Positions 1-64,000 of a DNA stretch of 64,000 bases are shown in pieces; position 1 is the first letter of the stretch, and the number at the start of each line of letters is the position of its first letter. Where the stretch lies: contig NC_014098.1 in NCBI RefSeq assembly GCF_000092905.1, positions 2,666,001-2,730,000 on the forward strand, in the 5' to 3' direction. Origin of the DNA: Kyrpidia tusciae DSM 2912 (GTDB taxonomy: Bacteria; Bacillota; Bacilli; Kyrpidiales; Kyrpidiaceae). The position numbers were made by a program, and so were the translations under genes. The notes under the pieces were generated by a model. The model was not told the origin of the DNA, did no database searches, and was given only the letters and a program-made list of their open reading frames with translations.

Positions 1-3000
1 AACCAGCCGAATACTGTCCCGAATCCGCTGGTGGTCCATTTTGCTGTACGCCTCGTCAAAGGCCATGAGGCGGAGGGTGTTATCGAACCCGGGTTGGTAT
101 ACCCGGTACATTTGGGCAAAGGACGCCAGCACCGCGATGTAAAACGGAGTTTGGGTCTCACCGCCGGACTTTTTGGCGATGACCCGAGAGAGCCGCGACT
201 CCCGGCCTTCTTCATCCCGAACGATCAGGTCAAAGTCGAGATACGTGCGATAGTCGGTGAACGTCTTCAGGTGCTTCTCCAACTCGGCCTGAACCCCGGG
301 GTCGCGTTCATCCACATCGACGATTTGCCTGAACAACTCCTCGAGAGTGTCCCCGTGTTTATCGAGGAAGGCTTGAGTGAACAGACTCCTCCCTTCCATG
401 AGCAATTCGTCCATGATCATCCGGTAAAATCTCTCGTACTCAGGGTTGGGGGAGATTCGAAACTGATATCGCTCCCGACCGCCGAAGGAGATGTCCCGCA
501 GGGCGTGGTTCAAATCCCGGATCTGCTGCTCCACCGTCTCGATGTTGCTCCGGAGTTTATTGATAAAATCCTCCTGGAACTGGATTTGCGCCCGTTCCTT
601 GGCCTCCTGGATCTGCTGCGCGTATTCGGTGAGCTGGGTGGCCTTGAGCCAAGTCAGTTCCTTGTCGTAAGCCTCATTGTCCGGCCGCTGAATGTCGAAA
701 CCGGCGCCGTACTGTCGATTGTAGGCCTCCCGCTGGCGCAACAGCACCTGGCGGGCTTCCTCGGCGCGATTTTTCTCCACATTGAGTTGCCGCCCGAAGT
801 TCGCCCGGATCGTCTCGGCCGAGCCCAGTCGTTTCCACTCCTGCTGAAAACGCGGCTCTCCAACTTCATTGCGAAAATCCGGATCGTACTGAGACAACAC
901 CCATTGTCGCCGCTCCTCCAAATCTTTCTCCGCCCGGGGGATCTCTTCGTTCAGCAGCCGTTCCCGCTGTTCCGACAGCCGGCCCCGGCGATCCCGCAGC
1001 CGCTCCAACTCTTGTTCCCGGCGTTTGAGCTCGTCTTCACACCGGGCGATGGCCTCTTCGATACGCGCGAGAACCAACAGGTCAAGCCCCCCAAATTCGT
1101 CCAGCACCCGGCGGTAATCCTCCCGAAGCTGCGGGAGCTCCGGCAACCGCCTCTCAAACTCCGCGAGCCCCTCCAGCTCCGAACGTGTGGGCACCGGTTC
1201 GACCGCCCACTGCTCCACCTTCGCCAACCGGAGCCGGAACGCGCCGAGCCACGTCTCCACCCGGCTAAAGCGCTGGCGCTTTTGCTCCAACTGTTGCTGA
1301 ATGGCCCTCTTGCCGATGTACAGCGTCGCCCAGCGGCTGGGATCAAGCTGGCGAGCGACGTAGTTCTGATAGAGCATCCCATCCCGGGTGATGGCGGTCC
1401 GGTGCTGGCGCAGCTCATCCACATGATCGCACTTCATCACCCGGCCCAACAGAAAATCGGCATATGCCCGGGCGAGCGGGTGATCCGTTTCAATTTCTTC
1501 GGCCAAAGATCCCGGTCTACGCTCCGGGGCTTCCCGCATCACCTTCTCAATGTCCACGAGCCCCACGCCAAAGAGACGGCGTTCGCCCTTCAGCCGGTCG
1601 TACAGCCGCAGCGCCGGAGTAAAAGCTTCGGGGGCCACGATCAGGTAAAAGCGCTGGGTGTACAGATATCCCTCGATGGCCACTTGCCAGCTCGGGTCCC
1701 GCACCTCGAGCAGGTCGGCGAAAATGTGCACGTCAGCCGGAAGTCCTTCTTTCTCCAACCCCTCGGCGAGAAGCTGCTTCAGCTGGAGGACCTTGGGGTC
1801 GTACTGTTTGATTCCCTGTTCCAGTTCCCGGATCGCCCGCTGGAGGGTCTGCGCCTCCTCGCCCCACCCCTGAACAGACTCCTGCATCACTCCTCGGGCT
1901 TGTTGCAAAAGTCGGGAGGCCTCTTGAAAATGTTCCGCCGCTTCTGCAGCGGCCTCCGCATCGACGGAAGGAAGGGGATCATCCAAGAGTCCGTGCCCCC
2001 GCCAGCCAGAGGGGGCGGGCCAGCGGCCGAGGGCCGCCCCCAGGGCCCGGCGGGCCTGCCCATAAAAGGGGGCACTCCCCCACAGGCGCCGCTCCGGTTC
2101 CTCCCCTTCGGCTCCACCACCGCCCCTTGGCGGCCAGGGGCTCTCCCCGTCCACCGGCCGCACCTCTTCGAACCACCCCTCCGCCTCTGACAATCCCTGG
2201 GCCACCGCCCGCCACCGGGCTCCGTGATCGCCCAGCATCCGGTCCTGGCGCTCGCCGTCCCCGCGAATCGACTCAAACTGCACTTCCAAACTCTTCTTCC
2301 GCTGCTGGAGAAGTTGCTGGCGTTGATACACATCGGAATTCGCCTTCTCCTCGATCAGTTCATCCCGCCGGGTCTGGGCGCGGTTCCGGGCCGCCGTTTC
2401 CTCTTGAAGCTTTGCATCCACGTCCTTGAGCTCTCGCTCCCGCTCCTCCCGCGCCGTCCGCAACCTCTCCAGTGATCCTTCGGCCTCGGCCCACTGGGCT
2501 CGGTCGAGCAGATATTCGTATGTGCGGATCTTTTGCCGGGTGGCATCGATCCCCCGAAAGGTCTCCCGCATCTCCTCCAGGGCCTCCACCCGGGCCTGAA
2601 CCAGGCGCAGCTCATCCTCCATGCGGCGATAATGGCGAATATTTTCCCGCATGTCGGCGATGTCCAACTCGTGTTTCACATCGCACACAAACTCCGAAAT
2701 AAATTCGGCGATATTCATGATCGGTTGAAAGGGCACCGCTTTGCGAAACAACCGGAAGAATGTGTCCTTCAAGTTCCCCATGCGGGCGCGAAAGACCTCT
2801 TGATACCGCTTGTTGCTCTCGTACACCTCAAAGCGCTGCTTTTGCTGCTGTCCCCAGGCCCGGAGTCCCCTGATGTCGAGAGGCACACCGTCCCGGATGA
2901 AGTGGAAATCCGGCAGGGAATCGGCCAAGGAGAAAAACCGCCACTCATAGCTGCCATCCGGCGCACAATCGAAGACCACCCCGAAACAGATCGGGCGGCG

Positions 3001-3312
3001 GCCCCGTTCCTCGGTAAACTCCAACACGATATAGGAGGAAAATTGTCCGGACCGGAGCGCCACCACCCGCTCGTTCTCCTCGGCGATCTCCCCCCACAGA
3101 TACCCCCGCAGGGTCCTCTTGGCGTTGTCGTTGGCCGCTTTGTTAAAATAATGACCGCTGGTGTCCCCCAGCACCACCAGTTGCAAAGCATCGAGGATGG
3201 TGGATTTGCCCGCGGCGTTTTTCCCGGTAAGAAAAGTCACCGGAGCAAACTCGATCATCTCGTGAACAAAATAATGCCAGTTCACCAAAAGCATCCGCCG
3301 CAACAGTTTCAC
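1..3312 (-). CDS. jetC: Wadjet SMC-like ATPase JetC (partial, runs off left edge)
   Basis: This minus-strand frame is open from a GTG at 3312 to the window edge (1104 codons) and encodes a very large ABC/SMC-type ATPase. A Walker A loop, GKNAAGKST, lies about 30 residues from the start. Near the left edge is the Walker B/D-loop LMAFDEAYSKMD followed by QRIRDSIRL, so only a short C-terminal tail is missing. The middle is Arg/Glu/Gln-rich and looks like coiled coil. GTG overlaps the jetB stop (GTGA), implying translational coupling. In Wadjet systems JetC is the condensin-like motor that, with JetA and JetB, extrudes loops on plasmid DNA so that the nuclease JetD can cleave. JetD would be expected just beyond the left edge. 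A generic SbcC-like ATPase is the alternative, but the jetA-jetB context argues against it. Confidence 0.88.
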   Translation of the reverse strand, partial: MKLLRRMLLVNWHYFVHEMIEFAPVTFLTGKNAAGKSTILDALQLVVLGDTSGHYFNKAANDNAKRTLRGYLWGEIAEENERVVALRSGQFSSYIVLEFTEERGRRPICFGVVFDCAPDGSYEWRFFSLADSLPDFHFIRDGVPLDIRGLRAWGQQQKQRFEVYESNKRYQEVFRARMGNLKDTFFRLFRKAVPFQPIMNIAEFISEFVCDVKHELDIADMRENIRHYRRMEDELRLVQARVEALEEMRETFRGIDATRQKIRTYEYLLDRAQWAEAEGSLERLRTAREERERELKDVDAKLQEETAARNRAQTRRDELIEEKANSDVYQRQQLLQQRKKSLEVQFESIRGDGERQDRMLGDHGARWRAVAQGLSEAEGWFEEVRPVDGESPWPPRGGGGAEGEEPERRLWGSAPFYGQARRALGAALGRWPAPSGWRGHGLLDDPLPSVDAEAAAEAAEHFQEASRLLQQARGVMQESVQGWGEEAQTLQRAIRELEQGIKQYDPKVLQLKQLLAEGLEKEGLPADVHIFADLLEVRDPSWQVAIEGYLYTQRFYLIVAPEAFTPALRLYDRLKGERRLFGVGLVDIEKVMREAPERRPGSLAEEIETDHPLARAYADFLLGRVMKCDHVDELRQHRTAITRDGMLYQNYVARQLDPSRWATLYIGKRAIQQQLEQKRQRFSRVETWLGAFRLRLAKVEQWAVEPVPTRSELEGLAEFERRLPELPQLREDYRRVLDEFGGLDLLVLARIEEAIARCEDELKRREQELERLRDRRGRLSEQRERLLNEEIPRAEKDLEERRQWVLSQYDPDFRNEVGEPRFQQEWKRLGSAETIRANFGRQLNVEKNRAEEARQVLLRQREAYNRQYGAGFDIQRPDNEAYDKELTWLKATQLTEYAQQIQEAKERAQIQFQEDFINKLRSNIETVEQQIRDLNHALRDISFGGRERYQFRISPNPEYERFYRMIMDELLMEGRSLFTQAFLDKHGDTLEELFRQIVDVDERDPGVQAELEKHLKTFTDYRTYLDFDLIVRDEEGRESRLSRVIAKKSGGETQTPFYIAVLASFAQMYRVYQPGFDNTLRLMAFDEAYSKMDHQRIRDSIRLV

Positions 3313-4079
3313 GCGTCACCCTCCCCCTCCGAGGCGTCGTCCCAGGATTCCTCCCCGGCTTCGCTGTCCCAAGCGTCTCCGTCCCCGTCCCCCACCTCTT
3401 CTTCCCCGGGGGGCTCACGGTGAACCGGCTTCGCGGCGCCACCGTTCTCCCCGGCGCCCGAATCCCCAGAAGCCGGCCACAGCTCCGCCTTTTGCATCTG
3501 TTCGTACAAATGGTTGATGCGTTCATCGGGGACGGCGCGCACAATACTTGGATAAATCATCCACCTGCTATCCAAGTCCTGGGGGGAACCCTCCACCCGG
3601 GCCAACACATGGAGCCGCCGCAACCGACTTAAAGCTTGTCCGATGTGCTGGGAGGGTGGCCGCCGGTCCATGAGACCTAAAGCGAACCATTTGGCGAGAA
3701 TCTCCTGCAGGGACACCACCACTTCCCGGCGCGTGGATACCCTTTCCATATTTTCTTCGTACAGCAAGCGCAGCGTGTACAACAGATAGGTGGTGTATTT
3801 GTCCACCTTGATGCGATTGCGCCCGAAACGGTTGTGCAGGGCCATGACCCCGAGGCGCCCGTCGAGCTGTAACTCAAAACCGCCGGCTTTCAAATACTCA
3901 TGGAACAATTCCAGGTGGCGCTCCACAAAGCGATAATCTCGATTGCCCACCAGCCGGCGCTGTTTCCCGTCCCACTCCTCCCGAACGAGAAAGGTGCGTT
4001 CAAACAAGAGGCTGATCACCCGGGCGAATTCCTCTTTCTCGGCGTCCGTCAGGGCGAGGTATTGGTTCGGCCAATCCAC
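3309..4079 (-). CDS. jetB: Wadjet protein JetB (DUF4194, MukE-like)
   Basis: A 256-residue protein starting MDWPNQYLALTDAEKEEF, with a GTG start preceded by AAGGAGGG. It matches the pattern of DUF4194/JetB proteins, winged-helix MukE/MksE-like subunits that bind the kleisin JetA and contact DNA. Recognisable stretches are FARVISLLFERTFLVREE, YRFVERHLELFHEYLKAGGF and ALHNRFGRNRIKVDKYTTY. The last 60 residues are acidic, rich in Gly/Glu/Asp and probably disordered. The gene overlaps the end of jetA by 31 bp and ends in the jetC start codon, so the three genes are one transcription unit. Function is from family knowledge; membership is clear from sequence and position. Confidence 0.85.
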   Translation of the reverse strand: MDWPNQYLALTDAEKEEFARVISLLFERTFLVREEWDGKQRRLVGNRDYRFVERHLELFHEYLKAGGFELQLDGRLGVMALHNRFGRNRIKVDKYTTYLLYTLRLLYEENMERVSTRREVVVSLQEILAKWFALGLMDRRPPSQHIGQALSRLRRLHVLARVEGSPQDLDSRWMIYPSIVRAVPDERINHLYEQMQKAELWPASGDSGAGENGGAAKPVHREPPGEEEVGDGDGDAWDSEAGEESWDDASEGEGDA

Positions 4080-5599
4080 TCGGCTCCCTCCTTCCGCAGG
4101 AAGGTGAGAAGCGGGATCCGGTACGGCCCCACCACCACCGACCGCGAGGCTTCATCCCATTCGATCACATACGGCATCTCCGGCTCGTCCCCCCGCACCA
4201 CGGCGACGATCGTTCGGATGAAATCATCCCACTCGTCCAACCGCATGACCGGGGTGGGCAACCTCCCCCGTTCGTCCATCTGGGAGAGAATAAACTCCGC
4301 GATCCGCTGCTGGGAAAACAGGGCATTCGCCCGTTCCATCAGCTCCCGGGCCTCCTGCTCAAACGCCGCGTCCTCCGCGCCACTCGGCCGGCGCAAAGGT
4401 TGGGGTTGGCCGCGCTCCCGCCGCACGGGTTCCGAGTACAGGGCTTCGGGATCCAGGTAGTGGACCTCGTAAAGGGGAAGTTCCCGCATCGCCTCCAACT
4501 GCGCGGAACCGACCTGACTGTGCCACGGGGGAAGAGAGCGCAACAGTTGCACCAACTTGCCCTTGATGTCTCTGTCGCTGTTGAGAAGATACTGCAACCG
4601 TTCCACCGACGCCCGGTTGTACGCCGTGTTGCGGTGGTCGATCTCCCGCAACAGATCGTCCATCGATTCGAACGTATCGCTGATAAAATGGATGAGACGC
4701 ACGACTTCCCCCCGGGCCGCGGTATCGTCCAGATCGTCCCGCTGTTGCTTGAGGGCGGCTGCCATCTGTTGCAGGAGACTCGGCAACCCCAGCCAGTCCC
4801 GCAGGATTTGCAAGATCCGGGGACGAAAGCGGTACACGCTGTCAAAAGTTTTCAAGGGGTGATAGGCGGCGATGGCCACGGACAACTGATAGCTATCGAA
4901 GTGCTCGGCCAACAGTTCCCGAACGTCCTCCCGCAGATGGAGATTTTGGTAGTAGGTGTGAATATTGTGAAGAAGGGTCCTCAGGTTCTCACGCAAGGCG
5001 ATGGTCGCATCATGGGCCGATTGCAACGCCTGCAACATGAACTCATCCCGCTCGTCGTTGGCGGTGCGCAGGTTGGAATAAATCGAATACACCAGGGCGT
5101 TGTGGCGCTGCTGGGCCGGCTCCACCACGGCGTGCAGGGCATCCAGCAGGATGCTCGCGTACCGCGGCACCACCAATGTCTCCCCAAACCCATCGCTGTC
5201 GGTGATGGCGTACAACCAACCTGTCTCGATGAGGCGGCGCACAAGGGCGTGGGCCCGCCCGGACAAAGACCCGGGTTCCGGTTCATCTTCCCGGACGAGG
5301 AGCAGGTCCAAGGTGAGCGGACCTTCGGCCCCCACTGCCGCTGGTGTCCGCTGCTCGGCAGAAGAGCTCTCCCGCCGGCCCTCGGTGGCGTCGTCGGCCG
5401 CCTCCTCTTCCTCCGACCAATCGACGAGATCCCGCTCCATCCGGCTGATCAGATAAGTCACCAAATCCCCCCGGCTAAACGTCAGCTCCCTTTGATAGCA
5501 CTCCCGCAGCACCATCAACGCGCGAAAATAAACGGCGCGATGGCGCGCCGCCAAAAGGGAGAATAGGTTCTCCGGCACGACCTCAAACAGATCCCGCAT
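4049..5599 (-). CDS. jetA: Wadjet protein JetA (kleisin-like, MukF/MksF analogue)
   Basis: First gene of the Wadjet operon. The start chosen is the ATG of MRDLFEVVPENLFSLLAARH, because JetA proteins typically begin with a short segment before xLFEVxPxNLFSxL. The open frame extends 20 codons further upstream, but a TATAAT-like -10 box at 5646-5651 lies inside that extension, which favours the inner start. The N-terminal half resembles winged-helix/kleisin folds (AVYFRALMVLRECYQ; FSRGDLVTYLISRMERDL). The central part is helical (LRTLLHNIHTYYQNLHLRED). JetA bridges the JetC heads and binds JetB. An acidic linker near residues 90-110 (EEEEAADDATEG) is probably flexible. The acyl-CoA ligase gene ends about 90 bp upstream on the same strand. 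The Wadjet subtype is not assigned. Confidence 0.83.
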   Translation of the reverse strand: MRDLFEVVPENLFSLLAARHRAVYFRALMVLRECYQRELTFSRGDLVTYLISRMERDLVDWSEEEEAADDATEGRRESSSAEQRTPAAVGAEGPLTLDLLLVREDEPEPGSLSGRAHALVRRLIETGWLYAITDSDGFGETLVVPRYASILLDALHAVVEPAQQRHNALVYSIYSNLRTANDERDEFMLQALQSAHDATIALRENLRTLLHNIHTYYQNLHLREDVRELLAEHFDSYQLSVAIAAYHPLKTFDSVYRFRPRILQILRDWLGLPSLLQQMAAALKQQRDDLDDTAARGEVVRLIHFISDTFESMDDLLREIDHRNTAYNRASVERLQYLLNSDRDIKGKLVQLLRSLPPWHSQVGSAQLEAMRELPLYEVHYLDPEALYSEPVRRERGQPQPLRRPSGAEDAAFEQEARELMERANALFSQQRIAEFILSQMDERGRLPTPVMRLDEWDDFIRTIVAVVRGDEPEMPYVIEWDEASRSVVVGPYRIPLLTFLRKEGAEWIGRTNTSP

Positions 5600-5689
5600 C
5601 CCCGTCGCCACCCGATCACCCGCCCGCCGGAATTTCTCATTCACTATTATACACCACACCAGAGCTGAGGGGTGGGGTGGTCCACAGGA

Positions 5690-7267
5690 TCAGGATACCG
5701 GCCGCTCGCCGAGGTGTTGATAGACATCCCGCAATTGCCGCTTCAAAATCTTCCCGCTGGGGTTTTTCGGCAATGCCTCGGTGATCACGACGAATTTCGG
5801 CACCTTGAATCCCGCCAGGCGTTCCCGACAGAAGGCGATCAGCTCCTCTTCCGTGAGCCGGGATCCGGCCTTCGGGACCACCACGGCTGTGACCGCCTCA
5901 ATCCAATACGGATGGGGCACCCCGATCACCGCGACCTCCGCGACCCCCGGGTGTTGATAGATCGCTTCTTCCACTTCCCGGCTGGCGACATTCTCCCCAC
6001 CGGTTTTGATCATGTCCTTTTTGCGGTCCACCACGGTGAAATATCCGTCTTCGTCCATCACGCCGAGGTCGCCGCTGTGAAACCACCCGTCCTCAAAAGC
6101 TGCGGCGGTCTTTTCCGGATCATTGTAATACCCGATCATGGCGTGCGGCGTGCGGTGGACGATCTCTCCCACCGTCCCCGGAGGCACTTCCCGGCCCTCG
6201 TCGTCCACGATCTTGCTCTCGACGTTGATGCACGGCTTCCCAGCCGCCCCGGGTTTGCGAAGCTGATCCTCCGGGCGCAGGATCATCGCCAGGGGCGCCA
6301 CCTCAGTCTGGCCGTAGGCGTTCCAGAACCGCGCACCCGGCAACCTGCGGGTGAGTTCCTTCAGGACCTCCACCGGCATAATCGCCGCGCCGTAGTAACA
6401 TTTTTGCAAAGAGGACAGATCGTACTCGTCGAACCTCGGATGCCGCAAAAGAGAAATCCACACCGTCGGCGGGCAAAACAGCTGGGTCACCCGCTCCCGG
6501 CTGACCGTTTCCATCACCAACTCCGGCGCCGCGCCCTCGACGATCACCCCCCAGGCTCCCAGGTAAATCTGCGGACCCAGCAGCACGTGGAATTGGGCAC
6601 TGTGAAAGAGGGGCAGGGCGTGGATGATCCGATCTTCCGCCGTCAGCTCACCGTCGATAATGCCGCTCACGTACTCGGCAATCAGGCTGCGGTGGGTGAG
6701 CATGGCCCCTTTTGGCCGGGACTCGGTGCCGCTGGTGTACAGGATGTTCACCACATCCCCATCGTCGATGTCCACATCGGGCTCCGTCTCCGGCTGGCCG
6801 GCAGACCAGTCGGCCACAGACCGCCACGGACCCCTGGATTCCGGAGTATCCACCAGCCCCCGGTACCGAACGAAGTCCAGCCCTTCCACCGCCTTTTCCG
6901 CAGTTTCTAACAGGTCCGGAGCGACAAAAAATCCCGCCGATTGGCTATGCTCGAGAATATATCGAACTTCTTCGGCACCCAGCATAAAATTGATAGGGAC
7001 AAACACCGCCCCGGCCCGAGCCACGGCAAACCACACCACGGCAAAATCGAGGCAGTTTTTCGAAAGCATGGCGATCCGATCACCCTTCTCGACCCCGGCG
7101 GCCAAAAGTCCGTTGGCCAAACGGTTGACCCGCTCGTCCAACTCCCGGTAAGTGACCTCTTCGTCTTTCCATTTGAGCGCCGGTTTGTCCGGGTGACGCA
7201 GGCGACTCCGGCGAAGGGTATCCCCGATGGTGTGGCGCCTCGCACGACGTACCCACGTGTCTGTCAC
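5690..7267 (-). CDS. Acyl-CoA synthetase (AMP-forming, FadD-like)
   Basis: A 525-residue ANL-superfamily adenylate-forming enzyme that would activate a carboxylic acid, probably a fatty or aromatic acid, to its CoA thioester using ATP. The P-loop-like A3 motif appears as ILYTSGTESRPKGAMLTH, with Glu-Ser-Arg in place of the more usual Thr-Gly-xPK. The A5 motif is FWNAYGQTEVAPLA, the A7 motif is GWFHSGDLGVMDEDGYF, and the A8/A10 region is DRKKDMIKTGGENV followed by PKNPSGKILKRQLR with the catalytic Lys. Length is normal for medium- or long-chain acyl-CoA ligases. The gene stands alone, upstream of the Wadjet operon and divergent from a truncated haemoglobin. The exact substrate cannot be read from sequence. 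Confidence 0.9.
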   Translation of the reverse strand: MTDTWVRRARRHTIGDTLRRSRLRHPDKPALKWKDEEVTYRELDERVNRLANGLLAAGVEKGDRIAMLSKNCLDFAVVWFAVARAGAVFVPINFMLGAEEVRYILEHSQSAGFFVAPDLLETAEKAVEGLDFVRYRGLVDTPESRGPWRSVADWSAGQPETEPDVDIDDGDVVNILYTSGTESRPKGAMLTHRSLIAEYVSGIIDGELTAEDRIIHALPLFHSAQFHVLLGPQIYLGAWGVIVEGAAPELVMETVSRERVTQLFCPPTVWISLLRHPRFDEYDLSSLQKCYYGAAIMPVEVLKELTRRLPGARFWNAYGQTEVAPLAMILRPEDQLRKPGAAGKPCINVESKIVDDEGREVPPGTVGEIVHRTPHAMIGYYNDPEKTAAAFEDGWFHSGDLGVMDEDGYFTVVDRKKDMIKTGGENVASREVEEAIYQHPGVAEVAVIGVPHPYWIEAVTAVVVPKAGSRLTEEELIAFCRERLAGFKVPKFVVITEALPKNPSGKILKRQLRDVYQHLGERPVS

Positions 7268-7333
7268 AGTCCGTCACACTCCTTCTCACCGTCGTGATCG
7301 TGCTTCAACCAACCATTCGTTTTACACACTACC

Positions 7334-7357
7334 AATATACCAAACGGAACGCCGTTT
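7334..7357 (-). promoter_or_regulatory. Putative promoter -10 and operator of the acyl-CoA synthetase gene
   Basis: On the minus strand TATATT (7339-7334) could be a -10 element. Just upstream is a perfect inverted repeat AAACGG-N4-CCGTTT (7342-7357). A repressor bound there would cover the -35 to -10 spacer. TetR- or FadR-type control of fatty-acid activation genes is common, but no regulator gene is adjacent. The assignment rests only on position and symmetry. Confidence 0.35.
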
Positions 7358-7512
7358 CGAAATCATAAAAAAAGAAACGTCGACAGCGTAATCGTGGGAA
7401 TCGTCGGGAAGTGCCGGATCTACTCCGGAATCTGATACAATGTAAATCGGATCGTCCATCCCGATGCAAAACCGGGTATCTCCAGGCAATCCCTCGAGAG
7501 GAGGCATATGCG

Positions 7513-7950
7513 ATGTTACAGCCCTTCGCCCCGGATCAAACGCCCTATGAGTTGATCGGAGGCGCCGAGACCGTTCAGCGTCTTGTAAACGCTTTTTATA
7601 AACGGGTCGGGCAACACCCGGACCTAAAGCCCATTTTCCCGGAAGACCTCACCCCCGTGGCCCGGAGGCAGTATAAATTTCTCACGCAATTTTTCGGCGG
7701 TCCCCCCTTGTATTCCCAAGAATACGGCCCGCCCATGCTCCGGGCCCGCCATATGCCTCACCCCATCACCCCGAAACGGGCCAAGGCGTGGTTGTCATGC
7801 ATGGCCGAAGCCCTGGAAGAGGCGGGAATTGAGGAACCTATGCGCGGTTTTTTGTTCCAGCGGCTCACCATGACCGCCCACCACATGATCAACACTCCGG
7901 ACGATGAGGATTCGGCCGACACAGCGTCGACTGGCCCCGAGCGACCATAA
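7513..7950 (+). CDS. Truncated haemoglobin, group II (trHbO-like)
   Basis: A 145-residue 2-on-2 globin that binds haem in the cytoplasm and is usually linked to O2 or NO chemistry. The start is the ATG at 7513, eight bases after GAGAGGAGG; longer upstream readings have no ribosome binding site. Features seen: Tyr29 in the B helix (VNAFYKRV), the proximal-His region LRARHMPHPITPKRAKAWLSCM with His80 and the conserved G8 Trp, and MTAHHMINTPD near the C-terminus. The arrangement matches group II truncated globins of Firmicutes. The last 15 residues are acidic and Ser/Thr-rich, probably a disordered tail. A possible -10 (TACAAT) lies near 7436-7441. Confidence 0.9.
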   Translation: MLQPFAPDQTPYELIGGAETVQRLVNAFYKRVGQHPDLKPIFPEDLTPVARRQYKFLTQFFGGPPLYSQEYGPPMLRARHMPHPITPKRAKAWLSCMAEALEEAGIEEPMRGFLFQRLTMTAHHMINTPDDEDSADTASTGPERP

Positions 7951-7978
7951 GTGGGGTGTGTCAACAGGCCGGATCCGC

Positions 7979-8896
7979 TTAAAGGCTCCGGCCGATCACC
8001 ACAAAAACAGGGAGTAATACAAAGCTGGCGGCGGTGGTGACGGCCACCGTCTTCGCCACCAATTCTCGGTCGCCCCCGAACTGCTCCACCAAAACTGCGG
8101 TGTTCACCGCCGCCGGCATGCTGGCCTCCACGAAGAGCACCGACGCCAGCGGCCCATCAATGTGCAGTATCCACAAACAAAAAAAAGCAACTGCCGGGGC
8201 GCCGACCAGGCGGATCAGAATGGCCATCCACAACTCTTTCCCCCCGATCCCCCGCCAGTTCGCCCGACCCAACTGCACCCCGAGGATCAACAGCACCACG
8301 GCGGGGTAGGCGTTCCCGAGCAGGTGAAGAGCTTCATTCACACCTTTGGGCCACCCCAAGCCGAGAAAAGCCACAGCGCCGCCCACCACCGTCGCGTACA
8401 ACACCGGCATGCGGAACACCGCCTGCCAGGTCCCCTTTCCGCCGGCGGTCGCCCGGCTGGCCAGATAAATCCCCAAGGTGTACATGAGCAGAATCTGCCC
8501 CACCACATAAACCGCCGCCCGGGAAAACCCCGCGGTGCCATAAGCGAGAAGCACCACCGGCAATCCGTAGTTGTTTGAATTCCCAAAAACACTCGTCATC
8601 GACAGCGCCGATCGCCCTGCCCGCCCTAATCCAAGCCACCGCCCCGCCCCCTCTCCCACCAACCACATCAATCCGGTGTTCAAGAGAGTGAACGCGGCGA
8701 TCGCCCCGATCTCCCCGCCGCCCCCCGACCCTTCCGGGAGGGCGAACAACACCAGGCTCGGTGCCAAAAGATACAGACTGACTTCCGCCAAGGACCGGGT
8801 ATCCAAACGCCGGCATCGATCCAACCACGCCCCGCCCAGTACTGCCAAGAGAATCGGAAGGGACACCTCCACCATGGTACTGAGGTAACCTGACAT
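7979..8896 (-). CDS. AEC-family transporter (auxin efflux carrier / malate permease type)
   Basis: A 305-residue integral membrane protein with about ten hydrophobic helices in two repeats. Typical AEC features are FGNSNNYGLPVVLLAYG in the first half and the SMPAAVNTAVLVEQFGGD segment in the second. Family members carry small organic anions (malate, malonate) or are uncharacterised carriers; the substrate cannot be told here. It converges on the truncated haemoglobin gene and diverges from the HAD hydrolase gene with about 130 bp between starts. Confidence 0.85.
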   Translation of the reverse strand: MSGYLSTMVEVSLPILLAVLGGAWLDRCRRLDTRSLAEVSLYLLAPSLVLFALPEGSGGGGEIGAIAAFTLLNTGLMWLVGEGAGRWLGLGRAGRSALSMTSVFGNSNNYGLPVVLLAYGTAGFSRAAVYVVGQILLMYTLGIYLASRATAGGKGTWQAVFRMPVLYATVVGGAVAFLGLGWPKGVNEALHLLGNAYPAVVLLILGVQLGRANWRGIGGKELWMAILIRLVGAPAVAFFCLWILHIDGPLASVLFVEASMPAAVNTAVLVEQFGGDRELVAKTVAVTTAASFVLLPVFVVIGRSL

Positions 8897-9030
8897 TCAA
8901 GCCAACTCCTCCGCCTTCATTGCCCGGTCCGTCGCGCCTCCCGCAGGCAAACCGTGGTATGATGTGAATAATGGGATTAACTTCGACCATACGGGTAAAT
9001 CGCCGCGGCGTCAACCGAGGAGGTTTGGCT

Positions 9031-9702
9031 GTGAAACTTTTGATCTGGGATATCGATGGGACCTTAACCTACACCCCGGGGGTGGGACGCAGGGCCATGG
9101 AGGTGGCTTTCGAAGAAAAATTTGGGATCCAGAACGCCTTGGAGGGAATCGACATGGCCGGTGGACTGGATGTGGAGATCGTCCGGCAGGCCTTTGACCG
9201 CCACGGGATCCCCCAAAAGCAGAGAGGGGAGTATTTTGCCCATTATGTGCAGGTGCTGGACCGCATGTTGGCCGCCCCCCACCCCGGGGGGCCGACGCCG
9301 GGAATCGTCGAAGCGCTGGACAGCCTCTCAGGGCGCCAGGATGTCGTGCAGGTCTTGGGGACGGGCAACATCGAAGCCGGGGCCTGGATTAAACTGAGGC
9401 GGCACGGACTGGACGGATATTTTCGCACCGGAGGGTTCGGAGATGAGCCGGTGCCCAGGTGGAAGGTCATCCGGGCGGCCATCGACCGCGCCCGGGATCA
9501 CCACCGTCTGGGCAGCCTGCGCGCCGATAACATCTATGTCATCGGCGATACGCCCCGGGACATTGAGGCTGGGCGCCGCCTCGGCGTGCAGACGGTCTCG
9601 GTGGCCACCGGCCCCTTCACGGCGGAGCAGCTGGCGGCTCATCGGCCGGATCACTTGTTGCCCAGTTTTGAAACACCTTGGCAGCAGGTCTTTTTTGGGT
9701 GA
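9031..9702 (+). CDS. HAD-superfamily hydrolase
   Basis: A 223-residue haloacid-dehalogenase-type phosphatase. The GTG at 9031 lies seven bases after CCGAGGAGG and places motif I at the N-terminus as VKLLIWDIDGTLT (nucleophile Asp and acid/base Asp). Motif II is VLGTGN, motif III a Lys near PRWKVIRAA, and motif IV YVIGDTPRDIEAGRRLGV. Next comes VATGPFTAEQLAAHRPDHLL, typical of phosphoglycolate-phosphatase-like members. The substrate is unknown. Sixty-odd bases separate it from the RraA-like gene downstream. Confidence 0.88.
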   Translation: MKLLIWDIDGTLTYTPGVGRRAMEVAFEEKFGIQNALEGIDMAGGLDVEIVRQAFDRHGIPQKQRGEYFAHYVQVLDRMLAAPHPGGPTPGIVEALDSLSGRQDVVQVLGTGNIEAGAWIKLRRHGLDGYFRTGGFGDEPVPRWKVIRAAIDRARDHHRLGSLRADNIYVIGDTPRDIEAGRRLGVQTVSVATGPFTAEQLAAHRPDHLLPSFETPWQQVFFG

Positions 9703-9735
9703 AATCGAGGCCACATCGACGCAAAGGAGGCGAAG

Positions 9736-9758
9736 CCGCCCGATCCGGGATCGGGCGG
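9736..9758. other. Perfect 11-bp palindrome in the RraA leader
   Basis: CCGCCCGATCC and its reverse complement are separated by one base, just upstream of the RraA-like start codon. An AAAGGAGG sequence (9723-9730) lies 35 bases before the ATG. If the RNA hairpin forms, it would shorten that gap to about 12 bases. It could equally be a DNA operator. Confidence 0.5.
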
Positions 9759-9765
9759 ACCGTGC

Positions 9766-10401
9766 ATGAATTCATCTGACTTGGATTCCCTTATCTCCCA
9801 GTTCGCCGAATTGCCGACGACCTGTATCTCCGACGCTTTGGCGGGACTCACCAACCTCGACCCCGCCATCAAGCCGCTAAAGAAAAAATGGACGGTCTGC
9901 GGCCGGGCGTATCCGGTGAGACTCCGGGCTGCGGACAACCTGAAGCTCTTGCAGGGCATTCGGGACGCCCAACCGGGCGATGTGCTCATCGCCGATGCCA
10001 AGGGGTTTCTGTATAACGCCGTCGCCGGAGATTTTGTCATCGGCCTCATGAAAACCCTGGGCCTCGCCGGGTTTGTGGTGGACGGCGCCGTTCGGGACGT
10101 CTCGGGCATTAAAGAACTTGATTTTCCCGTGTTCTGCCGGGGTGCCACCGTGGCCGCCGGGAGCAAATCGGGGGCGGGGGAGGCCGGGGTGCCCATCTCC
10201 TGCGCCGGTGTCACCGTGCACCCCGGGGATATCGTCGTGGGAGACGTGGACGGTGTGGTCATCGTCCCCGCCGATCAAGCGGAAGAGGTTCTCACCAAGG
10301 CCAGGGAGAAACTTGAAAAAGACCGGGAAAGGGAAGAGGGCATCCTCGGCAACCCCGATGCCGCCCGGGCCTATCTCGACCGGGTGCTGGGGCGGGCCTG
10401 A
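9766..10401 (+). CDS. RraA-family protein (HMG/oxaloacetate aldolase-like)
   Basis: A 211-residue member of the RraA/HMG aldolase fold, earlier annotated as dimethylmenaquinone methyltransferase. Characteristic pieces are TTCISDALAGL near the N-terminus, the GDVLIADAKGFLYNAVAGD region, GFVVDGAVRDVSGI with the Arg-Asp metal/substrate pair, and HPGDIVVGDVDGVVIVPAD. Family members are divalent-metal aldolases acting on 4-hydroxy-4-methyl-2-oxoglutarate or oxaloacetate, or RNase E regulators in proteobacteria; the aldolase role is likelier here. The ATG at 9766 has no close ribosome binding site. Confidence 0.82.
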   Translation: MNSSDLDSLISQFAELPTTCISDALAGLTNLDPAIKPLKKKWTVCGRAYPVRLRAADNLKLLQGIRDAQPGDVLIADAKGFLYNAVAGDFVIGLMKTLGLAGFVVDGAVRDVSGIKELDFPVFCRGATVAAGSKSGAGEAGVPISCAGVTVHPGDIVVGDVDGVVIVPADQAEEVLTKAREKLEKDREREEGILGNPDAARAYLDRVLGRA

Positions 10402-10496
10402 GGAGCACGGGGAAACCGCGGGACGCGCGGGGATTCCGTCCAGCCGGACAACACGCCACTCGGTCCCGTCCCCCAACCCGCTCCCCGCCCGGCGGA

Positions 10497-12521
10497 CTAC
10501 CCTTCCACCACTTCCCGCACCACTTGGCAGACCCGGTCAACCGTAAAGCCGAACTCCTGTTGCACTCGCCCTCCCGGAGCGCTGGCGCCAAAGTGATCGA
10601 TCCCGATCACCCGGCCCCGGTCGCCGACATATCGGTCCCAGCCCATCGGATGGGCCATTTCCACCGCAACCCGGGCTTTGATCGCCGGGGGCAGGATGGT
10701 GTCTTTGTATCCGGCGGGCTGGCGGTCAAACAACTCCCGGCAGGGCATGCTCACCACCCGGACGGGAATCCCGTCGGCGGCGAGTCTTTTTTTTGCATCC
10801 ATCGCCAAGCTCACCTCAGACCCGGTGGCGATGATGATCGCCTTTGGATTCTCGGCGTCGGCGAGGACATACCCGCCCCGGGCCACCCCCTCGGAGGCGA
10901 GCCGGGCGGTCTCGGCCAACACCGGCAACTTCTGCCGGGTCAACACCAAGGCCGCCGGCCCCTCGGGCCGGGCCAATACATCCCGCCAAGCGGCCACCGT
11001 CTCATTGGCGTCCGCCGGCCGGTACACCCGCAGGCCGGGAATCAGCCGCAGGGCCGGGATCTGCTCGATGGGCTGATGGGTCGGCCCATCCTCTCCCACG
11101 GCGATGGAATCATGGGTGAACACGTAGACCACGGGTTGCTCCATCAGTGCCGCCAACCGGATCGCCGGCCGCATGTAATCCGAAAACACCAGGAACGTGC
11201 CCCCGTATACTCGAAGACCTCCGTGCAGGGCCATCCCATTGAGCGCTGCCCCCATGGCGTGCTCCCGCACCCCGAACCAGAGATTCCTTCCATCGTACCG
11301 GTCGGGTTGAAAAGCCCCTTCCCCCTCAATCGCCGTTTCATTTGACGACGCAAGATCCGCGGACCCTCCGAGAAAAGTGGGGATCCTCCGGGCCAAAGCT
11401 TGAATCGCCTTGCCCGAGGCCTGCCGGGTCGCCAGCGGACCCTCTTCTGGCCGAAACACCGGAAGATCCCGATCCCAACCTTCGGGCAGATCCCCGGCCA
11501 GGACCTTCTCCAACACCCGGGCCAGTTCGGGATACGCCCTGCGGTACTCATCCATTCTTTCCAGCCACCGCCGCTGGGCCTCCGCCCCCTTCTCCTTCAC
11601 CCTGGCAAAATACTCCCGGACTTCCCCGGGCACCCAGAATTCGGCGTCCTCAGGCCAGCCGTAGGCCTGTTTCGCCCCTGTGACCTCTTGGGTTCCCAAG
11701 GGCGACCCGTGGGCTTTGGCCGAGCCCGCCTTGCCCGGACTGCCGTAGCCGATGGTGGTCTTCACCTCGATCAAACTGGGACGGCCATCCTCCTCCCGGG
11801 CTCGGGCGATGGCCTGGGCCACCTGCACCAAATCATTCCCGTCCGCCACCCGAAGGACCTGCCACCCATAGGCCGCAAAGCGTCCCCTTACATCCTCGGT
11901 GAAGGCGAGGCTCGTCTCCCCGTCCAGGGAGATGTCATTGGAGTCGTACAGGACGATCAATTTTCCGAGCTTGAGGTGTCCGGCCAACGAGGCGGCCTCC
12001 GCCGACACCCCTTCCATCAGATCTCCATCTCCGCAAAGCACATAGGTGTAGTGGTCTACCACCTCATGCCCGGGACGGTTAAACCGCGCTGCCAAGAATC
12101 GCTCGGCCATGGCCATGCCCACGGCGGTCGCCAGACCCTGGCCCAAGGGCCCGGTGGTCATCTCCACCCCGGGGGTGGCGCCGTACTCCGGGTGCCCAGG
12201 CGTTCGACTGCCCCATTGTCGAAACTGTTTCAGATCCTCTAACGTGAGATCATAGCCCGAAAGATGCAACAGGCTGTATAATAGCATCGATCCGTGTCCG
12301 GCCGAAAGTACAAACCGGTCCCGGTCGGGCCACCTGGGATCATCCGGGTTGTGACGCAAAAAACGCGTCCACAGAACAAAGGCCATCGGCGCAGCGCCCA
12401 TGGGCATGCCGGGATGACCGGAGTTGGCCCTCTCTATGGCATCGATGGCCAGGGTGCGAATGGTGTTGACAGCCAGTTGTTCGATTCCATGCGCCTTCGG
12501 TTCATTTCCTTTTGCGTGCAC
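10497..12521 (-). CDS. tkt: Transketolase
   Basis: A 674-residue thiamine-diphosphate enzyme of the pentose phosphate/Calvin pathways that transfers two-carbon units between sugar phosphates. The GTG start (12521) follows GGGAGGG and gives [19 protein letters not shown]; the open frame continues 47 codons upstream without support. Motifs: [19 protein letters not shown], the ThDP/Mg region [20 protein letters not shown] with Asn in [37 protein letters not shown] with the catalytic Glu, and [23 protein letters not shown]. Length and motifs are complete. It is divergent from the ccm operon. Confidence 0.96.
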
Positions 12522-12732
12522 CGGCGGACCCTCCCGTTTGCTTCTCTTGAAGCATTGTACCACGACCCGGCCGGGGATTCCCGCCGCAGACGAGAACAGC
12601 CCTGAGCCTAGGGACAACAACCGACAATTCGGTGAAGATGGGTGAAGATCCCCTGCGGACATGGTACGATGAGTACAATGTAATTCTTACGTTAAACATC
12701 ATCTTCCCGGCCAAGGCAAGGAGGTTTGCGAT

Positions 12733-13194
12733 ATGTCCACCCGCACCAAAGCCGTGGCGGCACTGATCGTTGTTCTCGCGGTCATCGGAGGGCTGATCTG
12801 GGTTGGAGTAACCCGGGCGGCCAGCTACTACCTGACCGTCGACGAAGCGGCGGCGAAAGGCCAGGCACTGATCGGTCGCTCTCTCAAAGTGAGCGGCAAC
12901 ATCGCACCGGACAGCGTCCAGTGGAATCCGGATACTCTCACCTTGGCGTTTCGTATTCAAGGTACAGATCCGAGCCACACCATGCCCGTTTTGTATCACG
13001 GCGTGAAGCCTTCAGATTTCTCCAACGGCTGGCCCGTGGTCGCCGAGGGCAAACTGGGTTCTGACGGAGTCCTCCACGCCGATCAACTGCTGGTGAAGTG
13101 CCCGTCTAAATATGAAGCGCAGCAGCCGGGACAGCCTGGGAGCCCATCTTCGGGATCCGCAGGGCAGCAGCCGGCCGGAAGCTCCGCGCAGTGA
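12733..13194 (+). CDS. ccmE: Cytochrome c maturation haem chaperone CcmE, Cys-type
   Basis: First gene of the ccm operon; 153 residues. An N-terminal membrane anchor (about residues 7-28) is followed by the periplasmic-side beta-barrel (SLKVSGNIAPDSVQW; LAFRIQGTDPSHTMPVLYHG). Classical CcmE binds haem covalently through a His in a HxxxY motif. Here the matching site reads KCPSKY, giving Cys123-x3-Tyr127. This CxxxY form is known from archaea and some sulfate reducers. The C-terminal tail of about 25 residues is Gly/Pro/Ser/Gln-rich and flexible. The start follows GCAAGGAGG by a normal spacing. CcmE receives haem from CcmC and hands it to CcmF. Confidence 0.92.
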   Translation: MSTRTKAVAALIVVLAVIGGLIWVGVTRAASYYLTVDEAAAKGQALIGRSLKVSGNIAPDSVQWNPDTLTLAFRIQGTDPSHTMPVLYHGVKPSDFSNGWPVVAEGKLGSDGVLHADQLLVKCPSKYEAQQPGQPGSPSSGSAGQQPAGSSAQ

Positions 13195-13209
13195 AGGGCG
13201 GCCGCATCC

Positions 13210-15198
13210 ATGGGCGAACTCGGTCGCTGGTCATTACTTCTGTCCGCCGTCGTCCTGTTGTATATGATCGTCGCCAGTGCCTACGGGGCTTGGAAAGGGA
13301 ATCGACGCTGGATCGAGAGCGGCCGGCGCGCCGCCGTGGCCGCTGCGGGCCTGGCCAGTCTCGCCTCCCTGTCCCTGATTGGACTGTTGGTCACCGGCGA
13401 TTTTCGTTATGAATACGTGGCGGATTACACCAGTCGGGATCTGGGAATTCTGTACCGGATTTCAGCCTTTTGGGGGGGCAATCAGGGATCGCTCTTGCTG
13501 TGGCTCTGGGTGCTCTCCCTGTACACCGTCGTGGTTACCTTTGCCCGTTCGGAAGGGCACGAGCATTTTCAGCCTTACGTGACTGCTGCTCTCGGTGTTG
13601 TGTCCCTCTTTTTCAGCGCGGTGCTCAACACCGTCGCCCAGCCCTTTCAACTCCTGCCGTTCACCAGTGTCGACGGTGCCGGGCTCAACCCGTTGCTGCA
13701 GAACCCGGGTATGACGATCCACCCGCTGACCTTGTACCTCGGTTACATCGGCTTTTCCGTGCCCTTCGCCTACGGGATGGCCGCGGTGTTCACCGGCCGG
13801 GCCGATGCGGCTTGGCTGCGGGTCACGCGCCGCTGGAGTTTGGTGGCCTGGCTGTTCCTCAGCATGGGAATCCTGTACGGGGCTCGGTGGGCTTACGAAG
13901 TTCTCGGCTGGGGCGGCTATTGGAGTTGGGACCCGGTGGAAAATGCCTCGTTGCTCCCTTGGTTGACGGCCACGGCGTTCATTCATTCCAGTATCGTCCA
14001 GGAGCGCAAGGGCACTCTGAAAATCTGGAATGTGGCCTTGGTGATCCTGACCTTCTCTTTAACCATTTTCGGGACGTTTCTGACTCGAAGCGGAATTTTC
14101 TGGTCGGTCCACGCCTTTTCCAACGGACCGCTCGGCGCGATATTTCTCACCTTCGTCGCCTTTGTGCTCGTGGCGGCTTTCGGGCTCTTGGCGTGGCGGT
14201 GGCCACTGCTAAAATCCACAGCCGCTCCCATCGCTCCGGTGTCGAAGGAAAGTAGTTTTGTGTTGAACAACGTCCTGTTTGTCTCCTTGACGTTCGCCGT
14301 GTTATGGGGCACCGTATTCCCGGTGATCAGCCAGGGGTTGATCGGCCGGCAGATGGTGGTCGGACCGCCCTTCTTCAACACCGTGGCCGCACCGTTGGCG
14401 GTTGCCCTGGTGCTGCTGATGGGCATCGGCACCGTGGTGGCGTGGCGCCATTCCACGGTGCGCCGGGTGGCGGCCAGCCTGGTGACGCCTTTCTTCCTGA
14501 CTTTGCCCGCCCTGGCGGTCTTCATCGCCCTCGGGATTCGAGAAGGCGCGGTGCTCGCTGCTCTTGGGAGTATCGTATTTGTCGGCGCCATTACCGTTAG
14601 GGAGTTCACCTCTGGGACCGCGGCGCGGATGCGGCTCACCGGCGAAAGTGCCCCGAGGGCGTTGGTGCGCCTGGTGGGGCAGCAACGCAGGCGTTATGGC
14701 GGTTACCTGGTGCACTTGGCGGTTTTATTGATCGTACTGGGTATCGTGGTTTCGGGCTCCTACAGTGAGCAGAAACAGGTGGTCATGAAGCCCGGGGATA
14801 TGGTGACCATCGGGCCGTACCAGCTCACCCTCCTTGGCTCGGCCACCCGGGACGAACCGGGGCGGGCGGTGGTTTACAGTCAGCTCTTGGTGCAAAAAAA
14901 CGACCAATCCCTGGGTATTCTGCAACCCGAGGACTGGTATTTTCTAAACGGCTCCCAGCCCGCGCCCCAGGTGGCCATCCGCAGTACGCCCATCGATGAC
15001 CTGTACGTGGTCATGGCCGGGATGGACGCCACCCAAGGCAAGGTGCTGTTTGAAATTCATCGCAACCCCATGCTGAGTTGGATCTGGTACGGGGGATATC
15101 TCTTGGTCGCCGGGACGCTGATCAGTCTGTGGCCGGTGAGGTCTGCGTTTCAGGAAGCGGGACGGGTGGAGATGCCCGGGGCGGAGGTTCGGCCGTGA
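13210..15198 (+). CDS. ccmF: Haem lyase subunit CcmF
   Basis: A 662-residue polytopic membrane protein of the HCP family that ligates haem to apocytochrome c. It has many hydrophobic helices, the signature WWD-type loop WGGYWSWDPVENASLLPWL and conserved periplasmic histidines (for example in GMTIHPLTLYLGY). The large soluble segment near the C-terminus (VVSGSYSEQKQVVMKPGD onward) is typical. Length matches the family. It begins 15 bp after ccmE and its TGA overlaps the GTG of ccmH. Confidence 0.95.
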   Translation: MGELGRWSLLLSAVVLLYMIVASAYGAWKGNRRWIESGRRAAVAAAGLASLASLSLIGLLVTGDFRYEYVADYTSRDLGILYRISAFWGGNQGSLLLWLWVLSLYTVVVTFARSEGHEHFQPYVTAALGVVSLFFSAVLNTVAQPFQLLPFTSVDGAGLNPLLQNPGMTIHPLTLYLGYIGFSVPFAYGMAAVFTGRADAAWLRVTRRWSLVAWLFLSMGILYGARWAYEVLGWGGYWSWDPVENASLLPWLTATAFIHSSIVQERKGTLKIWNVALVILTFSLTIFGTFLTRSGIFWSVHAFSNGPLGAIFLTFVAFVLVAAFGLLAWRWPLLKSTAAPIAPVSKESSFVLNNVLFVSLTFAVLWGTVFPVISQGLIGRQMVVGPPFFNTVAAPLAVALVLLMGIGTVVAWRHSTVRRVAASLVTPFFLTLPALAVFIALGIREGAVLAALGSIVFVGAITVREFTSGTAARMRLTGESAPRALVRLVGQQRRRYGGYLVHLAVLLIVLGIVVSGSYSEQKQVVMKPGDMVTIGPYQLTLLGSATRDEPGRAVVYSQLLVQKNDQSLGILQPEDWYFLNGSQPAPQVAIRSTPIDDLYVVMAGMDATQGKVLFEIHRNPMLSWIWYGGYLLVAGTLISLWPVRSAFQEAGRVEMPGAEVRP

Positions 15199-15599
15199 GC
15201 ATGTTCCAACGGATCACCACGGTCGCGGCTTTGCTTTTGACCCTGTACCTGTCCGCTCCGGTTCATGCCGCTGGGCAGACCGTGACGTGGCAAGACGTGC
15301 TCAATATCGCCTCCCAGTACCATCCGCCCGGCTGTCCCCCGAGCCTCACCGGGGCCACATGCCAAGAGAGGCAGGCCTATGACCTCCGAATCGAGATTTT
15401 CCGCCTTCTTGAGCAGGGAAAGACCCCGGCCGAAATTCGGCAGATTCTCATATCCGAATACGGAAACGACATTTTGGCCGCACCGCCCGTCCGGGGAGTG
15501 GGAGCCCTGGTGTGGGCAGTGCCCGCCATTGTGATCATCCTGGGCCTCGGCATTTTCATTCTGATTGTGCGCGGGCGCCGGCCGCCCGTCGGGGGGTGA
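15195..15599 (+). CDS. ccmH: CcmH-like thiol-disulfide component with aberrant cysteines
   Basis: A 134-residue protein (GTG at 15195 overlapping the ccmF stop; an ATG two codons later is possible). A signal peptide ends around PVHAAGQ and a C-terminal transmembrane helix follows (ALVWAVPAIVIILGLGIFIL). The middle aligns with CcmH: YDLRIEIFRLLEQGKTPAEI then EYGNDILAAPP. Normal CcmH carries LRCxxC, which reduces or resolves apocytochrome disulfides. Here the second Cys is kept (TCQERQ), the first is missing, and another Cys lies nine residues upstream in PPGCPPSLTGATC, giving CX8C. The redox pair may therefore be rearranged. Identification is firm from alignment and operon position; activity is uncertain. 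Confidence 0.82.
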   Translation: MSMFQRITTVAALLLTLYLSAPVHAAGQTVTWQDVLNIASQYHPPGCPPSLTGATCQERQAYDLRIEIFRLLEQGKTPAEIRQILISEYGNDILAAPPVRGVGALVWAVPAIVIILGLGIFILIVRGRRPPVGG

Positions 15600-15603
15600 T
15601 GAT

Positions 15604-16029
15604 GTGACAATTCTCATTCCCGCCGTTCTGATTGTAGCTGTACTGGCTCTCGTCGTATCACCCTTCCGCACGCGGGCCCCAGAGGCGGGGGGCAGCCGTC
15701 CGACCGCCGATGAAACGTTGGAACGCGAAGAAATGCTTCTCGCTGAGCGCCTGGATGTGGAGTACGACTACCAGATGGGCAAACTGACCTACGAAGAATA
15801 CCGGCGGTTGACGGATCTGTGGGAAGCGGATATTCGGAAACTCGATGAAGACCACGGCAATACCGGGTTTCTCCGCCGGCTGGAGCAGGAACTGCAGGAC
15901 CGAATCCAGGCACTTGATGCCCGGGAAGGACGTTCGCCAAGTCGGACACCCGGGGGAAAGGAGGGAAGCGACGTTGATCGACCGATGGATTCCACCATTG
16001 CAAATCCTCCTCAGGCAAAGACGCCCTGA
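15604..16029 (+). CDS. CcmI N-terminal-domain-like membrane protein
   Basis: A 141-residue protein starting at the GTG at 15604, four bases after ccmH. One N-terminal transmembrane helix (TILIPAVLIVAVLALVVSPF) is followed by a charged helical segment EREEMLLAERLDVEYDYQMG and LTYEEYRRLTDLWEADIRKL. This resembles the first domain of CcmI/CycH, which in other bacteria presents apocytochrome c to the CcmF-CcmH complex; the TPR domain is absent. The last 25 residues are unstructured and overlap the next gene by 56 bp. The role is inferred from position and weak similarity. Confidence 0.6.
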   Translation: MTILIPAVLIVAVLALVVSPFRTRAPEAGGSRPTADETLEREEMLLAERLDVEYDYQMGKLTYEEYRRLTDLWEADIRKLDEDHGNTGFLRRLEQELQDRIQALDAREGRSPSRTPGGKEGSDVDRPMDSTIANPPQAKTP

Positions 16030-16951
16030 AGCGCGGTCCGGGCGATGGCGCCCATTGAACCCGGTCCTGAGCGCGGCGGCGGGGTGGATTGCTGCGGCGG
16101 GGTTCATCGGGGGGATTGTTGTCGCCCAGCCCACCGTTCAAGCGGCCAACAACCCGGTGCACATCCGGGCCGAAGAGGTGGTGGCCGTCCCCGTCGGCAA
16201 CCAGTTGAAAGTGTTCGATTCCTTTACCCTTGATGCCCCGACCGGAACCCCGGTCACGCTCCATCTGCCCCGGGGACACAGCGACGTCCAAGTCGCCACG
16301 GATACTGTTGCGTCTTACATCAAGACCCCGGAGGGGGTCTCCTGGCCCGGTGGCCTGCCGGCAGGCGTTCAGTCTTTGGCGATCACCTATGCCCTGCCCT
16401 TTGACAACGGCAAGGGGGACATCGAATTTTCCCAGCCTTATAACGTTGATACTCTGTCTCTTCTCATCCCTCAAGGACGGGCGGCACTGATCGCCCAGGG
16501 GCTCTACCCCGTCACCCAGGTGGTGGACTTGCAAGGGATGAAGTTTCGCCGTTTCACAAAACCGGATCTTCCTGCCGGCGTCCCCTGGACCGCCAGCATT
16601 CAGGCCATCCCCCAGGCAGGGGAAGTCACCCCGGGAAGTATTGCGGTGCCGCCCGGTCTGCCGGTGATCGGAGCCGGCTACAAGTACACCGAATTTAAAG
16701 CACTGATCAATCTCTTGTTGGTGGTGTTTGTGGTCATCCTCGGGGTGGTCGGACTGCGCCGAAGACAGGAGCGTCTCACCGGCCGCCTTTCGGAAATGCA
16801 TCGTCAACTGGTGGACCAGTGGGCGAGTCTGGAAATCGACCGCAGGCGCGGGGCAGTGCCCGAGGAGGAGTACCGACGCAGGAGGGGAAATCTTTTACGC
16901 CGCCTCTTGGCCATCGAACGCCAGAAACGGAGCATGGGGCACAGTGATTGA
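15974..16951 (+). CDS. Unrecognised membrane-anchored protein in the ccm operon
   Basis: 325 residues from a TTG at 15974, chosen because AAAGGAGGG sits eight bases upstream. The N-terminus has a membrane segment (LSAAAGWIAAAGFIGGIVVA) followed by an extracytoplasmic domain of about 200 residues rich in beta-type sequence. A second helix (ALINLLLVVFVVILGVVGL) follows, then a basic cytoplasmic tail with coiled-coil character ending EEEYRRRRGNLLRRLLAIER. That tail resembles the charged segment of the CcmI-like protein before it. I do not recognise a family. Position between ccmI and ccmA suggests a role in apocytochrome or haem handling. It overlaps ccmA by 8 bp. Confidence 0.7.
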   Translation: MIDRWIPPLQILLRQRRPEARSGRWRPLNPVLSAAAGWIAAAGFIGGIVVAQPTVQAANNPVHIRAEEVVAVPVGNQLKVFDSFTLDAPTGTPVTLHLPRGHSDVQVATDTVASYIKTPEGVSWPGGLPAGVQSLAITYALPFDNGKGDIEFSQPYNVDTLSLLIPQGRAALIAQGLYPVTQVVDLQGMKFRRFTKPDLPAGVPWTASIQAIPQAGEVTPGSIAVPPGLPVIGAGYKYTEFKALINLLLVVFVVILGVVGLRRRQERLTGRLSEMHRQLVDQWASLEIDRRRGAVPEEEYRRRRGNLLRRLLAIERQKRSMGHSD

Positions 16952-17588
16952 ACTTCGTCGGGCTTCGATCATTCGTAACGGCCGCATCCTTTTGTATCCC
17001 GTCAACCTGACCCTTGAATCCGGCGTTCTGGCGACGGTGACAGGCCCGAACGGTGCGGGAAAAACGACGCTCCTTCGCCTGATGTCGGGACTTTGGCGTC
17101 CCAGCGAAGGGGAGGTCCTGTTGGACGGGGAGAGTCCTTCGGCTCGGCATCGGGGACAGATCGGGTTGGTTCTTCAGGAATCGATGTTGTACGGAGGACT
17201 CACCGTCCGGGAGAACCTCCGTTTTTTCGGACGCCTGTACCGGGTGAGCGATCTTGAGAATCGCATCCACGATTTGGCAAATGAACTTCGTTTTGAACGG
17301 CGATTGAATGATCCCGTGTCTGTCTTGTCAAAAGGATACACCCAACGGGTGACCCTGGCCCGGGCCCTTCTCCCCAAACCCCGGCTGCTCCTTTTGGACG
17401 AGCCCTTTGATGGCCTCGATCCGAGCGTGCGGGGATTGGTCAAGGAAGTATTGGCCCTCAGGGTAGCGGAAGGCGCCACGGCGGTGGTGGTCACCCATGA
17501 CCTGAAACTCACGCCCCACGCAGATGTCCAAATTCAGTTGAATCGGGGACGGGTGGCGGTCGTTTCTCCCGGGAACAAGGTTTCATGA
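16944..17588 (+). CDS. ccmA: Haem-exporter ABC ATPase CcmA
   Basis: A 214-residue ABC ATP-binding protein. The GTG at 16944 gives VIELRRASIIRNGRILLYPV. Walker A is GPNGAGKTT, the Q-loop is VLQESMLYGGLTV, the signature is degenerate (VLSKGYTQRVTLARALL in place of LSGGQ), Walker B is LLLLDEPFDGLD and the H-loop is VVVTHD. The size matches CcmA. With CcmB it powers release of haem-loaded CcmE from CcmC. It overlaps the preceding gene; about 150 bp separate it from ccmB, a gap in which I see nothing coding. Confidence 0.9.
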   Translation: MIELRRASIIRNGRILLYPVNLTLESGVLATVTGPNGAGKTTLLRLMSGLWRPSEGEVLLDGESPSARHRGQIGLVLQESMLYGGLTVRENLRFFGRLYRVSDLENRIHDLANELRFERRLNDPVSVLSKGYTQRVTLARALLPKPRLLLLDEPFDGLDPSVRGLVKEVLALRVAEGATAVVVTHDLKLTPHADVQIQLNRGRVAVVSPGNKVS

Positions 17589-17737
17589 GATCGAGGCCGA
17601 TGATCCGGGCTCTGCACCCGTGCTCATGGCCGGCACGCCGGATGCGGCGATTAAAGGCTTTTCCGACCTGGGAACTACCGTGAACCGCGTAGGTCAGGTC
17701 GGCCCCGGGGAAACGGATCGAAGGAGGCGGGACACCT

Positions 17738-18400
17738 TTGTGGACCGCAATTTGGGCCATTGTGAGAAAGGATGTCACCCTGGAGTACCGACGGAGGTGG
17801 CTGCTCGCCTCCGCGATTCTGTTCGGTTTTTTATTCGTGGTGGTCCTGGGCATTGCCTATAACGGCAAGCCCTTGCCCACAGACGCCGCGGCGGGAGCAC
17901 TTTGGATGGTCCTCCTGTTCTCCTGCGTCACCATCTTGCTGCGGACCAGCTCCTTCGAGGAAGAGCGCAAGTCCTGGTACGCCCTGCTCATGGCACCGGT
18001 GGACCGAAGTGCGATTTTTTATGGTAAGCTGGTGGCAAACACCTTGTTTCTATTTTTGGTCGAGCTGGCGGTAACGCCATCTTTTTGGCTCATCTTGGGC
18101 GTGCCCGCTCCGAACTCTTGGGTTCCGCTGCTGGCGGGGCTAGTGGCCGGAGCATTGGGCCTGGCGGCGGTGGGGACGTTTTTGCTTTTTCTGACATCCG
18201 CCAGCGAAGGGCGGGAGATCTTGTTCCCGGTCTCCATGATCCCGCTCACCATTCCCCTTCTTTTGGCGGTCACGCGACTGACCGCCGGGGCTTGGGGCGG
18301 AGGCGGCGATTTGTTCGTGTGGTACGCGATCGCCGGGGGATACTTGGTTTTGTTTGGGCTTTTACCCTGGTTGTTATTCGAGCTCCTGGTGGAGGTGTGA
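17738..18400 (+). CDS. ccmB: Haem-exporter membrane subunit CcmB
   Basis: A 220-residue protein with six predicted membrane helices and the CcmB pattern: an N-terminal WAIVRKDVTLEYRRRW, then FEEERKSWYALLMAPVDRSAI, FYGKLVANTLFLFLVEL and ILFPVSMIPLTIPLLLAVTR. The start is a TTG at 17738, after AAGGAGGCGG. It partners CcmA in the ABC complex of cytochrome c maturation. ccmC begins four bases after its stop. Confidence 0.92.
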   Translation: MWTAIWAIVRKDVTLEYRRRWLLASAILFGFLFVVVLGIAYNGKPLPTDAAAGALWMVLLFSCVTILLRTSSFEEERKSWYALLMAPVDRSAIFYGKLVANTLFLFLVELAVTPSFWLILGVPAPNSWVPLLAGLVAGALGLAAVGTFLLFLTSASEGREILFPVSMIPLTIPLLLAVTRLTAGAWGGGGDLFVWYAIAGGYLVLFGLLPWLLFELLVEV

Positions 18401-18403
18401 CGG

Positions 18404-19132
18404 GTGCGGGATAAAGGGCTCGCGGTTCTGACGGGAGTCGTGTTTCTTGCCGGACTGGCGGCGATTTACGCTGCTTTCATTTATGCGCCCCCGGAACGCT
18501 TCATGGGGGATTTGCAGCGATTGATGTATTTTCATATCGGCAGCGCCTGGGCGGCGATGCTGGCTTTTTTTATGGTATTCGTCTACGGGGTCGGGTATCT
18601 TTTCACCCGGCGGCCTTCTTTTGACCGAGTGGCACTGGCGTCGGCGGAAGTGGGGGTGTTTTTCACCACGTTGGTCCTCATCACCGGTCCGATTTGGGCC
18701 AGGCCGGTGTGGAACACGTGGTGGACCTGGGATCCGCGGTTGACCACGACCCTTATCCTATGGTTTATCTACATTGCTTATTTATTGCTCCGGAGCAGTA
18801 TCTCCGATGACACGAGGCGGCGAGTGGTGGCGTCCATTTTTGGTATCATCGGCTTTTTGGACGTCCCCATTGTGCACTTTTCGGTGACTTGGTGGCGTTC
18901 GATCCATCCCAACGTCATTACGGGCGGCACCATCAATATGGCCCCGGCGATGACCCAGGCCCTTATGGTGAACGGCGTCGCTTTCGTCCTGCTCTACGTT
19001 CTTCTGACATGGCTCCGGGCCCGGCTTGAGGCAGCCCGGGAAGAAGTGGCGCGGCTGCAGCACCGGGTGTATGAACGGGCGAGTGACCGAACGACGGAAG
19101 GGGATGGGGGTTCTGATGCCGACATCTCTTGA
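18404..19132 (+). CDS. ccmC: Haem-handling protein CcmC
   Basis: A 242-residue six-helix membrane protein of the HCP family that loads haem onto CcmE. The tryptophan-rich WWD loop is seen as GPIWARPVWNTWWTWDPRLT, with conserved His in MYFHIGSAWAAM and in VPIVHFSVTWWRSIHP. The C-terminal 40 residues are charged (EAAREEVARLQHRVYERASD) and longer than in proteobacterial CcmC. GTG start. The 134 bp to ccmD hold no obvious gene. Confidence 0.94.
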   Translation: MRDKGLAVLTGVVFLAGLAAIYAAFIYAPPERFMGDLQRLMYFHIGSAWAAMLAFFMVFVYGVGYLFTRRPSFDRVALASAEVGVFFTTLVLITGPIWARPVWNTWWTWDPRLTTTLILWFIYIAYLLLRSSISDDTRRRVVASIFGIIGFLDVPIVHFSVTWWRSIHPNVITGGTINMAPAMTQALMVNGVAFVLLYVLLTWLRARLEAAREEVARLQHRVYERASDRTTEGDGGSDADIS

Positions 19133-19266
19133 GGTCGTCCCGTCTTGGCGCCGTGAGCGCGGCGTGCCGCCTCGGAGATGACCAAGGTTTGCAAAGTGCT
19201 CTGCCTGACCGCCGCCCTTCGCCGGTGAGTCCGGAGTGAGGAGTCAGAGGAAAGGAGGAACTGCCC

Positions 19267-19410
19267 ATGTCCAACATGCAATATCTGTTTCTGGGGACGG
19301 CCGTGGTGTGGATCGGAACGTTGCTTTATGTCGTCTCGCTGATACGGCGCCAAAACCACACCCTGCGCATGATTGAGCAACTGCAAAAGAGTCTGGAGGA
19401 AGAAAGCTGA
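19267..19410 (+). CDS. ccmD: Small haem-exporter protein CcmD
   Basis: A 47-residue single-pass membrane protein, MSNMQYLFLGTAVVWIGTLL, then a basic stretch (SLIRRQNHTLRMI) and a charged helical tail. AAAGGAGG lies seven to ten bases upstream. Size, topology and position between ccmC and ccmG fit CcmD, which stabilises the CcmABCDE complex that releases holo-CcmE. The TGA overlaps the ATG of the next gene. Confidence 0.82.
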   Translation: MSNMQYLFLGTAVVWIGTLLYVVSLIRRQNHTLRMIEQLQKSLEEES

Positions 19411-19976
19411 TGAACGGAGCGGGCGAAGGATCTTCGGCGTCGAGTGGCCCCGGAGCGCCCACGCCACAGGCATTCAAATGGGCGCTGCTCATTCCGGTCG
19501 TCCTTCTCGGGGCCGCCTTGGCCTATGCGGCGTGGCATCTGGCCGGAGGCGGGGGCCCCAAGGCGGCGGTGGGACAATCGGCGCCTGAGCTGACCCTCAC
19601 GGATTTGGAAGGTCGCACCTTCCACCTGTCTGACTACCGGGGTCGGGTGGTGGTACTGAATTTTTTCACCTCCTGGTGCCCGCCATGTCAGCAGGAAGCC
19701 CCGGATCTCGCCCGTTTCGCGCAATCGGCAGGCCCGGGAACTGTCCTGGTCATGGTGGATCGGGGAGAAGCCGAGGGCCCGGTCCGCCGCTTCATCCAGC
19801 AATACGGCATCGACGCCCACGTCGTCATGGATCCGGACAACCGGGCCTCTCAAGCTTTTGGCGTCACCGGCCAACCGGAAACCTTCATTATCGATCGGCA
19901 AGGCATCATCCGACAACACGTCATCGGCCCCACCACCGCCACCGGGTTGGAGCAGATGACGGCGCCATGGGAATGA
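19410..19976 (+). CDS. ccmG: Membrane-anchored thioredoxin-like protein, CcmG/ResA type
   Basis: 188 residues: a disordered N-terminus, one membrane helix (about residues 23-44) and an extracytoplasmic TlpA-like thioredoxin domain. The active site is NFFTSWCPPCQQEAPDL with Cys90 and Cys93. The cis-Pro region is VTGQPETFIIDRQGII. It would reduce apocytochrome CxxCH cysteines before haem attachment. With CcmH lacking a normal CxxC, it may be the main reductant in this pathway. ATG overlaps the ccmD stop; last gene of the ccm operon. Confidence 0.9.
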   Translation: MNGAGEGSSASSGPGAPTPQAFKWALLIPVVLLGAALAYAAWHLAGGGGPKAAVGQSAPELTLTDLEGRTFHLSDYRGRVVVLNFFTSWCPPCQQEAPDLARFAQSAGPGTVLVMVDRGEAEGPVRRFIQQYGIDAHVVMDPDNRASQAFGVTGQPETFIIDRQGIIRQHVIGPTTATGLEQMTAPWE

Positions 19977-19989
19977 ATGGGGGCTCACG

Positions 19990-20195
19990 GAGCTCCTCTC
20001 GGGCCCCACTTTTCCCCCATCGTCCCTTTCCGCTCTTCATCCAATTCCACGAATTTCAACAAACTCCTCATACCGACGTCAAAGACCGCCTTCGCGGAAT
20101 TCACCACCCGGAACACCAGCACCGCCGCGATCTCGATGGGATTGCCGTCCACATCGTTCACCTCCCAGAAAATCCATGTTTTTCCACTCCGGCGA
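19990..20195 (-). pseudogene. Remnant of an SPFH/Band 7 protein gene
   Basis: Read on the minus strand, this gap encodes WIFWEVNDVDGNPIEIAAV followed by LVFRVVNSAKAVFDVG. This closely resembles the start of the SPFH domain of stomatin-like proteins (NDxxGNPIEIAAVVVWRV). The reading then departs from the family and ends without the rest of the domain, and there is no intact N-terminus. I take it as a degraded gene fragment between the ccm and flavinylation operons; the assignment is from remembered family pattern only. Confidence 0.5.
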
Positions 20196-20241
20196 TGTCC
20201 TTTGCCACCCGAAAGATCTTATTGAGAACATTTTTCAGGAC

Positions 20242-20297
20242 TTGTTATGCGTTTGTTAGGCTCTCGTCAGTCTTCTGTCAGGACTGAGGGCTAGAAT
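20242..20297 (+). promoter_or_regulatory. Four 11-bp-spaced direct repeats and -10 box upstream of the flavinylation operon
   Basis: Heptamers TTGTTAT (20242), TTGTTAG (20253), TCGTCAG (20264) and CTGTCAG (20275) start exactly 11 bp apart. They are followed by a -10-like TAGAAT at 20292-20297, with no good -35 box. This is the layout of OmpR/PhoB-type activator sites overlapping the -35 region. An OmpR-family regulator is encoded in the same operon (23153-23848), so autoregulation is likely. Confidence 0.65.
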
Positions 20298-20326
20298 GAG
20301 TAGCAGAAAGCAAGGAGGGATCGGAT

Positions 20327-21001
20327 GTGCAGAAAAACCGGTCATCCCAACGCGGCACCGCCCCGGCCGTCCTGGTGCTCGTATCGGCCACCGCCTGGAG
20401 TTTTCTGGCCGGCGCCTGGCTGGTTCTGAAACATCCGCAGTTGGCCGGGCAAATTGACTGGCTGATCGTCCGGGCCAGCGGCATCACCGCCTTTGCCCTG
20501 CTGACTGCCGTGGTGGGAATGGGACTGCTCATGGCGAATCCGAGGAATAAAACCCAGTGGCGTCTCGCCCCCAAGCTCATGCCGTGGCACCGTTCACTCG
20601 CCATGGTCACCCTGAGCTTTCTGCTCACTCATTTGACCATGCTTTTGCTCGACCACCAATCGGGGTTCGGCTGGCGCGAACTGTTCGTGCCGATGGCCTC
20701 GGGGTACCGGCCCATCCCCGTAGCCTTTGGAATCGGCTCCTTCTACCTGTTGATCATCACTTTGGTCACCGCCCACATGCCACGCCTCCTGCCAAAGGGC
20801 GGCTGGCTGCGAATCCACCGGATCGCCGCCGCCACCTGGGTGGCGGCCTGGTTCCACGGAATCCTCGCCGGTACCGATACACCGGCCATCGCCGGGCTGT
20901 ACCAGGTGAGCGGGTTTGTGCTCGTCGTCCTCTTGTTCTTGCGTTACTGGCTGGTGGCCGATTCCGCTCCGGCCGCACAGAAAAGGAGGAATGAATCGTG
21001 A
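20327..21001 (+). CDS. Ferric-reductase-like haem b transmembrane protein
   Basis: A 224-residue protein with about six membrane helices, from a GTG at 20327 following AAGGAGGG. Two helices carry His pairs spaced for bis-His haem b binding: PWHRSLAMVTLSFLLTHLTM and RIHRIAAATWVAAWFHGI. This is the ferric-reductase transmembrane fold (FRD/MsrQ/YedZ-like), which passes electrons across the membrane from quinol or another donor. No NAD(P)H or FAD-binding domain is attached, so an external partner is needed. The next two genes encode proteins with flavinylation motifs, likely acceptors. It overlaps the next gene at GTGA. Confidence 0.78.
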   Translation: MQKNRSSQRGTAPAVLVLVSATAWSFLAGAWLVLKHPQLAGQIDWLIVRASGITAFALLTAVVGMGLLMANPRNKTQWRLAPKLMPWHRSLAMVTLSFLLTHLTMLLLDHQSGFGWRELFVPMASGYRPIPVAFGIGSFYLLIITLVTAHMPRLLPKGGWLRIHRIAAATWVAAWFHGILAGTDTPAIAGLYQVSGFVLVVLLFLRYWLVADSAPAAQKRRNES

Positions 21002-21507
21002 ACAAGCACAATGTTATTGCCGTATTGAGCAGTGCGGTGCTTCTCGGCGGCGGTTGGTACGCCCTGCGCACCGCCCAGTCTATGGCCGACGCCCAGATAA
21101 ACGCCGCACAGCCCAGTGCAGCCCCTTCCGCAGCGGGGTCATCGGCCGGGCCCGCCCTCCAGTTCGACAGCACGGCACCGGGAGGAATTTCGGCTTCCAA
21201 TCCCGGGGGGCTTGATTCGAGCGGGTATAATCCCGGCGGAGCCACCGGGCCGGCCGTCACCCCGCCTCCGGTCACCGCTCCGCCGGTGGACACCGTCACC
21301 GGGGCATCGGGACACGGAACCCGCAACGTTATCACAACCGGAACTCTCACCAGTGCCGGGGCCGCCGGCAATCACGCCGCTGTCCAGACTCCCCCTGCCG
21401 TCCAAGGGCTGACAGGGGCATCGGGAAGCGAGTCTCATGAACACGGGGAGGAGCATGACGCCTATGAACACCGCGGATCCCACGAATCGGAGCGCGACGA
21501 TGACTGA
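20998..21507 (+). CDS. Membrane-anchored disordered protein with ApbE-type flavinylation motif
   Basis: 169 residues. One N-terminal membrane helix (about 6-22) is followed by a low-complexity extracytoplasmic chain rich in Ala, Gly, Pro and Ser. At Asp98-Ser104 it reads DTVTGAS, matching the D-x-x-[ST]-G-A-[ST] site where ApbE links FMN to Thr; the acceptor would be Thr101. A second near-match, QGLTGAS, is at 136-142. The last 25 residues are His/Glu/Asp-rich (ESHEHGEEHDAYEHRG) and could bind metal. No canonical FMN-binding domain is visible around the motif. It is translationally coupled to the haem protein before it and lies in one operon with apbE. Flavinylation is inferred from motif and neighbours. 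Confidence 0.75.
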   Translation: MNKHNVIAVLSSAVLLGGGWYALRTAQSMADAQINAAQPSAAPSAAGSSAGPALQFDSTAPGGISASNPGGLDSSGYNPGGATGPAVTPPPVTAPPVDTVTGASGHGTRNVITTGTLTSAGAAGNHAAVQTPPAVQGLTGASGSESHEHGEEHDAYEHRGSHESERDDD

Positions 21508-22111
21508 TCGGCGGGGACCTTCGACCCCGGACAAGAAGAGTACGGCCAACCCGGAAGGGGAAAAGCGACAAACTGAGCCACGACAAAGCGGCACACGCCC
21601 TGGCGGAGGGGGAAAGAACCGCCGGGACCGATCGGGGTTCATCGGCTTCGCTGCAGCCACTGCCTTTTTCACCGCCTTATTGGGCCGGATGGTCGCAGCG
21701 GGACCGGTGGCGGCCAACACTGACTGGAACGCCTCCGGTCAGGCGCCCTCCTCGGCAACGATTCACGCGGGCTTGGCCCCCGGGCAATCCGGACCGGGGG
21801 GAGCACCCTCAACCCCTGGCGCTTCTGGACCCGGTTCCGGCGAAACCAGGATAGACCCCGGGACTCTTCCCCCCGGCCCGGACGGATCCGCAAGCGCGCC
21901 AGGTTCTTCGGGAGCAGGCGATCCACCGGCGTCGGGGCGCTCCGGTGGAGACGGGAGCCGGAATGCCCCCGGTGACAACGGTCAGGGAAGCGATCCCGGT
22001 TTTGTGCCCGATTACGGTCCCTCCCAGGCTCCCCCCGGGTCCTTTGGGCCGCCTGCGTACGGCCCACCGGCAATGAGCCCACCCGTGGACGGTATCACGG
22101 GCGCCAGTTAA
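21500..22111 (+). CDS. Second disordered membrane protein ending in a flavinylation motif
   Basis: 203 residues from the ATG at 21500, which overlaps the previous gene by 8 bp. A charged N-terminus of about 45 residues leads to one membrane helix (FIGFAAATAFFTALLGRMVA), then about 130 residues of Gly/Pro/Ser-rich sequence with no predicted fold. The chain ends exactly with PPVDGITGAS, so a perfect D-G-I-T-G-A-S motif forms the last seven residues. The preceding protein has the parallel PPVDTVTGAS, so the two appear related in design. A long flexible tether with a terminal FMN would suit electron transfer from the membrane haem protein to an outside acceptor. No family was recognised. Confidence 0.72.
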   Translation: MTDRRGPSTPDKKSTANPEGEKRQTEPRQSGTRPGGGGKNRRDRSGFIGFAAATAFFTALLGRMVAAGPVAANTDWNASGQAPSSATIHAGLAPGQSGPGGAPSTPGASGPGSGETRIDPGTLPPGPDGSASAPGSSGAGDPPASGRSGGDGSRNAPGDNGQGSDPGFVPDYGPSQAPPGSFGPPAYGPPAMSPPVDGITGAS

Positions 22112-22133
22112 TCGCAGGAATGGAGGAGCGAGG

Positions 22134-23138
22134 ATGGCCATTTATGAACACGCCTTTCAATCCATGGCCTCGCCCATCCGCATCCGCCTCGATTTCCCGG
22201 GAAATCACCGACAGGAGGACGCTGAGGCCGCGACCGAAATTTGGGACATGGCAAAAGATGAGTTTGCTTCCGTGGTGAAAGCGCTGTCTCGGTTCGATCC
22301 GAACAGTGAACTTTCTCGACTCAACCAAAGTCCCGGGCAGTGGGTGGCCACCTCCCCCCTGCTTCGGGAAGCCTTGCAGAAGGCCCGAGAAGCCTACGAG
22401 TATACGGGCGGGGTCTTTGATCCCAGGATTTTGCGGTCTCTGGAGGCGTTGGGATACACAGGTGCGCCGGTGGTCCCCCTCTCAACCGGCGGGAGGGGGG
22501 ACGGCACGGACAGTATGCGGGGAGCCGCCGCCAGTTTTGATTCGGACGGGGACAAATTCCCTGAACCTTGGGCAGACCCCGCACCTTGGGTGGAATTTGA
22601 CGGCGATCGGGTCCGGATCGAGGCACCCCTGGACCTCGGTGGTCTCGGGAAAAGCCTGGCCGTGGATCGGGTGCGCAAGAGCATATTGAATCATCCGGCG
22701 GCCGGCCGGATGAAAGGGTTTCTGGTCAATGCCGGCGGCGATCTTTACGCATGGGGGACCAGGGAGGACGGGGAACATTGGCGGGTGGGAATCGAAGATC
22801 CCACCGCCCCCGCCACCATTTTGGCAGTCCTGGGTCTGCCTCTATCCACAGCCGTCTGTACGTCCTCCATCGCCCGGCGCCGCTGGATTCACCACGGCCG
22901 CCCGGTGCACCATCTGATCGACCCCGCCACGGGGCAACCGGCGGAGTCGCCCTATTTGAGCGTCACCTGCGCGTATCCGGACCCCATCACCGCAGAGATT
23001 ATCACAAAGGTCTTATTTATACGGCCTGCGCAATCCTTGCGCATCTGGCCTTGGCCCGAGTATATTTGGTGGGTGACGACGGATGTCCGGCTTCACGCCA
23101 CACCCTCTGGACAGCGGTGGGTCACCTGGAGCCGGTAA
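22134..23138 (+). CDS. apbE: FAD:protein FMN transferase ApbE
   Basis: 334 residues; ATG preceded by GGAGGAGCGAGG. ApbE uses FAD and Mg2+ to attach FMN through a phosphoester to Thr/Ser of target proteins outside the cytoplasm. Family motifs: LSRFDPNSELSRLNQ, GGVFDPRIL, APLDLGGLGKSLAVDRV, GFLVNAGGDLYAWG, HWRVGIEDP, HHLIDPATGQPAESPYLSVT and AYPDPITAEIITK. There is no clear signal peptide. An unusual 45-residue insertion (about 115-160, Asp/Gly-rich) precedes the FDGDRVRIEAP strand. Its likely clients are the products of the two genes immediately upstream. Confidence 0.92.
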   Translation: MAIYEHAFQSMASPIRIRLDFPGNHRQEDAEAATEIWDMAKDEFASVVKALSRFDPNSELSRLNQSPGQWVATSPLLREALQKAREAYEYTGGVFDPRILRSLEALGYTGAPVVPLSTGGRGDGTDSMRGAAASFDSDGDKFPEPWADPAPWVEFDGDRVRIEAPLDLGGLGKSLAVDRVRKSILNHPAAGRMKGFLVNAGGDLYAWGTREDGEHWRVGIEDPTAPATILAVLGLPLSTAVCTSSIARRRWIHHGRPVHHLIDPATGQPAESPYLSVTCAYPDPITAEIITKVLFIRPAQSLRIWPWPEYIWWVTTDVRLHATPSGQRWVTWSR

Positions 23139-23152
23139 AGGAGAGAGAGTCG

Positions 23153-23848
23153 TTGAAGATTCTTCTGGTGGAAGACGATCCGCGAATCGCCGGACTCGTG
23201 GTCAAAGGCCTTGAGCGGGAACACATGGCCACCGATCACGCACCGGACGCCCAAACCGCGCAATTGATGGTGGAGATGAATCCGTACGACCTGTTCATCA
23301 TCGACGTCGGGCTTCCCGGCTCTACGGACGGCTTTGCCTTGTGCGACATCCTCCGGCGAAGGGGATACGACGCACCCGTGTTATTTTTGACCGCCAGGGA
23401 CAGCTTGGCGGATAAACTGACGGGATTTGACCGGGGCGGAGACGATTACTTGGTCAAGCCTTTCGCTTTTGCCGAACTGGTGGCGCGCATTCGGGCGTTG
23501 CTCAAACGGGCCAATCGCCCCCTCCAGCCTGAACGGCTAACAGTGGGTGAATGGGAGCTGGATCCAAAAACCCACACCTTCTCCATCGCCGGCCAGGAGG
23601 TGGAGTTGACCAGCAAAGAATTTCAGTTGCTTGAACTTTTGATGCAATACCCCCGGTACACCTTGAGCAAGATCCAGATTTTAGAGCAGGTGTGGGGCTT
23701 TGCCCCGGACGCGGTCACCAATGTGGTGGAGGTCACCATCGGGCGCTTGCGGCAAAAAATTGAAGGGTTCTACCGGGACCGCGGCATGCATCCCGGCGTC
23801 GTCATTCAAACCGTGCGGGGCGTCGGCTATCGCCTGGTGGAACGATGA
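23153..23848 (+). CDS. OmpR-family response regulator
   Basis: 231 residues from a TTG at 23153, seven bases after AAAGGAGAGAG; this start begins the receiver domain correctly (LKILLVEDDPRIAGLVVKGL). The phosphoacceptor Asp lies in DLFIIDVGLPGSTDGF, the conserved Thr in VLFLTARD and Lys in DYLVKPFAF. The C-terminal winged helix includes LTSKEFQLLELLMQYPRYTL and VVIQTVRGVGYRLV. It overlaps the kinase gene (ATGA). The 11-bp-spaced repeats at 20242-20281 are its probable binding site. Confidence 0.93.
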   Translation: MKILLVEDDPRIAGLVVKGLEREHMATDHAPDAQTAQLMVEMNPYDLFIIDVGLPGSTDGFALCDILRRRGYDAPVLFLTARDSLADKLTGFDRGGDDYLVKPFAFAELVARIRALLKRANRPLQPERLTVGEWELDPKTHTFSIAGQEVELTSKEFQLLELLMQYPRYTLSKIQILEQVWGFAPDAVTNVVEVTIGRLRQKIEGFYRDRGMHPGVVIQTVRGVGYRLVER

Positions 23849-25179
23849 CCGGTTTCACTCCCCAACCAACCCGGCGAAAACTGCGACAAACCGGGATCCA
23901 AGCGTATCTCAAAACAACCCGCTGGCGACTGACCGCCAGTTATGTGGGGATTTTGTTGGTGGTGGAACTCATTATCGGCCTTTTTGCCGGGGTGCTCTTG
24001 CACCATCAGGTGGTTCGGGACGTGGAACACATCCTGCAAAGCCATCTGCCGAAAGAGGAAAACCATGAATGGAACGAAGATCACGAGCATAAACACAATA
24101 CAATACCGATGCAAACGATCGGAGACGACCGCCCGGCTTACGAAGTGGGCTACTACGTGGTGGCCGACAAGCGCTGGTACACGCCTTATACAAGCGGGGT
24201 GCTCCCCTATCAAGCGGGGGCGGACCGGGTTAGTGCGACGGGGAACCCGGAATTGCAACTGATCACAGCTTCAGACGGGACCCCCTTCTACGTGTACAGC
24301 ATGCCCACCTTTCACGACGGCACTCTGACTTCGATACGCCAATCGGCCATGGACGCCACCTTGCCTTTGGACGTCATGCGGCATTTTAACATGCTGCTGA
24401 CAACTTTTATCATTCTCGCTTCCGCCGCCGCCGTGATCGGTGGATACATTCTCGCCGGTCGGGCATTGCGCCCCATTGCCCAAATGGCCAAGCGACAGCA
24501 GTCTTTCACGGCGGACGCTTCCCACCAGTTGCGTACCCCGTTGACCGTGATCCGGACCACCGCGGAACTGGCCCTGGGCACCGACGATCCCGAGGAGTGG
24601 CGGGACGCGCTGGAGACCACTGTGGCGGAAACACATCATATGTCCCGCATGGTCGAATCCCTGGCCACCCTGGCGAGGATGGACTACGAGGAGGGAGCGG
24701 TGAAACGCAGCCCCTTCGCGGTTCGGGATTTGGTGGAGGAAGTGGCGGCGCATATCGAGCCCTTGGCCGGGGAAAAAGGGGTGGCTTTCCACGCCCCCGA
24801 GGCAGGCGAAGATCGTCTGGTCGGCGACCAACATCGCATCTGGCAACTTTTAACGGTCCTATTGGAAAATGCGATAAAATATACGCCGGAAGGTGGACAT
24901 GTGTATTTTTCCTACCGCCGAAATGGTCCGGAGGCCGTTTTCACCGTGCGGGATACGGGCATCGGCATCGCCCGGGAGGAGTTGCCCCATATCTTTGACC
25001 GGTTCTATCGGGGCTCTGTCGTTCAAAAAGAACGAATCCCAGGTTCGGGCCTCGGCCTCTCCATTGCCAAAGAGATCGCCGAGCTCCACGGGGGCACAAT
25101 CCATGTCGACAGCGAGGTCGGAGTGGGAACGACTTTCACGGTCAGCCTGCCGATCGCCGGGCAGAAGAAGTCTTCTTAG
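23845..25179 (+). CDS. Sensor histidine kinase
   Basis: 444 residues: a membrane helix near residues 34-54, an extracytoplasmic sensor region of about 130 residues, a second helix (FIILASAAAVIGGYILAG), a short HAMP-like linker, the H-box FTADASHQLRTPLTVI, N-box LLENAIKYTP, G1 DTGIGI, F-box FDRFYRG and G2 GSGLGLSIAKEIAELHGG. The sensor region begins with a His/Glu/Asp-rich stretch (HEWNEDHEHKHN), similar in character to the acidic His-rich tail of the 20998-21507 product; metal sensing is possible but unproven. Last gene of the operon. Confidence 0.93.
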   Translation: MTGFTPQPTRRKLRQTGIQAYLKTTRWRLTASYVGILLVVELIIGLFAGVLLHHQVVRDVEHILQSHLPKEENHEWNEDHEHKHNTIPMQTIGDDRPAYEVGYYVVADKRWYTPYTSGVLPYQAGADRVSATGNPELQLITASDGTPFYVYSMPTFHDGTLTSIRQSAMDATLPLDVMRHFNMLLTTFIILASAAAVIGGYILAGRALRPIAQMAKRQQSFTADASHQLRTPLTVIRTTAELALGTDDPEEWRDALETTVAETHHMSRMVESLATLARMDYEEGAVKRSPFAVRDLVEEVAAHIEPLAGEKGVAFHAPEAGEDRLVGDQHRIWQLLTVLLENAIKYTPEGGHVYFSYRRNGPEAVFTVRDTGIGIAREELPHIFDRFYRGSVVQKERIPGSGLGLSIAKEIAELHGGTIHVDSEVGVGTTFTVSLPIAGQKKSS

Positions 25180-25357
25180 CCTGCAGGGCCTGAAGACGGC
25201 GTCGAATCATTGTCAGTGCCGGCCGCGTGCATTTTCGGTATAATCAATGCCGTACACAACTGATGGCCTGACGGTGGGGACGGGGGATTCCGGGGCGAAG
25301 AACGAGAGGGATCACCCCGACTCTGCGCAAAGATGGCAAGGGTACGAGAGGCAGGCG

Positions 25358-25831
25358 ATGAATATGCATGAAGGAGTAGCCCGGTTCCGGAAGATCATGG
25401 AATCTATCGACCCCGGAATCCGGGTGGTGGAAATGGAGGCGAGCACCCGCACCGCAGCGGATGCGGCCCAAGCCCTTGGCGTAACCACGGCTCAAATTGC
25501 CAAAAGCATCGTTTTTTTGGCCGGAGAGGAACCGATCCTCGTCATCGCCGCGGGCGACCACCGGGTGGACCCAGAAAAACTCGCGGCCATCATGGGACGG
25601 CCGGTCAAATTGGCGGATCCGGCAACGGTCCTGGATCTCACCGGGTTTGAGATCGGCGGGGTACCACCCTTGGGGCACCGTTCACCCCTGCGCACCATCA
25701 TCGACGAGGACCTGTTTCATCACGAGATGATCTATGCGGCGGCGGGTAGTCCCCGGGCGATCTTTGCCTGCCATCCCGGATCGTTGGTAAACTGGACGGA
25801 CGCATTGGTGGCCAAGGTAAAAGAGACATGA
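25358..25831 (+). CDS. YbaK/EbsC-family aminoacyl-tRNA deacylase
   Basis: 157 residues starting MNMHEGVARFRKIMES. The YbaK/ProX fold that hydrolyses mischarged aminoacyl-tRNA (Cys-tRNAPro or similar) is seen in TRTAADAAQALGVTTAQIAKSI (with the conserved Lys), the LVIAAGDHRVDPEKLA segment and the loop GFEIGGVPPLGH with the GxxPxG signature. The start chosen is the first ATG after the GAGAGGCAGG element; another ATG lies two codons later. Stand-alone gene. Confidence 0.88.
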   Translation: MNMHEGVARFRKIMESIDPGIRVVEMEASTRTAADAAQALGVTTAQIAKSIVFLAGEEPILVIAAGDHRVDPEKLAAIMGRPVKLADPATVLDLTGFEIGGVPPLGHRSPLRTIIDEDLFHHEMIYAAAGSPRAIFACHPGSLVNWTDALVAKVKET

Positions 25832-25983
25832 TGCCGCAGCCGAGTCGGGCACCCGGGGATCCACAGCGCCAGACCGTGGGGCCCGCCAATCCGGGCCATG
25901 TTCAGTTCATCCTGCGCCCGACTCCGGCATCAGCGGCCCTTCCAGGAGCTTCACCGCCGCGGCACCCCCATCGTCCCATCTCT

Positions 25984-26232
25984 TTAATCGGCCTGATGCC
26001 AGGCTTTCCAGACCCCTTCCACCCGGGCCAGAACATCCTTGTACAGTTGCTCGGCGGAATCGGCCATCAGGATGTCGCCGTCCACAAAGGCATAGGCATA
26101 CTCAGCACAGAGTTCACACTGGCTGAGACACGAATGGAGAATTACCGAAGTGCCGGGATATTTTATTTCCAAATCATCCCAATCCAACGTCGCCGCAGGA
26201 TTGATGTCACAGACCTCCACGATCACCACCAT
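25984..26232 (-). CDS. DUF1450 (YuzB-like) small protein
   Basis: 82 residues, starting MVVIVEVCDINPAATLDWDD. Four cysteines in the pattern VC...SCLSQCELC match the DUF1450/YuzB family (C...GCLGYCGTC), followed by AFVDGDILMADSAEQLYKDV, which parallels the VNGE..TGETPEELVENI end of YuzB. The fold resembles thioredoxin-like [2Fe-2S] proteins, but the function is unknown. The ATG is preceded by AGAGGGATGG. It lies 19 bp downstream of alkA on the same strand, probably cotranscribed. Confidence 0.8.
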   Translation of the reverse strand: MVVIVEVCDINPAATLDWDDLEIKYPGTSVILHSCLSQCELCAEYAYAFVDGDILMADSAEQLYKDVLARVEGVWKAWHQAD

Positions 26233-26251
26233 GGCCCATCCCTCTTTTGTT

Positions 26252-27271
26252 TCAGTCCACAGCTTCTTCTTCCCATCGCCCCTCCCGCAGGGCCAGCCAA
26301 AGATACTGGGACACATAACTTCGCCACCCGGCGAACATCCTGCCAAACTCCCGCAACTCCGCCTCGGTGGCATTGCGACCCAAGCCCAGCAGTTTCCCCA
26401 GCGCCCGCCGCAACCCAATATCTGCGGCAGGCAAGACATCAGGATGCCGAAACACAAACAGCAGAAAACATTCCGCCGACCACCGCCCCACCCCTTCTAA
26501 TTGGGTCAAGTGCGCAATGGCCTCTTCGGCCTCCATGCCCTCATACACGGACGGGTCCCAACCGTTTACGATCCGCCGGGCCAAAGAAATCAGATATTTC
26601 GCCTTCTGCCGGCTGAATTGAAAAGCTCGCAGATCTTCTGGCTCCAAGCCCGCAATTCGCTCCGGAGACGGGAACACCCGGTACACCGCGTCGCCGACCT
26701 GGAGAGTATCGCCAAATTTCTCTACCAACGTCTGTTTGAGCTTCGCGGCAAAGGTGACGTTGACCTGTTGCCCGACGATTACCCAACACATGCCCTGAAA
26801 TGGATCAGCCATGCATACAGGTTTGAACCCTCGATACAACTGGTGAAGAGGCTCCAGCGGTGAACCGGCAACCGCATTGTCGAAGCTGCGGATGTCCGCT
26901 TCAAATTGAAACATCCGATCGGCCACTTCCACCGGGCCGCGAACCCACACCCCGCGGTTCGGGGATGACGATTCCCGGCTACCGAAGAGCGGCGCCGGCT
27001 CCACGGGCGGCGAGGCCTTTGCCGACTTCGCAGACTTCACAGAAATGTCGCCAACCGAACCCTCGCCATCGACGCGAACCTCCACAAAGGTTGGGCGATC
27101 TCGCCAGCGAACGACCGTGGCACAACCTCCCGCGTCCACCCGCTCCACAAAGGCCCCGGGGTGGGTGGACAAATATGCTAACTGGAGCTCGAATCGGTGT
27201 TCCGGCGACGTGCGAACCCAGGTCGGCTGCCCCGCATCCCCCTGTTTTGATCTCCGCACCTTCTCACCCAC
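26252..27271 (-). CDS. DNA-3-methyladenine glycosylase II (AlkA type)
   Basis: 339 residues. An N-terminal AlkA_N-like domain (HRFELQLAYLSTHPGAFVERV; GCATVVRWRDRP) is followed by a HhH-GPD domain: WVIVGQQVNVTFAAKLKQ, the helix-hairpin-helix LTQLEGVGRWSAECFLLF and catalytic Asp in FRHPDVLPAADIGL. It would excise alkylated bases in base-excision repair. The first 15-20 residues are basic and may be an overextended start. An Ala/Ser/Pro-rich linker near residues 75-105 is unusual for the family. Confidence 0.88.
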   Translation of the reverse strand: MGEKVRRSKQGDAGQPTWVRTSPEHRFELQLAYLSTHPGAFVERVDAGGCATVVRWRDRPTFVEVRVDGEGSVGDISVKSAKSAKASPPVEPAPLFGSRESSSPNRGVWVRGPVEVADRMFQFEADIRSFDNAVAGSPLEPLHQLYRGFKPVCMADPFQGMCWVIVGQQVNVTFAAKLKQTLVEKFGDTLQVGDAVYRVFPSPERIAGLEPEDLRAFQFSRQKAKYLISLARRIVNGWDPSVYEGMEAEEAIAHLTQLEGVGRWSAECFLLFVFRHPDVLPAADIGLRRALGKLLGLGRNATEAELREFGRMFAGWRSYVSQYLWLALREGRWEEEAVD

Positions 27272-27416
27272 CTCTCACACGACCCGTTTCCCGCGTCACC
27301 CCTGGCATTCCGGATCCTATCGCGCTATGATGAAAAAGGCCCTGCCAATGCGGCGCCAACTCTTACTGTACCGGGTGCCGCACCCGAGCAAAACTCCATG
27401 GGGTGAAGGATGTCCA

Positions 27417-27770
27417 ATGACCCGTGTCACCGAGCGTTTCTTCCAATATGATTCACGCCTGGAGGTCGAGGTCCCATCTCTGGATCGGGACTGGGACGAA
27501 TACCCTTCCGACCTGCAAGAGGCCGTGATTGTCCACTGGGAGCGAATCCGGGCTGGGATCCCCGATGTCATCGCCCGTTTCGAGAAAGTCATCGCCACTC
27601 TCCAAGAGCGCGCAGCCGTAGAGGACGACTGGGATCAGGTCTGTAAACTGTACTGGGAAATTGCCGATTATGCCAGTCGCATCAACGATCTCAACATTCT
27701 TTACCGATCGGACCCGGAGTTGACCACTCTCGGCAACAGCTCGACCCAGACCGAAGCAAAAACACGATGA
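27417..27770 (+). CDS. Small acidic protein of unknown function
   Basis: 117 residues from the ATG at 27417, preceded by GTGAAGGATG. It is strongly helical with many Trp/Asp/Glu residues (LDRDWDEYPSDLQEAVIVHW; VEDDWDQVCKLYWEIADYAS). It has no signal peptide, membrane helix or cysteine cluster. I do not recognise a family. It is transcribed divergently from alkA and followed by a strong hairpin. Confidence 0.65.
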   Translation: MTRVTERFFQYDSRLEVEVPSLDRDWDEYPSDLQEAVIVHWERIRAGIPDVIARFEKVIATLQERAAVEDDWDQVCKLYWEIADYASRINDLNILYRSDPELTTLGNSSTQTEAKTR

Positions 27771-27830
27771 ATCCATCGGCCTCCACAGCTCGGGATCCCC
27801 ACACTTGAAAGTGTACATGAACGCATGAAA

Positions 27831-27873
27831 GACCGGGAGAGGCAACAGCCATTTGCGCCCTCCTCTCCCGGTC
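27831..27873. terminator. Hairpin between convergent genes
   Basis: GACCGGGAGAGG (27831-27842) pairs perfectly with CCTCTCCCGGTC (27862-27873) across a 19-base loop. It lies between the convergent small acidic-protein gene and copA, so it could end transcription from either side. The T tract is short. Confidence 0.6.
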
Positions 27874-27995
27874 CCGAATTTCAGAACCAGGCCCTTCGGC
27901 TCTTGGGCAAGTCCCGCAGGGCGTGGACCGCCACTGGTCTTGACCCTAGGCCTCAAAGTGCAGCGCGTGATCTACCGCACCAGCTTCTCTCTCCA

Positions 27996-30470
27996 TTAAG
28001 CAACCTTCACCCTTTTGAGCCTCAAGGCATTGAGCACCACGGATACCGAACTAAAAGCCATGGCGGCACCGGCCACCCACGGCGCGAGAAGTCCGGCTGC
28101 AGCCACCGGAATCCCCACCGAATTGTAGGCAAGGGCCCAGAACAGGTTTTGGCGGATGTTGCGCATCGTTTTCCGGCTCAATTCCACGGCCCGGGCCACA
28201 CCCGTGACATCGCCGCCTACCAGGGTAATGTCCGCCGTCTCGATGGCCACATCGGTCCCCGTGCCCATGGCAATGCCGATATCCGCGGCCGCCAGGGCCG
28301 GCGCGTCATTGATCCCGTCCCCCACCATGGCAACGACCTTACCCCGATCGCGCAGCGCCTTCACCCGGTCCGCTTTACCTTGTGGGAGGACCTCCGCCCA
28401 GACTTCGTCGATCCCCACCTGCCGGGCCACGGCTTCGGCCGTCCGCCGGTTGTCCCCGGTAGCCATGACCACCTGGATGCCAAGATCTTTCAGTCGGCGA
28501 ACCGCTTCGGCCGCCTTTTCCTTGACAGTATCCGCCACGGCGAGCACACCGGCAACTTTTCCATCGATACCGACAAACATCGCCGTTTTTCCAAGCCCCT
28601 CCAACTCCTGGGCGGCACCTTCCACCGCCGAGATCTCAATCCCTTCCTGGCGGAGAAGCGCCCGGGTGCCGACCAGGACCTTATGCCCCGCAACGACCGC
28701 CCGAACCCCGTATCCCGGAATCGCCTCAAAAGAGTCCGCCGACTCAGTGGTCATGCCGCGTTCCATCGCGCCCCGCACAATCGCCTGGGCCAAGGGATGT
28801 TCCGACGGCCCCTCCGCGGAGGCCGCCAATCGCAACAGCTCCCCTTCGTCTCCGTTCTTGACCACGATATCGGTCAGAGCCGGTTTGCCGGTGGTCAGTG
28901 TCCCCGTCTTATCGAGAATCACCGCGTTGATTTTCTGGGCCCGCTCCAAATGTTCCCCGCCTCGGAACAGGATCCCCAACTCTGCCGCCTTCCCGGTCCC
29001 GACCATGATCGACGTGGGCGTCGCGAGGCCCAGGGCGCACGGGCAGGCAATCACCAACACCGCAATCCCGTTCTCCAAAGCCCGGGTAAAGTTCCCCGGA
29101 TCAATCAGCCAGAACCATAAAAGAAAGACAACCACGGCAATGCCGACCACCACAGGAACAAAAATCGCCGAGACTGTATCGGCGATCCGCTGGATTGGCG
29201 CCTTCGTCCCTTGAGCCTCTTCCACGGCCCGGACGATCTGGGCGAGGGCGGTTTCTTTCCCCACCTTCACAGCCTCGATCAACAACGTGCCGTTCCCGTT
29301 GACCGTCGCCCCGATCACCGCGTCGCCCGGCTTCTTATCCACCGGTACACTCTCCCCGGTCAGCATCGATTCATCGACCGTGGACAGTCCTTCCAGCACC
29401 CGTCCGTCCACCGGGATCTTTTCCCCGGGGCGCACCCGCAGCCAATCACCGGGAATCACCGCGTCCACCGGCACCTGTTCTTCCCGGCCATTCCGAACCC
29501 GGGTCGCCGTCTTTGCCTGCATGCCCATCAAATGGCGGATCGCTTCCGATGTCCGGCCTTTCGCCGCTGACTCCAGCCACTTGCCTACGAGGATCAGCGT
29601 GATCAAGACAGCGCTGGTTTCATAATACAGGGCGGGAGAATGACCCGTCGACCCGGCGGCCACCCAGCGCAACGTCCCCCACAGGCTGTAAAAATATGCT
29701 GCCGATGTACCCAGGGCCACGAGGACGTCCATATTGGCGCTTCCGTTGCGCAACGACTTGTACGCTCCGCGATAAAAAACCCATCCGATCAAAAATTGCA
29801 CCGGCGTTGCCAAAGCAAATTGAAACCAGGGGTTCATGAGCAGCCCGGGCACCGGAATACCGTGCAACCCCGGGATATGCCCCACCATCGTGTAGAGAAG
29901 GGGCAACGACAACAAGGTGGAGATCAGAAGACGATTGCGCTTCTCCACCGACTCTTTGCGGCGAAAATCATCCACCGCTGTGCCCTCTTCCTCGTGCACC
30001 TTGGCGTCGTAGCCAAGGTCCCGAACCGTTTTTACGATATCGTCGATTTCGACGGCCCCCGGGTAATAGGTCAGCGCCGCTCGCTCCAAGGCGTAGTTCA
30101 CCGTCGCCTCCACACCGGGAAGTTTGTTCAATCCCTTCTCAATGCGATTGGCGCAGGCCGCACACGTCATACCCGACAGATCTAGCTCCAAGCGCTGTTT
30201 GGCCACGTTGTACCCGAGGCTTCTGACTTTGTCCTCTATATCTTTCACCGACACCTGCCGCGGATCGAACTCCACCGTGGCCTTTTCCAGGGCGAGGTTG
30301 ACAAATGCCTCCTCGATGCCCGGCAGTTTATTCAGCCCCTTTTCAATCCGATTGGCACAGGCCGCACAGGTCATCCCCTGAATGGCCAGAGTCACCTTCG
30401 CGCGATCGGGCCGGCGCCCCTCCGCGGAGCCCGATGCCGCGTGTTCCTTTATCTCTGTGGCCACGGCCAC
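27996..30470 (-). CDS. copA: Copper-exporting P-type ATPase
   Basis: 824 residues; GTG start after AAGGAGGCGA. Two N-terminal heavy-metal-associated domains each contain [20 protein letters not shown], a near-exact internal repeat. Eight membrane helices follow, with the CPC metal site in [17 protein letters not shown], the TGES loop [17 protein letters not shown], the phosphorylation site [15 protein letters not shown], the [10 protein letters not shown] nucleotide-binding His-Pro and [21 protein letters not shown] helix 7-8 pattern [17 protein letters not shown] and [15 protein letters not shown] indicates Cu(I) specificity. It stands alone; no csoR or copZ is adjacent. Confidence 0.96.
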
Positions 30471-30641
30471 TCGCCTCCTTATCGACGTGAGAACTGTACC
30501 CCCGTATCGTATATGTACTCCAACGGGCCATATCCGTCAACCGGCGCTACGCCCCGTTTTGTCGACGCCAGGCTGTTCCCCTCCGGTCACGTCTGAATGC
30601 CGCCGCTATTCGCCGTGATGCCCCGCTATCGAGAGTCATTC

Positions 30642-31643
30642 TCAAAAGTGGAGCTGAAGTTGCACCGATTCCGTGGTTTTTTCGCCGCCCTCCCCCATTC
30701 CTTCCGAGCCATACCCCCCGGGCTCGTCCGATTGATCCGCAGCCAGAGAAGATCTCATCCCGTCTTTCTCCGCCGCCTCCCGGTAAAACGGGATCCCCAT
30801 CCGGCGAATCCAGGCGTGAGCCCGGGCCAAGGTTTTCGCCGCAAAGGCTGTCGGCGGGTTTGTGCGCCGATAAAGTTGCTCATATAAGGGAACCAGCTCC
30901 GGGTAGTGGGCCTGAATCGTTCTCATATACCATTGTTTCACATCTGGAGCCAAACGCAACATAGAGGCCACTGCAAATTGGGCGTCGTGTTTCTTCGCCG
31001 CGCGCAACACCGAGGCCATCACTTCATCGCTGTCGGTGAGCCCCGGCAGGATCGGAGCCAGGAAAATGCCCGCACGGATTCCCTGTTCCACGAGAGTTGC
31101 CACCGCCTCCAGGCGCTTCAGGGGAGATGGACTCTCCGGCTCCATACGGCGCCACAACACCGGATCAAGGGTGTTGATGCTCATGTGAATCGCCCGAACC
31201 CTCGCCCTCACCAAAACATCGAGATCCCGAAGGATCAGCGGGGACCGGGTGGTCAGGGTGAACGGCACCCCATACTTCGCCAAAACCTCCAGGCAGCCCC
31301 GGGTGATCTTCATCTTGGCCTCGGCGGGCTGATAGGGGTCCGTGGCCGTCCCCACGGTGACCAGGCCTAAGCCGCGAAGCGCCCTCTCCCCGCCCTTCCG
31401 AACCATGGCTGCCAACTGCCTATCCAAGGCCGCCGCGGCATTCTCCTTCACAAGAATGTGGCTCTGGAACGTATCATCGGCGTCCAGCCCCAGATACGTA
31501 TGGGTGGCCCGGGCATAACAATAGGAACAGCCGTGGGAACATCCCCGATACGGATTGATCGACCACGAAAATGGCATGTACGCTGACCGCACCCGGTTCA
31601 ACGTTTGCTTCGTCCAAACTCGCTCCAGGATCCGACGTCCCAT
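30642..31643 (-). CDS. SPL-family radical SAM protein
   Basis: About 333 residues from the ATG of MGRRILERVWTKQTLNRV; the open frame runs 42 codons further into transposase debris without support. The [4Fe-4S]/SAM motif is NPYRGCSHGCSYCYAR (CxxxCxxC). Downstream are LKRLEAVATLVEQGIRAGIF and PILPGLTDSDEVMASVLRAA, a pattern shared with spore-photoproduct-lyase-like and Rv2578c-like proteins. The catalysed reaction is unknown. The C-terminal 30 residues are polar. The start codon lacks a strong Shine-Dalgarno sequence. Confidence 0.82.
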   Translation of the reverse strand: MGRRILERVWTKQTLNRVRSAYMPFSWSINPYRGCSHGCSYCYARATHTYLGLDADDTFQSHILVKENAAAALDRQLAAMVRKGGERALRGLGLVTVGTATDPYQPAEAKMKITRGCLEVLAKYGVPFTLTTRSPLILRDLDVLVRARVRAIHMSINTLDPVLWRRMEPESPSPLKRLEAVATLVEQGIRAGIFLAPILPGLTDSDEVMASVLRAAKKHDAQFAVASMLRLAPDVKQWYMRTIQAHYPELVPLYEQLYRRTNPPTAFAAKTLARAHAWIRRMGIPFYREAAEKDGMRSSLAADQSDEPGGYGSEGMGEGGEKTTESVQLQLHF

Positions 31644-31680
31644 TGCCACACCAACTCTCAAACATTTGTTCGTTTTCACT

Positions 31681-32102
31681 TTACCATGATGTCTGCTCAA
31701 AAGCAAGGGCTGACTGCCATTTCGCCATGCGGCGGGCCAGGGTTGCACGGCTGATCTGCCGCAGCTCATCCAACATCTCCGGCGTGAGACGAATCTCCCC
31801 GTGCCGGGCCAGTTGCTCGGCTGTGCGCACCAGTACGGGGTGCAGCCGCTCTGCGCAAGGATAGTCGAGGGCTTCCCACACCACCTGGATCACGGGCATG
31901 GCGGCCTGATAGTGCAAAGGGCGGGTTCGGCTCTGGCGCCGCCGCGTCTGTTTGGGGGGGCATTCATGGCGGCGATGGCGTATTTGCGGGCATATCCCAG
32001 TGTCTCTTGCAACTCGTCCAGGATCTGTGATTTTTCCGATCGGCAGCGTGCTTGCCGATTATGGACATCCGCACCGCGATCCCTTCGGTAAGGTTTCTTC
32101 AT
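31681..32102 (-). pseudogene. Broken integrase-type transposase (N-terminal part)
   Basis: From ATG 32102 the minus strand reads MKKPYRRDRGADVHNRQARC then EKSQILDELQETLGYARKYA, the DNA-binding start of transposases that carry an integrase (rve) core. After a run of seven C/G (31954-31960) the family similarity continues in another frame: KQTRRRQSRTRPLHYQAAMP, then VWEALDYPCAERLHPVLVRT and LARHGEIRLTPEMLDELRQI. The reading ends soon after, with no DDE catalytic core. So the gene has both a frameshift in the homopolymer and a lost C-terminal two-thirds. Confidence 0.75.
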
Positions 32103-32120
32103 GAGTGAGCCAACCCCCTT

Positions 32121-32142
32121 TCGGTAAGATTTTAACTGAGTG
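32121..32142. repeat. Insertion-element end upstream of the broken transposase
   Basis: TCGGTAAGATTTTaactgag here closely matches TCGGTAAGATTTTTacgtga at 55480-55501. Here it sits 19 bases upstream of the transposase start, as an element terminus would. The two copies suggest remnants of the same insertion-sequence family. Confidence 0.5.
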
Positions 32143-32153
32143 TTTGCACGCCC

Positions 32154-32182
32154 TTGACACGCCCGTTCATAGTGTATATATT
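32154..32182 (+). promoter_or_regulatory. Consensus promoter of the first GntR-ABC module
   Basis: TTGACA at 32154-32159 and TATATT at 32177-32182 are separated by 17 bp, a near-perfect housekeeping promoter. Around the -10 is AT-rich partial dyad sequence (GTGTATATATTGTATATGA) that could be the operator for the GntR protein encoded 45 bp downstream. Confidence 0.7.
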
Positions 32183-32226
32183 GTATATGAACATTACGTA
32201 CAAACGTCCCATCCCGAGAGGCGAAC

Positions 32227-32604
32227 ATGAACATTATTTTGTCCAACACCTCAAAAGAGCCGATTTATGAACAGATTAAGCGGCAGATCAAAGAGGCGGT
32301 TCTCCGAGGGGAACTGCGCGAGGGCGACCCTTTGCCGTCGATTCGACAGCTCGCCCGGGACCTGAGAATCAGCGTCATCACCACCAAACGAGCGTACGAT
32401 GAACTGGAAAAAGAAGGGCTGCTCGTGTCCGTGGTGGGCAAGGGGTCGTTCATCGCCGGCCAGAATCCGTCCTTCCTGCGGGAACAGCGGCTCAAGGCCA
32501 TTGAGGAACAATTGTCCGCCGTGGTGAGGGAGTGCCGCGCGTTCGGCTTGGGATTGGAGGAGATCAAAGCGATGTTGGAGAGTTTGTACGAGGAGGAGCG
32601 GTAG
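32227..32604 (+). CDS. GntR-family regulator, YtrA subfamily
   Basis: 125 residues: an N-terminal winged helix (PIYEQIKRQIKEAVLRGELR; PLPSIRQLARDLRISVITTK; LLVSVVGKGSFIAG) and a short helical dimerisation tail of about 45 residues. That size is diagnostic of the YtrA subfamily, which represses its own operon with ABC transporter genes. The ABC ATPase gene starts right after its stop. Confidence 0.9.
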   Translation: MNIILSNTSKEPIYEQIKRQIKEAVLRGELREGDPLPSIRQLARDLRISVITTKRAYDELEKEGLLVSVVGKGSFIAGQNPSFLREQRLKAIEEQLSAVVRECRAFGLGLEEIKAMLESLYEEER

Positions 32605-33465
32605 ATGGAAGACGCTGTCATCCTGGACGGGGTCTGCAAAACGTTCCGGGGATTTCGGCTGGAGAACGTATCATTTTCGATCAAAAAAGGGTATATCACC
32701 GGGTTCATCGGGCCCAACGGCTCCGGCAAGACGACGACGATCAAGCTGATCATGAACCTGCTGCACCCGGATGCGGGTACGATTCGAAGGTTCGGACAGA
32801 ACGATCTCCGCAACAACAGAACCGTCATGAACCGCATCGGCTTCGTCTACGCCGAACCGCCTTTTTACGACGATTTAACCGTGGAACAGGTGAAAACGGT
32901 TGTCGCGGCCTTTTACTCCAAGTGGGATGAAACGGCGTACCGGCGCTACCGGGATGCCTTTGAAGTCCCCGGGGATCGCAAGATCAAAGCCCTGTCCACC
33001 GGTATGAAAATGAAATTTTCCATTGCCCTGGCGTTGTCTCATCATGCGGACCTCATTCTCATGGACGAGCCGACGTCCGGCCTCGATCCGGTCATTCGCC
33101 GCGAGATCCTGGAGCTTCTGTCCGAGGTGATCCAGGACGAAGAAAAAGCGATCTTTTTCTCCACCCATATCACCACGGACCTCGAGCGGATCGCCGACTA
33201 TCTGATTTTTATCCACCGCGGCCGGATCGTGTACAGCGGGGAAAAAGATCGGCTGCTGGAAGCGTACCGGGTGGTCAAAGGGCCCAGGGAGATCCTGACG
33301 CCGGGCGTCAAGCGGATATTGATCGGACTCCGGGAAACCGGGGTAGGCTTCGAGGGCTTGGCCCCCACCGACTCAGTACCGGCGCTCGGCAAACAGGTCC
33401 TGGCGGAGCCGCCCTCACTGGACGACATTATGCTCTACACGGTGAAGGGGGAGCCCCATGCGTAG
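32605..33465 (+). CDS. ABC transporter ATP-binding protein (YtrB-like)
   Basis: 286 residues. Walker A GPNGSGKTTT, signature ALSTGMKMKFSIALAL (degenerate LSGGQ), Walker B LILMDEPTSGLDP and H-loop FFSTHITTDLERIADYL. A C-terminal extension of about 80 residues follows the nucleotide-binding domain, as in ABC-2-type exporters. It overlaps the permease gene by 8 bp. The substrate is unknown; related modules respond to cell-envelope stress or export small compounds. Confidence 0.88.
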   Translation: MEDAVILDGVCKTFRGFRLENVSFSIKKGYITGFIGPNGSGKTTTIKLIMNLLHPDAGTIRRFGQNDLRNNRTVMNRIGFVYAEPPFYDDLTVEQVKTVVAAFYSKWDETAYRRYRDAFEVPGDRKIKALSTGMKMKFSIALALSHHADLILMDEPTSGLDPVIRREILELLSEVIQDEEKAIFFSTHITTDLERIADYLIFIHRGRIVYSGEKDRLLEAYRVVKGPREILTPGVKRILIGLRETGVGFEGLAPTDSVPALGKQVLAEPPSLDDIMLYTVKGEPHA

Positions 33466-34108
33466 CTTTTTGGTGAAAGACCTCATCATGTACCGAAAAA
33501 TTCTTGCCTTCAATGTCCTGGCAATCCTGATCTTGTGTGCGTTATCCCGTTACCCATCTACAGACGCCCTCGGGATCATCGTCTGGACAGGGGGGTTTAT
33601 GATGCAATGTATCCAGGTGGATTCCCGGGGCCGCGCCGATGTCCTGTTGAACAGCCTGCCGGTCACCCGGCGCTCCATGGTTGTCGTTCGGTACCTCGAG
33701 CCGGTGGTTTTCGGTATCTTTGGGTTCCTTCTTGTGGATTTGGCGGCGGCGGCCGCTGTAACCTTTCGTTTTCCGTTGTTCCAGCCCATGGGTTGGATCC
33801 ACTTGGGCGGCATTGTCATCGGGGCGGCCGTGTGGTCGATTGTGATGTTGCCCATCTACTACTGGCTCGGTCCGGCATTTATACAGTATTTGGTCTTTGT
33901 GTTCGCTTTCGTCTTTTCAGCAGCCGCAGTAGTAGTGCGGAGCCTCGGCGCTTTACACGCCGTCGCCCCCGAGCCTATCCCTTCGTTTGTACACGCCATG
34001 GCCATGGGAAACGCCGGCGCGTGGTTACCGGCCTTGGTGGTGACGGCGGTGCTGTATGCCGCCTCTTTGGCGCTGTCTGTCCGCCTATACGAGAGGTGGG
34101 AGTTTTAG
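33458..34108 (+). CDS. ABC-2-type transporter permease
   Basis: 216 residues with about six hydrophobic helices, starting MRSFLVKDLIMYRKILAFNV. The DSRGRADVLLNSLPVTRRSM segment between helices 2 and 3 is typical of ABC2_membrane_5-type permeases. It pairs with the ATPase encoded upstream. The segment right after its stop holds a Cas gene relic on the opposite strand. Confidence 0.82.
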   Translation: MRSFLVKDLIMYRKILAFNVLAILILCALSRYPSTDALGIIVWTGGFMMQCIQVDSRGRADVLLNSLPVTRRSMVVVRYLEPVVFGIFGFLLVDLAAAAAVTFRFPLFQPMGWIHLGGIVIGAAVWSIVMLPIYYWLGPAFIQYLVFVFAFVFSAAAVVVRSLGALHAVAPEPIPSFVHAMAMGNAGAWLPALVVTAVLYAASLALSVRLYERWEF

Positions 34109-34149
34109 GCGCGCATGGAGGCCCCCGGCGGGCCCATCTGTGCCCCGGC

Positions 34150-34415
34150 ATGTTATCTTCAGATTTATCCATGATGTGGCTCAATGTGCGCACGAGGCCG
34201 GCGTCCCGCACCTCGTCCACCATGCATTCGCATACCGATTTTTGCACCCATTGGCCGACGCGCTGACAGGACTGGTTCAGTTGCCGCAGCCGCTTCTGCC
34301 CGCCCTTGGTGTCGGTGTAAATGTCGTATCGTGTCTTCCCATCCCCCAAGATCACGGAAGACAACGTGTCGCCGTCCCACACCTCCCAGCGGCTCGGCTC
34401 GACGTCTGCCCAAGC
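34150..34415 (-). pseudogene. Relic joining a cas3 fragment to a cas2 fragment
   Basis: On the minus strand the first part reads VEPSRWEVWDGDTLSSVILG then DGK, closely matching the C-terminal part of the local Cas3 (VDPNQRW...VWDGDSLPSVTLEDGK). The frame then runs directly into YDIYTDTKGGQKRLRQL and CQRVGQWVQKSVCECMVDEV, with LVRTLSHIMDKSEDN, which matches the local Cas2 from its sixth residue on. After SEDN the similarity stops. So a deletion has fused the end of one cas3 to the start of a cas2, removing everything between and the Cas2 N- and C-termini. It is divergent enough to derive from a second type I-G locus rather than a recent copy. Not expected to be functional. Confidence 0.8.
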
Positions 34416-34439
34416 GTGGGGGAATCACAAACAAAAATG

Positions 34440-34464
34440 TTAACACGTATTAAATACGTGTTAA
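34440..34464. promoter_or_regulatory. 25-bp perfect palindrome, likely hicAB operator
   Basis: TTAACACGTATT, one A, then AATACGTGTTAA form a perfect inverted repeat 26 bp upstream of the hicA remnant. Antitoxins of the HicB type bind such palindromes to repress their operon, so this is probably the HicB binding site. A TAAAAT-like -10 overlaps its right end. Confidence 0.65.
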
Positions 34465-34490
34465 AATAAAATTGAAGGGAGTGATTCCAG

Positions 34491-34613
34491 ATACCCCCAT
34501 CATCAAGAGAGGTTATCAAGAAAGGCAAGGTCACCGTCCAGCATCCGGTAAATAACTTGAAAAAGGGAGTCATCAAAAGCATCGAACGGCAATCCGGTGT
34601 CAAGCTCCTGTAA
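34491..34613 (+). pseudogene. hicA: Defective HicA toxin gene
   Basis: In one frame from ATA (34491) to TAA (34613) the sequence reads PPSSREVIK then KKGKVTVQHPVNNLKKGVIK and SIERQSGVKLL. The first block is the N-terminus of HicA toxins and the second is the C-terminal half; the segment between them, including the dsRBD-like GSHxxY/F region with the catalytic His, is missing. The position where ATG is expected is ATA, with a suitable GGGAG upstream. So the gene has lost its start codon and about 25 internal codons while staying in frame. The antitoxin gene downstream is intact. Confidence 0.72.
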
Positions 34614-34656
34614 CCCCGGGCCTTCCCTTCAATTTCGCCCCAAAGGAGTGTGCACG

Positions 34657-35091
34657 ATGAAGAAAGACATCTACGTTTATCCAGCTGTTTTCCACTACGA
34701 CGAACATCCGGGAATCGGTGTCACCTTCCCGGATCTGCCGGGGTGTGTTTCCCATGGAGATGATGAAGACCACGCTTACCAGATGGCCCAAGAAGCGTTG
34801 GGACTCCACCTTTACGAAATGGAAAAGGACGGAGACGAAATTCCGGAGCCCACTCCCGTGAAAGACCTCCGTCTCGAAGAATACTTGGAGGATGGAGAAA
34901 AAGGCGTTGTCGTGTTGGTCAGCGTCTCCATGGGTCCAGTTCGCAAGGAACTGGATGCGCGATCCGTCAAGAAAACCCTGACCATCCCCAAGTGGCTCAA
35001 TGACGCGGCGGAGAAAGAAGGGGTCAACTTCTCCCAGGTCCTTCAGTATGCACTCAAAGAGCAACTTGGTTTCACTGACAAGGGTCATTAA
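34657..35091 (+). CDS. hicB: HicB-family antitoxin (toxin partner degraded)
   Basis: 144 residues from ATG 34657 after AAAGGAGTG. The N-terminal HicB domain is YVYPAVFHYDEHPGIGVTF then PDLPGCVSHGDDEDHAYQMA and QEALGLHL; the C-terminal DNA-binding part includes SVKKTLTIPKWLNDAAEKEG and VNFSQVLQYALKEQLGF, a ribbon-helix-helix. It would neutralise HicA and repress the operon through the palindrome at 34440. With hicA broken it is an orphan antitoxin that might act on a related HicA. A strong terminator follows. Confidence 0.88.
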   Translation: MKKDIYVYPAVFHYDEHPGIGVTFPDLPGCVSHGDDEDHAYQMAQEALGLHLYEMEKDGDEIPEPTPVKDLRLEEYLEDGEKGVVVLVSVSMGPVRKELDARSVKKTLTIPKWLNDAAEKEGVNFSQVLQYALKEQLGFTDKGH

Positions 35092-35095
35092 CAGG

Positions 35096-35125
35096 AAAGG
35101 CCCCGATTGAATCCGGGGCCTTTTT
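35096..35125 (+). terminator. Rho-independent terminator after hicB
   Basis: AAAGGCCCCG and CGGGGCCTTT form a 10-bp stem with an 8-base loop, followed by a T run. It begins four bases after the hicB stop. Confidence 0.88.
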
Positions 35126-35253
35126 CCCTGTTCGAAAAGCGGAAGACCAATGGCCTGCACGGGCATATGAGCCCCCTCACGACTCACGCAACCTCGATGA
35201 TCGGTCCATTCCACGTGATCGTGATCACACGATTTATACCCCCGCCAATTCGG

Positions 35254-35290
35254 CATCATTCCAGGTTCGCGCACCCTGATCGAACGTTTC
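35254..35290 (-). other. Orphan CRISPR leader fragment
   Basis: CATCATTCCAGGTTCGCGCA followed by a GATCGAA match is nearly the same as the distal part of the leaders of array 1 (39237 on) and array 2 (49199 on), in the same orientation. In those leaders GGTTCGC lies about 170 bp from the first repeat. Here that distance would fall at about 35094, exactly where hicB and its terminator end. No repeats are present. It lies just downstream of cas2, so a lost third array is likely. Confidence 0.6.
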
Positions 35291-35494
35291 GACGGAATCC
35301 GGCCCCGCCGAGAAACTCGGTGCCGATCAGCTCCTGGCCGTGCTTGCGCCTGTACCTGAGCAAGGAATTTTGAAAGGCGGGAGGCGGCGCAGCGGCCGAG
35401 CCCGGACGTCCCGCGGTGGTCCGCGTGCGGAACTGCTCGGCGCCCACATCCGCGATCCGCTCTTAGCACCGCCGCTGCCTGTCTCGGTTTCGGC

Positions 35495-35785
35495 TCACAG
35501 AATCAATGGATCCTCGAAATTCACCGCGGAACTGCGGCCCAGTTGTACGATGTTCCGGGGGCGCTGTTCACCCAGGCAGTAGATGCGGATGTTGTCCTCG
35601 GATTTATCCATAATTCTGCTCAATGTGCGCACCAGGCCGACAAACCGGACCTCATCCAGCGTACATTCAAAAACGGATTTTTGCACCCGCTGCCCCACCC
35701 GTTGACAAGCCTGGGCCACCTTCCGCAATCGTTTTTGCCCCGCCTTGGTATCGGTGCAGATATCATAAGCAACCAGGACAAACAT
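35495..35785 (-). CDS. cas2: CRISPR adaptation endoribonuclease-fold protein Cas2
   Basis: 96 residues. MFVLVAYDICTDTKAGQKRL has the first-strand Asp of Cas2; next come QRVGQRVQKSVFECTLDEV and IMDKSEDNIRIYCLGEQ. Cas2 forms the Cas1-Cas2 integrase that inserts new spacers next to the leader. Size and pattern are complete. It lies 12 bp after cas1 on the same strand. Confidence 0.95.
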   Translation of the reverse strand: MFVLVAYDICTDTKAGQKRLRKVAQACQRVGQRVQKSVFECTLDEVRFVGLVRTLSRIMDKSEDNIRIYCLGEQRPRNIVQLGRSSAVNFEDPLIL

Positions 35786-35797
35786 GGGCCTCTCCTT

Positions 35798-36913
35798 TCA
35801 CCGGTAGAAAAATGGAACATACACGGCATCGCTCCGGATGGCCCGGGCCATCAGACGAGCCTGAATGTAAGGCAGCATCGCAAATGTCACCGTGCGTTTG
35901 AAGAGGGGGTGGCGGCAAGTATCCTGTTTGCGCCGTTGATAGGCATCCAAAACCGTTTTCCGCCCGGCTTCGTTCAGCATCACCCCGCCGCCCGGCAGGT
36001 GGTTAAAATCGCGTTCACTGAGTTGTCTGCGGTTGATGAGCGTCATGGCTGCCCGGTCCGCCAAAACCGGCCGCAACTCTTCCATGAGATCGAGCGCCAT
36101 GGCGGGGCGGCCCGGCCGCAATGCATGGAGATAGCCGATTTGAGGATCCAGTCCCGCGGTTTCCGCCGCCGACACACAGTCGTGAACCAACAGGGTGTAG
36201 AGAAAGGACAGTAAAGCGTTGACGGGATCCCGAGGAGGACGTCGGGTCCGACCGGAGAATTCCCACGTTTCCGCACCTTTCAGCGGGCGGGGGAATTGGG
36301 CAAAATACCGTTTGGCATTGATGCCTTCGATTCCCCGCAGCGTCTCCAGATCGGTCACCTTCGGCAACCGGCGCAAATCCCGGGCGATTTCCGCCGCCGT
36401 CTCTTGTAATTCGGCCCGTGCAACATCGTCGGAAGTGTCCCTGGCCGCCCGGAGTAAGACATGACGGCTGTTATGCAATTTACCGGCCAGAACGGCTTGA
36501 ACGATGGGGACAGATTTTTCGGAGTCATGAAGAACACGGTGTTGAGCAATGCGCAACAAGACGTTTCCCGACCGTCGCCCCTCGATGCGGTAGAGGAACT
36601 TACCGCGGGAGTTCAGGACAACCACCGCCCGGCCGTCCTCCGCGCACCGGGCCAACAACGGGCTGGTTAAGGACACCCGGCCGAGGGTCACGATCCCTTG
36701 GAGGTGATGCAGCGGGACCCGCAGGCTGGCGGCCGCGGCATCACCGGCTCGGGAGCGACGCTGTTCGGGATCGGCACCCGGCCTTGCAGCTTCGCCTGCT
36801 GTGCCGCCGTCACCCGCCGCGGAGGTCCTGTTCTTGGCGCTCAGCATGACCACAACATTATCGTGATCGAGCCTCAGCACGGCACCATCTGTCTGGACGT
36901 ACAGAATATTCAT
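35798..36913 (-). CDS. cas1: CRISPR integrase Cas1 (with an unusual insertion)
   Basis: 371 residues from the ATG of MNILYVQTDGAVLRLDHDN, preceded by AGGA. The fold is clear: SLRVPLHHLQGIVTLGRVSL, LRGIEGINAKRYFAQFPRPL with the first catalytic Glu, DPVNALLSFLYTLLVHDCVS, GLDPQIGYLHALRPGRPAMA with the catalytic His, and LDLMEELRPVLADR. Between MLSAKNR and LRVPLHHL is about 35 extra residues rich in Gly, Ala, Arg and Glu, where related Cas1 proteins have only a short turn. In many type I-G loci cas4 and cas1 are fused; here they are separate with about 31 bp between them. Confidence 0.94.
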   Translation of the reverse strand: MNILYVQTDGAVLRLDHDNVVVMLSAKNRTSAAGDGGTAGEAARPGADPEQRRSRAGDAAAASLRVPLHHLQGIVTLGRVSLTSPLLARCAEDGRAVVVLNSRGKFLYRIEGRRSGNVLLRIAQHRVLHDSEKSVPIVQAVLAGKLHNSRHVLLRAARDTSDDVARAELQETAAEIARDLRRLPKVTDLETLRGIEGINAKRYFAQFPRPLKGAETWEFSGRTRRPPRDPVNALLSFLYTLLVHDCVSAAETAGLDPQIGYLHALRPGRPAMALDLMEELRPVLADRAAMTLINRRQLSERDFNHLPGGGVMLNEAGRKTVLDAYQRRKQDTCRHPLFKRTVTFAMLPYIQARLMARAIRSDAVYVPFFYR

Positions 36914-36944
36914 GGCTTCCTGAACCAAAGCGCATGCTCTCCTT

Positions 36945-37670
36945 TCACCCTCGGGACTCCGCCGCCTGGACGTCAGCCGAGGGTTCCCCTGAATCCATCC
37001 CGATGCTTCCCTTCTCTTCCCAAACAGCGTGCCGAGCCGGGGGCCAATCGGACCAGTTCTCCGGTATATGCCCGTCCGTAGCCTCCGGAAGGCAAATGGC
37101 TTGTAAAGAGCAATGACGACACCGCGCGTCGTTCACAGCCCGGGGAAGCTCGCCCGATCGAGCGGTGCGGCGGATTGCCTCAATGACCTCCACAACCCGT
37201 CTGCGTAAAGGTTCATCCAATACCACTTCCCGCCGATGACGCGATTGAATGTGGTAGATCGCACCCCGCCGCACAGGCACACCGAACATTTCTTCCAGAC
37301 AGAGGGCCTGGCCGCAGAGTTGGAGCTCGTCGTGGACGGACGATCTGAGTCTTCCGTGCTTGAACTCAACCGGGAACGGCACACCGCCCCGAATCTCCAC
37401 CCGGTCACATCGTCCCGCCAGCCCGTACTGATCGGATCAGACCGCCAGGGCCGTCAACACCTCCACATCTTCCTGAGACCGCTTCCCCTCTTCATCCACG
37501 CGCTCATGCCCCCATCTTCCCTTCGCCGTGTAAACATTCTCTTGCCAAGCTTGTTCAACATGGATCAGCGCAAATTGACGGGGACAATAGCTGTAGTGTT
37601 GTAAAGCCGACAACGGCACAATATCCTCATCTTCCCACTCCAACCGCCGTCCATGGGAAAATAGTTCCAC
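36945..37670 (-). pseudogene. cas4: Cas4 with an in-frame TGA stop
   Basis: The frame encodes MELFSHGRRLEWEDEDIVPL then SALQHYSYCPRQFALIHVEQ (first iron-sulfur Cys) and up to VEVLTALAV, where codon 78 is TGA (37437-37439). Without a shift of frame it continues SDQYGLAGRCDRVEIRGGVP and FPVEFKHGRL (nuclease core Glu/Lys), and ends near RCRHCSLQAICLP with the remaining three cysteines. Family members have Trp in AxWSDxxGL, so TGG to TGA is the simplest change. Cas4 trims and orients prespacers. It is either inactivated, read through, or a sequencing error. The rest of the protein shows no decay, which suggests a recent mutation. Confidence 0.85.
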
Positions 37671-37852
37671 ATGTCACCCCTCCCGCCCCACCGATGAATC
37701 TCGTCGATCCTTGCACCTACTATTGTGCACAGAATTCCGTCAGGTTAGACGTGCTCATGGAGTGACAAATGCAATTCTTCTCAAGAAAGGGCTTGCACCG
37801 GTCGCCTGACAACGACTTGGGTCGAGCCCGAGATCAACATCGATAAACACGT

Positions 37853-39077
37853 CCTTCAACGGGGCCGCGGGGTGAACCCGCGGAGTCACCCCAAGCTGCC
37901 GAGCTGGAAGAGGTTTTGCGGATGGAGCCTTCAACGGGGCCGCGGGGTGAACCCGCGGAGTCACACCTCGACGCAGCAGGGCCTGTGAAAGGGGTGATGG
38001 ATCCTTCAACGGGGCCGCGGGGTGAACCCGCGGAGTCACGCCCGAACCGATGGCCGAGATGGAGGAAAAACCGAACCTTCAACGGGGCCGCGGGGTGAAC
38101 CCGCGGAGTCACGCTCATGACTCGGGATGAATTCGTGCGGGACGTGTTCATCCTTCAACGGGGCCGCGGGGTGAACCCGCGGAGTCACTCAGGATGCGAC
38201 GCACTTCAAGGTTGCGAGACTTATGCCCTTCAACGGGGCCGCGGGGTGAACCCGCGGAGTCACACGACCAGTGTAGCCGACGCGACGCCGATGGACGTGA
38301 ACCCTTCAACGGGGCCGCGGGGTGAACCCGCGGAGTCACGGAGATTCAGGGGGTGATCGCCGCTGAACATCGTTCCCCTTCAACGGGGCCGCGGGGTGAA
38401 CCCGCGGAGTCACAACGTCCAAGGCCGTAACGTTGAGCATCTCCTTGGTCCTTCAACGGGGCCGCGGGGTGAACCCGCGGAGTCACTCCACCAGCACGTC
38501 CGGAGTCGTGAACAGGTACGTCGTCCTTCAACGGGGCCGCGGGGTGAACCCGCGGAGTCACGGAATCACTCCTCCCTGCCATTCGGCCATGAGACCCCTT
38601 CAACGGGGCCGCGGGGTGAACCCGCGGAGTCACGAAATCGGCGTGGCTGGTGCTCCAGTCCACGACCGACAGCCTTCAACGGGGCCGCGGGGTGAACCCG
38701 CGGAGTCACAGCCGTGCAATCTGTTACTGACTGCACTGATCCAATTGTTCCTTCAACGGGGCCGCGGGGTGAACCCGCGGAGTCACCGCAGATGCTGGTC
38801 TACAACAAAGCGAAGACGATGCTCCTTCAACGGGGCCGCGGGGTGAACCCGCGGAGTCACTCTGCACGAATTGCCTGGCCGGAACGACATGCTACCCTTC
38901 AACGGGGCCGCGGGGTGAACCCGCGGAGTCACAGCGGCGTCATCGGTCGACGCCAAAATGTCAGTCAGCCTTCAACGGGGCCGCGGGGTGAACCCGCGGA
39001 GTCACGGGACAAGGCCACACATCATTCGTCCGAGAACAAACCTTCAACGGGGCCGCGGGGTGAACCCGCGGAGTCAC
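37853..39077 (-). CRISPR. CRISPR array 1: 17 identical 37-bp repeats, 16 spacers
   Basis: On the plus strand each repeat begins CCTTCAACGGGGCCGCGG and ends CCCGCGGAGTCAC. All 17 copies appear identical, with spacers of 35-40 bp. The leader is on the right, so transcription is on the minus strand, where the repeat starts GTGACTCC and ends CCCCGTTGAAGG. It can form a hairpin CCGCGGG-loop-CCCGCGG. The array lies between csb2 and cas4, inside the minus-strand cas gene series. The plus-strand reading of repeats as Pro/Gly/Arg peptides is not a gene. Confidence 0.99.
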
Positions 39078-39270
39078 TCTTCCTCTCCAAGCCCTTGTAC
39101 AACAAGGCTTAACGTGCGCTTTTTCGCGAACCTCCCGTTGGACGGGTTTGTACGCGACCAACTCCCACTTCCGAGTTACTCGATACTCCCATCTTATCAA
39201 AGAAAACGGGTTATCGCGAACCTCCCGCATTCACGGCATCACTACAGGTTCGCGCAACATCGGGAACCGG
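39078..39270 (-). promoter_or_regulatory. Leader of CRISPR array 1
   Basis: It shares ordered blocks with the leader of array 2 at nearly the same distance from the last repeat: TTTCGCGAACCTC (45 bp away in both), ATCGCGAACC (136 bp in both) and CAGGTTCGCGCA (about 170 bp). GCGAACC appears twice directly and once inverted, suggesting binding sites for a protein involved in transcription or spacer integration. The remaining bases to csb2 (39271-39442) hold nothing recognisable. Confidence 0.75.
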
Positions 39271-39442
39271 TATCATGAGGGGCATTTTCCCGAAAGGCGA
39301 CAACAACCGGCAATTCGAACCCGGTGTGCTTCATCAAGTCCGCGCTCACCTCCGCAGGTGTTCGCGACTCGCCAGTCCGGCCACCGCAGCCCCTTGCTTC
39401 GAATTTCCAAATTGCAGGAAGCTGATCCGCCCCCGGTCAACC

Positions 39443-41062
39443 TTAAAACCCGGATTCACCGTTGCGGTCCCCTTGCCCGTTCTCAGACGGCACCGGTCGC
39501 TCGGGAATAAACAGTCCCAAACCATAGTGACACCCATACCCGAACGCCAACGGTCCCGCCACCGGCTCCGGGAACTCCACCCGATAGAATCCCCCCTGTC
39601 GATCCGGTTGATTTTGCGATCTTCCCCCACTTCGAAAGCGGCGGAATTGAACCGTGGTCACCGGCCGGGAGCCGACCTGCACAAACGGTTTCCATTCCAC
39701 GGAGAGCGGTTCCGGTAGTCCCCGGAGGCGAATCTCTTTGCGCAATTGTTCCTTCCTTCCGAATCGCCCGCCCTTCTTCTGAAACCACGGATGCAGGTAC
39801 GGGGTCGCCGACTCCCATACCCGAGACGGTCCGAACAGAGATGAAACAACATTCCCGGCGCCCGTCTCACCTGGATGCGATCCAACGCCTTCCAGGAAAA
39901 CCCTCCATTCCTGTTCCCCTGTGTACAATTTGATCAACGATTGCAATGCTGCCCCCACCGTCTCCGGAAGCGGATCCGCGCAGTATAGCAACAGATGGTC
40001 CACGCGCCCGTCCCGGTCTGCGTCCTCCGGGAGAAAGAATGCATGGCGGTGGCTGTCCGCGAGGACCCGGCGGTTATCGTCCCGTCCGGTGATCAAAGAA
40101 GGGGCGTCGGCATCGAGAAGACGGAGAAGGGCGCGGCGAAACAGTTCACCCACGGCCACCGCATCCAACTGACTCGGCAGCGGCTTCCCCGCCAGAGCAA
40201 ACCGCGCCGCATGGATGGGCCCGGTGCCCCACCCACCGAAGGTCTCGGGGGTAAACTCCGGCACAAAACAGTTGTACGGCCGAAGATAGGTCACCTTGCA
40301 GCTCCCGGGCGGCTGATTCCAGCCCCCCTGCTCGAGATCCGACGTATCCACGGCCAACGCATCGAACAACCGCTCGGGAATGTGGAGGGACCGCCGGCGT
40401 CCCCGTCCCCGGGCCCCGCCGCGGTTCACCTGCGCTCCCTCTAAAACCCCGTCCCTCCACGCCGAAAACCGATCCTCGGTCTGCACCGCCATCACTGTTA
40501 CCGGCTCCATGGCCTCGGGGGATCTGGCGAACACCGTTTCTTGATCGGCCGGGTAACAGTTCGCCGTACCGTCCCAGGGAACCAGCCGGGCTTCCACCCA
40601 GCTTTCACTCCGCCCCAGATAGCCCACATGTGGCAGCAACCCGTCAAGAAGACACCATTCTCCGGCACTCAGCGTCACACCCGGCCAAGCCATGATCACC
40701 CGGTCCTCCGGGCGAATTCGCACGAACGCGTCGAAAACCAGAGATGTTTTGCCCCCGGCACCGGGCATGTAATGGCGAGTGTGTCCTCGACTGACTCTCG
40801 GGAGATAATAAACGGGAAACACGGAGGCCAATTTTAAAATCAACTGTTCAAAGCTCGCCTCGGGACGGCCTTCCTCCACTGCGATTCCCGGGTCCGCCAA
40901 TACCAATCGGCGCTTGGCAAACCACGTCGCCTGCAGGCTGCGAAGAAGGCGCCAGGGTGACGGAGGCCATTCGACCTCTCCCTCGTTCACATGCCGTCCC
41001 CACGGGTTCGCGTGATACAACCCCGCCGGAAACCGAAAAGCCATGGCCCACCGCTCTTCCAT
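39443..41062 (-). CDS. csb2: Csb2 (GSU0054 family; Cas5-Cas6 fusion of type I-G)
   Basis: 539 residues, beginning MEERWAMAFRFPAGLYHANP and continuing WGRHVNEGEVEWPPSPWRLL, the hallmark start of Csb2. In type I-G, Csb2 combines a Cas5-like RAMP and a Cas6-like crRNA-processing domain. The C-terminal half contains PVAGPLAFGYGCHYGLGLF, a Gly-rich RAMP loop. It processes the repeats and caps the crRNA 5' end in the effector complex. It begins 14 bp after csb1 and is followed by the leader of array 1. The second ATG (residue 7) could be the real start. Confidence 0.92.
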   Translation of the reverse strand: MEERWAMAFRFPAGLYHANPWGRHVNEGEVEWPPSPWRLLRSLQATWFAKRRLVLADPGIAVEEGRPEASFEQLILKLASVFPVYYLPRVSRGHTRHYMPGAGGKTSLVFDAFVRIRPEDRVIMAWPGVTLSAGEWCLLDGLLPHVGYLGRSESWVEARLVPWDGTANCYPADQETVFARSPEAMEPVTVMAVQTEDRFSAWRDGVLEGAQVNRGGARGRGRRRSLHIPERLFDALAVDTSDLEQGGWNQPPGSCKVTYLRPYNCFVPEFTPETFGGWGTGPIHAARFALAGKPLPSQLDAVAVGELFRRALLRLLDADAPSLITGRDDNRRVLADSHRHAFFLPEDADRDGRVDHLLLYCADPLPETVGAALQSLIKLYTGEQEWRVFLEGVGSHPGETGAGNVVSSLFGPSRVWESATPYLHPWFQKKGGRFGRKEQLRKEIRLRGLPEPLSVEWKPFVQVGSRPVTTVQFRRFRSGGRSQNQPDRQGGFYRVEFPEPVAGPLAFGYGCHYGLGLFIPERPVPSENGQGDRNGESGF

Positions 41063-41076
41063 GTGAATCCCACCCC

Positions 41077-42093
<1,017 letters not shown>

Positions 42094-44322
42094 TCACGGG
42101 AGAATCCCGGGCTGCGCCGCCTCCGCCCCGGTTTCCGACGTGAGTCCGGCCAGTTGCGCCAGTTGTCGCAGATCGCGGTCGGCAATCGGCAATGCCAGAG
42201 CCGCAAGGATTCGCGTACCGGTTCGCTGCGGGTTGCCCGCGGTCCAGTGGTTCACCCGAGGCAGGGAGCCCTTTCGGAAAAAAGGACTGGAGAATCCACT
42301 GCCCCGGAGCCGTTGCTCGGCCACGCCCGCCGCCCGGTTGAGTTCCCCCGCGGCCAGCAGTGAAAGCATCCGGTCGGGCACCGGCAGCGGCATCGCACCG
42401 GGAAAAACCCGCTGCAACTGAGCGTTCGGCGCGCTGATCAGCCTGGCCAGGATATAAGCCCAGGGCAAAGGCGTCATGGACCGGTGGAATCGGAACCCCG
42501 GGGACCCCGAGCTTCGAACCTCGTCGGAGGCCACGGATCTATAGAGAGGCAACAAGCCCCAGATCAGATCGGCAACCCGGGCATCCCAACCGGGATCTTT
42601 TAAGAACTGCCCAATGAGCGACAATGGCACCGTTCGCGGCCCCGCGGTGGGTTTATCGAACTCGTCCGTCGATATCGCAGCACTTCCCGCGTTCTCTCCG
42701 CCTCCGACACTTCGATGGGTTTCCAACAACCGCCGGCGCAGCACCGCCGCCATGTTGGCCGCCACATCGGTGTGCTTCCAGACCACACGCGGAGGATCGG
42801 TTTCCGGACCCCACCTTCCCGGGTGCCCGGGGTCCACCGGGGACAAAAACGACCGGATCGAACCCGCGCTGCCCGGATACACGGAGACGAACGCCCCCGC
42901 AATACGAAATTCCGGGGAGCCGTCGTCGGACGCCCGCCACCAGCCGGGGTTGCGCAGCACCAGGGGAGGCACCTTCTGTCGAGCGGATGGAACACGAGCC
43001 AACAGCTGTTCGGCCCGCCCCAGGGCCACCAACACATCCTGCATCCGCCGGGCGCCCCCGTACTGACAGTAGAGGAACTCTGCCTCGCGGATCCTGTGCA
43101 GAGCGGACTGAAAGGCATGGGAGGTGTTCTCCACGCGAGCAAACAAATCCAGCCACGTGTCCAATTCCGCAAGGAGCTCCGCGTAGGCCTGTCGACGGAC
43201 GATAAACCGATTCAACGGTACGGCCAAATACGCCTTGCCGGATCGCATGAGAAAGGCGTAACGCTGAAAGCTCTCAATCCCGCGGTCCACCGCCAACGTG
43301 GCGCATGCCCGGGCAAAATCCACGCCGTTTTTCGCCGTACGCCGCACCCGGTCGCCGGAAAGCTGAGCCCGGCCTTCCCGGAAAATATACAACAGTTCCG
43401 GCAAGGACACCGGTTGCCTCCAAAGCGGCATCCACATTTCCGCCCGGGCGGCCTGCGCACCGTCCAATTCCGCCGTGGACCTGTGTCCCACCGTAGTCGG
43501 GTAAACCGTGAACGGCGCCGACACCACCGATCCGGACTGTTTCTCCAAACGCTTCGCCGCCGCTGAAGCGAAAACCAAGGCCCCCTCCAGCATGAAGATG
43601 TAATCCCACGGATTGACCAAGGACTCACCGGAGAATCCGCTGCGGGCATTCGGGCCACCGGCTTCTCCCGGGGAGAATTGCCCAATGGCTCCCCGAATCA
43701 GTTCCGGTGTCGCATCCCCCCACAGCGCCGCCCGCAGCCACATTCCGCCCGTATCCGTGGGTTGTCCGGTCTTCGGCGACATGACGTTCAGGATCCGCTG
43801 CATGAAATTGTTCGTGAACTCGAGGTTTCCATCGTTTCCTCCTGTGCCCGCGAGCGGCGGAAACCCGAGATCCCCGGTGGTCAAAACCACAGCAGCATCC
43901 ACCCAAGCAACCGCCGCATCCGGGAAGCGGTTTCGGCAGGCTTGAACCAGCGGCCGTTTGTCTTTGTTATCGGGTTTCTTCTCCAGTCCGAACTCCTTCA
44001 GAATGGCCCGGGCTGTTTGAATCGTAGTACGATATAGGTGTAATCGCTGCGTTTGCGACTCCTCAATCCCGCGCAGGGCTTCGTCTCGGCCGAAGAATCC
44101 GCTTCCCCCGTTCCACGGCGTAACCAGGGGCGTCGGCCGGTACTCCGCCAGAAAGAAAGATTCCACGTCTTGCGGATGTAACGCGGTTTCGATGTGAAAT
44201 CGTTCGTCCTCCCACCATCCCCTTGCCTCGGGATCCGCCTGCTCGGCCAGGATGCGAAAAACGCCCAACGCCTTCAGGTAGTGAGACAACGGCTGAGGAG
44301 CTGTCCCGGTTAGGGAAATCAC
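42094..44322 (-). CDS. csx17: Csx17 (Cas8-like large subunit of type I-G)
   Basis: 742 residues from a GTG at 44322 overlapping the cas3 stop. The start VISLTGTAPQPLSHYLKALG is typical of Csx17, as are TPWNGGSGFFG, GALVFASAAAKRLEK, WMPLWRQPVSLPELLYIFRE and the C-terminal ALALPIADRDLRQLAQL. It is the signature large subunit of type I-G effector complexes, thought to recognise the PAM and recruit Cas3. The reading is intact, with GEAGGPNARSGFSGESLVNPWD in the middle region. Confidence 0.94.
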   Translation of the reverse strand: MISLTGTAPQPLSHYLKALGVFRILAEQADPEARGWWEDERFHIETALHPQDVESFFLAEYRPTPLVTPWNGGSGFFGRDEALRGIEESQTQRLHLYRTTIQTARAILKEFGLEKKPDNKDKRPLVQACRNRFPDAAVAWVDAAVVLTTGDLGFPPLAGTGGNDGNLEFTNNFMQRILNVMSPKTGQPTDTGGMWLRAALWGDATPELIRGAIGQFSPGEAGGPNARSGFSGESLVNPWDYIFMLEGALVFASAAAKRLEKQSGSVVSAPFTVYPTTVGHRSTAELDGAQAARAEMWMPLWRQPVSLPELLYIFREGRAQLSGDRVRRTAKNGVDFARACATLAVDRGIESFQRYAFLMRSGKAYLAVPLNRFIVRRQAYAELLAELDTWLDLFARVENTSHAFQSALHRIREAEFLYCQYGGARRMQDVLVALGRAEQLLARVPSARQKVPPLVLRNPGWWRASDDGSPEFRIAGAFVSVYPGSAGSIRSFLSPVDPGHPGRWGPETDPPRVVWKHTDVAANMAAVLRRRLLETHRSVGGGENAGSAAISTDEFDKPTAGPRTVPLSLIGQFLKDPGWDARVADLIWGLLPLYRSVASDEVRSSGSPGFRFHRSMTPLPWAYILARLISAPNAQLQRVFPGAMPLPVPDRMLSLLAAGELNRAAGVAEQRLRGSGFSSPFFRKGSLPRVNHWTAGNPQRTGTRILAALALPIADRDLRQLAQLAGLTSETGAEAAQPGILP

Positions 44323-46943
44323 GACACATGCACCTCCGCTTCGGACCCGCGCCAATCGGCCACACGGAGCAACATCTCCAAAAAAGCGAGCCGAAATGGT
44401 CCGTACTCGTTGAGCAAGCCCATCGCGCGATGGAGCCAACTTTCCCCCCACGGGCCTCGTCCCAAAAGCATCCAGCCCAACCGTAATGGAGTGGGCGGCA
44501 AGACTTTCCCGTCCTCCAACGTCACCGACGGCAGGGAGTCACCGTCCCAGACGCCCCGGGCAAACAACCATCGCTGATTGGGATCGACCGGGGGCGGAAC
44601 CTCATCCGGCAGCGATCGAATCGACATGCGGATCTTCCCGTGGTGGGCGGCAATCAAATACGCGGCCAGATCCCGGAGGCCGTTCGGCCGCTCCGGATCA
44701 TGAAATTGGAGGTACGACAGGGCGGAGGCGAGTTCGTGGCGAAAATGACGTCGGGATGGTTCACTTTGCCGAACCTGTTGTCCCTCTCCGTCACCGGGCG
44801 GTTCGACCCCCCGGACCTGTCCCCCGACCTGCGGCTCCGAAGCCTCAGTGCCGGTGCGCGGCGGCTGGCCCGATTTCGCCCAAAGCGATCGCCTCACCGG
44901 ATCTGTGGCCGGTAATCCGGCCAACAACCGCTCTTGGAAGACCGGGTGTGCCTTGCCGACGTCATGCCACCCGGCGGCTTCCACCACGGCCGAAAGCAGC
45001 CTGGAGGGCACCGTGCCCTCAAAGTGGTCCACCAGGCGCTCGGCCGCCTCCCGCACATGTTTCAAATGATCCGTGAGCAGCACAAACGAGCCCGGGTAGC
45101 TGTTCGGGTCGTCGGTGTCGGACTGTTCCTCACCGCCCGCAACGGTAGCCCGGGATCGGGACCCCGATTCATCGGCGACAGGGATCACCGGGACCGGTTC
45201 CCAGCTTCCGGGATCGAATCCGATGTCCGGGCGATAACCACCCAGAGCGGCATCCAGGAGAAAAACCCGACCCGGAACAGGGTTTTTCTCCTGAAAGTTC
45301 GTCCAGGTTCCGGTTAACCAATCCCAGGTCCAAACCCGATCCCTCCGCGTCCGATTGTCCTTCTTGGCGACGAGGTACTCTCGCATGGCGGACAGAGAGA
45401 CGCTGCAGATCTCGTCCCTTCGCGCGGGCCAATCGATCGCCGACGGGGCCGCCCCGACGTTTCGCCAGTACACCTGGACGTCCGTATCCGACACGTCCCG
45501 GACATACGGGGAAACATCCAGATCCAAACCGGCCAGATCCGGGGTGGTATCGAACAGGTCCAACAGGTCCCTGCGCCGCAAAACCTGACCGTCCGGGCGG
45601 GACATCGCCCAGGTCGGCAGAGAAGCCGGCCCGACATCCGTCAGTTCCTGCAGTCGTTTTCTCGCCTGGGCGATTTCGTCTTGCGCATATGGCTGTGCGC
45701 ACCGGGGTTCATCTTCGAGATCAATGATCCAGACGGCGGCCCCGTCCTGTTGTCCATCAAACTCTCCCCGCCGGTTGCACCTCCCGAAACGCTGAACCAA
45801 AGAGGCCCACGGGGCCAATTCAGTGATCAACGTGCGAGCAGAAAGGTCCACCCCGGCTTCCACGGCCTGGGTCGCCACCAGGATCCCGCCTGAGGATTCG
45901 ATCTCCGGAATGGATTTCCATATCTCCTGCCGATCCTCAGGCCGAAAGCGGCTGTGCACCAGTCGAACCGGGGCTTCGGCACCCATGGCCAACAGCTGCC
46001 GATAGACTTCTTGAGCCCGATTCACGCGATTCAAAACCACCAGGGTCAGCGATCCCTCACGGTGCTGCTCCAGCGCGAGCCTGGCCAGCACCTCCGCGTA
46101 CTCCTTGGGACGGGTTGCAGTCGACGCGCTGACTGCAAAGTCGGTCCAATGCAGCCGTTTTTTGGCGGAGCGCCTTTCACGGACCACGGGATGAACGAGA
46201 TCCCGCTCATCCAATTCGAGGACGTGCAACTCCGATCGACGAGGAGCGAAATCCACCGTGTCCAGCCACTCCGCATCCAGGGTGGCGGACATCCACGTGC
46301 TGTACGCCGGGCCGTATGTACCGAATTCTCTGCGAAAGGACTCCAGTTGGGCGGTCGTATAGATTCCGCCCCCGCCCATCAACTGTACCTCGTCGTACAC
46401 CCACCAAACATCGTTGTGCAAAAGCGCAAACTCCATCGGCCACCGGCCCCGGCTCACCCCGTAGCCCCGATTCAGAGCTCTGGACAGCAACTGATCCTGC
46501 GTACCGATCAGAATCTGGTCGAGCCCAGGGTATCTCACCCAATCCCGGTCCATCCGACCGCCCATTACGATGTGCACGCCGATCGGCTCCGTTCCCGCCG
46601 GTTCAAACACCTCGCTTTGAACGGCCCCATCCCCCGGATGACCGAAAACCGGAATTCCCAGCTTGTTGAACCACCCCAGGACGTCGTCGGCCACCTGGTT
46701 CACCAACGTTCGCAACGGAAGACAGTACACCAATCTTCTGGGACAAGACCGTCGAATCTCCGGCGCCGCGTAACGCCTTTTCCACAACCAGCTCAACACC
46801 ACCGCCGCCGTCTTCCCCAGCCCCGTCGGGACCCGAATCAATCCAGGAATGTGAGCGTCCAGCGCCAAACGAACTTGATACGGAAAAGGCCTGCACCCAA
46901 CAGTCTGTCCGAATAATTCGGAGAAGGCTTCGGCATCGGCCAT
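44319..46943 (-). CDS. cas3: Cas3 with helicase first and HD nuclease at the C-terminus
   Basis: 874 residues. The superfamily 2 helicase is N-terminal: PFPYQVRLALDAHIPGLIRV then PTGLGKTAAVVLSW (Walker A), WWVYDEVQLMG (DExH-like motif II), TWMSATL (motif III), GILVATQAVEAGVDL and LVQRFGRCNRRGEFDG (motif VI). The HD nuclease follows near residues 640-800: VEAAGWHDVGKAHPVFQERL and LIAAHHGKIRMSIRSLPDE. This helicase-HD order is characteristic of type I-G, the reverse of most Cas3 proteins. A disordered linker (TGTEASEPQVGGQVRGVEPP) interrupts the HD region. Cas3 degrades target DNA after recruitment by the effector. First of the interference genes, about 40 bp after the WYL regulator stop. Confidence 0.95.
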   Translation of the reverse strand: MADAEAFSELFGQTVGCRPFPYQVRLALDAHIPGLIRVPTGLGKTAAVVLSWLWKRRYAAPEIRRSCPRRLVYCLPLRTLVNQVADDVLGWFNKLGIPVFGHPGDGAVQSEVFEPAGTEPIGVHIVMGGRMDRDWVRYPGLDQILIGTQDQLLSRALNRGYGVSRGRWPMEFALLHNDVWWVYDEVQLMGGGGIYTTAQLESFRREFGTYGPAYSTWMSATLDAEWLDTVDFAPRRSELHVLELDERDLVHPVVRERRSAKKRLHWTDFAVSASTATRPKEYAEVLARLALEQHREGSLTLVVLNRVNRAQEVYRQLLAMGAEAPVRLVHSRFRPEDRQEIWKSIPEIESSGGILVATQAVEAGVDLSARTLITELAPWASLVQRFGRCNRRGEFDGQQDGAAVWIIDLEDEPRCAQPYAQDEIAQARKRLQELTDVGPASLPTWAMSRPDGQVLRRRDLLDLFDTTPDLAGLDLDVSPYVRDVSDTDVQVYWRNVGAAPSAIDWPARRDEICSVSLSAMREYLVAKKDNRTRRDRVWTWDWLTGTWTNFQEKNPVPGRVFLLDAALGGYRPDIGFDPGSWEPVPVIPVADESGSRSRATVAGGEEQSDTDDPNSYPGSFVLLTDHLKHVREAAERLVDHFEGTVPSRLLSAVVEAAGWHDVGKAHPVFQERLLAGLPATDPVRRSLWAKSGQPPRTGTEASEPQVGGQVRGVEPPGDGEGQQVRQSEPSRRHFRHELASALSYLQFHDPERPNGLRDLAAYLIAAHHGKIRMSIRSLPDEVPPPVDPNQRWLFARGVWDGDSLPSVTLEDGKVLPPTPLRLGWMLLGRGPWGESWLHRAMGLLNEYGPFRLAFLEMLLRVADWRGSEAEVHVS

Positions 46944-46981
46944 CGCGCCTCGAAAAACCCCCTCTCATTTGCTTTTATATC

Positions 46982-47796
46982 TTAGCATAGCATGATTGAT
47001 GCGGAGATTGAATAATCCGCAATCCCGCAACGGAGATGGACGTCAACCTCTTCCCCCGATTCATCGATCCCCCACGCCGACTTCAGGAATTCCCGGAGCG
47101 AGAAGTTCGGGTCCCGGACGTACGTTTTCCCCAGACATTTAGCACCGTGGACGCGTACCACTTTGAAGGTCCGGAATGCCTGTCGAAGATGACAATAACC
47201 GATGATGTACAGGGAATTTTGCCAAGGAACGAGATAGTACGGATCCACCAACCGCGTCTCATGTCGGAGGGCGCCGATTTTTGTGTATTCAATCTCCAGG
47301 GTACGGGACATACGAACCGCATAGAGAATCTCGAGCACCAGACGGTCATCCGACTCTTCGAAAGAACGAGCGAGTTCCGCGATAACCCCACCTTTGGTTT
47401 GGATCGATTCACGAAGGTTTCCAGGAAACGGAAGGACGATGTCAGGCAGGAGTTTCCGAACGGCGCGCCGATATGTGGTGATCAGGGGGTGAACACGGCC
47501 GTCGGCGATAGACGCTTGAACCAGCAGCGGCATGATCTCGATGACGAATCGTTCATCCTCGGTCAAAATCCCCGGTAGGCGTTGCAGGTCTCGCAAAATA
47601 AAATAGCCGCCGCCAGGCTCTGACTCGACTCGGATACCCAGGTCCTCCACGAGGCGAATATCCCGTCGGATGGTGCGTACGGAAACGTGGCAATACTCTG
47701 CTAACGGGCCGCCGTATATTCTTTTGGATGGCTGATGATCAGGGCAACGAGGTCAAGCAGTCGACCCGCCACGCGGATGCTTTGAGATGCGGCCAT
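46982..47796 (-). pseudogene. WYL-domain transcription regulator with a one-base frameshift
   Basis: From ATG 47796 the minus strand gives MAASQSIRVAGRLLDLVALI then ISHPK, and stops soon after. One base later the HTH continues in the next frame as RIYGGPLAEYCHVSVRTIRR then DIRLVEDLGIRVESEPGGGY, followed by a full WYL domain (TLEIEYTKIGALRHETRLVD, PYYLVPWQNSLYIIGYCHLR). The shift falls at AAAA (TTTT at 47722-47725 on the plus strand); one more A would restore the frame. WYL regulators often repress type I cas operons, and this one directly precedes cas3. It may be inactive, or translated only from an internal start without the complete HTH. Confidence 0.8.
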
Positions 47797-48101
47797 ACAT
47801 CCACAGCCTTGAACAATGTCGGTCTCCCTTGACCAATCGTAGTACGGAATAGGATTGCAAATCAACGGACGTGCTCCGAATGCTAGCGGTCTTCACGGCA
47901 GATAGGATCCCGGACCGGATTTGGGCCGCCGGCCGAATCAAACTGTTTGGATGATCGACACGACAAGGCAGAACCTCGATGTGCGGGGATGTTAGAATGC
48001 ACAACTATGCGGTCGACTACGTCTACGAATCGCGGCCGGATCGCTTATACATCCACAGCCGTGACCGTTGGGGAAACGACCAGGGCTTCCGATCACCTCG
48101 A

Positions 48102-49038
48102 GCTTCCAACGGGGCCGCGGGTTCAACCCGCGGAGCTACTTTCCCGCATCCCGCCGATACCTGCACCGGGCTCATCGCTTCAACGGGGCCGCGGGTTTAA
48201 CCCGTGGAGCTACGGCCGAGTGATCGAGAACGTCTTGAACAGGAGTATGCCTTCTGCCTTCAACGGGGCCGCGAGTTCAACCCGCGGAGCTACTCTACCA
48301 GCCCATCGTCCAGTTCGATTTGCACCGTACCTTCAACGGGGCCGCGGGTTCAAACCGCGGAGATACGTCTCCAATCGGCAGGACGTCTGAGCCAAACGGA
48401 GTTTCAGGCTTCAACGGGGCCGCGGGTTCAAACCGCGGAGCTACCAGCCGCAATCCGCGCCATGTTCATTCCCCCTGTAGTCCTTCAAGGGGGCCGCGGG
48501 TTCAACCCGTGGAGCTGCCAGTGCCATAAGGACCGTCAGGCAAGGCGTGAAGAGCACAACCTTCAACGGGGCCGCGGGTTCAACCCGTGGAGCTGCCCGT
48601 ACCCTTAGGAATGTCATTCCTAACCCCCCCGCCTTCAACGGGGCCGCGGGTTCAACCCGCGGAGCTGCGTCCCAGGATCGGCTTCTGCAAGGTTGTGGAA
48701 GTCCCTTCAACGGGGCCGCGGGTTCAACCCGCGGAGCTGCGGGTGCATGCCAGCATCCACCAGGCGACCGTCAGTTCCCTTCAACGGGGCCGCGGGTTCA
48801 ACCCGCGGAGCTGCGCACGAGTACGGATACCCGACGGTGGTCGGGGCAGACGCCTTCAACGGGGCCGCGGGTTCAACCCGCGGAGCTGCGGGGGGCACGT
48901 CCCTGCCCGCTCCGACGGGGCTCACACACCTTCAACGGGGCCGCGGGTTCAACCCGCGGAGCTGCGCGGGGCGAGTGCGACCGGTGCAGGCGGTGGACGC
49001 GCCTTCAACGGGGCCGCGGGTTCAACCCGCGGAGCTGC
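48102..49038 (-). CRISPR. CRISPR array 2: 13 repeats with graded variation, 12 spacers
   Basis: On the plus strand the repeats begin CCTTCAACGGGGCCGCGG and end ACCCGCGGAGCTGC; spacers are 35-43 bp. They differ from array 1 in the loop (GGTTCAA versus GGGTGAA) and at the end (GCTGC versus GTCAC). The six rightmost copies are perfect. The five leftmost end in TAC rather than TGC and carry extra changes (inserted C at 48106, GGTTTAA at 48195, CGAGTT, CAAACC). That decay marks the left as the old end and the right as the leader side, so transcription is on the minus strand. Confidence 0.98.
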
Positions 49039-49240
49039 TCTTGGCCCGTCACGCCTTGCAAATCGCGGCATTCGGGGACATGTTTCGCGAACCTCGCAAC
49101 GAACCCGATTTCGGCCGGGCGGTTACAAAGCCTCCGCCCCTCGCATTCCCTATTATACCGGCAAAAACCGCGAATCGCGAACCCCCCGGCGAATTCTACA
49201 TCACTCCAGGTTCGCGCACACAGATCGAAGGTCCCCAAAA
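49039..49240 (-). promoter_or_regulatory. Leader of CRISPR array 2
   Basis: Contains TTTCGCGAACCTC at 49083, ATCGCGAACC at 49174 and CCAGGTTCGCGCA near 49207, the same ordered blocks as the leader of array 1, at distances from the array equal to within one base. The first 44 bases next to the array differ between the two leaders apart from TCTT. Confidence 0.75.
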
Positions 49241-49888
49241 AATTCACACGGCTTTCGCCGATGTCCGCCCAGGGGTTCGGGCATACCCTTGGCAACTTTG
49301 GCTCTTCCGGATGTCATTCGCGAAACATTCACCATGATCACTGCGCAAACGAGCTGTGCCGTCCACGTCCCCGCCGCGCCCCTGCTCCAACCCATAATTC
49401 AAACTTATTTTACGCCAAATCCGCCCTGCGAACCCACCCCCGGCGCCTGCCGATCCGACGGATGGGCACCTATAGATCCCGATTCACGACGGCATCCCGA
49501 TCGACACCCGCGTCCGCGCGAGACCGTTTGTCCACGGCACATTCGGGCCGACCGCCTCACCCCTTGGTCGGGACCACCGGGGTTCTCAGCGCATTCCACA
49601 TCGCCCCGCAACCAGCCCGAGTCGCCAAATAGCGATACGTCGAGGCCGTCTCGTTTGGCGATGCCGGCTTTAGTCACCTGACGGTCCGGCCTCTCTGTGG
49701 GGGCGGGGATTCCGAGAACCAATTTTGTCGGCGGGGCGACGGTCCGGGCCATTTCCACAGCTTGGGACGCCAGATCGGCGGGCTCCGGCATGGAACCGTT
49801 GTCGTGGCCGGAATGACCCTTCGACCGGCCGGCTGCCAAGTGTCTCAGCCGGCACAAGCCCGCGAAACAACAGGGCCCGATTTCTTGC
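49241..49888. other. Intergenic stretch without a supported gene
   Basis: Between leader 2 and the TetR promoter there is an open frame on the minus strand (49405-49857) whose middle reads LASQAVEMARTVAPPTKLVL then GIPAPTERPDRQVTKAGIAK. This could be a decayed enzyme fragment, but I recognise no family and the ends look random. Nothing else is evident. Confidence 0.4.
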
Positions 49889-49945
49889 TTGACAATCCCC
49901 GCTCCACAGGTTAAACTCTAACCATCGGTTACTAACCGTCGGTTA
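49889..49945 (+). promoter_or_regulatory. Promoter and tandem operators of the tetR gene
   Basis: TTGACA (49889-49894), a 17-bp spacer and TAAACT (49912-49917) form a promoter. Immediately downstream are two palindromes, TAACCATCGGTTA (49919-49931) and TAACCGTCGGTTA (49933-49945), with centres 14 bp apart. This is a typical autorepression site for the TetR protein encoded 25 bp downstream. Confidence 0.8.
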
Positions 49946-49970
49946 TCACTTTAGTCGGGCGGCGATTTTC

Positions 49971-50735
49971 ATGGCGGAGAGAAAACGGGAGATCCGTTCC
50001 GAAGAAACAAAACGAGCGATTGTAGCGGCGGCGGCGAAACTGTTTGCCAAGCGGGGGTTCGACGCCGTGACCATGCGGGAAATCGCCCGGGACGCCGGGT
50101 GCTCGCACACGGCGATCTACCTGTATTTTAAGGACAAAGAAACACTGCTTCACGAGCTGTCGGTGGGCCCGCTGCACGAGCTCGAGCGGCGCATGGATCG
50201 GGCCCTCCGCAGCGGAACCCCGGGACAAAGCTCCATGCCGGGGGAACCTGTGAGGCCGGAGAAACAGGGTATGCCGGAGCCACACGGGACCCCCGGGCCG
50301 CCCGCCGCAACTCCGGAGCCGGGCGCTGCGGCGCAAAGACCAGAGGAACCGCTCAAAGCGGCGACCCGGGAGTTTATCCGGTTTTGCCTGGCCAACCGAA
50401 ACCTCTACAACGTCCTGTTCATGGCCGAGGGAAGCCGGGTGGACGAGGCGGAACCGGCCCTGGAGGTCCAGAGGCTGCGGAACCGCTTATTCGACAAGTT
50501 GCGGCGGGCGATCGGGAGATTTTTGAAACTGGGCGACGACGATCCGAGGCTTTGGGCCTATGCCCGGATTTATTTTTTCGCGCTCAACGGCATGATCGGC
50601 ACGTATGTGCTGGGTTCCCGGGAACCCGCCGAACAGTTGACGGACCGGTTGCAGCCCACCTTCGATTTGGCGGTGGACGTGCTCCTGGCCGGATTTTTGG
50701 AAACGTCGAAGGGAACGGAGGGCGATCGCGAATGA
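49971..50735 (+). CDS. TetR-family regulator with a disordered insert
   Basis: 254 residues. The N-terminal HTH is KRAIVAAAAKLFAKRGFDAV then TMREIARDAGCSHTAIYLYF. The ligand-binding part starts near residue 120 (ATREFIRFCLANRNLYNVLF) and ends VDVLLAGFLE. Between them is about 50 residues rich in Pro, Gly, Glu and Ser (TPGQSSMPGEPVRPEKQGMP), an unusual insertion for this family. It probably represses its own operon (tiny protein, membrane protein, NagZ-like protein) through the two palindromes upstream. Confidence 0.9.
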   Translation: MAERKREIRSEETKRAIVAAAAKLFAKRGFDAVTMREIARDAGCSHTAIYLYFKDKETLLHELSVGPLHELERRMDRALRSGTPGQSSMPGEPVRPEKQGMPEPHGTPGPPAATPEPGAAAQRPEEPLKAATREFIRFCLANRNLYNVLFMAEGSRVDEAEPALEVQRLRNRLFDKLRRAIGRFLKLGDDDPRLWAYARIYFFALNGMIGTYVLGSREPAEQLTDRLQPTFDLAVDVLLAGFLETSKGTEGDRE

Positions 50736-50809
50736 GTTTTCTCGTGTTCTTACTGCTGTTCGCGGGGGGATGCGGCTGGTTGGATCAGAAAGCCCGGGGC
50801 ACGCGCTGA
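50732..50809 (+). CDS. Tiny hydrophobic protein coupled to tetR
   Basis: ATG overlaps the tetR stop (ATGA) and opens 25 codons: MSFLVFLLLFAGGCGWLDQK plus five residues. A short hydrophobic helix is followed by a Cys and polar residues; AGGC resembles but does not meet a lipobox. It could be a real small membrane peptide or a chance reading. About 180 bp to the next gene hold nothing clear. Confidence 0.4.
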   Translation: MSFLVFLLLFAGGCGWLDQKARGTR

Positions 50810-50989
50810 GGCGGTTCGGCGCCGGTCGATCCTGGCCACGAAGGCGCGGCCTAACCGGGGATTCGCCGAAATCCGGCCCATGCCTCCGGGGCCCGGATCC
50901 CGGGACAACAGGCGCGGTTCGGAAATCTTGGGGCGGCGGCGAACATGCCGCGGGGGGACATCGACGGGAACGCGAAGGGAGAGACGATC

Positions 50990-51565
50990 ATGTTTGCGGG
51001 ACATTTTGGCTTGGCGGCGGCAGTGAAGGGGAAGGCACCGGAAGTGCCCCTGTGGGCGCTGATGCTCAGCACCCAGTGGCTCGACATCGCGTTCGGGCCG
51101 CTGTTGGCGGCCGGGGTGGAGACGATGCAGCCCGGCGAGGGGGAGGGCGGTTACGGCCGGTGGGTGTTTCAGGCCTACTATACCCACTCCCTGGCCGGCG
51201 CGCTGATCCTGTCCGCCGTCGCCGGACTGGCGGCCCGGCGATGGTGGGGAAAGCGCGGCGGTACGGTGGTCGGGGGGCTGGCGTTCAGCCACTGGATCTT
51301 AGACCTTTTGGTGCACCGGGGTGACTTGCCGATCCTGCCCGGGAATCTCGGCAATCTGCCGCTGCTCGGTTTCGGGTTGTGGCGGGTCCCGGCGGTGAGC
51401 ATCGCCCTGGAAGGCGCCCTGGTCGCTGCCGGTGCGCTGTTGTATGCTCGTTCGCTGCCCCGGGGCCGCGCCGGCCGCGCGAACCGCTGGCGTTTCCCGG
51501 CAGCCATGGCGATGGCGGCGCTGTTGGTGCTGGCCTTGGTGGCGGACGTGGCGGGGGTGGGCTAA
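50990..51565 (+). CDS. Polytopic membrane protein, permease/metal-dependent hydrolase-like
   Basis: 191 residues from the ATG of MFAGHFGLAAAVKGKAPEVP, preceded by GAAGGGAGAGACG. Four to five membrane helices carry polar residues reminiscent of YdjM/DUF457-like membrane hydrolases: FAGHFG, LWALMLSTQWLDIAFGPLL, AYYTHSLAGALILS and AFSHWILDLLVHRGDLP, with His and Asp placed to bind metal. The function is unknown. It lies directly before the NagZ-like gene. Confidence 0.7.
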   Translation: MFAGHFGLAAAVKGKAPEVPLWALMLSTQWLDIAFGPLLAAGVETMQPGEGEGGYGRWVFQAYYTHSLAGALILSAVAGLAARRWWGKRGGTVVGGLAFSHWILDLLVHRGDLPILPGNLGNLPLLGFGLWRVPAVSIALEGALVAAGALLYARSLPRGRAGRANRWRFPAAMAMAALLVLALVADVAGVG

Positions 51566-51566
51566 A

Positions 51567-52877
51567 GTGAGATGGGCGTCGTTCGCCACGACCTTGTCGC
51601 TGTCTGCGGCACTGGCCCTCGCGGCCGGGTGCGGCCCCACCGGTGCGCCGAGCCGGCCCGCTCCCTCCGGCACGGGCCCCACCGGGCAGCCCCCGGGTGC
51701 AGTGCCGGGCTCCCCAAACCCCGGCGGCCCGGGCATCGCCCCGGGAACCGGAACCCCGCCCGGACAGCCCGGAGGTCGGCCGGATCCGATCCGGGAGGAG
51801 CTCGCGCGGATGACCCCGGACGAGAAAATCGGGCAGATGGTCTTGGTGGGCCTCGACGGGTATACCGTGGACGAGCACGCCGCCTCCCTCATCCAAACCG
51901 ATCACGTGGGCGGATTTATTTTATATAAAAATAATATACAAAATGTCTCTCAACTGGCGGCTTTGTTGAATCGGTTAAAGAGCGACAACGCCGGCAATCC
52001 GGCGCCTCTTTTCCTCTCGGTGGACGAAGAGGGCGGCCGGGTCAGCCGGATGCCCGACGAGGTTCACAAGTTGCCGGCAAGTGCGGTCATCGGCCGGCGG
52101 AACGACACCGATCTTTCCCGCGCCGTCGGCGGGGTGATGGCCGAAGAACTTCGGGCCTTCGGTTTCAATACGGATTTTGCCCCGGTCCTGGACATCAACA
52201 GCAACCCGGATAACCCGGTGATCGGCGACCGGTCCTTCGGCTCCACCCCCGATGCGGCGAGCCGGCAGGGGGTCGCCGAGATGCGGGGTATCCAAGACGG
52301 CGGCATCATCTCCGTGGTCAAACATTTTCCCGGCCACGGCGACACCTCGGTGGACTCCCACCTCGGGCTGCCCCGGGTGGATCACGATCTGGGCCGGTTG
52401 CGCTCGTTCGAACTGGCGCCGTTTCGTCAAGCGATCCAGAGCGGCGCCGAGGCGGTGATGGTCGCCCACATCCTGTTCCCAAAGATCGACCCGGCCCATC
52501 CCGCCTCGATGTCCCCGGCGTTCATGACCGATTTGCTGCGGCGGGAGATGCATTTTGACGGCGTGATCATGACCGACGACCTGACCATGGGCGCCATCGT
52601 GCAAAACGACGACATCGGCCGGGCGGCGGTTCAAGCCGTGCGGGCCGGCGCCGACCTGGTGCTCGTCGGACACGATTACGATAAAGAGACGGCGGTGATC
52701 CGGGCTCTCCAACGGGCGGCGCAAGACGGAACCCTCCCCGCCGCCCGCATCGACGACAGCGTCTGCCGAATCCTGCAATTAAAGCATAAATACCGCCTCA
52801 GCGACGCCCCGGTGAACCCGCCGGACGTGACGCGGCTCAACCGGGACATCGACCGGGTGCTGGGGCGGATCGGTTGA
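51567..52877 (+). CDS. nagZ: Glycoside hydrolase family 3 lipoprotein (NagZ-like)
   Basis: 436 residues from a GTG at 51567 just after the preceding stop. The N-terminus is a lipoprotein signal with lipobox LAAGC (about residue 22), then about 50 residues of Pro/Gly-rich linker. The GH3 barrel follows: RMTPDEKIGQMVLVGLDGYT, LFLSVDEEGGRVSRMPDEV, FNTDFAPVLDINSNPDNPVI, the signature VVKHFPGHGDTSVDSHLGLP with the His-Asp catalytic dyad, and GVIMTDDLTMGAI with the nucleophile Asp. It would remove N-acetylglucosamine from cell-wall fragments outside the membrane. Confidence 0.92.
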   Translation: MRWASFATTLSLSAALALAAGCGPTGAPSRPAPSGTGPTGQPPGAVPGSPNPGGPGIAPGTGTPPGQPGGRPDPIREELARMTPDEKIGQMVLVGLDGYTVDEHAASLIQTDHVGGFILYKNNIQNVSQLAALLNRLKSDNAGNPAPLFLSVDEEGGRVSRMPDEVHKLPASAVIGRRNDTDLSRAVGGVMAEELRAFGFNTDFAPVLDINSNPDNPVIGDRSFGSTPDAASRQGVAEMRGIQDGGIISVVKHFPGHGDTSVDSHLGLPRVDHDLGRLRSFELAPFRQAIQSGAEAVMVAHILFPKIDPAHPASMSPAFMTDLLRREMHFDGVIMTDDLTMGAIVQNDDIGRAAVQAVRAGADLVLVGHDYDKETAVIRALQRAAQDGTLPAARIDDSVCRILQLKHKYRLSDAPVNPPDVTRLNRDIDRVLGRIG

Positions 52878-53047
52878 CCGCCGGTACGGGATGACCGTCT
52901 TGAAAAAACGCCGCCGGCGACGGATCGAAGGCCCATCGCCGGCGCACTGTGATACAGGAGTTGGTTCAGGCGCAAGCCATATTTTAACCCCTTCCGGCAA
53001 AATGTTACCCGCCTGGTCACGCGACGTCTTGGGCCCCTTTACTTTTT

Positions 53048-53070
53048 GTGTATCACTCGTTATGATACAC
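53048..53070. promoter_or_regulatory. Palindromic operator of the second GntR-ABC module
   Basis: GTGTATCA (53048-53055) and TGATACAC (53063-53070) form a perfect 8-bp inverted repeat with a 7-bp spacer, 42 bp before the GntR start. It is the probable YtrA-type autoregulatory site. Confidence 0.65.
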
Positions 53071-53112
53071 GTAAGTCAAATGACACTCCTCGCGTTGAGG
53101 GGAGGGAAGCCA

Positions 53113-53511
53113 TTGGAGGACTTGCGGGTTGGCTCTTTACATTTTCTCCTCGATCTCAGCCAGCCGTTATACGAACAAATCCTGGACCAAATGAGCGGCG
53201 CCGTCGCCCGGGGAGAGATCGCCCTGGGACAAAAGATTCCTTCGGTGCGGGAAATGGCCCAGGCGCTCCGGGTCACCCCCAATACCGTGATGCATGCTTA
53301 TCAGGAAATGGAACGCCTCGGGCTGACCGAAACCCGGCGCGGGCAAGGAACGTTTATCACCACCTCGGAGCAGCGGGTGGCCCGCTTCCGGGACGAGTTC
53401 GCCCGCCGGGCCGTACAGGAATTCATGGAGAAAATGCATCATCTCGGCTTTTCCTGGGAGGATATCCTTCGCTACCTGCGGGAAACTCGAGGAGGCGGTG
53501 AAGATCAATGA
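53113..53511 (+). CDS. GntR-family regulator, YtrA subfamily (second copy)
   Basis: 132 residues from a TTG at 53113 following GGGGAGGGAAG. Winged helix: LYEQILDQMSGAVARGEIAL, IPSVREMAQALRVTPNTVMH, TRRGQGTFITT. The short C-terminal dimerisation tail ends GFSWEDILRYLRETRG. It is the same type as the protein at 32227-32604 but clearly diverged. The stop overlaps the start of the ABC ATPase gene. Confidence 0.9.
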   Translation: MEDLRVGSLHFLLDLSQPLYEQILDQMSGAVARGEIALGQKIPSVREMAQALRVTPNTVMHAYQEMERLGLTETRRGQGTFITTSEQRVARFRDEFARRAVQEFMEKMHHLGFSWEDILRYLRETRGGGEDQ

Positions 53512-54206
53512 GCGAACCGGCCATTTTGTGTCAAAAAGTCACCAAGCGGTACGGGTCCAAATGTGCTGTGAACGAGTTGGATCTCGCCCTCGACCCCGGC
53601 CGAGTCATCGGTATTCTGGGACCGAACGGGGCAGGGAAATCGACCCTTTTTCGCCTCTTGGTGGGACTCGTTCGACCGGACCGGGGGACCGTTCGCGTCT
53701 TGGGCCAATCGCCCGGGTGGCGGACGAACGGGCAAATCGCCTACCTGCCCGACCGCGCTCGCTGGTATCCCGACCATACGGTGGATCAGGCCTTTCGCTG
53801 GGGCGAAACCTTTCTCCCGGGCTTCGACCGGGGGATGGCGGAGAGATTGGCCAATTTTATGAAACTCGACCTTTCCCTGCGGGCGGGAGGCATGTCCCGC
53901 GGGCAGGAGGCCCGGCTGATGCTCATTCTCTGCATCGCCAGGCATGTGCCCCTGATCATCCTCGACGAGCCCTTCTCGGGGATTGACGTCATCTCCCGGG
54001 GACAGATCATCGAGGCGTTGATCGATCATTTGAGTGAAAGCGAGTCGACCGTCCTCATGAGCACCCATGAAATCCGTGAGGCGGAGCGACTTTTCGATGT
54101 CGCCGTCTTTCTCGATGAAGGGCGCGTCATCCTCAGTGGAGAAACGGACGATCTGCGAAGGAAACACGGTTCGATGCAAGCCCTGATGCAAACTTTGTAT
54201 CGTTAG
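53508..54206 (+). CDS. ABC transporter ATP-binding protein (second GntR module)
   Basis: 232 residues. Walker A GPNGAGKSTLFRLLVG, a signature-like GMSRGQEARLMLIL in place of LSGGQ, Walker B LIILDEPFSGID and H-loop VLMSTHEIREAERLFD. It is shorter than its counterpart at 32605-33465. ATGA overlap with the regulator. Paired with the permease 13 bp downstream. Confidence 0.88.
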   Translation: MSEPAILCQKVTKRYGSKCAVNELDLALDPGRVIGILGPNGAGKSTLFRLLVGLVRPDRGTVRVLGQSPGWRTNGQIAYLPDRARWYPDHTVDQAFRWGETFLPGFDRGMAERLANFMKLDLSLRAGGMSRGQEARLMLILCIARHVPLIILDEPFSGIDVISRGQIIEALIDHLSESESTVLMSTHEIREAERLFDVAVFLDEGRVILSGETDDLRRKHGSMQALMQTLYR

Positions 54207-54219
54207 GAGGGTCCGAAAC

Positions 54220-54975
54220 ATGACGGCACAGACCTTCTGGTCATTGGTAGCCCAAGACCTCAAGGGGCGCAAGAGGCGGAAATCCAACATCGCCGGGATG
54301 TGGTGGATCGCTTATGCGATCGCTGTAGCCCTGTTGGTCGTCGCGACAGGGCCCTATGTCAGCCTTTATGGAAAGCCCACCTTTCTGAACGCGTTCTGGT
54401 CTTTTACTTGGGCCCTGCTCTTTGCCGCCTTCGGCATGGGCAATGGGTTCATCACCCGGGAATGGGAAATCGGCACTGTCGGCTGGTGGCTGACGTTGCC
54501 CCTGCCCCGCCGGCAACTGGTGCTGGCGAAGTTTTTGGCCTGCCTGCTTCGCAGCGCCTTGATCTTTGCTGTGGTTTACGTCATCATCGCGCTGGTTGGC
54601 CTCTGTATGATGCCCGTATTGGAGGGATCCTGGAACACGGCCGCCGTTGCTTCCTTTCTTATTACCGGACTCGAGTGGAACGCGTTGATGCTCGGCCTTA
54701 TTCCTGTCGCAGGAGCCTTCGGTCTCCTGATGGGCACCGTGGGCCGTTCCACGCTGCGGCCCGCCCTTCCGCTGCTTTGGGCCCTCGCCGGCGGCGGATG
54801 GTGGGCGTGGTTCATGGTGGGCGGTCGCGCGATCACGATCGAGCAGGAAACAGACGGGGGCTTGCATCTCGTTGTGACCTGGGCGGTCCTGTATCCTTAT
54901 GTGGCCGGTTTCATCCTCGCCGGGCTCATGATCGCTCTCGCGTCTTATGTCTTCGCGCGGCATGTGGAATTGTAA
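54220..54975 (+). CDS. ABC transporter membrane protein (second GntR module)
   Basis: 251 residues with about six membrane helices, beginning MTAQTFWSLVAQDLKGRKRR. Segments such as FITREWEIGTVGWWLTLPLP followed by RRQLVLAKFLACLLRS are typical of ABC-2-type permeases. AGGAGGGTCC precedes the ATG. The substrate is unknown. Confidence 0.82.
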   Translation: MTAQTFWSLVAQDLKGRKRRKSNIAGMWWIAYAIAVALLVVATGPYVSLYGKPTFLNAFWSFTWALLFAAFGMGNGFITREWEIGTVGWWLTLPLPRRQLVLAKFLACLLRSALIFAVVYVIIALVGLCMMPVLEGSWNTAAVASFLITGLEWNALMLGLIPVAGAFGLLMGTVGRSTLRPALPLLWALAGGGWWAWFMVGGRAITIEQETDGGLHLVVTWAVLYPYVAGFILAGLMIALASYVFARHVEL

Positions 54976-55479
54976 TTATGTTCCGGCTTCGATTCTCTCT
55001 GTACCATGGTTTCATCGCTCCTTGTCCTTGGTCGTTGTCTCGGCCCCGCCCTGCCGGGGCGGCCGACGGCCGAATTGGCATCCACCGTCTGCACCCGCCG
55101 ATTCTGCCCGTTGATTTGGTAACGGTTCAGGCATTGAAGCCGATGATGAAGGAGGATATTATTCGAGAGGTACAATTTCAATGAAAAACCGCTGCACCGA
55201 CAACTCACCACGCTGCTGGCGCAGGGGCCGAAGGGAGTCAACCTGGCCACATCCCCGACGCCCGGCCCCATGCCCGTTCTGACCGATGCCCTTGTCACAC
55301 CGGGCTCACCCTGAAAGACCACGGCCTGTGGATTTGATGGACAACCAAAAGCAGGTTGTCCACAGGCTCCACAGGCCCTGCCCAGGGGAGGCCGCTTCGC
55401 TCCTCCCCTCTGGCCTTACGGCCATTCACCCCTCCCGCTCCTCCTCCACAGGGATAGGGATTGGGTTAGATATACCCCA
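54976..55479. other. Non-coding stretch with gene debris and element flank
   Basis: No intact gene is supported. Near 55185-55320 one plus-strand frame reads EKPLHRQLTTLLAQGPKGVN then LATSPTPGPMPVLTD, possibly the start of a small flavin-binding oxidase-like protein, but the evidence is too thin to name it. From about 55310 to 55480 the DNA is C-rich with repeated CACAGG/CCTCCC words and runs into an insertion-element end. Confidence 0.35.
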
Positions 55480-55501
55480 TCGGTAAGATTTTTACGTGAG
55501 T
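55480..55501. repeat. Insertion-element end, second copy
   Basis: TCGGTAAGATTTTTACGTGA matches the element end at 32121-32142 in all but a few positions. No transposase gene is attached here, so it is a solo remnant. Confidence 0.5.
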
Positions 55502-55517
55502 TGACACGACGAGATAC

Positions 55518-55856
55518 TCAACCGCCGAGTTCTCTTCGAGCGTCTTCGTCAATATGCTCAGCGATCCAGGCGTTCAAGCTCTTTCCCGACCGACGGGCCG
55601 CCAAAGCAGCCAACCGATGCTGCTCCGGCGTCAAGCGAAGAACGAATCGCCCGGAAAAAGGTTTTTCAGGCTCTTCCCCTCGTTCGGCACAATACGCGAG
55701 ATAATCATCCACCGAATCCCTAAACGCCTGACGCAGTTCTTCGACCGACTGACCCTGAAAGGTAATCACATCTCTGGTGTTGATCACCTCACCATGAAAT
55801 ACGCCGCTCTCATCGTCGAATTCAACCCGCGCTTGATACCCTTTATACTCCATCAA
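55518..55856 (-). CDS. hicB: HicB-family antitoxin of an intact hicAB pair
   Basis: 112 residues: the HicB domain is YQARVEFDDESGVFHGEVIN then TFQGQSVEELRQAFRDSVDD, and the C-terminal ribbon-helix-helix-like part is LRLTPEQHRLAALAARRSGK then SLNAWIAEHIDEDA. The start overlaps the hicA stop by 4 bp. This is the HicB-like type with a partial RNase H fold, different from the HicB at 34657-35091. Confidence 0.9.
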   Translation of the reverse strand: MMEYKGYQARVEFDDESGVFHGEVINTRDVITFQGQSVEELRQAFRDSVDDYLAYCAERGEEPEKPFSGRFVLRLTPEQHRLAALAARRSGKSLNAWIAEHIDEDARRELGG

Positions 55857-56119
55857 GGCTCGACACCCGCCTCGGTTAAGAATCTTCGCAAGGATTTCAC
55901 GGCGCCTTTGCCCGTTTCCTTTTGCGGATGCGGACGGTGGAAAACGGCTCTGACTCCGTTCAGTGCAACCCGGACACGGGAACCCTTCCCCTCGGACACA
56001 TCCGCCCCAAGGGCCACAAGCATCGATTCGACGTCGGACCAGACAATGTCGGCGCGAACCGGATCCTCAAAAACAGACCGGAGCGTCACAAGATGTTTTT
56101 TGTTCAGTAGTATCACCAA
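55853..56119 (-). CDS. hicA: HicA-family toxin
   Basis: 88 residues, with KHLVTLRSVFEDPVRADIVW then SDVESMLVALGADVSEGKGS and RVRVALNGVRAVFHRPHPQK, ending GAVKSLRRFLTEAGV. This matches the dsRBD-like HicA mRNA interferase. The active-site His is probably that in FHRPHP. The start is uncertain: the frame begins with TTG GTG and no clear ribosome binding site. It precedes and overlaps its antitoxin gene. Confidence 0.85.
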   Translation of the reverse strand: MVILLNKKHLVTLRSVFEDPVRADIVWSDVESMLVALGADVSEGKGSRVRVALNGVRAVFHRPHPQKETGKGAVKSLRRFLTEAGVEP

Positions 56120-56262
56120 CTGATATCATTATATGTGGTTCGGGCGGGTTCAGCAACATATTCGAGGCAACAGGCACCCAGTCTCCTTTCGGCTGGCTCG
56201 GCCGTAGAATCCCCGTGCCGCTCCATTCGCATTGCCCGAGGAGGAGCAACTCCCCGGCCCCG

Positions 56263-56560
56263 TTATCGAGCCGGCCCTGGCCGCAGCGGCAAAAACCGCA
56301 GCTTTCGGCGCACCACCTTGGCCAGATTGTCCATATTCAGGACCAAGTGGCCCCCGGGCGCCAGCGCATCGAACATGCGGCTCAAGACCTGCTCCAACTC
56401 CGCCTGGCTCCGGCCGATCAACCCGGCATTACCACCGCAATTCACCAGATGCATTGAGCTCGGCTTCGCCGCCCGGGTCAGTTCCGCGAGGGGGCACGGT
56501 GAACCGTGATGCCGTCGTGCAGTTCCCGGTCCCGGTCAACCAACACTTTCTCCCCTCGCC
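56263..56560 (-). pseudogene. Fragment of a SAM-dependent methyltransferase
   Basis: The minus strand reads MHLVNCGGNAGLIGRSQAEL then EQVLSRMFDALAPGGHLVLN, the motif II to post-II part of a class I methyltransferase (LxxxxALAPGGxLVL). The motif I glycine-rich loop is not found upstream, and the C-terminus runs into unrelated sequence. The area 56120-56786 has no other recognisable gene. Confidence 0.5.
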
Positions 56561-56786
56561 AAAGACCATGGATTAGAATCTGGTGGAATATAGCGAAGAT
56601 TTTCAGCAGGCAAAAGGGTCGACGGTCGGGCAGAATCGGCGGGTGTAGACGGCGGATGGCAATTCGGCCCCGCCCGGCCGGGGCGGCCGAGCACGGCGAT
56701 CGCGCTGAGAAGGGCTCGGGGCGCTAAACCATTCGGAAAACGAGGGGACGCCGGAGGCACTTCAACCTGTTAAGAAGGGGGGTGAT

Positions 56787-57725
56787 TCATTCCCGATGGC
56801 CTTCTTCCCCGGCAAGCCCCAACAACTGTGCCGCATTTCTGTAGAAAACGCGGTCCATCTCGTCCTCGGTCATCCCGATTTCCCGACACACGTTCACTTG
56901 ATCGACGAGATACCGGTAGGCGAAACCTCTCGGGAACCAACTGGAGTCGCTGCCAAAGACGATTCTTTCAGGTCCGATCGTTTCGTAAGCCTTGGCAAAC
57001 AAATCACGCAATGTAAGCGGATACGGCATCCAGCGAATCCAATCATTCGACCCCGATCCATCGACATAGATATTGGGAGCCGACCAACAGAGATGTAATA
57101 ATTCCTGCCAGTAACCGGCGCCAAAATGAGGAATGATAAACGGGATATCGGTATACGTTTGCGCCACTTTCGCCAATGTCAGCGGACTGATATAAGGATG
57201 ATGAACGATCCCTCCCGGACCGCCCAGAATGCCGAAGTGGATCAGGACGGGCAGCCGGCGGTCCGCCAAGAACGTCCAGATCCGCGTGAATTCCGGGGCT
57301 TCGAACGGTTTGGTCATCAACGGCCCGAACAATTTCAGGCCGGAAAGGCCCAGTTCCTCGATACCGCGGACAATTTCGTCATAAGCATCTTCCTGTTCCA
57401 ACCGCACATGAACAAACCCGATAAATTTATCCGGATGCCGTCTCACCACCGACGCGAGCGTATCATTGCCTCCGCCGGTCACAAAGACGATCTTCGAAAT
57501 GTTGTACTTGTCCAATTCCGCCGCCCATCGGTCGGCCTGAACCTCGTTTCCGGGATGTGAGGTTTCCGGATCGTCGAAACCAAAACGCTGTCGCCACTCG
57601 GCGCGCAGCTTTTCGTTGTACTTCTTGACCAGGGGATGAATATCGCGTTCCATCGCTTGCCCCGGTTTGGGGGCCGCGGGAAAATGCGCATGAATGTCAA
57701 TGATCCTTGGGAGACGTCTTTCCAT
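56787..57725 (-). CDS. Amidohydrolase-2 family protein (ACMSD-like)
   Basis: 312 residues from the ATG of MERRLPRIIDIHAHFPAAPK, after GGAGGAAGCGG. The TIM-barrel metal site begins with DIHAHFP (HxH), followed by VLIHFGILGGPGGIVHHPYI (metal His) and FIIPHFGAGYWQELLHLCW; the final Asp is in RIVFGSDSSWFPRGFAYRYL. Family members decarboxylate or hydrolyse aromatic or lactone-type acids. The specific substrate is unknown. It lies 19 bp downstream of bshC, suggesting co-transcription. Confidence 0.85.
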   Translation of the reverse strand: MERRLPRIIDIHAHFPAAPKPGQAMERDIHPLVKKYNEKLRAEWRQRFGFDDPETSHPGNEVQADRWAAELDKYNISKIVFVTGGGNDTLASVVRRHPDKFIGFVHVRLEQEDAYDEIVRGIEELGLSGLKLFGPLMTKPFEAPEFTRIWTFLADRRLPVLIHFGILGGPGGIVHHPYISPLTLAKVAQTYTDIPFIIPHFGAGYWQELLHLCWSAPNIYVDGSGSNDWIRWMPYPLTLRDLFAKAYETIGPERIVFGSDSSWFPRGFAYRYLVDQVNVCREIGMTEDEMDRVFYRNAAQLLGLAGEEGHRE

Positions 57726-57744
57726 CGTCCGCTTCCTCCAATAT

Positions 57745-59391
57745 TCACGAGAGGTAAAGGATATGATGTGTACGATTGTCCGCAAGAGGCGCTTCGGTCA
57801 ATTCCGTCAGCCAGTGCTGCCCGTGTTTATTCAAATATGTAAACACATTATACACCCGTTCTTGGAGTTTTCCCATCGGTGTAACGTTTTGGCGGATTCG
57901 TTCAAATCGCCTCAGGGCCGTTTCGAATTGCGCCTCATACGAGGCGATCGCCCGGGTCTCGAGAAACGTGATGTTTTTTAAAATTTTATCCAAATTCGTT
58001 TTCCCCAAATCTCTCATGCCGGGATCGATATCCGATACCAGGTCGAGAAGGGGGGTGTACAATTCCACCACCTGTCGCGTGACCTGATCAAATCGGTCTT
58101 TCAGGTGTAAGGCGTCCCGCTCCTCCAGCCACGCCTTCTTTTTTTGTTCGATGTATTGAACATCCGCCAGCGCACGCTCCACAAGGATGCCGTAGGTTTG
58201 CATCTGTTTTTGAACAGAAGGCTCCAGGATCGTGACTTGGAGGCGGGGGACGATGACCGGCATTTTCATTTCAAACAGTTGAAACGCTTCCCGGAGCAAT
58301 CCCCAATAGGCAATTTCCCCCGGTCCCAGGATCGTGCCGAGCACCGGGAACAGGAATTCTTGCATGATGGGACGGGTCGCCGCATTGTTGCTGAACCGGA
58401 CGGGGTCGTTTTTCGCGAGGTCGACCAATTCTTGTTTCGTGAAGCGGACATGTCCTTTCTTGTCGGTAAAACCGCCGTATTCGTCGCGATACAACAGTGT
58501 CCGTTCACCATCGTGATCGACAAACAGATTCGCGCAACCCTCTTTCAGATCGAGCTGGGCGGCGTATCCCAGAGATTCCACCTTGCGTTTTCCGTTCCAC
58601 AGCGCCTCATTCATTTCACGGGACCAGGCGATAAACTGTTCGAACATCGGCCTTTCGATGCACCGGAGATTCGGGTCGCCGGAATCGACGAGCACCAGCC
58701 CCTGAGGACCAAACAACCAAGCCATAATCCGCGCGAAACAATCAACCAGGGTCGTGGAGCGGCCCGCGAATTGAGCGAGTTTCTCGACAATCTCCCCCTT
58801 GAACTCGGTTTCCATCAGCGACTGCTGGAATTGGTCCACGACCTCCTCCCACTGGGGCCGATTCAGGGCAATTCGGCTGACGGAGGTCTTTTTTCCCGTC
58901 GGGTGATCGACCTGTATCTTTCGGATGTCGAGATTCTGGGTCAGATAATAAACATGGTTCACTTCGTCAAAATCGTGATCTTCCCCGGCGATCCAAAACA
59001 CCGGAATCACCGGCCGCCGCAATTCGTGAGAAAGTTGTCTGGCGGTCCGAACAATGGTGATCGCTTTATAGATGACCAACAACGGCCCGGTGAACAGACA
59101 CGCTTGCTGCCCGCCCACCACAACCAAGGTCCGTTCGTCTTCCAACGAACGAATCGCGGCCAATGCCTCCGGAGCATTTTCGATTCTCTGATTAAAAAGA
59201 GAGAGGGCCTGCACGAGCTGGTGTCGGTCTGCTCTCGGCCCCGATTGTCGATCCAAAAATCGAACTCGTTGCTCCCACACATCGTGGCTCCGCGGGTCAT
59301 AGTCGAACAATTCCTGAACCCGCGAGAAATGGCCCACATAGTCTTCCGCCATCGGCGGGTGTTGTTTGACATAACACGGCTCCACTCTCAT
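57745..59391 (-). CDS. bshC: Bacillithiol biosynthesis cysteine-adding enzyme BshC
   Basis: 548 residues from the ATG of MRVEPCYVKQHPPMAEDYVG, seven bases after AGGTGG. BshC adds cysteine to GlcN-malate in the last step of bacillithiol synthesis. Family segments: LVVVGGQQACLFTGPLLVIY (the GQQxGLxTGPLxTIxK motif with Ala-Cys in place of Gly-Leu), VIPVFWIAGEDHDFDEVNHV, LGPGEIAYWGLLREAFQLFE and a long coiled coil before the C-terminal ERVYNVFTYLNKHGQHWL. The size is normal. It supports a Firmicutes origin. Confidence 0.93.
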   Translation of the reverse strand: MRVEPCYVKQHPPMAEDYVGHFSRVQELFDYDPRSHDVWEQRVRFLDRQSGPRADRHQLVQALSLFNQRIENAPEALAAIRSLEDERTLVVVGGQQACLFTGPLLVIYKAITIVRTARQLSHELRRPVIPVFWIAGEDHDFDEVNHVYYLTQNLDIRKIQVDHPTGKKTSVSRIALNRPQWEEVVDQFQQSLMETEFKGEIVEKLAQFAGRSTTLVDCFARIMAWLFGPQGLVLVDSGDPNLRCIERPMFEQFIAWSREMNEALWNGKRKVESLGYAAQLDLKEGCANLFVDHDGERTLLYRDEYGGFTDKKGHVRFTKQELVDLAKNDPVRFSNNAATRPIMQEFLFPVLGTILGPGEIAYWGLLREAFQLFEMKMPVIVPRLQVTILEPSVQKQMQTYGILVERALADVQYIEQKKKAWLEERDALHLKDRFDQVTRQVVELYTPLLDLVSDIDPGMRDLGKTNLDKILKNITFLETRAIASYEAQFETALRRFERIRQNVTPMGKLQERVYNVFTYLNKHGQHWLTELTEAPLADNRTHHILYLS

Positions 59392-59528
59392 AAACAACCA
59401 CCTGGTGTCATGATGTCACGCGGACTCCCCTTCGGACATGTGGGTCGATCTCCACCCCGAACAGCTCCCATCATCCCGCCGGAAGAGGGATGAGCGCAAT
59501 TCCCGGGACGCAGCATCGGCCGCACGTT

Positions 59529-60002
59529 TCACTTTACGCCGAGATCCACGTAAAATGGCGGCTCAACGTTCAACATCCGAGCATACAGGATCAGTTGCCC
59601 TTTGTGGTGCGCCTCATGTCCGATGATTCGATGAAGGAGTTCGACGGCGGGCTCGGTCACGTTCAAAGCTTTAACCGTGACTTCTTTTTTTAAGTCGTCA
59701 TCAGAATACCCACCCATCTTCGCCTCCTGCGCTTGGGTCAACTCGAGTAGCAGGCTGCGCATCTCGGCGAGGGTGGCGGGAACCGGCGGGACCTTCACCT
59801 CGCTCCCCTCAATGGCCGAAAGGAAAAAGTCCGGAGTCCAGGCCACGTGATGAAGAAGTTCCAATGTGCTCATTCCTTTGTCCCACGGGCGCCACGAGGC
59901 GCTCGATTCCGGAAATCTTTCGGCGAGGGAGACGAGGGCGTTGCGGTGCATCTTCCAACGTTTCAAAATCTGTGGAGCAGAAGAAAGGTTGTCGACGGAC
60001 AT
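59529..60002 (-). CDS. DinB-fold protein, possible bacillithiol S-transferase
   Basis: 157 residues of the DinB/YfiT four-helix fold. The three metal-binding His are expected in LELLHHVAWT and HRIIGHEAHHKGQLILYARM. Some members are bacillithiol-dependent S-transferases (BstA), and the neighbouring bshC gene makes that attractive. The start MSVDNLSSAPQILKRWKMHR follows AGGAGGAATCACTCCC. Confidence 0.83.
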   Translation of the reverse strand: MSVDNLSSAPQILKRWKMHRNALVSLAERFPESSASWRPWDKGMSTLELLHHVAWTPDFFLSAIEGSEVKVPPVPATLAEMRSLLLELTQAQEAKMGGYSDDDLKKEVTVKALNVTEPAVELLHRIIGHEAHHKGQLILYARMLNVEPPFYVDLGVK

Positions 60003-60518
60003 GGGAGTGATTCCTCCTTGTGTGTAGAAAGGATTTGCATGACACAGGAATATTCCAAGATAGTATATTTTATATTATTTTGTTGCTATCTTACGACCAG
60101 ATAGGGGTGGTTGTCAAGACGGTGGGCCGGTCTGCGACAGAACCTTCCAGCACCGGCGGGTGGACTTCCAGCCACTCGCCGGTTGCCTTGGCCAATCGTC
60201 GACTCCACTTTTGCGTCACCAGCGGCAGCACTCCGTGCGTGGATCACATTTGAACCCGCACTTCGGTTCAGGAGAGGAGATGGGAGCGTGAAGGTTTGCA
60301 GGGGTCCGCACCCCCTCTATTTTGTACAAAAAATCCGCAAACGTGTGTATTGTGGGAAGTAAACACCGAGAGTAAAGTACTCTTGAAGTCTCGAGTACAC
60401 AAGTGCATCGAATTCGAAAGGAAAGGGGGAGATCGCTTCTTACTCTCCAACTCGGGACTTCGCCGGCCGATGCCCAGAGAGCGGGGCCAATACCTTATGG
60501 TCGAAAGGGTGGACGAGG
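60003..60518. other. Divergent intergenic region
   Basis: 516 bp between the divergent DinB gene and the ferritin-like gene. An AT-rich block (TATATTTTATATTATTTTG near 60063-60081) probably holds promoters. I found no reliable gene or RNA structure in the remainder. Confidence 0.4.
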
Positions 60519-61643
60519 ATGCCGTACGTACTGAGTGAACAAGAACAGAAAACCTATTCAACCATGGAGGAGTTGTTGGAACACAACCTTGAACGGCTCA
60601 AGCGGGGAACCTTGGACCTGAGTTGGATGAATCCCCGGTATCCGGAACGGTGGGGGGTAAGAATTAAACCCAGTGCTCATGGGTTGACCATGATGGATCT
60701 CTCCAGAAATAAGGAATACGGGACGATTCCAACCCGCGCCACCACAAAGGGGTTTGTTCCCCGAGGAGCTTTTATCCATCCTGAGGAAGAGAAATTATTG
60801 CCGGACATGGGCTATGACGTTCTGGATAAATTTCATCTCTACTCAGACAATGTTATGGCTCTCTATGAAGAAGCGAAGAGCCGGCAATGGAATGCCGCAA
60901 CGGCCATTCCATGGGAAAAGCTGAAGCCGCTTCCAGAAGATTTAGAGAAGGCGGTGTGTCAGAATTGTACGCTGCTCACCCAGGTGGAGTTTGTGGCGGG
61001 AGATTTCCCGAGCAAGTGGGTGTGGAGGATTCCGAACGACTTTTTTGAAGTGAAGGCATTCCTGTCGACCCAAATGATGGATGAAGCCAGGCACACGGAA
61101 GTATTTCGCAAACGAGCTTTGGCAAACGGCGGCGGTCTCCTGAAGGCTGGAGTCGGTGTCGAGTGGGCGCTCAAGGCCATTCTCGATGCACCGGATCACT
61201 CGTTTGGCACATTTATTCTGAATGTAATCGGCGAAGGGATGATTCTCACGCTGTTCCGCGCCGGAGAATATCTGGCCCACACCAGCGTCGACCAAGAAAT
61301 CTTCCGGCGCTGTATGCAGGACGAGGCCCGACACGTGTCTTACGGCACCATGGAACTGAAATTCTTTTTAGACAACGCTCCAGATCGAGAAAAAGCTCTT
61401 GAAGAGATGCATTCCTTTGCCGACTTTGCGGAGAGAGCGATTCTTGGAGCGGTGGTCGAGCCGACAACAGTCGAACCGCTGATGATTTTGTTTGCAGGCA
61501 GCGTGAAGAAAATTGATCAAGGGATGGACAGCGTCAAAATGTTTTGGAGCGCTTTGGTGGGAGAATATCTCCAGCGCTGTGAGCGGGCTGGATTTTCTCG
61601 CCGTGACAGGTGCAAGATCCCGCTGGATCTGCCGGTGGCTTAA
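60519..61643 (+). CDS. Ferritin-like diiron protein, possible oxygenase
   Basis: 374 residues. A four-helix-bundle diiron site is indicated by two DEARH motifs at residues 188-192 and 268-272, with acidic partners in TLLTQVEFVAGDFP (Glu157) and NVIGEGMILTLFRAGEYL. This ExnDEARH pattern is shared by ferritin-like oxidases and N-oxygenases (AurF-like) and by class I R2-like proteins; storage ferritins are shorter. It heads a cluster with a small unknown protein, a ferredoxin and a flavoprotein disulfide reductase, suggesting an O2-dependent hydroxylation or oxidation fed by that electron chain. The substrate is unknown. Confidence 0.72.
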   Translation: MPYVLSEQEQKTYSTMEELLEHNLERLKRGTLDLSWMNPRYPERWGVRIKPSAHGLTMMDLSRNKEYGTIPTRATTKGFVPRGAFIHPEEEKLLPDMGYDVLDKFHLYSDNVMALYEEAKSRQWNAATAIPWEKLKPLPEDLEKAVCQNCTLLTQVEFVAGDFPSKWVWRIPNDFFEVKAFLSTQMMDEARHTEVFRKRALANGGGLLKAGVGVEWALKAILDAPDHSFGTFILNVIGEGMILTLFRAGEYLAHTSVDQEIFRRCMQDEARHVSYGTMELKFFLDNAPDREKALEEMHSFADFAERAILGAVVEPTTVEPLMILFAGSVKKIDQGMDSVKMFWSALVGEYLQRCERAGFSRRDRCKIPLDLPVA

Positions 61644-61688
61644 AGCCGGCTTAATGATGGAATGTCCCCCGGGAGGAGGTCGTTGTGG

Positions 61689-62138
61689 GTGAAGATCCCA
61701 TCTTTGGAGCTTTTTCAGGCTTTGCAACAGGAAATGAATCGTCGCCGGAATGTGTTCGAGGGATTGGGGTTCATTGACACGCGTTGTGTGTTTGCCGTTG
61801 AGGCGGACAGTACGACGCCGGAGTCACATTACTATGCGGTTGAGTTCGCAGTGTATTCATGTGAACGGGTGTGGGAGGTTCCTTACCCGGAAGCGGCCGA
61901 TCCGGATTTTATTATTTTTGGTCAAGCAAAGGTGTGGAAGGAGATGTTCGAAAACATCGCCGAAAATGGTGGAGCCGATGTTTATCACAGCATTAATCGC
62001 TTGACCATGGCCTATGATCCGATGCAGATGATGGGAAATGACATCGTCCGGAGGGAATCCTTCTGGAAGTATAATCAATCGCTGCAGGAATTTTTAAACG
62101 GATACGCCTATATCGCCGGGACCCGGATCGAGGTGTAG
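61689..62138 (+). CDS. Small protein of unknown function in the diiron cluster
   Basis: 149 residues; the GTG at 61689 is nine bases from GGAGGAGG (a TTG two codons earlier is too close). Sequence: VKIPSLELFQALQQEMNRRR, RVWEVPYPEAADPDFIIFGQ, KVWKEMFENIAENGGADVYH and SINRLTMAYDPMQMMGNDIV. The central FGQAKVWKEMFENIAENGG then H pattern resembles SCP2-like lipid-binding domains, which would suit a hydrophobic substrate, but I am not confident of the family. It is followed 10 bp later by the ferredoxin gene. Confidence 0.7.
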   Translation: MKIPSLELFQALQQEMNRRRNVFEGLGFIDTRCVFAVEADSTTPESHYYAVEFAVYSCERVWEVPYPEAADPDFIIFGQAKVWKEMFENIAENGGADVYHSINRLTMAYDPMQMMGNDIVRRESFWKYNQSLQEFLNGYAYIAGTRIEV

Positions 62139-62148
62139 GAGGCTTTCC

Positions 62149-62436
62149 ATGGAACAGAGGAGACTTGGCCACTTCTTCATTGACGAGACGTGCATCGGCT
62201 GTGGGGCATGCGAGCATGCATGTCCGGGAAAAGTGGCTGCCATATCGAAAATGGATGAGTTTCATGGGCGCTTTACCATTGATCGCGAGCGATGTATCGA
62301 TTGTGGATTCTGTCTTTCCATGTGCCCGGTGGACGCCATTCATGATGAACGCCAGTTTCAACAACGAAAGGACAGTGGCTACAGAAAGGTGCACGAGTTG
62401 TTATATCAGTCGATCCCGCGACGGAAGCTGTACTAG
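62149..62436 (+). CDS. 2x[4Fe-4S] ferredoxin
   Basis: 95 residues with two classical clusters: CIGCGACEHACPG and CIDCGFCLSMCPVDAI (CxxCxxCxxxCP twice). ATG follows TAGGAGGCTTTCC. The C-terminal 30 residues are basic. It probably passes electrons between the flavoprotein encoded downstream and the diiron protein encoded upstream. Confidence 0.93.
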   Translation: MEQRRLGHFFIDETCIGCGACEHACPGKVAAISKMDEFHGRFTIDRERCIDCGFCLSMCPVDAIHDERQFQQRKDSGYRKVHELLYQSIPRRKLY

Positions 62437-62842
62437 AGAGATCGGGGATGGACAAGGGGGCCGCCGTAGGATTTATCGGTCGGTCCCCTCGGTTTTACTC
62501 AACCATCTGAGTCGCAGGATTGCACTCCGGAATGCCATGACCTCCGACTGTTTCGGCCCTTCGGCCCGGCCATGACCCCCAGGCCCGCGTCAAAGTCATG
62601 ATAACCCCCAAGCTGAGACAGAGAATCCGCTGAGTCAGACATTTTTCTTCCTTCCCTTGAATTTTCAGAGTTCTTTCCCATGGGAACGAATTCTTTCCGT
62701 CGGACGGGGTTGCTGTTTTCTCTGATAAGTAGAAAAAAGCTGCGGGATTTTTGGGACTGATCAACATACGAAATCGAGATGACCTATGTTATATTCAGTG
62801 TGCTTGTAGACCAAACCTTTAGATAAAGGTGTGCATTGCAAA
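62437..62842. other. Intergenic region before the flavoprotein gene
   Basis: 406 bp with no supported gene. Words such as GGTCATGGC and CATGACC recur in both orientations around 62535-62605, giving partial dyads. A promoter may lie near TATGTTATATT (62785-62795). Confidence 0.35.
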
Positions 62843-64000
62843 ATGACGAAACACTACGATCGTTTTCAGCCGACTATCTGCATCAATGAAGACGATCATC
62901 GAGAATTTGATGCGATTTTCATCGGGGGAGGCGCGGCGGGGCGGTTTGGATCCGCTTACCTTCGCGCCATGGGCGGGCGCCAGCTCATCATTGAAAAAGG
63001 AGATCATCTCGGCGGACAGTGCTGCAAGAACGCCTGTGTGCCGCACCACCTGTTTTTCGATCTGACGGTCCAGTTGGATCAGTTGCGCCGTTTTGGAGGA
63101 ACGTATGTCTGGCCGAAGCTGGACTTTAAGCCGAAACTGGCCGATATCATCCAAATGTATCTGAATGGACGGGAAAATCTCTATGATTTCATGTTCGAAC
63201 AGAGCAAGGAACAACTGGGAATCGAATTCATCCTGAATCATGAGCCGCGGATCATCGACAATCACACCGTGGAGGTTGCCGGACGGGCGTTCAAAACGAA
63301 GAACATTGTCCTGGCCCTGGGGTCGAGGCCGAATCGTCCGGATATTCCGGGACTTCATCTGAAAGGCGTCATCGACCACACGTCCTTGGTCGAGGGAGTT
63401 CTGGATTACGAGCCGGAGCGGATGGTGGTCATCGGCGGCGGCCACACCATGGCCCCCTACGCCTCCTTCTTCTGCGCGCTGGGGATGGAGACCACAGTGG
63501 TCAACCGCTCCCCGGTGCTGAAAAAGATGGACCTGGAAACCAAAGCGTACGTGTTGGACATGATGCGGGAGCGGGGCGTGAAGTTTTACGAGAATTGCCC
63601 GCCGTTGGCGATTCTGGGCGAGGATCGGGTCACCGGGGTCAAGATCCGGACGCCCGAAGGCGAAAAAGTGATTCCTTGTGACACCGTCTTTTTGGCCACG
63701 GGCATGCGGCCCAATTCCGATTACCCGAGGCAGGCCTTGGGGATTGAAGTGGATGCCAAAGGGACGGTGATCGTCGACGAGTACCTGAGGACCAATGTTC
63801 CCAACGTCTACGCGGTGGGGGATCTCATCGGCGCTCCGATGGAAATGTTCAAAGCGCGCCGAAGCGGGATGGTCGCATCAAGGAACATCTTGGGCGTGCC
63901 CACCCGCTGGCAGGTGGGGATGTTTGCCGAGCAGTTCCATTCTTTCTATGAAGTCACGTACCTGGGGTTGACGGAAGAAAAGGCGAGGGAGATGTACGGG
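62843..64000 (+). CDS. Flavoprotein disulfide reductase resembling 2-ketopropyl-CoM reductase (partial)
   Basis: 386 codons are in the window and the frame runs off the right edge. The FAD site is FDAIFIGGGAAGRFGSAYLR, the second dinucleotide fold is MVVIGGGHTMAPYASFF and the FAD-ribityl motif is VPNVYAVGDLIGAPMEMFK. The redox site is GGQCCKNACVPHHLFFD. In mercuric and lipoamide reductases this is CxNxGCxP; the CxxNACVPHHL form is instead characteristic of 2-ketopropyl-CoM oxidoreductase/carboxylase (GGSCPHNACVPHHL), where the His replaces the usual acid near the cysteines. An extra Cys follows the first one. It is likely the NAD(P)H-linked reductase or a carboxylating enzyme of the diiron cluster. 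Confidence 0.82.
   Translation, partial: MTKHYDRFQPTICINEDDHREFDAIFIGGGAAGRFGSAYLRAMGGRQLIIEKGDHLGGQCCKNACVPHHLFFDLTVQLDQLRRFGGTYVWPKLDFKPKLADIIQMYLNGRENLYDFMFEQSKEQLGIEFILNHEPRIIDNHTVEVAGRAFKTKNIVLALGSRPNRPDIPGLHLKGVIDHTSLVEGVLDYEPERMVVIGGGHTMAPYASFFCALGMETTVVNRSPVLKKMDLETKAYVLDMMRERGVKFYENCPPLAILGEDRVTGVKIRTPEGEKVIPCDTVFLATGMRPNSDYPRQALGIEVDAKGTVIVDEYLRTNVPNVYAVGDLIGAPMEMFKARRSGMVASRNILGVPTRWQVGMFAEQFHSFYEVTYLGLTEEKAREMYG

Follow-up and report, generated by a model that had tools for sequence, protein, structure and literature searches.

A likely flavin-tether operon in Kyrpidia tusciae with disordered tail proteins as candidate ApbE substrates

In the MsrQ-like flavinylation systems surveyed by Meheust et al. 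(2021, PMC8238504), one cluster encodes apbE together with a six-helix bis-haem protein of the PF01794 type and an exported partner anchored in the membrane. The Kyrpidia cluster described here has apbE, a likely counterpart of the haem protein and a membrane-anchored, probably exported partner, and it differs from them in having no FMN-binding-domain gene, no NAD domain and an ApbE without signal peptide. For inclusion, the 2021 survey demanded that ApbE, FMN_bind, DUF2271 or DUF3570 carry a signal peptide or lipid site (PMC8238504), so that clusters of the Kyrpidia type would be passed over. The FMN_bind (PF04205) proteins NqrC, RnfG and PceC share with the two tail proteins of our locus the motif D-x-x-[ST]-G-A-[ST], a membrane anchor and an expected dependence on ApbE, but the tails carry the motif C-terminally and have no folded domain and therefore no counterpart of lysine K207, which lies near the acceptor Thr of NqrC (PMC4767422). 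In FMN_red proteins (Huang et al. 2024) the motif is likewise found in an unstructured C-terminal stretch, but their flavin docks in their own folded flavodoxin-like core (PMC11334425), which the tails do not possess. The Flavin-tag (Tong et al. 2021; review PMC12052999) is a seven-residue motif at the protein terminus that is enough for ApbE, and the V. cholerae enzyme needs no more than the bare seven-residue motif at a C-terminus (PMC12052999, PMC10722498); the tag is engineered, whereas the tails would be a natural and conserved counterpart with a looser motif and an ApbE subtype of their own. We found no paper in the literature describing this arrangement.

The window, a stretch of 64,000 nucleotides, is part of the chromosome of K. 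tusciae, a hydrogen-oxidising bacterium. On its forward strand, positions 20327-25179 form a tight operon of six genes with overlaps of 4-8 nt or gaps of 14-22 nt at the junctions, so that the compact operon named in the first-pass annotation was borne out by the gene calls, with its start shifted from 20242 to about 20327. We consider it likely that this operon represents a stand-alone flavin-tether electron-transfer module. Its features are as follows:

20327..21001, + strand, ferric-reductase-like gene (MsrQ/ferric-reductase-like six-helix membrane protein), GTG start, PF01794 27 bits
20998..21507, + strand, tail1, 169 aa, single helix and disordered tail with acidic/His-rich end (AF2; no Pfam or NCBIfam domain)
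21289..21309, + strand, DTVTGAS in tail1 (residues 98-104), motif match, predicted FMN site Ser104 (acceptor position according to PMC12052999)
21403..21423, + strand, QGLTGAS in tail1 (residues 136-142), motif match, second site with Ser142 as possible FMN site
21424..21504, + strand, His/Asp/Glu-rich C-terminus of tail1 from the translation, ESHEHGEEHDAYEHRGSHESERDDD, with a similar end in Acidimicrobiia tail1-like proteins
21500..22111, + strand, tail2, 203 aa, single helix and Gly/Pro/Ser tail closing in the acceptor motif (ORF; family alignment)
22088..22108, + strand, DGITGAS at the tail2 C-terminus (residues 197-203), motif match and shuffles, predicted FMN site Ser203, the last residue
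22134..23138, + strand, ApbE, FAD:protein FMN transferase (PF02424, E 2.4e-46)
23153..23848, + strand, OmpR-type response regulator (Pfam)
23845..25179, + strand, sensor histidine kinase with His/Glu-rich extracytoplasmic stretch (Pfam; translation)

The ATG of tail2 overlaps the tail1 stop codon, and a longer tail2 ORF beginning at 21437 is unlikely. A promoter and terminator scan of the locus gave no signal exceeding shuffles.

The match of PF01794 (Ferric_reduct) to the first protein (E 4.9e-6) lies just below the cut-off of 28 bits, and the homologue from the sister genus reaches 39.1 bits. His 88, 102, 164 and 177, the putative haem ligands, are invariant in 60 of 60 relatives. The AF2 model of the protein has a mean pLDDT of 70, and its top PDB matches are STEAP2 and SpNOX, both of them weak and none at E<=0.001.

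Profile searches with Pfam and NCBIfam detected no domain in tail1 and tail2. A hidden FMN_bind domain was rejected, as no HMM match was obtained and the single-sequence AF2 model of tail1 (weak evidence for a low-complexity protein) has one helix at residues 3-36 and an unstructured remainder at a mean pLDDT of 52. PF04205 has no match anywhere in the K. tusciae genome (profile search, E<=10), it is absent from the genomes of three relatives and it occurs in 0 of 34 tail relatives. The first-pass view of minimal ApbE acceptors without this domain, encoded in one operon beside a bis-haem ferric-reductase-like protein, is thus supported. An ordinary MsrQ and FMN_bind cluster can also be discarded, since the FMN_bind-type loci of the same Bacilli genomes are separate, belong to a different ApbE clade and show no such ferric-reductase gene beside ApbE. 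For Acidimicrobiia tail2, which might stem from an FMN_bind protein by domain loss, the comparison gave an N-terminal similarity of only E about 0.003 against a very small database.

Both motifs reported in the first-pass annotation, DTVTGAS and the terminal DGITGAS, were found at the given residues, while QGLTGAS had been missed. As the motif takes up FMN on its last Ser/Thr (PMC12052999), the predicted acceptors are Ser104 in tail1 and Ser203 in tail2, and Thr101 and the 'penultimate Thr' proposed earlier have to be replaced. In composition-preserving shuffles the full motif arose by chance in 0.8% of cases in the tail of tail1 and in 1.0% in that of tail2, exactly at the tail2 end in 0.01%, and jointly in tail1 and at the tail2 end in 0 of 200,000. 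All Kyrpidia sites end in Ser, the poorer of the two acceptors, and this counts against the FMN-tether reading.

The gene set is also found in related genomes. An exported single-helix tail protein is present at 60 of 62 Bacilli loci where a tail-type ApbE adjoins a ferric-reductase-like gene, and Acidimicrobiia show the same layout. Moreover, 79 Bacilli genomes contain ApbE without FMN_bind, and 48 of the 52 examined encode a tail protein. We counted the motif register per genus (n=32) with random 7-mers from the same tails as expectation: the last residue is Ser in 29 genera (Thr in one; 4.3 expected), position -4 is Ser or Thr in 31 (7.0), position -2 is Ala or Gly in 22 (5.7) and position -7 is Asp in 10 (2.8). 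Together with the shuffles this cross-genus register rules out the motif as a chance product of Gly/Pro/Ser sequence. In the family alignment of tail2-type proteins S203 is the only nearly invariant column. The sister genus has no tail2 and carries two PPVQ-x-[VI]-TGAS sites instead (PPVQAVTGAS and PPVQSITGAS), showing that the Asp of the motif is not essential. As judged from these sequences, the layout is conserved and hence not due to chance, and the tail2-type protein contributes the general element of the family, its C-terminal Ser; the motifs inside tail1 are specific for Kyrpidiaceae. Two properties of the relatives count against FMN tethers: the Gly of the motif is relaxed and in most of them replaced by Arg, His or Ser (terminal TRAS, THAS or TSAS), with the exact terminal TGAS found in Kyrpidia and one other, distant genus (8 loci), and some carry residues beyond the terminal Ser (SHSK, GSR or GSKCP at the end). 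A Gly-to-Ala exchange alone halves flavinylation in one tested substrate (PMC12052999). In 32 of 32 tails the segment preceding the helix has a higher net charge than the segment behind it, corresponding to an N-in/C-out orientation, and four tails have a peptidoglycan-binding domain, both of which indicate that the tails face outward.

Instead of carrying flavin the tails might serve the haem protein as structural or anchoring subunits, with the terminal Ser motif as docking or sorting signal and another protein being modified by ApbE. This agrees with their low complexity and strong divergence (mean column identity 11%) and with the tail1-like proteins of Acidimicrobiia, which have the acidic/His end only and no acceptor motif, and flavinylation of the tails is itself deduced from sequence. 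We nevertheless regard it as unlikely, because the tail register fits the ApbE motif at four positions, the haem protein has no TGAS-like site and no other extracytosolic protein of the genome has a convincing motif adjoining ApbE. A DNA-pattern search of the genome gave 36 in-frame-possible matches, of which those outside the operon were rejected as ApbE substrates because they lie in proteins of cytosolic type, in spurious frames or in a stretch rich in Ser and Gly.

It is rather improbable that FMN-carrying tails sense redox state or metals for the adjacent kinase and do not relay electrons. A response regulator and kinase adjoin the operon here, as they do in roughly a third of the relatives' neighbourhoods, and both tail1 and the kinase have His/acid-rich stretches, but many relatives have no adjacent two-component system and yet keep haem protein, ApbE and tail together.

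The only ApbE of the K. tusciae genome (PF02424 158.9 bits, cut-off 25.6) matches solved ApbE structures. Like the partner ApbEs of other tail loci it has no signal peptide, a point absent from the first-pass annotation. Near the C-terminal end of its catalytic domain Glu288 and Lys292 replace the usual Asp/Thr pair, which we take to be metal ligands. The column of residue 292 is Lys in 65 of 66 tail-type ApbEs, whereas the ApbEs that are secreted or of FMN_bind type have Thr there in 16 of 16 cases (two phyla), and the Lys subtype is specific for the tail loci. Since Lys replaces the Thr believed to bind the metal, the chemistry may differ; the Lys/Thr division coincides with the branching of the ApbE tree and so may have no causal role. 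That this ApbE modifies the terminal Ser with AMP or another nucleotide, because a probable metal ligand is lost, would fit the occurrence of Lys292/Glu288 in almost every tail-type ApbE where those partnered with FMN_bind have Thr/Asp but is very improbable, as catalytic His260, DxGGxGK and GGD are retained, a redox cofactor is the cargo to be expected beside a redox haem partner and exact canonical TGAS sites exist in Kyrpidia.

Returning to the flavin-tether module, flavinylation, electron direction, final acceptor and time of loading belong to a model that we infer, and so do the 'swinging' tethers and the outside electron acceptor of the first-pass annotation. The tails would form a class of ApbE substrate that has no folded domain and serves the haem protein as a natural 'flavin tag'. 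The six-helix bis-haem protein, which lacks an NAD domain and therefore most likely draws on the menaquinol pool, would take electrons to the outer side of the membrane, and the small single-helix proteins would be its redox partners. ApbE (P0004) would move FMN from FAD to Ser203 of tail2 and Ser104 of tail1, perhaps also to Ser142, and each helix-anchored disordered tail could act as a flexible flavin leash within reach of the haem protein and of acceptors located in the wall or beyond it. The two-component pair may govern expression. An ApbE without signal peptide complicates an 'extracellular' loading step, and the apparent mismatch between a cytosolic ApbE and exported tails counts against FMN tethers; loading probably takes place in the cytosol ahead of export. 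Only tentatively do we extend this to a widespread and so far undescribed modification system of Bacillota and Actinomycetota, in which a lysine-type ApbE without signal peptide would act in the cytosol and load FMN onto the Ser that ends an unfolded, membrane-anchored tail. After export the tail would span the wall as a flavin leash and take the place of folded flavodomains and multihaem cytochromes in the electron transfer of Gram-positives. The lysine of ApbE may stand in for the lysine supplied by folded substrates.

About 4% of the flavinylation-positive genomes in the 2021 survey kept ApbE without known substrate (PMC8238504). If the model is true, the tail class would supply a substrate for such orphan ApbEs (48 of 52 examined Bacilli genomes), covalent flavin would need no folded carrier and modified protein C-termini could act as redox centres. 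It would also mean an undescribed way of moving electrons out through the cell wall and give Gram-positives their own cytochrome-poor route. Among the cathode-adaptation mutations of K. spormannii EA-1, as far as the part of the source available to us lists them, the locus does not appear. The gene cluster is present in EA-1, a cathode-growing electroautotroph, and could bear on the electron-uptake path of this strain; it also occurs in genera that may allow easier genetic manipulation.

The operon of Kyrpidia tusciae comprises six co-directional genes (20327-25179) joined by overlaps of 4-8 nt or gaps of 14-22 nt, in the following order:

20327-21001, +, ferric-reductase-like membrane protein (haem protein)
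20998-21507, +, tail1, single-helix protein with a disordered tail (169 aa)
21500-22111, +, tail2, of the same type (203 aa)
22134-23138, +, ApbE
23153-23848, +, OmpR-type regulator
23845-25179, +, histidine kinase

Both acceptor motifs reported in the first-pass annotation were recovered, DTVTGAS at residues 98-104 of tail1 and DGITGAS as the final seven residues of tail2, and tail1 carries an additional QGLTGAS (136-142) and a His/acid-rich end. Neither tail matched a Pfam or NCBIfam domain. The usual folded ApbE substrate domain (FMN_bind, PF04205), already supposed to be missing, is indeed absent from the genomes of K. tusciae and three relatives in the HMM check, and the operon ApbE is the only one in the K. 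tusciae genome. We file the tails as a domain-free class of ApbE substrate, with flavinylation predicted from sequence. The residues originally named as acceptors, Thr101 and a penultimate Thr, are wrong, as ApbE attaches FMN to the last Ser/Thr of D-x-x-[ST]-G-A-[ST] (PMC12052999), which places the predicted sites at Ser104 and possibly also Ser142 of tail1 and at Ser203, the C-terminal residue of tail2. DGITGAS also fits exactly the narrower motif D-[GAIQ]-[IALVF]-[ST]-G-A-[ST] (PMC10722498). For V. cholerae ApbE the D was called essential (PMC10722498), contrary to one tested substrate, in which its loss barely matters and Gly-to-Ala costs about half; Thr is a better acceptor than Ser (PMC12052999). 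From engineered 'flavin tags' a terminal seven-residue motif is already known to suffice for ApbE.

Among 300 genomes of the class Bacilli, relatives of this ApbE were found in 132 (E<=1e-25) and PF04205 in 54. A relative of the ferric-reductase gene adjoins ApbE in 62 of 80 loci retrieved from the class, and 60 of these 62 also encode a short one-helix protein with a low-hydrophobicity tail, usually immediately upstream of apbE, so that the gene set to be sought in related genomes does recur. A tail is present in 48/52 examined genomes having ApbE without FMN_bind. With each genus represented by a single locus (32 genera from 18 families), Ser is the last residue in 29 genera and Thr in a further one (Ser 4.3 in random 7-mers of the same tails), position -4 is [ST] in 31 (random 7.0), -2 is A or G in 22 (5.7) and -7 is D in 10 (2.8). 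For eight of the 60 tails the automatic filter either missed the protein or gave two candidates, and the C-terminus guided the choice; without these eight (26 genera) the outcome was the same (Ser 24, [ST] 25, A/G 19, D 8). When 34 tails were aligned blind, only one column was nearly invariant, that of Ser203 of tail2. Judged from these alignments and counts, the C-terminal pattern is the ApbE motif register with Gly alone relaxed. TGAS itself ends the tails of another genus (YQSRTGAS, 8 loci). One tail protein (L132:3243-3965, G128) combines DUF2271, a domain already known from ApbE substrates, with the ending TTSSQGS, and may stand midway between domain-bearing and domain-free substrates.

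Kyrpidia EA-1 has the same operon with every motif retained, whereas the sister genus (G001) has a single tail1-like protein and no tail2; its internal PPVQAVTGAS and PPVQSITGAS, with Q in place of D, are the only candidate sites in its operon. Outside the family that includes Kyrpidia, the ApbE most closely related to the Kyrpidia enzyme adjoins two tail-like proteins with long hydrophilic middles (L110:3602-4469, G289), ending in VQSVTRAS...GGGGHDD and VQATTKASGA. In a second phylum, relatives of the haem protein from Acidimicrobiia (Actinomycetota) adjoin ApbE and commonly two tail proteins, which resembles the Kyrpidia layout: one has a tail1-like D/H-rich terminus (DDHHDEYEGGDDDD at the C-terminus), the other ends in TGGS, SGGS, RGSR, SSGS or similar. 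None of these tail1-like proteins showed an internal TGAS site. At one locus a tail ending in TRAS adjoins the haem gene, and no ApbE was found within the stretch. In the Acidimicrobiia genomes G300, G302 and G303 (L172-L175), tail-type loci coexist with an FMN_bind-type locus that carries a ferric-reductase-like gene of its own and an ApbE of the Thr type; the stretch before the helix (KRRHPA) is weakly similar between the FMN_bind and the tail proteins.

The catalytic His, DxGGxGK and GGD are all retained in tail-type ApbEs, those encoded beside tail and haem-protein genes. Position 292 is Lys in 65/66 of them and Thr in the FMN_bind-type or secreted ApbEs of Bacilli (12/12) and, read from the alignment, in FMN_bind-type ApbEs of Acidimicrobiia (4/4); at 288 Asp is mostly replaced by Glu. 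Both are presumably metal-ligand positions. NqrC, a folded substrate, needs a lysine of its own beside the acceptor Thr (PMC4767422); a domain-free tail lacks this residue, so the enzyme's Lys might take its role. In the tree, the FMN_bind-type ApbEs group with the secreted ones on a branch of their own (98*), so common ancestry is another possible explanation of the Lys/Thr split.

In 32/32 tails the 15 residues ahead of the helix carry a more positive charge than the residues behind it, and four tails of family f7 (L093, L100, L104, L159) have a peptidoglycan-binding domain (PG_binding_1) between helix and terminal motif, which would put their predicted flavin site in the cell wall; both features argue that the tails very probably lie outside. 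In contrast to the secreted clade, tail-type ApbEs lack signal peptides, and cytosolic ApbEs are already known. These observations would be most simply reconciled if ApbE loaded the C-terminus, still unfolded, ahead of export; a disordered tail whose site is at its very end would lend itself to this.

The haem protein has six predicted helices and four His invariant in 60/60 relatives; its structure was modelled with moderate confidence (pLDDT 70), and the best relevant PDB matches of the model are STEAP2 and SpNOX, none below E 0.001. As it lacks an NAD domain, its electrons probably come from quinol. The module is predicted to work like MsrQ-like flavinylation systems, but these typically have an FMN_bind gene and a secreted component, and it has neither; the rules of the 2021 flavinylation survey (PMC8238504) would leave it uncounted. 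Its neighbours in relatives are mainly two-component genes and PF07833 stalk proteins, and no specific electron acceptor emerges from these neighbourhoods. In several Bacillus-like families (L138, L140, L162, L116) the PF07833 'copper amine oxidase N-terminal' stalk gene lies immediately 5' of the tail gene, and the L138 protein has an acidic/His-rich start. In K. tusciae, ORFs directly upstream (16728-19976) resemble cytochrome c biogenesis genes (ABC ATPase, CcmB-like, CcmC-like, thioredoxin-like ResA), and downstream (27996-30470, -) lies a P1B ATPase of the copper type, whose N-terminus has two CxxC metal-binding repeats. His/Glu/Asp-rich stretches at the end of tail1 (21424-21504) and in the extracytoplasmic region of the kinase (residues about 68-86) suggest metal binding or sensing.

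Follow-up and report, generated by a model that had tools for sequence, protein, structure and literature searches.

Positions 34150-34382 of the Kyrpidia tusciae DNA analyzed here (a stretch of 64,000 nucleotides, hereafter the window) probably represent the non-functional leftover of a second, diverged type I-G CRISPR-Cas locus (locus A), located between an ABC permease gene and the type I-G locus that is present today (locus B). The recognizable CRISPR-derived DNA at this site consists of a piece of cas3, a short filler and a piece of cas2, which lie on the minus strand in one open frame that reads VWDGDTLSSVILGDGK-TR-YDIYTDTKGGQKRLRQ... The genome of K. tusciae comprises 3,384,766 bases in one contig; in the part available, the genome paper counts four CRISPR repeats and 173 pseudogenes (PMC3236038). 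Among the titles listed in a literature search, none concerned the relic. An earlier note on this DNA had described a minus-strand frame that goes from a Cas3 C-terminal stretch straight into Cas2 and had given it an extent of 34150-34415. Alignments, profiles and a position matrix bear out the frame, and its start at 34150 stands, but the CRISPR-derived part stops at 34382, and positions 34383-34420 form an open stretch without similarity to Cas3. The features at and around the relic are as follows, where G001 denotes a second genome of the same genus:

33458-34108, plus strand: ABC-2 permease gene, a left flank common to G001, where it is adjacent to cas2
34109-34154, no strand: permease-cas2 junction, intergenic sequence ending in GGCATGTTA, common to G001
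34150-34328, minus strand: cas2 relic, 59-60 codons, 59 of them at 34328-34152 (blastn, tblastn, Pfam, NCBIfam)
34329-34334, minus strand: filler at the cas3/cas2 junction, 6 bases, codons for TR (comparison with intact cas3, intact cas2 and the G001 cas3)
34335-34382, minus strand: cas3 relic, 16 codons with the C-terminal HD-side signature VWDGDTLSSVILGDGK (blastn and tblastn to intact cas3, matrix score)
35239-35287, plus strand: orphan CRISPR leader piece TCATTCCAGGTTCGCGCA, with a motif that also occurs in each of the two array leaders

The intact locus of the window (35495-46943; cas2, cas1, cas4, array, csb2, csb1, csx17, cas3) provides the reference for these pieces. Its effector genes are those of type I-G by NCBIfam, and csb2 is described as typifying this type in the accessible part of a published account (PMC9638904). 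The features of this locus and of the array beyond it are:

35495-35785, minus strand: intact cas2, I-C-like family (Pfam, NCBIfam, locus comparison)
35798-36928, minus strand: intact cas1, best NCBIfam match type I-C Cas1
36945-37670, minus strand: cas4, with an in-frame TGA at 37437-37439
37853-39079, no strand: CRISPR array 1, leader on the right, motif copy at 39239-39256
39443-41062, minus strand: csb2 (TIGR02165)
41077-42081, minus strand: csb1/cas7g (TIGR02570)
42094-44451, minus strand: csx17/cas8g1 (TIGR04113), real start probably near 44319
44319-46943, minus strand: intact cas3g (TIGR02621), the yardstick for the relic
48092-49050, no strand: CRISPR array 2, leader motif at 49201-49218

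The repeat of array 2 differs from that of array 1 at 5 of 37 positions. The relic shares with the intact locus the Cas3 signature, the Cas2 family, the gene order and the strand, but it holds only two gene pieces, is diverged by approximately 25%, and has neither array nor effector genes; csb2, csb1 and cas8g, which together with cas3g identify a type I-G locus, are not found in it.

Pairwise alignment of the relic with both intact genes, a check proposed in the earlier note, gave 35/47 identical bases against cas3 (at 44506-44552; blastn E 0.006) and 75% nucleotide identity over 179 bp against cas2 (blastn E 2e-29 within the window). For the Cas3 piece, tblastn returned an E of 0.002 with a 1.6-kb target and of 0.069 when the masked 64-kb window was searched; such plain pairwise E-values, taken alone, are weak. 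In aligned segments, the type I-G Cas3 relatives have (F/Y)ARG(V/I)W(D/E)GD.LP.V near the C-terminus, and the 16 residues of the relic follow the type I-G Cas3 pattern VWDGD.L..V.L.DGK. When scored with a position matrix of 11 columns, built from 50 I-G Cas3 segments of other genomes out of 83 loci examined and with the window left out, the relic reaches 24.0 bits, compared to 15.2 bits for the next-best among 2,648,882 codon positions. From this background, ordinary Cas3 proteins, recognized by a preceding [RCHS]G pair, had been removed, together with positions without W, G and D at columns 2, 4 and 5. The Cas3 piece is thus not a product of chance, and the doubt whether the Cas3-like stretch is significant, raised in the earlier note, is answered by the matrix score. 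That the resemblance is a coincidence and that a truncated cas2 alone is present would fit the modest pairwise E-values and the absence of the usual ARG before VWDGD; given the matrix scores and the position of the piece, in frame and in order beside cas2, we consider this extremely improbable. Only the VWDGDTLSSV half of the signature is present and the ARG half is absent because the piece starts at V. The 29-residue Cas3 piece alone has no match in NCBIfam, which is no surprise given the shortness of the query. The helicase and HD nuclease domains of a Cas3 protein are absent, with 16 residues left; these are enough to say that the DNA would derive from a type I-G cas3 gene (TIGR02621), though the relic is not itself such a gene.

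The identity of the cas2 piece is supported by the Pfam Cas2 profile (PF09827; 36.8 bits, E 4.4e-9, cut-off 23.8) and by the NCBIfam cas2 profile (TIGR01573; 29.7 bits, E 5.9e-7, cut-off 24.5). It is not a complete Cas2, as both the start and the C-terminal part of such a protein are missing: the first 6 codons are replaced and the last approximately 31 are absent, with the break after SEDN. The 6-base filler that precedes it resembles neither the intact cas3 nor the intact cas2. A TDTK.GQ insert is found in the intact Cas2 and in the relic, and is absent from most I-G Cas2 proteins in the fetched loci. As these I-G loci use an I-C-like Cas2 family, the Cas2 piece alone is not assignable to type I-G, and the assignment of the relic follows from its Cas3 half.

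The earlier note had further argued that the substitutions rule out a fresh duplication, and with approximately 25% nucleotide divergence from the intact cas2 the relic is indeed old. By the NG86 method, applied to 62 codons of which a few lie past the homology and with dS near saturation, dN and dS are 0.16 and 2.3 between the relic and the intact cas2, 0.14 and 1.75 between the relic and the G001 cas2, and 0.04 and 1.4 between the intact cas2 and that of G001. Third codon positions account for 17/26 of the changes specific to the relic (p 0.0008 when compared with a share of one third), indicating that it diverged mostly under selection, as a working gene. Two amino-acid substitutions in the relic (R→W and F→C) are located where the other 10 compared Cas2 proteins are identical. 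In a simulation, 34% of copies with 26 random changes keep the frame open, and an open frame is not strong evidence for function. The cas2 trees do not place the relic: the nucleotide and protein trees disagree, ultrafast bootstrap values on the branches beside the relic are 56-86, and relic and intact copy do not fall together. The protein tree keeps the relic, the intact cas2 and the G001 cas2 close. Separately, a mosaic structure of the G001 cas2 was considered and is not supported (14 relic-like versus 26 intact-like sites; maximum chi-square p 0.60).

The position of the relic can be anchored by comparison with G001, where the locus reads permease, cas2, cas1, cas4, array, csb2, csb1, csx17, cas3, DEAH helicase, WYL gene and second array, with one csx17 and one full-length I-G cas3. 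At the other end of the locus, G001 and the window both have a WYL gene followed by a second array, which match in place (window positions 46982-47650 and 48092-49050), and the intact locus of the window is therefore the syntenic counterpart of the G001 locus; the intact cas2 is 82% identical to G001 over 363 bases covering the gene. In G001, cas2 lies directly behind the same permease. The G001 locus is, however, single and without relic, and its cas1 is interrupted. In G001, 31 bases separate the permease stop from ATGTTA, after which comes the stop of cas2; in the window, approximately 42 bases, ending in GGC, lie between the permease stop and ATGTTA, which runs into the relic cas2. These matching ATGTTA junctions place the relic at the permease-cas2 boundary. 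In addition, G001 has two copies of ATGTT, one between the two genes and another 97 bases further along, which falls within cas2 at the codon corresponding to the break in the relic; judging by this one comparison, the two copies likely mark a microhomology deletion point that would have made the 3' end of the relic cas2. The order of cas3 and cas2 that the relic needs holds in the intact locus of the window and in the genomes G001, G049 and G189, whereas in G009 cas2 is located upstream of cas3 and the order does not fit.

Several differences between the two Kyrpidia loci were observed alongside. The G001 cas1 is split by an insertion of approximately 1.45 kb (L117 6065-7514), and the G001 cas4 has no stop at the site of the window TGA (37437-37439); the window gene is either broken or affected by a sequencing error. 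With cas1 split in one genome and cas4 stop-interrupted in the other, the adaptation genes look damaged in both loci. The WYL-domain gene upstream of cas3 in the window (46982-47650, minus strand) encodes 222 aa, compared to 342 aa with HTH and WCX domains in G001. Between cas3 and the WYL gene G001 has a gene for an 887-aa DEAH-box helicase (L123 616-3279), which is absent there in the window. G001 also encodes a second, distant I-G-like Cas3 (L121 2497-4974; TIGR02621 181 bits, cut-off 400), adjoining a 600-aa protein without family match.

We infer that a complete locus A once stood at the site, with the same orientation and gene order as locus B, and that it would have diverged while working. 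One deletion, reaching from within the C-terminal part of cas3 to the cas2 start and leaving the 6-base filler, would have taken the rest of cas3, csx17, csb1, csb2, the array, cas4 and cas1; a further short deletion, probably between the two ATGTT copies, would have taken the 3' end of cas2; and a third event may have cut or replaced everything 5' of VWDGD, where a hicAB fragment and the orphan leader piece lie now. The single deletion proposed in the earlier note covers only the internal cas3/cas2 junction and does not suffice, as the breaks at the cas2 3' end, the cas3/cas2 junction and the cas3 5' end imply at least three rearrangements. Its central claim, that this is the relic of a deleted second I-G locus, stands as the best reading of the joined pieces, although the complete second locus itself is unseen: it was sought in related genomes and found at this site in none of those compared (G001 has a single locus, and G002 and G003 contain no cas2 or cas3 matches). 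Searches of 33901-35495 by tblastn, with csb1, csb2, csx17, cas1 and cas4 as queries, yielded no convincing match (best E 0.021), no further csb2 or cas4 pieces of locus A were detected by tblastn within the window, and csx17, csb1 and the I-G cas1 are each single in the K. tusciae genome, so that no other piece of locus A is found. The small size of the Cas3 piece, a cas2 tree that does not place the relic and a frame that is still open count against this reading.

Near the relic, a HicB-like antitoxin gene (34480-35091, plus strand; Pfam) lies behind a hicA remnant, recognized by eye, that seems to lack its 5' half. A near-perfect palindrome at 34437-34467, between the relic and hicA, matched only its own reverse complement in a search of its own genome. 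The motif TCAYTNCAGGTTCGCGCA of the orphan leader has 3 copies in the K. tusciae genome and 3 in G001, with none in G002 or G003 and 0 in a reversed-pattern control. Two copies per genome are located in the two array leaders; the third is the orphan at 35256 in the window and, in G001, lies in a homologous segment of approximately 330 bases, 128 kb from the G001 locus. In the alignment, only the distal part of the leader is retained in the orphan. It is a second CRISPR scrap less than 0.9 kb from the relic, and it is only conceivable that it may stem from the lost locus. Beside I-G arrays the leaders follow the arrangement CGCGAACC, approximately 90 bases, CGCGAACC, approximately 33 bases, GGTTCGCG, as observed in the window (39080-39260 and 49040-49232) and in L143 (6125-6255 and 16857-16988), in arrays of Kyrpidia and G189. 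As a cause of deletion, self-targeting was rejected: 45 spacers (27 from the window, 18 from G001), taken from arrays cut by pattern so that a few spacers were missed, gave five short partial matches in the array-masked window and eight fetched stretches, the best being 23 bases at 91%, at 63.2 kb and outside the locus.

Alternative explanations differ in what they make of the fused frame and of its surroundings. The 135-aa frame, which starts at the GTG at 34382, might encode a working short protein, either a Cas3-Cas2 fusion or a regulator of adaptation, as the lack of a stop and the third-position bias would allow. Nevertheless, the start and C-terminus of Cas2 are gone, residues shared by the compared relatives are changed, the tail of the frame passes through the antisense of the permease, and the bias is accounted for by the time before decay. 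The possibility mentioned in the earlier note, that the same fusion is conserved elsewhere as a real protein, finds no support either: Cas2 matches occur in 66/398 genomes of the class, the Cas3 half is covered only by the window's own copy, and among the matches listed every other genome's Cas2 match starts at residue 17 or later. The fusion is thus absent from all 397 other genomes, as well as from the 86 fetched loci, where no match starts before residue 15, and the conservation expected of a functional fusion protein is not observed. In type I-F systems, a functional fusion carries Cas2 N-terminal to a full Cas3; the relic similarly has both domains in one frame, but with a 16-residue Cas3 piece ahead of a truncated Cas2. 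From its sequence, a working protein appears very unlikely and no activity would be expected, with no cas2 start, the C-terminal third of Cas2 missing and changes at residues that relatives share. Less easily dismissed, though still unlikely, is that the scrap is a short piece brought in by a mobile element or through illegitimate recombination, and that a complete second locus never stood here. The surroundings are indeed rich in junctions, with the truncated hicA, a hicB-end/leader segment that is located 128 kb away in G001 and an ABC-permease deletion in G001, but the relic is joined to the permease in the way that cas2 is in G001, with GGCATGTTA common to both, and its orientation and gene order are still those of a complete locus.

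Other alternatives accept that locus A was complete. It could have been a tandem duplicate of the present locus within the Kyrpidia lineage, one copy of which decayed; this variant differs from the main reading solely in where locus A came from (a paralog of locus B versus a separate acquisition). The same Cas2 family, the same order, the adjacent position and the closeness of relic, intact and G001 proteins in the protein tree speak for it, yet the 75% identity between relic and intact cas2 is below the 82% between intact and G001 cas2, and the two copies within the window do not group together. We regard it as somewhat doubtful on balance, and it may hold if the duplication preceded speciation or if the relic changed rapidly. 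A more elaborate scenario, which we consider rather improbable, starts from a Kyrpidia ancestor with two tandem I-G loci and separate arrays: in K. tusciae locus A would have been gutted, leaving its array, with a divergent repeat, as array 2, served by locus B, and the tandem in G001 would have collapsed when one cas2 gene recombined with the other. Such recombination would account for a difference between the genomes that ends precisely at the stop codon of cas2, but G001 also has an array at the position of array 2, with a repeat nearly the same as that of its array 1, and the negative mosaic test of the G001 cas2 speaks against the scenario as well.

Degenerate or remnant cas loci, with truncated cas genes in open or broken frames beside an intact system, are a familiar phenomenon. 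The relic is clearly a decayed cas locus of this known kind, and its fate is fairly ordinary gene decay; like other remnants it consists of truncated cas genes next to an intact system, but it differs in that pieces from both operon ends are fused in frame and that the site is anchored by synteny. For annotation it serves as a warning against taking the 135-aa open frame for a gene. While no new mechanism is revealed, the relic, the orphan leader, the stop-interrupted cas4 and the interrupted cas1 of the sister species illustrate the decay of such loci, and the leftover of locus A provides a position-anchored trace of CRISPR locus turnover in a species that has one I-G system now and probably had a second before.
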